From positions 1 through 24,811 of IMG/VR virus record IMGVR_UViG_3300027852_000162: a DNA stretch of 24,811 nucleotides. One strand, 5' to 3'. How positions within the stretch are numbered: the first letter of the stretch is position 1; the number at the start of each line of letters is the position of its first letter. The stretch comes from a virus. The notes under the pieces are model-generated. The model worked only from the letters and a program-made list of their open reading frames with translations, was not told where the DNA came from and did not search any database. The position numbers and the translations under genes are program-made. This document shows positions 1 to 24,811 of this stretch, piece after piece.

Positions 1-7420: not shown

Positions 7421-7577
7421 CAAGGTCCACCCAAGGTCCACCGTTTTTGTAGCTAGCGCGGGCAAGAAGTGGACCTTGTACAGCTACGAAGGACCTTAGC
7501 GACCCTGTTTTCGGTATTAGCCGTATAAATATTTTCTCGTATAGTGTTATATCGAATTTAGGGTCGCTAAGGTCCAC
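7421..7577. repeat. Iteron-like repeat array, candidate replication origin
   Basis: Starting 16 bases after the primase/helicase stop there are two perfect tandem copies of CAAGGTCCACC (7421-7431, 7432-7442) and one inverted GTGGACCTTG (7469-7478). A 15-bp inverted pair follows: GGACCTTAGCGACCC (7491-7505) and its exact complement GGGTCGCTAAGGTCC (7561-7575), the latter continuing into CAC. The 55 bases between the long arms are AT-rich (7506-7560), as expected of an unwinding element. All five units share AAGGTCC. GTAGCT/AGCTAC (7449-7454, 7482-7487) form a further nested pair. Origin function is inferred from position and structure; an RNA structure or regulator-binding array are alternatives. 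No long reading frame occupies 7406-7652 on the + strand. Confidence 0.55.
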
Positions 7578-7652
7578 ATCATCCACAAGTACATAATTAG
7601 TAAGAAAAAGAAGGCTAAAAAAGGCGAATAAGTAAAGATAAAGGAGGATATT

Positions 7653-7784
7653 ATGAATGAAGAGAAAGGCTATCAAAAAATTGAATACCACTCCCAACAT
7701 CCACGACAAGTTCCACGACAAGGAGTGGAGCGAAGAAAGATATTATCGTATGAGGAGTTCTGCGAGGAACTAAGTAAAAGGTAA
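7653..7784 (+). CDS. Small protein of unknown function, 43 aa
   Basis: ATG at 7653 with a perfect AAGGAGG (7641-7647) at ideal spacing makes translation likely. The peptide (MNEEKGYQKIEYHSQHPRQV, then PRQGVERRKILSYEEFCEEL, SKR) is hydrophilic and has no domain I recognise. The end, ILSYEEFCEEL, loosely resembles the YETLEEA segment of the paralogues that follow, and just behind the stop sits a decayed tail of that family. It may therefore be a chimera built from an old paralogue copy. Confidence 0.5.
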   Translation: MNEEKGYQKIEYHSQHPRQVPRQGVERRKILSYEEFCEELSKR

Positions 7785-7785
7785 T

Positions 7786-7824
7786 GATCTTTTTAGACCT
7801 TCATATCTGATAGTTACCTACTAA
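7786..7824 (+). pseudogene. Decayed C-terminal tail of a small-paralogue gene
   Basis: Read in the frame ending at TAA 7822-7824, these bases give DLFRPSYLIVTY and a stop, almost the same as the end of the next gene (CKPRYLIVTY, stop). The similarity continues past the stop: CTAATCCAGAAAGG here and TTAATCCAGAAAGG after the gene at 7841-8128. No start or body precedes it. It is best explained as what remains of another copy of the 7841/8145 family after deletion. Confidence 0.6.
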
Positions 7825-7840
7825 TCCAGAAAGGAGCTAC

Positions 7841-8128
7841 ATGGAACCTCTAGTAAAGTTACTTGAAAAAACAGCAGTGATACTTGGAGTTGATAAAGTA
7901 AAAATGGCAACAGAGGGAGACAAGGGTCCGTTTTTTATTTTACGGACTCGTTGGTTTGACGATGGTTATTCATATACAGCTCTATCTAGTGAATTTATTT
8001 CCCGTAGCATCTTGGTCTACGAAACACTAGAGGAGGCTAAGGGTAATGTTGGGAAAGAGCTTTGCGAAGTTAGCCATCATGAGGGCAAAGAGGTTTGCAA
8101 GCCTAGATATTTAATAGTTACTTATTAA
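7841..8128 (+). CDS. Small paralogue family protein, copy A
   Basis: The 95-aa protein belongs to a locally repeated family. It has an N-terminal helix (LVKLLEKTAVILGVDKVKMA), the conserved core GDKGPFFILRTRWFDDGYSYTAL, the segment ILVYETLEEAKGNV, and a C-terminal strand KPRYLIVTY. Copies B and C (8145, 8453) keep the same order. I do not recognise the family. The pattern suggests a small alpha/beta domain, and the gene lies in an accessory region between replication and late genes, typical of host-takeover or counter-defence genes. AAAGGAG precedes the ATG. Confidence 0.7.
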   Translation: MEPLVKLLEKTAVILGVDKVKMATEGDKGPFFILRTRWFDDGYSYTALSSEFISRSILVYETLEEAKGNVGKELCEVSHHEGKEVCKPRYLIVTY

Positions 8129-8144
8129 TCCAGAAAGGGAATAT

Positions 8145-8456
8145 ATGGAACTTCCAGCGAAAGTGTTAAAGGATACGGCAGCATTACTGAAAGTAGACGA
8201 AGTAAGAGTGGCGAGAGATGGAGACACGGGGCCGTTTTTCCTTCTCCGGACTCGGTTCCTCGATGATGGTTACGCCTATACAGCCATCTCTACAAACCCT
8301 ACTGCTGACTATGTTATCACTTACGAGACACTGGAAGCGATCAGGCAAGATATTAAAAAATTGGCTAGCAAGACTAACCATTATGCTTATAAAGAGATTC
8401 GTAAGCCTGAATACACAGTAATTATAGTAAATAAAGGGGGAAAGGGGGTTAAATGA
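8145..8456 (+). CDS. Small paralogue family protein, copy B
   Basis: The 103-aa protein is the closest relative of copy A: VLKDTAALLKVDEVRVARD, GDTGPFFLLRTRFLDDGYAY, ITYETLEAIRQDI and KPEYTVIIV line up along the full length. It has a lysine/glycine-rich extension (NKGGKGVK) that copy A lacks. Its leader (TAATCCAGAAAGGG) duplicates that of copy A, so the gene plus its upstream junction were copied together. It overlaps copy C by ATGA. Function unknown. Confidence 0.7.
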   Translation: MELPAKVLKDTAALLKVDEVRVARDGDTGPFFLLRTRFLDDGYAYTAISTNPTADYVITYETLEAIRQDIKKLASKTNHYAYKEIRKPEYTVIIVNKGGKGVK

Positions 8457-8743
8457 GGATGAGCCCACAGACATTATCAAGAGTGGCATATAGGCACAAT
8501 CTTGGCAAAATAAGAGAGGCGACTGAAAAAGACAAAGGGCCGTTTATGGTTCTGCACACTTGTTACTTTGACAATGGCAATCAATACACATGGATAGTCC
8601 GAAGCTTGTCTGATAATACTATTTTGCGTTACGAGACACTGGAAGAGGCACAAAAGAGCACCTATGACGAGGTTGTTGAAGATAATGAGGTTAGAGCTTG
8701 TCTACTTTTTAAGCCTACATTTACAATAATTGTTTCCATCTGA
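8453..8743 (+). CDS. Small paralogue family protein, copy C (diverged)
   Basis: The 96-aa protein is a more distant member: KIREATEKDKGPFMVLHTCYF, DNGNQYTWIV, ILRYETLEEAQKST and KPTFTIIVS occupy the same relative positions as in copies A and B. The arginine of LRTR is changed to histidine. AAAGGGGG upstream lies 4 bases from ATG 8453 and 10 from ATG 8459, so either start could serve. Translation is probably coupled to copy B. Function unknown. Confidence 0.65.
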   Translation: MRMSPQTLSRVAYRHNLGKIREATEKDKGPFMVLHTCYFDNGNQYTWIVRSLSDNTILRYETLEEAQKSTYDEVVEDNEVRACLLFKPTFTIIVSI

Positions 8744-8761
8744 TTGGGGGGCTAACTAAAA

Positions 8762-8834
8762 AAAGGTAGTGGCGAGGGGGCTATCTCTCGCCACCATCCC
8801 CCGGAACGGTTAACAGGCAGATGGGACTACCTTT
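8762..8834 (+). ncRNA. Putative structured RNA with a three-way junction
   Basis: In the 189-base gap 8744-8932 three stems close neatly. P1: AAAGGTAGT (8762-8770) with ACTACCTTT (8826-8834). P2 directly abuts it: GGCGAG (8771-8776) with CTCGCC (8787-8792), loop of 10. P3: CCATC (8794-8798) with GATGG (8820-8824), its loop holding a CCG-GAA-CGG mini-hairpin. Only one or two bases separate the stems. No T-run follows on the + strand. On the - strand a run of seven T follows the arms (8758-8764), so a leftward terminator is an alternative, though no gene needs one. It may be a small RNA or a leader element of the next operon. Confidence 0.4.
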
Positions 8835-8859
8835 CTCATTGTACACTAACCCCTCCCAT

Positions 8860-8878
8860 AATTACACACAATAATCAC
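8860..8878 (+). repeat. Recurrent intergenic repeat, copy 1
   Basis: AATTACACACAATAATCAC, about 55 bases before the gene at 8933. Closely similar copies stand before the genes at 10139 and 11035. No clear promoter is visible beside this copy. Confidence 0.45.
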
Positions 8879-8932
8879 AGAATACATGATCGAATGAGAA
8901 TGCAGACAGGGGGACGAATAAGGAGGTAAGTT

Positions 8933-9244
8933 ATGTTTGGTAATTACAAACTAGAGGGTCATACCCCTGTAGAGTGCGCCGACCCAAAGGAATGGGGGGC
9001 ATGGCTTCAAGGAGCAGACAAACGTGTTGCGTTAGATAGAATTAACGGGGTAGATATTTCCACAGTGTTTCTAGGGGTAGATTATCAGTTTGGCGAAGGG
9101 CCGCCTATACTTTTCGAAACAATGGTGTTTGGCGGGAAATTGGACTCAGAAATGGAGAGATACGAGACTTGGGACGAGGCCGAAGCAGGACATCAAGCCA
9201 TGAAGCAGCGGGTGGTGCTTGCTGAAAATAAGGAGACGAAATGA
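8933..9244 (+). CDS. Conserved phage hypothetical protein, 103 aa
   Basis: The protein starts MFGNYKLEGHTPVECADPKE and has the core ALDRINGVDISTVFLGVDYQ, GPPILFETMVFGG, then MERYETWDEAEAGHQAMKQRV. This pattern (STVFLGLDxxFGxGPPxLFETMxFGG, RYxTWxEAExGHxxM) is familiar from many phage genomes, without known function. Its F-E-T...RYETWDEA part resembles the T...YETLEEA part of the three upstream paralogues and may share a fold with them. GGAGG with good spacing precedes the ATG; it overlaps the next gene by ATGA. Confidence 0.65.
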   Translation: MFGNYKLEGHTPVECADPKEWGAWLQGADKRVALDRINGVDISTVFLGVDYQFGEGPPILFETMVFGGKLDSEMERYETWDEAEAGHQAMKQRVVLAENKETK

Positions 9245-9705
9245 AAGAACAGAAGCGACAAGGAACATTCGCAGGGGTGGGGGTGTGGATTGTAGAGAGA
9301 GATGGGCAGGAATTGGCGCATAGAGGAGATAGGGTTCAAGTTAAGGCGACGGTGGGGTTCCCCATAAAAGAGAGCTATCTTGAAAGCTATATCTGTTTTG
9401 GGGTGAGGGTAATATTAATGGGGGAATATCTCTATGGTTCTTGGGGGAAGTGTGATTCTGTAAATACTTCTATTAGGACCAAGAGTGAGTTTTTTATTGC
9501 TGACACATGGGAAGGCTGTTTTTCCGCAGCACTAGCTTTTCTCTCGAAAGAGGAGGCCGTTCTTCAGAAAGCGATAGATGTCAGGAAGCAGGCGCTGATT
9601 GATGCCGAAAATCCTGCTAGCGAAGTAGTCGCAGAATACGGACCAGACGACGATGCTAATACTGCTGAAGATGATGATGAGCCAGAGGATGATGACAATG
9701 ATTAG
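9241..9705 (+). CDS. Hypothetical protein with strongly acidic tail
   Basis: The 154-aa protein has a beta-rich body (about 1-95: FAGVGVWIVERDGQEL, RVQVKATVGFP, YICFGVRVILMGEYLYGSWG), a helix FSAALAFLSKEEAVLQKAI, and an Asp/Glu-rich tail from about residue 130 (GPDDDANTAEDDDEPEDDDN). Such a tail could be disordered, mimic nucleic acid, or contact a basic partner. No family recognised. It starts inside the stop of the preceding gene and is followed by the next start after 9 bases. Confidence 0.55.
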   Translation: MKEQKRQGTFAGVGVWIVERDGQELAHRGDRVQVKATVGFPIKESYLESYICFGVRVILMGEYLYGSWGKCDSVNTSIRTKSEFFIADTWEGCFSAALAFLSKEEAVLQKAIDVRKQALIDAENPASEVVAEYGPDDDANTAEDDDEPEDDDND

Positions 9706-9714
9706 AGGCAAATT

Positions 9715-10029
9715 ATGAGTCAAGAAAATTATGTCAACGAGTATCCTGATAAACCCCCTGAATGGCATGCAAAAGAGGTTGCCCGACTAATGCGGAAGCA
9801 AGGATTCTGCGTGTTCTGGTCTGTGACGCTGGAGGAACAGATAGCATTCATTAAGGACGGAACCTATCGTGATGCGATCCCCGAGGGGGTTGTTGCCTAC
9901 ACCAAAGCAGAACTAAAGGAAATGTTCGGGGAGGGCCAGCCACTTTTGACCAAGGAAGGCTTGCGGTTGATCCACGAGGCTAAGAAGTACGAGGGGCAAG
10001 TCCTCCGCTCTGATTTTAAGGTAACTTAA
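9715..10029 (+). CDS. Hypothetical protein, 104 aa
   Basis: ATG at 9715 with AGAGGC upstream. The sequence reads MSQENYVNEYPDKPPEWHAK, EVARLMRKQGFCVFWSVTLE, then helices ending in EGLRLIHEAKKYEGQVL. Predominantly helical and soluble; I recognise no motif or family. It closes the transcription unit that starts at 8933, since a promoter follows at 10078. Confidence 0.5.
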   Translation: MSQENYVNEYPDKPPEWHAKEVARLMRKQGFCVFWSVTLEEQIAFIKDGTYRDAIPEGVVAYTKAELKEMFGEGQPLLTKEGLRLIHEAKKYEGQVLRSDFKVT

Positions 10030-10039
10030 CTGCCACAAA

Positions 10040-10056
10040 ATACACACAATATTCAC
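10040..10056 (+). repeat. Recurrent intergenic repeat, copy 2
   Basis: ATACACACAATATTCAC, 21 bases before the -35 element of the promoter at 10078. Matches the copies at 8860 and 10943 at most positions. Confidence 0.5.
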
Positions 10057-10077
10057 TAAATAGTTACATAAATTACA

Positions 10078-10106
10078 TTGACAACCTCGTGATAAGGTTG
10101 TATACT
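10078..10106 (+). promoter_or_regulatory. Sigma-70 promoter with palindromic operator in the spacer
   Basis: A consensus -35 TTGACA (10078-10083), an exact 17-base spacer and -10 TATACT (10101-10106). The spacer is filled by the inverted repeat ACAACCT-N7-AGGTTGT (10081-10101), which overlaps both hexamers. A protein bound there would block RNA polymerase. Nearly the same site recurs at 10972-11000. It should drive the genes at 10139 and 10401. Confidence 0.82.
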
Positions 10107-10138
10107 ATAGCTATCAATTAATCAATAAGGAGCGGGAA

Positions 10139-10387
10139 ATGAAGAAACTAACAGCAGCCGAGATAAAAGTCATTGAGGAAAAAGAATGGAATCTTCGGTT
10201 TACAAATGTTTTAGGGGAGTGTGTGAATTTATACAATGTTCCGTTTGATTACATAACATTAGTTGAAGAAGGCAGGAGAGAGGTTGACTTTAACGAATTA
10301 GGAGAACGTCTAGATAGCGATACTTATGCATTCGTTATGGGTTGTTGTTTGCATCAGGATATCGATGATAACGGCAAGTTAATATAA
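10139..10387 (+). CDS. Hypothetical protein, 82 aa
   Basis: First gene of the transcription unit behind the promoter at 10078, with AAGGAG upstream of the ATG. The sequence opens MKKLTAAEIKVIEEKEWNLR and continues VLGECVNLYNVPFDYITLVE, EVDFNELGERLDSDTYAFVM and GCCLHQDIDDNGK. It is acidic and mixed alpha/beta by eye, with no motif I can name. Control by a strong, apparently repressible promoter suggests an early or conditionally expressed phage product. Confidence 0.6.
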   Translation: MKKLTAAEIKVIEEKEWNLRFTNVLGECVNLYNVPFDYITLVEEGRREVDFNELGERLDSDTYAFVMGCCLHQDIDDNGKLI

Positions 10388-10400
10388 AGGAGGCCACACT

Positions 10401-10931
10401 TTGCCAGCATGTGACGAGGTGCCCAGAAAGGGGCCAGCGGTAGGCTTGAGGACATTAATGAGGAAAGAGTGCGTTCTGCGCAGAAGACCCCTGAAGTATG
10501 CTGTGGCGGAATCTTATGAAAATTGGTTATTAAAGGAGGGTAGAGTGGTAACAACGGGTTCAATTAAGACATTGAGAGAGATTATGAGGGCGGTATGCAT
10601 CGAAAAGCACATTCCTGTAAGTAAGGCAGTAGCCGAATCTTACAACGATTGGTTGCTTGGAATTTATGTGGATAAGCAGAATACAGATTACAGAATTGTT
10701 ATCCCGAACGATTACGGGTCAGAAGATGACTATAAAAAAATAGTTGCGGTATATCCTGAGCTGGAGGGTGAAGAGGTTATGCAGGCTGTTTTTGATGACC
10801 TTCATACCCAATGGCCAGGATTGTTGTTGGTAAAGGCCACCGATTTTGGCGGTGTGTTTAGGGCCACAACGCTCATGCCTAAGAACTTAAAAACACATTT
10901 GTGGATTACAGCCGTTGAAGATGAGGGCTAG
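10401..10931 (+). CDS. Hypothetical protein with an internal 29-residue duplication
   Basis: TTG start at 10401, chosen because a perfect AAAGGAGG (10386-10393) lies at ideal spacing and no ATG fits. Residues 16-44 and 58-86 of the 176-aa protein are gap-free repeats of each other: LRTLMRKECV...AVAESYENWLL and LREIMRAVCI...AVAESYNDWLL, with about 15 of 29 positions identical. The repeats look like basic helix pairs. A separate C-terminal domain (about 95-170) has YRIVIPNDYG, VFDDLHTQWPGLLLVKATDF and FRATTLMPKNL. No family recognised; the basic repeats allow, but do not show, nucleic-acid binding. Confidence 0.55.
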   Translation: MPACDEVPRKGPAVGLRTLMRKECVLRRRPLKYAVAESYENWLLKEGRVVTTGSIKTLREIMRAVCIEKHIPVSKAVAESYNDWLLGIYVDKQNTDYRIVIPNDYGSEDDYKKIVAVYPELEGEEVMQAVFDDLHTQWPGLLLVKATDFGGVFRATTLMPKNLKTHLWITAVEDEG

Positions 10932-10942
10932 CTATACACAAT

Positions 10943-10961
10943 AATTACACGCAATATTCAC
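10943..10961 (+). repeat. Recurrent intergenic repeat, copy 3
   Basis: AATTACACGCAATATTCAC, 10 bases before the -35 element at 10972. An additional partial copy, TACACAATAATTACAC, runs into it from the left. Confidence 0.5.
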
Positions 10962-10971
10962 CCTTACCTTA

Positions 10972-11000
10972 TTGACAACCTTATCACAAGGTTGTATAAT
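10972..11000 (+). promoter_or_regulatory. Consensus sigma-70 promoter with palindromic operator in the spacer
   Basis: TTGACA (10972-10977), a 17-base spacer, and a perfect TATAAT (10995-11000). The inverted repeat ACAACCTT-N5-AAGGTTGT spans 10975-10995. Its reverse complement differs from the 10081 site at one position in the central 19. An extra half-site AAGGTTG lies at 11009-11015. Drives the genes at 11035 and beyond, perhaps to the tRNA. Confidence 0.85.
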
Positions 11001-11034
11001 ATACTCATAAGGTTGAGAGAGGAGAACAAGAAAA

Positions 11035-11280
11035 ATGAAAATGCATGAAGTATCTATTCGCGAATGGGATGAAGAGAGTTCTTTATATAAAGAAAGTGCC
11101 TACCCGTTTGAGTCTGACCAGGAATTTGATTGGTTCAACACTGCTTCCCTTGATATTGAAGACGTTCGGGCATTTCTTGACCATTTGGGCTACGACACGG
11201 AAGGGCTGCGATTCGCTCCAAGTGGGATTGAGGGAGTCGGTGTTGTTGGGGACAATCTTGATCTTGTTATCGGATATTGA
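11035..11280 (+). CDS. Hypothetical protein, 81 aa
   Basis: Directly behind the consensus promoter at 10972, with GAGAGGAGA as ribosome site. The acidic sequence runs MHEVSIREWDEESSLYKESA, DQEFDWFNTASLDIEDVRAF, LDHLGYDTEGLRF and ends GDNLDLVIGY at a TGA. Bases around the stop, read in the +1 frame, encode a conserved tail shared with the next gene (see 11273-11317). The gene body itself is not similar to that next gene. Function unknown. Confidence 0.6.
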   Translation: MKMHEVSIREWDEESSLYKESAYPFESDQEFDWFNTASLDIEDVRAFLDHLGYDTEGLRFAPSGIEGVGVVGDNLDLVIGY

Positions 11281-11317
11281 TGGTGATCTATATTTAATTG
11301 GGTGCGAAGAGGCGTAA
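11273..11317 (+). pseudogene. Gene-tail fragment duplicated from the neighbouring gene
   Basis: In the +1 frame relative to the 11035 gene these bases encode DIDGDLYLIGCEEA and a stop. The gene at 11344 ends in DIDGDLYLIGCEEVQGE (from 11575). Over 42 bases there are 7 differences, nearly all silent, so this stretch evolved as coding sequence. Behind both copies the sequence differs. In front of both full genes a near-identical 20-base leader occurs. Confidence 0.6.
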
Positions 11318-11343
11318 ATAGTTGAGAGAGGAGAACAAGATAA

Positions 11344-11628
11344 ATGAATAAGACGGTAACAATAGGTGGGACAGGATTCCATGGAGATTATTCAGAAAAG
11401 TTCACAGTAGACGAGTCAAGAATTTGGGACAAAGCACGAATTGAGGCTACTTACAAAGAACCTATGTGGTTCCCTGAGATGATGGTGGCGGTAGGCGATG
11501 ACACTATAAAGAGGCTTACCAAAAACGCTTGTGGTATGAGTGACTGCTGCTGTAGTAGTGGTCCCCAAATATTGGACATTGATGGCGATTTGTATCTAAT
11601 CGGGTGCGAAGAGGTGCAAGGGGAATGA
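11344..11628 (+). CDS. Hypothetical protein with a cysteine cluster
   Basis: The 94-aa protein starts with the leader GAGAGGAGAACAAG that also precedes the 11035 gene. The body reads TVTIGGTGFHGDYSEKFTVD, WDKARIEATYKEPMWFPEMM, VAVGDDTIKRLTKNACGMSD, then CCCSSGPQILDIDGDLYLIG, CEEVQGE. Five cysteines (ACGMSDCCCSSG and a later GCEE) could bind a metal or form a redox site. No family recognised. It overlaps the next start by ATGA. Confidence 0.55.
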   Translation: MNKTVTIGGTGFHGDYSEKFTVDESRIWDKARIEATYKEPMWFPEMMVAVGDDTIKRLTKNACGMSDCCCSSGPQILDIDGDLYLIGCEEVQGE

Positions 11629-11957
11629 ATACTTCTTATTTTGCGTCAACATTGTTGAAACAAGTGTCCTTAGATAGACAAATTTCTATCGCACGTTATC
11701 CTTCACGGTGGTGGAAGGGTAAGAGAACTTACTTATCTTTGGCTCCTACAAAAGAGATGCTTAAAATGTCGGAGGGTGATTATAATAAAGAATATGCTAA
11801 AATACTGAGCGCACTAGACCCGAAATCGGTCTATTCTGACTTAGGTGAAGATGCGGTGTTGTTGTGTTGGGAAAAGACTGGTAGGCCGTGCCACAGGCGC
11901 ATAGTAGCTCAATGGCTTGAGGATGAGCTGGGTATTATTGTGGAGGAACTTGTGTAA
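11625..11957 (+). CDS. DUF488-like protein
   Basis: ATG at 11625, overlapping the previous stop, with AAGGGG just upstream; an in-frame GTG at 11604 is less likely. The 110-aa protein begins TSYFASTLLKQVSLDRQISI, then ARYPSRWWKGKRTYLSLAPT, a helix DYNKEYAKILSALDP, and ends DAVLLCWEKTGRPCHRRIVA followed by QWLEDELGI. The LLCxEKPGxxCHRRxVAxWL motif is the hallmark of DUF488-type proteins, in which the Cys and His-Arg-Arg group is strictly kept. The biochemical role of the family is not settled. Its TAA stop is immediately followed by the tRNA gene. Confidence 0.65.
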   Translation: MNTSYFASTLLKQVSLDRQISIARYPSRWWKGKRTYLSLAPTKEMLKMSEGDYNKEYAKILSALDPKSVYSDLGEDAVLLCWEKTGRPCHRRIVAQWLEDELGIIVEELV

Positions 11958-12034
11958 CCGAGGGTAGTCTAGCGGTAGGACACTGTGTAATTCAACACAG
12001 AGAAGGGATGGTTCGAATCCTCCCCCTCGGTCCA
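11958..12034 (+). tRNA. Irregular tRNA gene, anticodon uncertain (UUC or UCA)
   Basis: A cloverleaf can be drawn: acceptor CCGAGGG/CCCTCGG, T8 and A9, D stem GTCT/GGAC with loop AGCGGTA, anticodon stem CTGTG/CACAG, variable AGAAG, T loop TTCGAAT, discriminator T and an encoded CCA. Two positions are abnormal. The anticodon loop has eight bases (TAATTCAA) instead of seven, or six if a T-A pair extends the stem. The T stem GGA-T-GG/CCTCC holds a bulged T. Counting two bases on the 3' side gives anticodon UUC (Glu) with A at 33. Keeping a U before and an A after gives UCA, the UGA-reading anticodon. It may be functional, a frameshift-type tRNA, or decaying. Confidence 0.72.
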
Positions 12035-12039
12035 AATAA

Positions 12040-13407
12040 ATGAACGAATATAAGATATTTATGGGCAACACGCCCAGTAGAGGCAGGGGCTTTTTGGCAG
12101 AAGCCCTTTCTTTGTTTTTAGAAGAACACAGGCGCTTGTATATACCATGTTGCGGCCAACTATCAATTGCGCATGTGGCTATCGCTTCCGGATGGAAGCA
12201 AGAACAGATTATAGCTAGTGATGTTTCTTTATTTACCACTGTTCTAGGTTACTATATTACACAACAAAGCTTGGAGCATTTAGCTATCCATGTTGATGGT
12301 GAACCGGTTGACCCCTTCGATTATGCAGGAGTGCTCTACTCTATCAAACTTAAAACAGTTGCGGCACGATCTAAACATTATTACCAGCAGTTGCTTATTT
12401 CTGACTTCGTAAGTCGGAAAAATGAGCATTTAGCAAAGCTACAAGAATCTCTTACAGCCTTTGATAAATTGCGCGGCATTACTTATCGATTACAAGATTT
12501 ATTTACAGAAGCTAGTGGAGCTATAGACCATCCTGATAATGTTATATGGCTAAATCCGCCAGGCTACTATAAGGGCTATCAGAAAATGTATGACACGGGT
12601 GGTGCGATTCAATGGAACGAACCGGTTTATACAGAGTTTCATCCAGATAGTAGTCACGACTTGTTGCGAGAGATGGGAGAGGGTAAACCTGCTCGATTCT
12701 TATGGTGTAGATACAAAACCCTGAACAACCTTGATAAAGAATACGTGGTATTTGCTGATGAAAAAGGGGGCGGTAAGTGGGAGTATATGCTATGCAATCA
12801 TCACGAAGAACTAGCGTCTATAAAAAAGCTGGGCTGTTCTTCGTCAGAGGCCAGTGTGTCCCACAACTGGAAGCTTCTTCGTGCGGATCAAGAAATTACG
12901 ACTAGTAGTAGTGTTGCGTTTAAAAAAGTGGATAAACGGACAGCGTTGTATTATAGGGATTTACTTATCCATAAATTAGGTGTTACCAATGCGCCTATCA
13001 ATTATTTGCTTGTAATCGACGAGTCTGTTGCTGGTGTCGTTGGGACGATGGCGGGACAGTGTTATGAGGGAAAGTTACGCAACTCTTTCGATGGTTATGT
13101 GGAAGAGTGCTATGGCATGACTGTTTACACTAAACACTACCCGTATCTTAATAAGCTACTAATGATGTTGATTAAAAGCGAGGAGTTTTTGCGTCAATAT
13201 GACACCTTCTTGTTTAAGCCGCTTGGCATAGACACAACATGCTTATGCCAATACCCTGAGCTGAAGATAAACAGGGGTATATACAAACTCACGAGCCGCG
13301 AGTATAAGAAAAAAACAGGTATTTATAAGCTCCGATATCGAGGGGAAAAGACACCGCAAAACTACAAGGAGGTTTTGGCGGAATGGCTGAGACGATACGC
13401 ACAGTAA
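12040..13407 (+). CDS. Methyltransferase-like and GNAT-like fusion, probable DNA modification/anti-restriction protein
   Basis: The 455-aa protein has an N-terminal SAM-methyltransferase-like region: LYIPCCGQLSIAHVAIASGW (33-52), then EQIIASDVSLF as the acidic second strand, and VIWLNPPGYYKGYQKMYD, an NPP motif at 172-174 as in adenine methylases (NPPY-like). The C-terminal half (about 290-455) has YYRDLLIHKLG, INYLLVIDESVAGVVGT and the conserved end NRGIYKLTSREYKKKTGIYK, LRYRGE, reminiscent of acyltransferase-type (GNAT, Mom-like) phage proteins. An adenine-modifying anti-restriction role is inferred from this and from the ParB-like gene that overlaps it by 25 bp. No ribosome site precedes ATG 12040: the tRNA ends five bases before it. 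ATG 12061 is an alternative start. Confidence 0.6.
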   Translation: MNEYKIFMGNTPSRGRGFLAEALSLFLEEHRRLYIPCCGQLSIAHVAIASGWKQEQIIASDVSLFTTVLGYYITQQSLEHLAIHVDGEPVDPFDYAGVLYSIKLKTVAARSKHYYQQLLISDFVSRKNEHLAKLQESLTAFDKLRGITYRLQDLFTEASGAIDHPDNVIWLNPPGYYKGYQKMYDTGGAIQWNEPVYTEFHPDSSHDLLREMGEGKPARFLWCRYKTLNNLDKEYVVFADEKGGGKWEYMLCNHHEELASIKKLGCSSSEASVSHNWKLLRADQEITTSSSVAFKKVDKRTALYYRDLLIHKLGVTNAPINYLLVIDESVAGVVGTMAGQCYEGKLRNSFDGYVEECYGMTVYTKHYPYLNKLLMMLIKSEEFLRQYDTFLFKPLGIDTTCLCQYPELKINRGIYKLTSREYKKKTGIYKLRYRGEKTPQNYKEVLAEWLRRYAQ

Positions 13408-14114
13408 TAGAATTGTCTCCAGGGTTGGAGTTGTGGCTGGTGCCAGTAGAAGAACTCAAAGAGCAAGACCTTAACGCCAGAGGTATGTCGTCGATAATGT
13501 TTCAACGACTCGCAGAGACTATCAAGCGTGATAGCCGGCTAGAGTCTTTGCCTTTTTGTGCTACGACAAAGAAGGGCATAGAAATACTTTCCGGTCATCA
13601 TCGCGTCAGAGCCGCTAGAGAAGCAGGATTGCCGAATATTTATACCTTAGTAGATACTACAGGGCTGACTAGTTCACAGATGAAGGCGAAGCAGGCGGCA
13701 CATAACGCTATTAATGGCACCGATGACGCGGCCCTTCTTGAGGAAATCTATAAGCAAATAACAAGTATAGAAGATAAGCGAGAATCTTTTTTGATTAATG
13801 TAGATAATCAATTAAAAGGTCTTAAGGTGAACGAAATCACGTTAGATGCTGAGATGAAAACCATCTACTTAGCGTTTGTTCCTGAATACTTTGATAAATG
13901 GAATCACTTATTGGATAGTGTTGGCCACCTAACTGATCAAATAGCAGCAAGCGATCTAGTTTTGCACGAAAGGTTCCGCAAGGCCATGAAAGTTGTAGGG
14001 AAAGCCTATGATATTAGGTCTGTGAATGCTTTAATGTGTAAGTTCATAGATATAGCCGAGGCGGTGGAGGCGAGTGGTGCCAAAGAAGATAGGCCGACCC
14101 AGAAAACCGATTGA
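13383..14114 (+). CDS. ParB/Srx-fold protein
   Basis: The 243-aa protein has a ParB-like N-terminal domain: LWLVPVEELKEQDLNARGMS, FQRLAETIKRDSRLESLPFC and ILSGHHRVRAAREAG, with the GHHR nucleotide-binding motif at 71-74. The rest is helical (QAAHNAINGTDDAALLEEIY and onward), ending in IAEAVEASGAKEDRP. Phage-encoded ParB-type domains of this kind usually accompany DNA-modifying or terminase genes and act as CTP- or DNA-dependent accessory enzymes or nucleases rather than in plasmid partition. It overlaps the upstream fusion gene (25 bp) and the terminase small subunit (38 bp), so the three are tightly coupled. GGAGG lies upstream of ATG 13383. Confidence 0.75.
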   Translation: MAETIRTVIELSPGLELWLVPVEELKEQDLNARGMSSIMFQRLAETIKRDSRLESLPFCATTKKGIEILSGHHRVRAAREAGLPNIYTLVDTTGLTSSQMKAKQAAHNAINGTDDAALLEEIYKQITSIEDKRESFLINVDNQLKGLKVNEITLDAEMKTIYLAFVPEYFDKWNHLLDSVGHLTDQIAASDLVLHERFRKAMKVVGKAYDIRSVNALMCKFIDIAEAVEASGAKEDRPTQKTD

Positions 14115-14472
14115 CTGGGATGAGTTCGAGAAGTTGTGCCTATTGCAGTGTTCCTTGAACGAAATTTGTCTATGGTTCCACGTCAGCGACAGATGCTTAG
14201 AGCGAGGATGCAAAGAACACTACGGATTGCCTTTCGTCGAGGTATTCGCAAAAAAAAGAGTGGGTGGCCTCATCTCGCTACGTAGAAACCTGTTTAAACA
14301 GAGCGAGACTAATCCAGCATGTGCTATATTTTTAGCCAAGAACCTATTAGGGATGGCAGATAGACAGGAAGAAGTAGAGAATGGTGGCCCAACTCTTCAG
14401 ATAAACATCACTGTAACATCCAGCGAGGCTAAAGATGTCACAAAAAAAATCATGGCAGGGGTGGGCACGTAA
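14077..14472 (+). CDS. Terminase small subunit-like protein
   Basis: GTG at 14077 is selected because GGAGG (14066-14070) is at the right distance; GTG 14074 is also in frame. The 131-aa protein begins VPKKIGRPRKPIDWDEFEKL, then CLLQCSLNEICLWFHVSDRC as an N-terminal HTH, a helix region RRNLFKQSETNPACAIFLAK, NLLGMADRQEEVE, and ends TLQINITVTS. The GRPRK start, HTH and NLLGMxD segment are typical of small terminase proteins that recognise phage DNA and load the large subunit. It overlaps the large terminase gene by 38 bp. Confidence 0.72.
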   Translation: MPKKIGRPRKPIDWDEFEKLCLLQCSLNEICLWFHVSDRCLERGCKEHYGLPFVEVFAKKRVGGLISLRRNLFKQSETNPACAIFLAKNLLGMADRQEEVENGGPTLQINITVTSSEAKDVTKKIMAGVGT

Positions 14473-15709
14473 TGCGGAACGTGTTATTGATATGCGCACC
14501 ACTGCGATATACAGACAGAATGCCGCTGCATGGGTTGATCCTACTATTCGTAGAGTGTTTAACGAGGGTGGAACCTCTAGCTCAAAAACTTGGAGTATTC
14601 TACAGCTCCTTATACTAATAGCTACTCACGCAAAGAACGATCTGCTAATTTCTGTAGTTTCCGAATCGCTTCCCCATCTCAAACGTGGTTGCATCCGTGA
14701 TTACATAGCGATAATGGGAGGGGCTTTTAATTCTTACGCCTATAACAAATCTGAGCACATTTACACTTTTGGTAAAGCCAAAATCGAATTTTTCCCCGCT
14801 GATGAACCTAGTAAATTGAGAGGTGGACGGCGGGACATCTTGTTTCTCAACGAAGCTAATAATGTAGATTATGATTCCTACCGCGAGCTAGATATCAGAA
14901 CAAAGTGCTTCACATTCTTGGATTGGAACCCCACAAACGAATTTTGGGTTCATGAACATAACTTACTAAACCAGCCAGAGAACGCATATATTCACAGCAC
15001 TTACTTTGACGCACTTGCTGTAATACCCCCCGAGGTAGCGGCTAATATCGAATCGAACAGATACAAGGACCCCAATTGGTGGAACATTTATGGGCTGGGA
15101 AGAATTGGCAAAATTGAGGGCCTTGTATATCCGCATTTCACACAGGTTGATCAATTGCCGAAAGGCGACTACTTTTTTGGGCTGGATTATGGGTTTAGCC
15201 AAGACCCGACAGCTTTAGTGAAAAATGTAGTAATAGGCAACGACCTCTACTCCGAGGAGCTTATATATGAAACAGGATTGACCAATGACGCCATTGCTCA
15301 CCGTATGGACGAGTTAGGAGTGCGGAGGAATTATGACCCAATCTTTGCGGATTCAGCGGAGCCAAAGAGTATCGAGGAGATATACCGCTACGGATTCAAT
15401 ATAAAGCCATGTGAGAAGGGCGCGGGGAGTGTAGAGTTCGGGCACCAACGGGTTAGGCAATTAAATCAGCATTGGACAAAAGGCAGTTTAAATTGTATAA
15501 AGGAGCAACGGAACTTCCGTTATGTCCAGGACAAAAACGGCAGGTATACCGAGAAGACGACGCACATGTTCTCGCACGGGGCAGACGCCCGCCGCTACGC
15601 GATCCAGGGGCTAGGATTAGCAGTCGCCAAGGTAGATCGTCCATCGCCACCGGTGAGGAGCCGAGGGGATGACTTGAGTTTGTGCGGTGTAACCAGGAGA
15701 GAGTTCTGA
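14435..15709 (+). CDS. terL: Terminase large subunit
   Basis: The 424-aa packaging motor has an ATPase domain with Walker A GGTSSSKT at 45-52 and Walker B ILFLNEA at 135-141. A coupling motif WNPTNEF follows at 164-170. The C-terminal nuclease domain has YFFGLDYGFSQDPTALVK with Asp 251, FADSAEPKSIEEI with Asp 306, and MFSHGADARRYA with Asp 384, the three metal ligands of terminase nucleases. It pumps and cuts phage DNA at the portal. The start sits inside the small subunit gene; its TGA overlaps a CTG that probably starts the portal gene. Confidence 0.93.
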   Translation: MSQKKSWQGWARNAERVIDMRTTAIYRQNAAAWVDPTIRRVFNEGGTSSSKTWSILQLLILIATHAKNDLLISVVSESLPHLKRGCIRDYIAIMGGAFNSYAYNKSEHIYTFGKAKIEFFPADEPSKLRGGRRDILFLNEANNVDYDSYRELDIRTKCFTFLDWNPTNEFWVHEHNLLNQPENAYIHSTYFDALAVIPPEVAANIESNRYKDPNWWNIYGLGRIGKIEGLVYPHFTQVDQLPKGDYFFGLDYGFSQDPTALVKNVVIGNDLYSEELIYETGLTNDAIAHRMDELGVRRNYDPIFADSAEPKSIEEIYRYGFNIKPCEKGAGSVEFGHQRVRQLNQHWTKGSLNCIKEQRNFRYVQDKNGRYTEKTTHMFSHGADARRYAIQGLGLAVAKVDRPSPPVRSRGDDLSLCGVTRREF

Positions 15710-17859
15710 GCCCCACCAAAAAAAAGAACAACACCGTTTCTACCGTAGAAATTGGTTCACCAGGAACTCAAATCTTCAGTGGAATTATTACTGGTGAAGA
15801 ATATAACACCGACCTTACAGGCTCCGCAGGTAGGGCCATCTACGAAAAAATGCGGCGCTCGGATGGCACAGTTAGTGCGGCTGTCAGAGTGTGCGTATTG
15901 CCGCTACTTCGAGCGAATTGGACAGTAGAACCCGCCAGCGAGGACAAGCAAGACAAACTTATAGCTGAGCACGTGCAGGAAAACCTCTTTGGTGGTATGA
16001 CAATCACGTGGGAAAGCTTCTTACGACAAGCCCTTACCCTTATGTTGAGCTTCGGCTTCTCGATGTTTGAGAAGGTTTACGAGGTCCGTGACGATAACAA
16101 ATATTACTACAAGAAGCTCGCACCGCGACTCCCCAGGACTATATATAAGTGGTATGTCGATGACGAAGGCGAGCTGACTGGCATACAGCAATTAACTTGG
16201 AAGGGTGAAAGCTACGAGTTTATCGATATCGACGCAAAGTATCTTGTCGTATTCACGAACGACAAGGAGGGCAGCAATTTCGAGGGCAGTTCATTGCTTC
16301 GTCCCGCTTATCAGCACTGGTATTACAAATCCAATATGTATCGGATTGATGCGGTGGCTGCCGAAAGGCACGGTGTCGGCTTGCCCGTTTTCAAACATCC
16401 GGCAGGAGCTTCCCAAGATGACCGCGATGCGTTAGACTCGATAGGTAAGCAACTCCACTCGCACGAGCGCATGTATGTGCGGCTAGCCAATGATTATGAC
16501 TTTGACATCGTCGGCGCAGGATCGGGCAAGGTCAAAGATATAATCAAAAGTATTGAGCATCATGATCAACAAATATCAAGATCAATTCTTGCTCAATTTT
16601 TGACATTGGGAAGCGACGGAACGGGCAGCTATGCCCTATCTCGCGACCAGTCGAGTTTTTTTCTCATGGCCTTGCAATCAGTTGGCGCGAACATTCGCGA
16701 CACGATGGATAGATATGTAATTAAGCCATTGGTGGACTTGAATTACAATGTGGATCATTACCCCAAATTATCCCATGGTAGCCTAGAGACCAGGGAAATC
16801 CAGAAATATGCGCAAGCTGTTAGTCAGATGGCTACATCTGGCATTATCACCCCAGACCTTGAACTTGAGAACGAGGTGCGCACATTATGGAACCTACCGG
16901 AGCGCAAAGAGCCGGAAGAGGTGCCCGAACCAGTGCCCGAACCAGTAGCCCCGATTACTCCGCCAATTGAAAAACCGCCAATCGTCGAACCTCAAGACGA
17001 TGACCAGCAGCCTGTTGAGCCAAAGCCTAAAGCCGAACAGCAGAACGCTGAAGTAGCATATAGCTACGCTGATATAGTCCGGCCAGAGGTGGAAGCTTAT
17101 GTTCAATTTGCCGAAATCACAAAAAAACTAGACAGCGGCATAGACACTATTGTTGCAGCCACCGAGTCCGTAAAAAAGAAGCAAATCGGCAAATTAGTAG
17201 AGATAGCGAGTAAATTAATATCTTCTCGTAACATGGAGAAGTTGGACGATATTGATGTTCCATACAAGTCGGAATTATCGGCAGCTATCCAGGGAGTCAC
17301 TACAGACTTGTTCCGCTATGGGCGCAAGCAAGTCAAGGCCGAATTAGCCAAGCAGAAAAAAGAGACCGCGTTGAAAGAAGAGCATATTCTTGACCCTCTT
17401 GATATCGAGGGTGAACAGCAAGTTAAGGCATTTCTACGATCCCGCGCCAAGGCTTCAAGTTCGACGATGGCGGCACGTCTTAAGGCTACGCTAACATTCG
17501 AATCGTTGCAACAAATGAGGCAAGGCGTATTAGATGAGGAGCTACTAACCGCCAAGCTCACCGACCTCTCGGACAGGGAAGTCAAAAAAAGCGCGCAGGC
17601 TTCTGTGTCGGAGGCGTTCAATTTTGGGCGAAGCATCCAGGCGCGCAAACAATCCGATGAGATATCAAGAGCTATCTATTCTGCTGTGATGGACCCAGGA
17701 ACTTGTGTTGAATGTCGCAAAATGGACACTAAAGAGTGGGACTTTGACGATCCTAAGACAGATGAATATGCGGCAGGGAACACCAAATGTGAGGGGAATA
17801 CTTATTGTCGCTGTGTCCTTATATTTGTTCATAAGAGCGAAGTGAAGGCAGCCAAGTAA
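15706..17859 (+). CDS. DUF935-type portal protein fused to a MuF-like domain
   Basis: The N-terminal part (to about 410) is a Mu gp29/DUF935-like portal: IGSPGTQIFSGIITGEEY, MRRSDGTVSAAVRVCVLPLL, WTVEPA, FGFSMFEKVYEVRD, GSSLLRPAYQHWYYKS, RHGVGLPVFKHP and ILAQFLTLGSDGTGSYALS. A proline-rich linker (about 405-445) leads to a second helical part (about 450-717) ending DPGTCVECRKMD and YCRCVLIFV, the cysteine-bearing end of MuF-like head proteins. In Mu these are separate genes. The portal forms the vertex ring through which DNA enters. No ATG fits the start: AGGAG (15695-15699) points to the CTG at 15706; a GTG at 15682 lacks a well-placed ribosome site. Confidence 0.9.
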   Translation: MSPTKKKNNTVSTVEIGSPGTQIFSGIITGEEYNTDLTGSAGRAIYEKMRRSDGTVSAAVRVCVLPLLRANWTVEPASEDKQDKLIAEHVQENLFGGMTITWESFLRQALTLMLSFGFSMFEKVYEVRDDNKYYYKKLAPRLPRTIYKWYVDDEGELTGIQQLTWKGESYEFIDIDAKYLVVFTNDKEGSNFEGSSLLRPAYQHWYYKSNMYRIDAVAAERHGVGLPVFKHPAGASQDDRDALDSIGKQLHSHERMYVRLANDYDFDIVGAGSGKVKDIIKSIEHHDQQISRSILAQFLTLGSDGTGSYALSRDQSSFFLMALQSVGANIRDTMDRYVIKPLVDLNYNVDHYPKLSHGSLETREIQKYAQAVSQMATSGIITPDLELENEVRTLWNLPERKEPEEVPEPVPEPVAPITPPIEKPPIVEPQDDDQQPVEPKPKAEQQNAEVAYSYADIVRPEVEAYVQFAEITKKLDSGIDTIVAATESVKKKQIGKLVEIASKLISSRNMEKLDDIDVPYKSELSAAIQGVTTDLFRYGRKQVKAELAKQKKETALKEEHILDPLDIEGEQQVKAFLRSRAKASSSTMAARLKATLTFESLQQMRQGVLDEELLTAKLTDLSDREVKKSAQASVSEAFNFGRSIQARKQSDEISRAIYSAVMDPGTCVECRKMDTKEWDFDDPKTDEYAAGNTKCEGNTYCRCVLIFVHKSEVKAAK

Positions 17860-17867
17860 GGGGAATT

Positions 17868-19112
17868 ATGTCAAATTTAAATGTTGTTGATATTGATGAA
17901 CTGGAAATTCTGGCCGTAGGGACATGGAAAGGCTACCCAAGTGAAAAAACGTTCACATTGAAAGACCTACAGAATATGGCCACGGCGTTTGACGAATTAT
18001 CAGCGATAACAAATTACGAGCCTCCCGTGAAGCTAGGGCATGATAAAGGCCAAAAATTATTACAGGTAGACGGCTACCCTGCTGCCGGATGGGTGAGAAC
18101 CCTTAAAGTTAAGGGCGAAAAACTCGTTGCTTCACTAGGGCAGGTCCCCCAAAAAATAGGCGAGATTGTAAAAGTGGGGGGATGGCGGAAAGTATCCTCC
18201 GAGACATTAGAGAATTACGAAGAGGGGGGCAAAACTTATCCCTTAGTGCTTCGTGCAATTAGCTTGTTAGGTAACGATATCCCTGCAGTGAAAACTATAG
18301 CGGACATACAAGCTCAATACTCGCAAGGCGAAGTATGCCCTCAGATCACAATTTACGAAATGGCGGAAGGCGCGGGAGTCCCAAAGACAGACTTAGAGCG
18401 GGTGATGGCTCATCATGGCGTGACTGAAGAGGAAGCCAAAAAGATGATGGCCGCCAAACCCATTGAAGAATTATTGCCGCCTCGTGGGACTAAAGTTGGC
18501 TCACTCGACGAGGCAATGAATAGCCTAAATGCATGGGCGATTGGTCCGGAACTAGCCACCAAAAGCGCGGCCAGTAACTCCGAGATTAAGGCATACTTGC
18601 AAGAGGTTCGTGCGAAGTTAAAGGCGCTATCGACTAAAACCGAGAATAATCAGAATACAGAGGAGGTAGACGATATGAATGGAGTGAGGGAAATGTTGGC
18701 ATTGAATGCCGATGCCTCCGAGACGGATGTCCTAGAGGCAATCCGCAAGTTGAAGAGCGCGCCCGAGAGCGTGACATTGGCAGAGCACACACAGGTAAGC
18801 GATCAGGTCAAGAGCTTGACGCAAAAACTCGCAGAGCGTGATAGAGACGACGCGGTAGGGTCCGCGATCAAGCAAGGCAAAATAATGCCTGCTCAAAAAG
18901 AATGGGCCGACGCCTATGCACTGAGCGACGCCGCAGGATTTGCGACGTTCGTTGCTGGGGCTCCCGTAGCGGTGAAGTTGTCAGCAGAGCGTGGCGGTAA
19001 TACTGCTCCTGCTGTGGAACTTACAGAACAAGAGATAGCCCAAGGAAAATATCTAGGTATCACTGAAGAGGAATTGATTGCATTTAAGACAGAGAGCGAG
19101 GAGGTAGGATAA
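17868..19112 (+). CDS. Mu I-like prohead protease/scaffold protein
   Basis: The 414-aa protein starts with the domain seen in Mu-like I proteins: IDELEILAVGTWKGYPSEKT, FTLKDLQNMATAFDE, PPVKLGHDKGQKLL, GWVRTLKVKGEKLVASLGQV and WRKVSSETLENYEEGGK. This region is the head-maturation protease. Residues from about 230 on are helical and charged, as in scaffolds, with a coiled-coil stretch around 310-325. Residue 270 is a Met preceded by a perfect AGGAGG (see the nested gene). The product should cleave scaffold and capsid subunits during prohead maturation. AAGGGGA precedes ATG 17868. Confidence 0.85.
   Translation: MSNLNVVDIDELEILAVGTWKGYPSEKTFTLKDLQNMATAFDELSAITNYEPPVKLGHDKGQKLLQVDGYPAAGWVRTLKVKGEKLVASLGQVPQKIGEIVKVGGWRKVSSETLENYEEGGKTYPLVLRAISLLGNDIPAVKTIADIQAQYSQGEVCPQITIYEMAEGAGVPKTDLERVMAHHGVTEEEAKKMMAAKPIEELLPPRGTKVGSLDEAMNSLNAWAIGPELATKSAASNSEIKAYLQEVRAKLKALSTKTENNQNTEEVDDMNGVREMLALNADASETDVLEAIRKLKSAPESVTLAEHTQVSDQVKSLTQKLAERDRDDAVGSAIKQGKIMPAQKEWADAYALSDAAGFATFVAGAPVAVKLSAERGGNTAPAVELTEQEIAQGKYLGITEEELIAFKTESEEVG
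18675..19112 (+). CDS. Nested scaffold protein from an internal start
   Basis: Inside the protease gene, in the same frame, AGGAGG (18661-18666) lies eight bases before ATG 18675. Initiation there gives a 145-aa protein beginning MNGVREMLALNADASETDVL and ending with the helical C-terminal part of the parent. Phage Mu makes scaffold gpZ from an internal start of gene I, and lambda makes Nu3 inside C, so the arrangement fits a separately produced scaffold. The ribosome site is encoded by the ordinary codons Glu-Glu-Val. Confidence 0.65.
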   Translation: MNGVREMLALNADASETDVLEAIRKLKSAPESVTLAEHTQVSDQVKSLTQKLAERDRDDAVGSAIKQGKIMPAQKEWADAYALSDAAGFATFVAGAPVAVKLSAERGGNTAPAVELTEQEIAQGKYLGITEEELIAFKTESEEVG

Positions 19113-19930
19113 TGACAGCATTAGCAGCGGATAGAGAGACCTCCCAGAAAGAACCAGGCTATAAGTCCTACTTGATGGGCACAGACATAATCTATAAAGG
19201 CAGCATGGTTACAGTAGACGCCGACGGCTTGGCAGTCGCAGGGCAAGCGACAGCAGGGCATAAGATGGTAGGCGTTGCGGTGGAGAAAGTGGACGACAGC
19301 GCGGGAGCAGGAACGAAATGGTGCAGGCTCTATACAGAGGGCCTTTTCTTGTTTGTTGCGACCAGTATTGCCCAATCAATGGTAGGTCAGATGATGTATC
19401 TGACCGATGACCAGACTTTTGACGACGTGCCAGGAACTGTCACAATTCCGTGCGGCATACTGGTGGAGTATGTCAGCGCAACATCCGGATGGATTGATAT
19501 TGCCCCCGCAGTGGTGGCAGACCCACAGGACCGGAAGCGCATTATCACGTTAACCGATGACTACACCTGTTTAGCGGAAGATAGCGGGACAATTTTCTTG
19601 ATTGGCACGGATGCTAAAACCGTGACATTGCCTGCAACTCTTGAGGGGTTAGAGTATACCTTCGTTAATATCGGGGCGGCTGGCAATAACATTATTACCA
19701 TATCACCCAACGCCTCCGACAAGATACAAGGCAATCTAGCTTCTTCCGTCGGAAAGAACGCGGACGCTACGACCGCCGACGGCCTAGTAGATATCTGCGC
19801 GGGCTCCGATGATGGCGACTTAGTAAATACTAAGGCGACCGCTAACGTGGGAGATAGAGTAACGTTAGTTGCTGACGGAAGTGCGGGGTGGTGGGTATCT
19901 GGAGGCGTAGGTATTTGGGTAGGTTCCTAG
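19112..19930 (+). CDS. Head decoration protein with an added C-terminal beta domain
   Basis: The N-terminal 130 residues match DUF2190-type capsid cement proteins: LAADRETSQKEPGYKSYLMG, TDIIYKGSMVTVDADGLAVA, TAGHKMVGVAVEKVDDSAGA and CRLYTEGLFLFVATS. Family members of that kind are usually near 110-130 aa. Here a second beta-rich part follows (about 145-272: ITLTDDYTCLAEDSGTIFLI, VTLPATLEGLEYTFVNIGAA, VTLVADGSAGWWVSGG), a domain also seen appended to other phage surface proteins. It probably projects from the capsid. Start and preceding stop overlap as TAATG. Confidence 0.75.
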   Translation: MTALAADRETSQKEPGYKSYLMGTDIIYKGSMVTVDADGLAVAGQATAGHKMVGVAVEKVDDSAGAGTKWCRLYTEGLFLFVATSIAQSMVGQMMYLTDDQTFDDVPGTVTIPCGILVEYVSATSGWIDIAPAVVADPQDRKRIITLTDDYTCLAEDSGTIFLIGTDAKTVTLPATLEGLEYTFVNIGAAGNNIITISPNASDKIQGNLASSVGKNADATTADGLVDICAGSDDGDLVNTKATANVGDRVTLVADGSAGWWVSGGVGIWVGS

Positions 19931-19951
19931 ATTATGAGAGGAGACCATTAA

Positions 19952-20869
19952 ATGGCAGTTGTAACATCTGACTTTTTGGCGGCACTAGTCACCAATTACA
20001 AGATAATTTTCAAAAAGTCACTGGGAGAGAATGCGAGCATGTCGGACTCTTGGAAAAAAGTGTCTACGATTATGCCCAGTGATACCGACAAGGAAAGCCT
20101 GAATTGGCTGGGTGCAACCCCGCCAATGTCCGAATGGAAGGACACAAGAAGGCTTCGTGGCTTGCGTGATTTTGATTACACGCTTACCAATAGGCATTGG
20201 GAAAACACTATTCCAATATCGCGGGATGCATACAGGGATAACAAATACAAGCATATTCCAATCCGCATTAAAGGGCTTGCAAAATCATGCCTGCGAAATC
20301 ATACCAAAGAGCTGTTTAGCTGGTTAGACGATGGCGAAACAAACGTAGCTTATGACGGAACCGCCATGTTTGCCGATACGCGCACCATCGGTGATAGCTC
20401 AAACATCGACAACCTTATAGCAATGGCTTGTTCAGGTTCGGCGGCTGAAATCAGGGCCGCAGTAGCGGCAGCGCAAGAGAAAATGAGGCTGTTTCAAGAT
20501 GATTGGGGCTACCCTCTGAACATGCAACCCGATACAATCGTGTGCGCTCCTGAGATGGAGATAGCTATCAAGGACGCGCTTTTGCCAGGAGTGGCAGGCA
20601 CAGTCAGGCCAGAGCTTGCTTTCGTCAAAGACATCATTGTTACCCCTTGGATTGATTTGGACGCAACGGACTGGTACATGCTATGCACCACGGAAGAAGT
20701 AAACCCGCTGATTTTCCAGCTCCGACAGAGTCCACAGTTCACAGCATTAGACAACCCGAATACTAGCGACAGCGTGTTTTTCAATAACATGCTTTACTAC
20801 GGTGTTGATGATCGGTTCGCGGTGGGCTTCGGCGACCCAAGGACAGCAATTAAGCTCAAAGACGCTTAA
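19952..20869 (+). CDS. Major capsid protein, Mu gpT-like
   Basis: The 305-aa protein matches Mu-like major head subunits: MAVVTSDFLAALVTNYKIIF, VSTIMPSDTDKESLNWLGAT, PMSEWKDTRRLRGL, FDYTLTNRHWENTIPISRDA, FSWLDDGETNVAYDGTAMFA, and a C-terminus FNNMLYYGVDDRFAVGFGDP. Length, lack of a long N-terminal delta domain, and position after protease and decoration genes agree with an HK97-fold gpT-type capsid. It forms the icosahedral shell. AGAGGAGA precedes the ATG. A GC-rich hairpin follows the stop. Confidence 0.92.
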   Translation: MAVVTSDFLAALVTNYKIIFKKSLGENASMSDSWKKVSTIMPSDTDKESLNWLGATPPMSEWKDTRRLRGLRDFDYTLTNRHWENTIPISRDAYRDNKYKHIPIRIKGLAKSCLRNHTKELFSWLDDGETNVAYDGTAMFADTRTIGDSSNIDNLIAMACSGSAAEIRAAVAAAQEKMRLFQDDWGYPLNMQPDTIVCAPEMEIAIKDALLPGVAGTVRPELAFVKDIIVTPWIDLDATDWYMLCTTEEVNPLIFQLRQSPQFTALDNPNTSDSVFFNNMLYYGVDDRFAVGFGDPRTAIKLKDA

Positions 20870-20903
20870 AGAAAAAAGATTAAACGAGAACAAATATATG
20901 CAC

Positions 20904-20927
20904 GCGCAGGGGGGAGTCCCTCTGCGC
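20904..20927 (+). terminator. GC-rich hairpin after the capsid gene
   Basis: GCGCAGGGGG pairs with CCCTCTGCGC through ten base pairs (one G-T) around a GAGT tetraloop. No T-run follows (TCGTCTGTTG), so it is at most a weak terminator; it may protect the 3' end of capsid mRNA. It is the only clear hairpin in the head operon gap 20870-20950. Confidence 0.45.
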
Positions 20928-20950
20928 TCGTCTGTTGCAAAGGGGGCCGC

Positions 20951-21277
20951 ATGATAATGCAAGAAACAACGAGAATAGTTTGCGTAAAGATAGACGTGGA
21001 CGTGCCTATTCGCGAGGATTCAGATATTGATGATTTGATGAAATTATCAATGACTGACTTGCTTGATAAGGTATATCACTCGGGGTGGGATATGCGGCGA
21101 AGGATCAAGGAAGTGCCTTGTGTGGTGGCTCCACCAATTGAACAAATACCCAAAGAGGTGCCTTCACTAGAAGAGGGAATGCTTGAGATAGTCTCACTTC
21201 CGGAAGTGATAGAACCTCCTGTTAGATTAGAATTAAAGCCCCTAAAACCAATCAGTCCCTCAAAACGGAAGAGGTAG
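20951..21277 (+). CDS. Hypothetical virion-region protein, 108 aa
   Basis: ATG at 20951 (or 20957) with AAAGGGGG upstream. The first half reads TTRIVCVKIDVDVPIREDSD, DLMKLSMTDLLDKVYHSGWD; the second is rich in Pro, Glu and Val (PPIEQIPKEVPSLEEG, EVIEPPVRLELKPLKP) and ends in basic PSKRKR. The first part could be a small alpha/beta domain and the remainder an extended arm. No family recognised. Placement right after the capsid gene suggests a virion or assembly role. Confidence 0.55.
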   Translation: MIMQETTRIVCVKIDVDVPIREDSDIDDLMKLSMTDLLDKVYHSGWDMRRRIKEVPCVVAPPIEQIPKEVPSLEEGMLEIVSLPEVIEPPVRLELKPLKPISPSKRKR

Positions 21278-21281
21278 TAAT

Positions 21282-21998
21282 ATGACTACAACAGCAGACC
21301 AGTTAGCAACTCAAATAGCGGGGGAACTCGCTACCGGAGGGCCGAAAAGGATACTTGTAGACTCAGATGGTGATGTGCAAATTGACATAAAGTCAGAGAC
21401 AATCACAAAAACCATTCAAACGGAACTCAAGGCGCTTGCAGTCGTAGCAGCCGACGCGCAAGACGTATCTACTATATTAGACCTTTCGGGCGATGAGAAA
21501 AAAGTAGCGATCTACATTGACCACGGGCGCACGGTGGCGGACGCTTTTGTTGGTGCTGGCACTGAATACCGTATTGAAGCATCGCAGAAAGCCACGGGGG
21601 ATGATACATGGAGAACCGTGAATTCGATGGTGTGCGGTATCGCGGCGGCGTCTACTATCGCAATGGACGCGGAGGAGGCAGCGGGGCAGACTCAGATTGA
21701 GACGGGCGCAACATTGCCAGCAGTGGGCGACATAGTGTTATTCAACAATGCCACCATTGCCAATGCTGAGTTCGCTAAAGTGGTAGCGATTGACGCCTCT
21801 GTAGATACTGAGCATTTCGATATCCAGGACGGGCTAACCAATGTCCAGGCGGCAATTAACGTGTTCAATAAATGCGAGCAATTCGCGGTAGTGCTGGATG
21901 TTTCGGCAATCACGCGCTTGCGAGTAATCGCTAATAATAACAACGGCTCCACGAATCGAGAGATCGTCTGGCGGTGCGCCGCTGTGACGCAGGAATAA
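21282..21998 (+). CDS. Putative structural protein, beta-rich, 238 aa
   Basis: After a short N-terminal stretch (MTTTADQLATQIAGELATGG, KRILVDSDGDVQIDI) the protein is dominated by predicted beta strands: VSTILDLSGDEKKVAIYIDH, GTEYRIEASQKATGDDTWRT, GATLPAVGDIVLFNNAT, FDIQDGLTNVQ and FAVVLDVSAITRLRVIANNN. The DLSG...AIYIDHGR and LRVIANNNNGS segments resemble beta-sandwich neck or decoration proteins found at this position in Mu-like heads of Bacillota phages. Exact family not identified. GAAGAGGT lies upstream of the ATG. Confidence 0.6.
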   Translation: MTTTADQLATQIAGELATGGPKRILVDSDGDVQIDIKSETITKTIQTELKALAVVAADAQDVSTILDLSGDEKKVAIYIDHGRTVADAFVGAGTEYRIEASQKATGDDTWRTVNSMVCGIAAASTIAMDAEEAAGQTQIETGATLPAVGDIVLFNNATIANAEFAKVVAIDASVDTEHFDIQDGLTNVQAAINVFNKCEQFAVVLDVSAITRLRVIANNNNGSTNREIVWRCAAVTQE

Positions 21999-22009
21999 AG
22001 AGGGCAATT

Positions 22010-22306
22010 ATGACAATGACAGCGGAATTAGTGGGATCACTAGATATTATGGTAACTGGATTTAAGCATACTATATCCGGCTCCTTCCGTCTTATGGAAG
22101 ATGCGCAGTTGTTGGAAGAGAAAATAATTACAATACGGGGCTATAGATACGAGGCGGACAGCCTTAGTGATGGGATATTAGCCAAATTTGACGAGGAGCT
22201 GAAACAGTGGATATTACAGCGTTCCTCATTCCCTAAAGCTACACGGGAAGCACTAGAAGCTCGTTTGAGACAAAAGGCAAGCATCACAGAGAGGGCTACC
22301 CCATGA
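22010..22306 (+). CDS. Hypothetical protein, 98 aa
   Basis: ATG 22010 is preferred because AAAGAGGG precedes it; upstream in-frame codons would run into the previous gene. The protein reads MTMTAELVGSLDIMVTGFKH, TISGSFRLMEDAQLLEEKII, TIRGYRYEADSLSDGILAKF, with a helical end DEELKQWILQRSSFPKATRE, LRQKASI. No known motif. It overlaps the LamG gene start by ATGA, so the two are translated together, and it may be the base or chaperone of that surface protein; this last point is conjecture. Confidence 0.55.
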   Translation: MTMTAELVGSLDIMVTGFKHTISGSFRLMEDAQLLEEKIITIRGYRYEADSLSDGILAKFDEELKQWILQRSSFPKATREALEARLRQKASITERATP

Positions 22307-23031
22307 CCGGCGAACAGGCGATGTTACGCAAGCCGTTGTTCGGTTCGCGCCTTAACGTGGCGCACACTTTATCTAAGGGGCTAGCGGGTTGTTGGCTTCT
22401 CAATGAATCGGCGGGTATTCAGGCTACGGACCTCTCACCTTATAAAAATCATGGAGTATTGACAGGGTTCGATTCTCCACCTAAGAGGACTTGTAACGGG
22501 CTAGTTTTTGACGGCGTGGATGATCATATTGATTGTGGGTCTACTGCTGTAAGTCTAGGAATGACAGACAGAATTACAATGGAGGTATGGGCAAAGGCTT
22601 CCAAGATTGATAACACACGACGCTATGCTATGGGGAAAAACTACGGGCGAAACGGGATACTTATTCATGAAACAGCCAACTTGTGGTGGGGGGAACTATA
22701 TCTAGATGATGTATATAATTGGATAGTGTCCGGCAAGGTGGCCGACACCGATTGGTGCCACGTAGTAGTAACATATGATAAAGACGGCGGGGCGGATAAC
22801 GCATTAATATATATAGACGGGTATGTTGATGGTTCTTACACACTGACAGGTCAAATAGATTCAACCTATGGGCCTTGGAATATAGGATTCAAAGGTGGTG
22901 GTGGTGGAGACCTGTATTTTGGCGGCTCTATCCATCTTGCTCGTATTTGGAACCGTGCGCTATCAGCCCAAGACATCAAGAATCTATATCTCTCACCTTA
23001 TGCGCCAATGGGCGAATCAATGTATCTATAA
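22303..23031 (+). CDS. LamG/concanavalin-A-like surface protein
   Basis: The 242-aa protein carries one LamG-type jelly roll: GLAGCWLLNESAGIQATDLS, NHGVLTGF, NGLVFDGVDDHIDCGST, RITMEVWAKAS, WCHVVVTYDKDGGADNALIY, IDGYVDGSYTLTG, and GSIHLARIWNRALSAQDIKN, LYLSPY. These are the hallmark steps of laminin-G-3 domains, which bind sugars or proteins. There is no catalytic motif. In the head-to-tail connector region it may decorate the capsid or neck and help adhesion to surfaces. Confidence 0.85.
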   Translation: MTGEQAMLRKPLFGSRLNVAHTLSKGLAGCWLLNESAGIQATDLSPYKNHGVLTGFDSPPKRTCNGLVFDGVDDHIDCGSTAVSLGMTDRITMEVWAKASKIDNTRRYAMGKNYGRNGILIHETANLWWGELYLDDVYNWIVSGKVADTDWCHVVVTYDKDGGADNALIYIDGYVDGSYTLTGQIDSTYGPWNIGFKGGGGGDLYFGGSIHLARIWNRALSAQDIKNLYLSPYAPMGESMYL

Positions 23032-23042
23032 GGAGGCGCGTT

Positions 23043-23111
23043 GTGGCTTACATAATAGGTGGAAAGCGATATGATTTGGAGGATATGCCCTATGTATGCA
23101 AGCCAGAGTGA
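23043..23111 (+). CDS. Tiny ORF, 22 aa, with strong ribosome site
   Basis: A GTG at 23043 follows TAAGGAGG at good spacing. The peptide is VAYIIGGKRYDLEDMPYVCK, PE. It overlaps the next gene's start out of frame by 20 bp and may serve mainly to couple translation to it. Too small for family assignment. Confidence 0.5.
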   Translation: MAYIIGGKRYDLEDMPYVCKPE

Positions 23112-23544
23112 CGTTGAGGCATTGAACCCTAAGCAGGTTTACGGCGCGACCACAAGCCCTACCGCCACAGAACTCGCATTACTTATTACGCAGATATCCA
23201 ATGAGATAGATAGCGTGTTAAGTGCTCAAGGCTATGTGGTGCCCGTTACAACTCCCGCGTATTTCAAATCGCATTTAGCATATCTGAACGCGCTTGGTGC
23301 TGGAGCTTTGGCGGAAGGTGGTATGTTCCCTTCAACCACAGGGATGGGCGAAACTTCGCACTGGAGTTTTTTGCTCAAGCTATATCGATGGGGATTGGAC
23401 AAGCTGCGCAGTGGAGAGGTTCCGCTTGATTTGCCGCGATCCTCTACCAGCGTAAGCGCCGCGAGTTATGCGACTGTCCAAACAACTTATGATGTTTACC
23501 CTGAGCCAAAATTTCGGATGGAAAGCTCAGATAAGGATTTCTAA
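23092..23544 (+). CDS. Head-tail adaptor, DUF1320/gp36-like
   Basis: ATG 23092 is chosen: GGAGG (23078-23082) sits nine bases upstream and MYASQSDVEALNPKQVYG begins the conserved part. The 150-aa protein has ATELALLITQISNEIDSVLS, AQGYVVPVTTPAYFKSHLAY and LNALGAGALAEGG, the signature of DUF1320/Mu gp36-type proteins that sit under the portal as helical adaptors. The C-terminus is extended and polar (STSVSAASYATVQTTYDVYP, KFRMESSDKDF). It connects head and tail. Confidence 0.8.
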   Translation: MYASQSDVEALNPKQVYGATTSPTATELALLITQISNEIDSVLSAQGYVVPVTTPAYFKSHLAYLNALGAGALAEGGMFPSTTGMGETSHWSFLLKLYRWGLDKLRSGEVPLDLPRSSTSVSAASYATVQTTYDVYPEPKFRMESSDKDF

Positions 23545-23546
23545 CC

Positions 23547-24032
23547 ATGCCGGAGCCATTTGTTTTAACCCTTGATGTTGCAGGCGAGAAACAACTATTG
23601 CGCAGTTTCTCCCGATTTAATGAACACATGGGAGATTTGCGGGAGCCGTTCGAGACTATCGCAAACCAGTTTCAGGACATTGAGGCCGAACAATTCGAGA
23701 GTGTGGGGGCGCGTGGTGGACACTGGAAGCCTCTTAGCTCTGATTATGCTATATGGAAAGCACGACATTATCCAGGGAAGCCCCTTATGGTGAGAACTGG
23801 GTTGCTGAAGGAGTCTCTACTAGGTCAAAATCCTTGGATGATAAGAGATATACAGGCGCAGACACTCACATTAGGAACGAAGATTCCTTATGCGATCTAC
23901 CACCAAAAAGGCGGGGGCAATCTCCCCCAACGCAAGCTAATCAACTTGACCGATGAAGACAAACTAAATTGGGCTAAGGTAATTCACATTTGGGTAACCA
24001 AATTCCTAAACAAGGAGTTTAAACCGAAATGA
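23547..24032 (+). CDS. Virion morphogenesis/tail completion protein (Mu gpG/gpS-type)
   Basis: The 161-aa protein reads LTLDVAGEKQLLRSFSRFNE, FETIANQFQDIEAEQFES, ARGGHWKPLSSDYAIWKARH, GKPLMVRTGLLKESLLGQ, LGTKIPYAIYHQKGGGNLPQ, RKLINLTDED. The RTGxLxxSL, YAxYHQxGG and PxRxLI order defines the phage virion morphogenesis family, which completes the tail or neck (P2 gpS and Mu gpG relatives). AAGGA precedes the start at a slightly long distance. It overlaps the next gene by ATGA. Confidence 0.88.
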   Translation: MPEPFVLTLDVAGEKQLLRSFSRFNEHMGDLREPFETIANQFQDIEAEQFESVGARGGHWKPLSSDYAIWKARHYPGKPLMVRTGLLKESLLGQNPWMIRDIQAQTLTLGTKIPYAIYHQKGGGNLPQRKLINLTDEDKLNWAKVIHIWVTKFLNKEFKPK

Positions 24033-24496
24033 GTCTAAAGCTAATGGAAGGGGCAGTCGATTCTGCTAGCAATTTTTTGGAACTCAACATGTCCGCTAAG
24101 CTGGACGCGCTGGATGCAGAGTATGGCGACTTTTTACTTGACAAAATCCGACAATATTATATTGCGGAATTATCCGAGATACCGGAATTACCGGCAATAC
24201 TCGTGTTAGCTGACAGGACAGAAATAGACAGGGAAGCTGACAATTATATTCGGGCCAAGCATTTCATGAATGTTGTGGCACTTGCGAATGACCAGGACGC
24301 GGAGCAATTACGGCGTAGGCTCTACCGATACACTAGGGCAATTACAGAACTGCTCCGAGAGGCCAGGAGTTCGTTAGGCTGGGGGTATGTAATAGTATTT
24401 GACGGCATTAAGTTTTCGCCCGTCTATACGAGTGAGAGCAGTTTCTATCAGGATGCGCGGGTGATAGTTCACCTTAACAAATCAGATACAGTATAG
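24029..24496 (+). CDS. Probable tail terminator protein
   Basis: The 155-aa protein has SAKLDALDAEYGDFLLDKIR at its N-terminal side, then PELPAILVLADRTEIDREAD, MNVVALANDQDAEQLRRRLY, RYTRAITELLREARSSLGWG and FYQDARVIVHLNKSD. The order and size (short alpha/beta protein between a virion morphogenesis gene and a tail tube gene) is that of a tail terminator or minor tail-connector protein. Sequence alone does not prove the family. AAGGAG upstream lies about eleven bases away. Confidence 0.6.
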   Translation: MSLKLMEGAVDSASNFLELNMSAKLDALDAEYGDFLLDKIRQYYIAELSEIPELPAILVLADRTEIDREADNYIRAKHFMNVVALANDQDAEQLRRRLYRYTRAITELLREARSSLGWGYVIVFDGIKFSPVYTSESSFYQDARVIVHLNKSDTV

Positions 24497-24503
24497 GAGT
24501 TAC

Positions 24504-24674
24504 ATGGAGCCGATCGTGTTGGAGTATGTGGGTAAGAATAATTACATTATAGGGGTTCCTGCAAGGGGCTTGACAGAATCCGACATTGTGGTATCGGGCC
24601 TTACAGAGAAGCAACTAATTACCACGGGATTATATTGCAGGGTAACATCCCCCGCTGATATAGAGGAGGTATAA
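24504..24674 (+). CDS. Small protein before the tail tube gene, 56 aa
   Basis: ATG 24504 with AGGAG upstream. The peptide is MEPIVLEYVGKNNYIIGVPA, RGLTESDIVVSGLTEKQLIT, TGLYCRVTSPADIEEV. Short phage proteins of this type (an Lxx-L-TEKxL...GLYxxV pattern) often stand at this position and may belong to the tail-assembly set. Its last codons form the GAGGAGG ribosome site of the next gene. Confidence 0.62.
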   Translation: MEPIVLEYVGKNNYIIGVPARGLTESDIVVSGLTEKQLITTGLYCRVTSPADIEEV

Positions 24675-24676
24675 AT

Positions 24677-24811
24677 TTGGCTAGTGCATTCAGAAAAATA
24701 CAAACAGGCCGCGAGGCGACAGCGGGAACAAAAGTTGCTGCAACAGCAAAGCAAATGGGCACGCTGACGATGGAGGAAATGATGGTGCTCCACCGTCCGG
24801 ACGAGGAGCGC
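24677..24811 (+). CDS. Tail tube protein, N-terminal part (cut by window end)
   Basis: TTG start at 24677, preceded by a perfect GAGGAGG (24663-24669) and only two bases after the prior stop. The visible 45 residues read LASAFRKIQTGREATAGTKV, AATAKQMGTLTMEEMMVLHR, PDEER. The FRKIQxGREtTxGTxVAAT start and HRPDEERG-like segment match phage tail tube proteins. The gene is open at the right edge, so length and C-terminus cannot be judged. Confidence 0.78.
   Translation, partial: MASAFRKIQTGREATAGTKVAATAKQMGTLTMEEMMVLHRPDEER

Follow-up and report, generated by a model that had tools for sequence, protein, structure and literature searches.

A degenerate tRNA gene is linked to a DAM-like/GNAT fusion gene in a candidate DNA hypermodification module of phages

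The window, i.e. the 24,811-nt stretch of viral DNA analyzed here (IMG/VR record IMGVR_UViG_3300027852_000162), carries a gene for a fusion of a DAM-like and a GNAT domain, which is preceded by DUF488-like and tRNA-like genes and followed by ParB-like and terminase genes (Table 1). This gene order recurs around the fusion gene far more often than expected by chance, and the tRNA is very probably a functional part of the module. As judged from the sequences, the most plausible role of the module is DNA hypermodification. On balance, we favor an account in which a dedicated, non-decoding tRNA would supply an amino acid for transfer to a DNA base by the GNAT half.

Table 1. Position of the module genes, of domains within the fusion protein and of the adjoining packaging genes in the window
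Feature	Position	Strand	Details
DUF488-like gene	11604..11957	+	117 aa from GTG 11604; ATG at 11625; CxE...CHR motif
tRNA-like gene, encoded CCA	11958..12034	+	ARAGORN; Rfam RF00005
DAM-like/GNAT fusion gene	12040..13407	+	455 aa, ATG start
Dam-like (class I SAM-dependent) domain	12058..12807	+	PF22555, E 1.1e-40; Foldseek 2g1p, E 5.9e-5
Motif IV NPPGY	12553..12567	+	residues 172-176
GNAT domain without [QR]xxGx[GA] CoA loop	12907..13398	+	PF22559, E 9.8e-20; own model, pLDDT 90.4
ParB-like gene	13383..14114	+	243 aa, ATG start; phrog_7405, 1.6e-49; ParB_N, 0.001
Small-terminase-like gene (context)	14074..14472	+	phrog_309 terminase small subunit, 3.5e-4
Large terminase gene (context)	14435..15709	+	PF17288, 3.3e-10; phrog_2, 2.3e-36

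The fusion protein and its neighbors in the window

The original prediction had read the fusion protein as a methyltransferase joined to a GNAT-like part. Indeed, Pfam families PF22555 (DAM-like-phage1, "Phage DNA Adenine Methylase-like domain 1"; residues 7-256, 140.1 bits) and PF22559 (GNAT-phage-like, "Phage GNAT-like domain"; residues 290-453, 71.4 bits) both matched far over the cut-off of 27, and both models were also matched by 48/48 aligned relatives. The predicted fold agrees with this two-domain reading: AlphaFold2 modeled the whole protein with a pLDDT of 85.7 using 48 homologues, and E. coli Dam (2g1p) was the top match of this model in a Foldseek search of the PDB, in which the rRNA methylase AviRa appeared as well. 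Sequence searches against solved structures returned nothing useful for the fusion protein or the ParB-like protein. We regarded a SAM-binding fold, an FxGxG-like motif I and a [DNS]PP[YFW] motif IV as the hallmarks of a Dam-type N6-adenine methyltransferase. The N-terminal half resembles Dam in its fold, in its SAM-type, FxGxG-like motif I and in possessing a motif IV, which contains the NPPG that had been noticed beforehand. Unlike Dam, however, it has T or G instead of an aromatic residue directly after PP, the motif reading NPPTY in 41/48 relatives, APPTY in 4/48 and NPPGY in the window. Base chemistry and methylation activity of the Dam-like half are therefore uncertain.

A predicted structure of the C-terminal half unlike that of GNATs had been named in advance as a result that would refute the prediction; by Pfam and by predicted fold this half is GNAT-like. 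Foldseek matched it to GNAT structures in the PDB including the Mom protein of phage Mu (8bv8), in line with the proposed resemblance to Mom. The match to 8bv8 had a probability of 1.00 and an E-value of 4.3e-3 with the whole model, and of 0.99 and 0.012 with the GNAT half modeled alone; these E-values are weak, as are those of about 0.01 obtained with Mom and other GNATs for the C-terminal half. A Mom family model was absent from the Pfam and NCBIfam results for the fusion protein, and no NCBIfam model matched it. GNAT enzymes normally use CoA as donor and hold its pyrophosphate in a [QR]xxGx[GA] loop. This loop is also missing in 45/48 relatives, and the pattern matches in the remaining three lie outside motif A.

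Downstream, fusion gene and ParB-like gene have 25 nt in common, both ORFs being located where they had been placed originally, and the small- and large-terminase ORFs overlap in turn. The presumed link to packaging is reflected in the terminase genes lying directly downstream, the large subunit being recognized by PF17288 and phrog_2. Beyond it, family profiles matched a Mu-type portal gene at 15682, which is followed by protease and head genes, likewise of Mu type. The protein encoded by the ParB-like gene matched phrog_7405 as well as ParB-like phrog families (E down to 2.7e-8), its match to ParB_N being weak (19.5 bits, under the cut-off of 26.3), and an SGHHR motif is conserved in it; it is probably the ParB-type partner that had been proposed.

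Upstream, the extent of the module had to be revised. Its fusion/ParB part had been delimited correctly, but the interval omitted the tRNA-like and DUF488-like genes. The DUF488-like protein matched phrog_2450 (5.2e-20) and, below the respective cut-offs, PF22751 DUF488-N3a (1.1e-4, 22.9 bits, cut-off 27) and PF04343 DUF488 (0.0012, 19.9 bits, cut-off 22.2). We take it to belong to a family with a rhodanese/phosphatase-type fold, whose CxE...CHR motif it contains; its C, E, CHR, W and E residues are invariant among 17 homologues. The tRNA-like gene starts directly after the DUF488-like stop codon, and a spacer of 5 nt separates its CCA from the start codon of the fusion gene. It was detected by Rfam RF00005 with 42.4 bits (gathering threshold 29; E 4.9e-6) and called by ARAGORN as "tRNA-???" with the four-base anticodon "attc". 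The acceptor stem is CCGAGGG/CCCTCGG and the discriminator base U73. Two forms of the anticodon arm resulted from folding, one with an 8-nt loop and the other with a 6-nt loop on a 6-bp stem, and the loop names no amino acid. The T stem is irregular; a second pairing register is possible, and it is regular in neither. Consequently, the window tRNA does not qualify as an ordinary decoding tRNA, i.e. one with a 7-nt anticodon loop, U33, a purine at position 37 and a regular 5-bp T stem.

Linkage of the tRNA gene to the fusion gene in relatives

To survey relatives, the fusion, DUF488-like and ParB-like proteins were employed as anchors; alignments were needed, as the protein of the window alone retrieved no matches from viral sequences. 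The gene order around the fusion gene recurs in the phages FP_Brigit and ValentiniPuff, and the viral contigs and prophages that show it number in the dozens; DUF488-like, ParB-like and terminase genes were found around the fusion gene in the window and its relatives. FP_Brigit has the order DUF488-like, tRNA-Lys(CTT), DAM-GNAT, ParB, small terminase, large terminase. The ValentiniPuff record has its tRNA-like gene at the right end, which places this gene upstream of gene 1 if the ends are joined. According to profile searches, the DUF488-like gene precedes the tRNA in most relatives, and overlap of the ParB-like gene with the fusion gene is seen in essentially all of them. Related ParB genes were preceded by the fusion gene wherever the contig had room, leaving no fusion-free ParB-terminase loci as a control set.

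Of 84 loci with a full-length fusion gene, 80 have this gene preceded by a tRNA-like gene in the same orientation, usually at a distance of 60-250 nt. In one of these (L043) the DUF488-tRNA pair has stayed together 7 kb away from the fusion gene. When loci were clustered, linkage was observed in 50/51 clusters at 90% identity, 18/19 at 70% and 12/13 at 60%. Three of the four exceptions (L048, L074, L079) are on contigs that end too soon and have close relatives with the tRNA, and the fourth (L118) comprises only about 2 kb of upstream sequence. Up to three copies of the tRNA are present in the Gly clade (L075, L113-L115). ARAGORN detected 59 tRNAs in the upstream windows (207 kb), all on the strand of the fusion gene, as compared to 7 in the 1,198 kb outside of them, six of which form a single cluster in L056 while the seventh is the displaced tRNA of L043. 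These matches provide an unbiased check of our scan and catalogue, which were conditioned on a CCG start; the combination of a CCG acceptor stem and NCCA has a background of 0.0018 per kb. A ParB-anchored scan added contigs with Lys-type tRNAs (L297-L299, L302-L304). CCG-acceptor tRNA-like sequences were also seen by eye in L290, L296 and L313, of which ARAGORN and Rfam confirm only L296. In one phylum, the GNAT family was present in only 2/299 sampled genomes, making the prophage survey of that phylum sparse.

An origin of the tRNAs as att sites was considered and rejected: they adjoin packaging genes, have conserved oddities and are unlike the tRNAs of the hosts. Among other neighbors, SAM synthetase genes were noted in the vicinity of some 20 loci, and 6 loci (L082, L095, L104, L113, L114, L119) have an MTA/SAH-nucleosidase-like gene close by, which suggests that much SAM is consumed, as would be the case if DNA were modified in bulk.

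tRNA classes and their distribution on the enzyme tree

The tRNAs fall into Lys, Gly and Arg classes, which have the acceptor pairs C1-G72, C2-G71 and G3-C70 (CCG...CGG) in common, a start seen in 0/53 tRNAs of two host genomes. With bacterial tRNA identity sets (PMC9976931) as reference for the bases read by synthetases, the Gly class retains C35C36 (35/35) and U73 (34/35) with any of the four bases at the wobble position, the Lys class CUU (22/22) and A73 (21/22) and the Arg class C35 (12/12); since the anticodon was used for class assignment, and the classes are hence partly defined by the very bases reported, this conservation is partly built in. Only 5/76 distinct tRNA sequences belong to no class.

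Bases required for decoding, by contrast, were frequently lost. U33 is absent in 22/69 module tRNAs and 35/69 have a pyrimidine at position 37, whereas the host control tRNAs have U33 and a purine at position 37 in 53/53 cases each and full T stems in 50/53. Anticodon loops of 6 nt occur in ValentiniPuff, L063, L101 and L122. On its 5' side, the T stem, which is the EF-Tu binding region, has one extra, bulged base in the Lys class of Clostridia phages, in L043 and in the window. Members of the Gly class comprise 65-70 nt before the discriminator and have a short D loop that mostly lacks GG as well as unusual T loops. Fully regular-looking are the Arg tRNAs of Streptomyces and the Lys tRNA of L077. 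These regular forms and the general frequency of tRNAs in phages would accord with ordinary phage tRNAs that supplement decoding. However, this is very unlikely in view of the 6-nt and 8-nt anticodon loops, the loss of U33 and of purine 37, the bulged or rearranged T arms, the shortened Gly forms and the strict position beside one gene. Phage tRNAs can also replace cleaved host tRNAs (PMC7824862), and many module tRNAs are of the Lys type, raising the idea that they serve as decoys or replacements when the host defends itself with anticodon nucleases or attacks tRNAs in other ways. We give this idea equally little credence, because Gly and Arg classes exist, the anticodon loops are altered and the linkage is to a modifying enzyme rather than to tRNA clusters. 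Adjacency to the ParB-like and packaging genes could point to an RNA that serves the ParB/terminase complex in packaging or regulation, but a structural RNA would have no need to keep synthetase-read bases class by class, and we deem such a role quite improbable.

A further alternative regards the tRNA as the substrate, which the DUF488-like and fusion enzymes would modify or process, e.g. at its 3' end or at a base. The persistence of the DUF488-tRNA pair at a distance from the fusion gene in L043 and the Foldseek match to AviRa are in its favor. Overlap with the ParB gene and the position next to terminase point to DNA instead, the closest matches of the Dam-like half are DNA methylases, and retention of synthetase-read bases along with loss of decoding bases fits a carrier better; we therefore rate a substrate role as unlikely.

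To relate tRNA classes to the enzyme, a quick IQ-TREE phylogeny of 51 fusion proteins was calculated. The Gly class forms one clade with a support of 100 and is surrounded by Lys, all Arg-type rows fall into one group (support 89), and the window and L043 form a deep pair with unusual tRNAs. The Lys, Gly and Arg labels need 2 changes on this tree, i.e. the tRNA class follows the phylogeny of the enzyme. Through DUF488, a second, more distant branch was found, in which 17 loci have glycine-type tRNAs in the same place. These tRNAs possess an ordinary GCG acceptor, an NCC anticodon and mostly U73. No tRNA was present between the genes in 14 closely related loci of this branch, in L216/L217 and in L218 (tRNA-less loci: L216-L219, L221, L222, L224, L225, L227-L232, L234-L236). 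Searches of the 17 entire records detected no tRNA over the cut-off in 13. In the remaining four, which are prophage records, only clustered tRNAs near the record ends were found; they score as regular tRNAs and probably belong to the host sequence into which the prophage integrated. More than any other observation, this sub-branch speaks against a phage tRNA being strictly required. Given the ordinary acceptor stem of the second branch, use of the host tRNA-Gly would fit.

The tRNA-less sub-branch also bears on the possibility that the module is a Mom-like system with acyl-CoA or another small donor and that the tRNA is an unrelated neighbor. According to a review on jumbo phages, Mom uses an acyl-CoA such as glycyl-CoA (PMC7824862), and such a donor would be the usual one for a GNAT. 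However, linkage of the tRNA in 18 of the 19 clusters at 70% identity, co-inheritance of its class with the enzyme and disappearance of the [QR]xxGx[GA] loop from nearly all GNAT domains argue against this possibility, to which we assign a low probability. Rather, the dedicated tRNA and the DUF488-like enzyme point to aminoacyl-tRNA, not acyl-CoA, as donor.

Proposed mechanism and relation to known systems

Starting from the domain identities, the gene order, the presence and co-inheritance of the tRNA and its sequence traits, all of which were observed directly, we infer a route from charging of the tRNA through its donor role to DNA as acceptor, a modified product and anti-restriction. A host synthetase would charge the dedicated phage tRNA, with lysine, glycine or arginine in the relatives, while T arm and anticodon loop would keep the charged tRNA out of reach of EF-Tu and ribosomes. 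By its CCG acceptor stem this tRNA may be recognized by the GNAT half, which would take over the amino acid; the tRNA is probably the aminoacyl donor of the GNAT half. The amino acid would then be moved to a DNA base, most likely to N6 of adenine, with the Dam-like half flipping or holding the base and also binding SAM. DNA appears fairly likely to be the acceptor. The ParB-like protein could couple the enzyme to phage DNA prior to packaging; this protein and the adjacent terminase genes suggest that the enzyme works on DNA shortly before it enters the capsid. The DUF488-like enzyme may process an intermediate or the tRNA, and the modified DNA would be predicted to resist host nucleases. As to evolution, we see about even chances that an orthogonal tRNA with a CCG stem left translation and became a carrier solely for a GNAT-Dam enzyme whose role is to aminoacylate bases in DNA, that lineages switched between lysine, glycine, arginine and perhaps other amino acids by changing tRNA identity and enzyme together, and that some GCG-stem lineages dropped their own tRNA and use that of the host.

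The module shares features with known systems. Mom of phage Mu, which carries out adenine N6-carbamoylmethylation, is likewise a phage enzyme with GNAT fold, its structure 8bv8 lying near the C-terminal half. Moreover, by our own chemical reasoning, the group added by Mom has the mass of a glycyl residue, for which reason a glycine donor fits and a rearranging glycyl intermediate is thinkable. In contrast to Mom, the GNAT of the module is fused to a Dam-like domain and linked to ParB-like and DUF488-like proteins and a dedicated tRNA; we know of no Mom system with a tRNA gene. Aminoacyl-tRNA-dependent transferases of the GNAT fold are known, namely FemABX, VlmA, DhpH-C, PacB and Orf11 (PMC12945691). 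These enzymes share with the module the GNAT fold and the transfer of an amino acid from aminoacyl-tRNA to an amine, which is predicted in our case. They differ in possessing two GNAT domains that enclose a substrate cleft (FemX type) and in acting on peptidoglycan precursors or small molecules, whereas Pfam and fold models give the phage protein one GNAT domain next to the Dam-like domain, and its predicted target is DNA. In Staphylococcus aureus, changes in the T arm allow a non-proteinogenic tRNA-Gly serving peptidoglycan synthesis to escape EF-Tu (PMC9976931). The module tRNAs are similar in their T-arm changes and in presumably being kept for a non-ribosomal transferase. Unlike the S. aureus tRNA, they are phage-encoded, belong to several amino-acid classes and lie beside the presumed transferase gene, and their alterations are more drastic, including anticodon loop size, a T-stem bulge and loss of the D-loop GG.

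The protein families as such are already known and catalogued in Pfam. The names of PF22555 and PF22559 presumably derive from the rhodanese-phosphatase superfamily study of Burroughs and Aravind 2023, and DUF488-N3a is a Pfam model of the same series. In the literature searched, we found no paper on a tRNA partner of PF22555/PF22559, on the classes of this tRNA or on its co-inheritance, and none on tRNA-dependent DNA modification or on Mom with glycyl-tRNA. To our knowledge, no DNA modification system includes a dedicated tRNA. If use of glycyl-tRNA by Mom had been proven earlier, the module would be a variant and not a new kind of system.

Should the donor model prove wrong, one would still have to explain why degenerate tRNAs are so strictly linked to one enzyme. 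If the model is true, aminoacyl-tRNA chemistry would be joined to DNA, and the module would provide a set of naturally orthogonal, non-decoding tRNAs. One would also have to ask if glycyl-tRNA is the source of glycine for Mom itself, and amino-acid-decorated DNA would be predicted in the cultured phages FP_Brigit and ValentiniPuff.

Start of the fusion gene

The ATG of the gene encoding the DAM-like/GNAT fusion lies 5 nt downstream of the CCA end of the tRNA-like gene, and no clear Shine-Dalgarno sequence was seen ahead of it. Owing to this short distance, 3' processing of the tRNA would yield a nearly leaderless fusion-gene message.

Closest relative and variant tRNAs

The nearest relative of the window protein is encoded at locus L043 (51% identity), where the DUF488-like gene and the tRNA gene are placed 7 kb upstream. 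The tRNA of this locus carries a CUA-like anticodon and shares the T-stem bulge and D arm of the window tRNA. Gly-type tRNAs occur in two or three divergent copies per locus in L075, L113, L114, L115, L119 and L022, and are adjoined by a tRNA-Trp-like gene in L022 and L114. At L313, found in the ParB-anchored scan, inspection by eye revealed a tRNA-like sequence with a CCG acceptor stem, an enlarged D arm and a 6-nt anticodon loop (CATGGG), which was matched neither by ARAGORN nor by Rfam.

Neighbouring genes

Genes related to SAM metabolism accompany the module in several loci and are listed below together with further features.

Features of the window and of related loci
Feature	Position or loci	Remark
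tRNA CCA end to fusion-gene ATG	window 12034-12040	
Mu-type head genes (portal, MuF-like, Mu I protease, gpT)	window 15682-20869	after terminase
Short ORF	window 869-1315	C-terminus with weak AP2-domain match
tRNA	L043:3079-3153	
tRNA-like sequence	L313:1-520	
SAM synthetase (MetK-like)	L002, L052, L063, L075, L088, L094, L113-L115, L120, L127 and others	1.2-5.5 kb upstream of module
MTA/SAH-nucleosidase-like	L082, L095, L104, L113, L114, L119	

GNAT loop in the Gly clade

Fusion proteins of the Gly clade (e.g. L019, L022, L024) lack about a dozen residues of a GNAT loop, around window residues 340-350. This loop is a candidate for an element that binds the amino acid or the acceptor.
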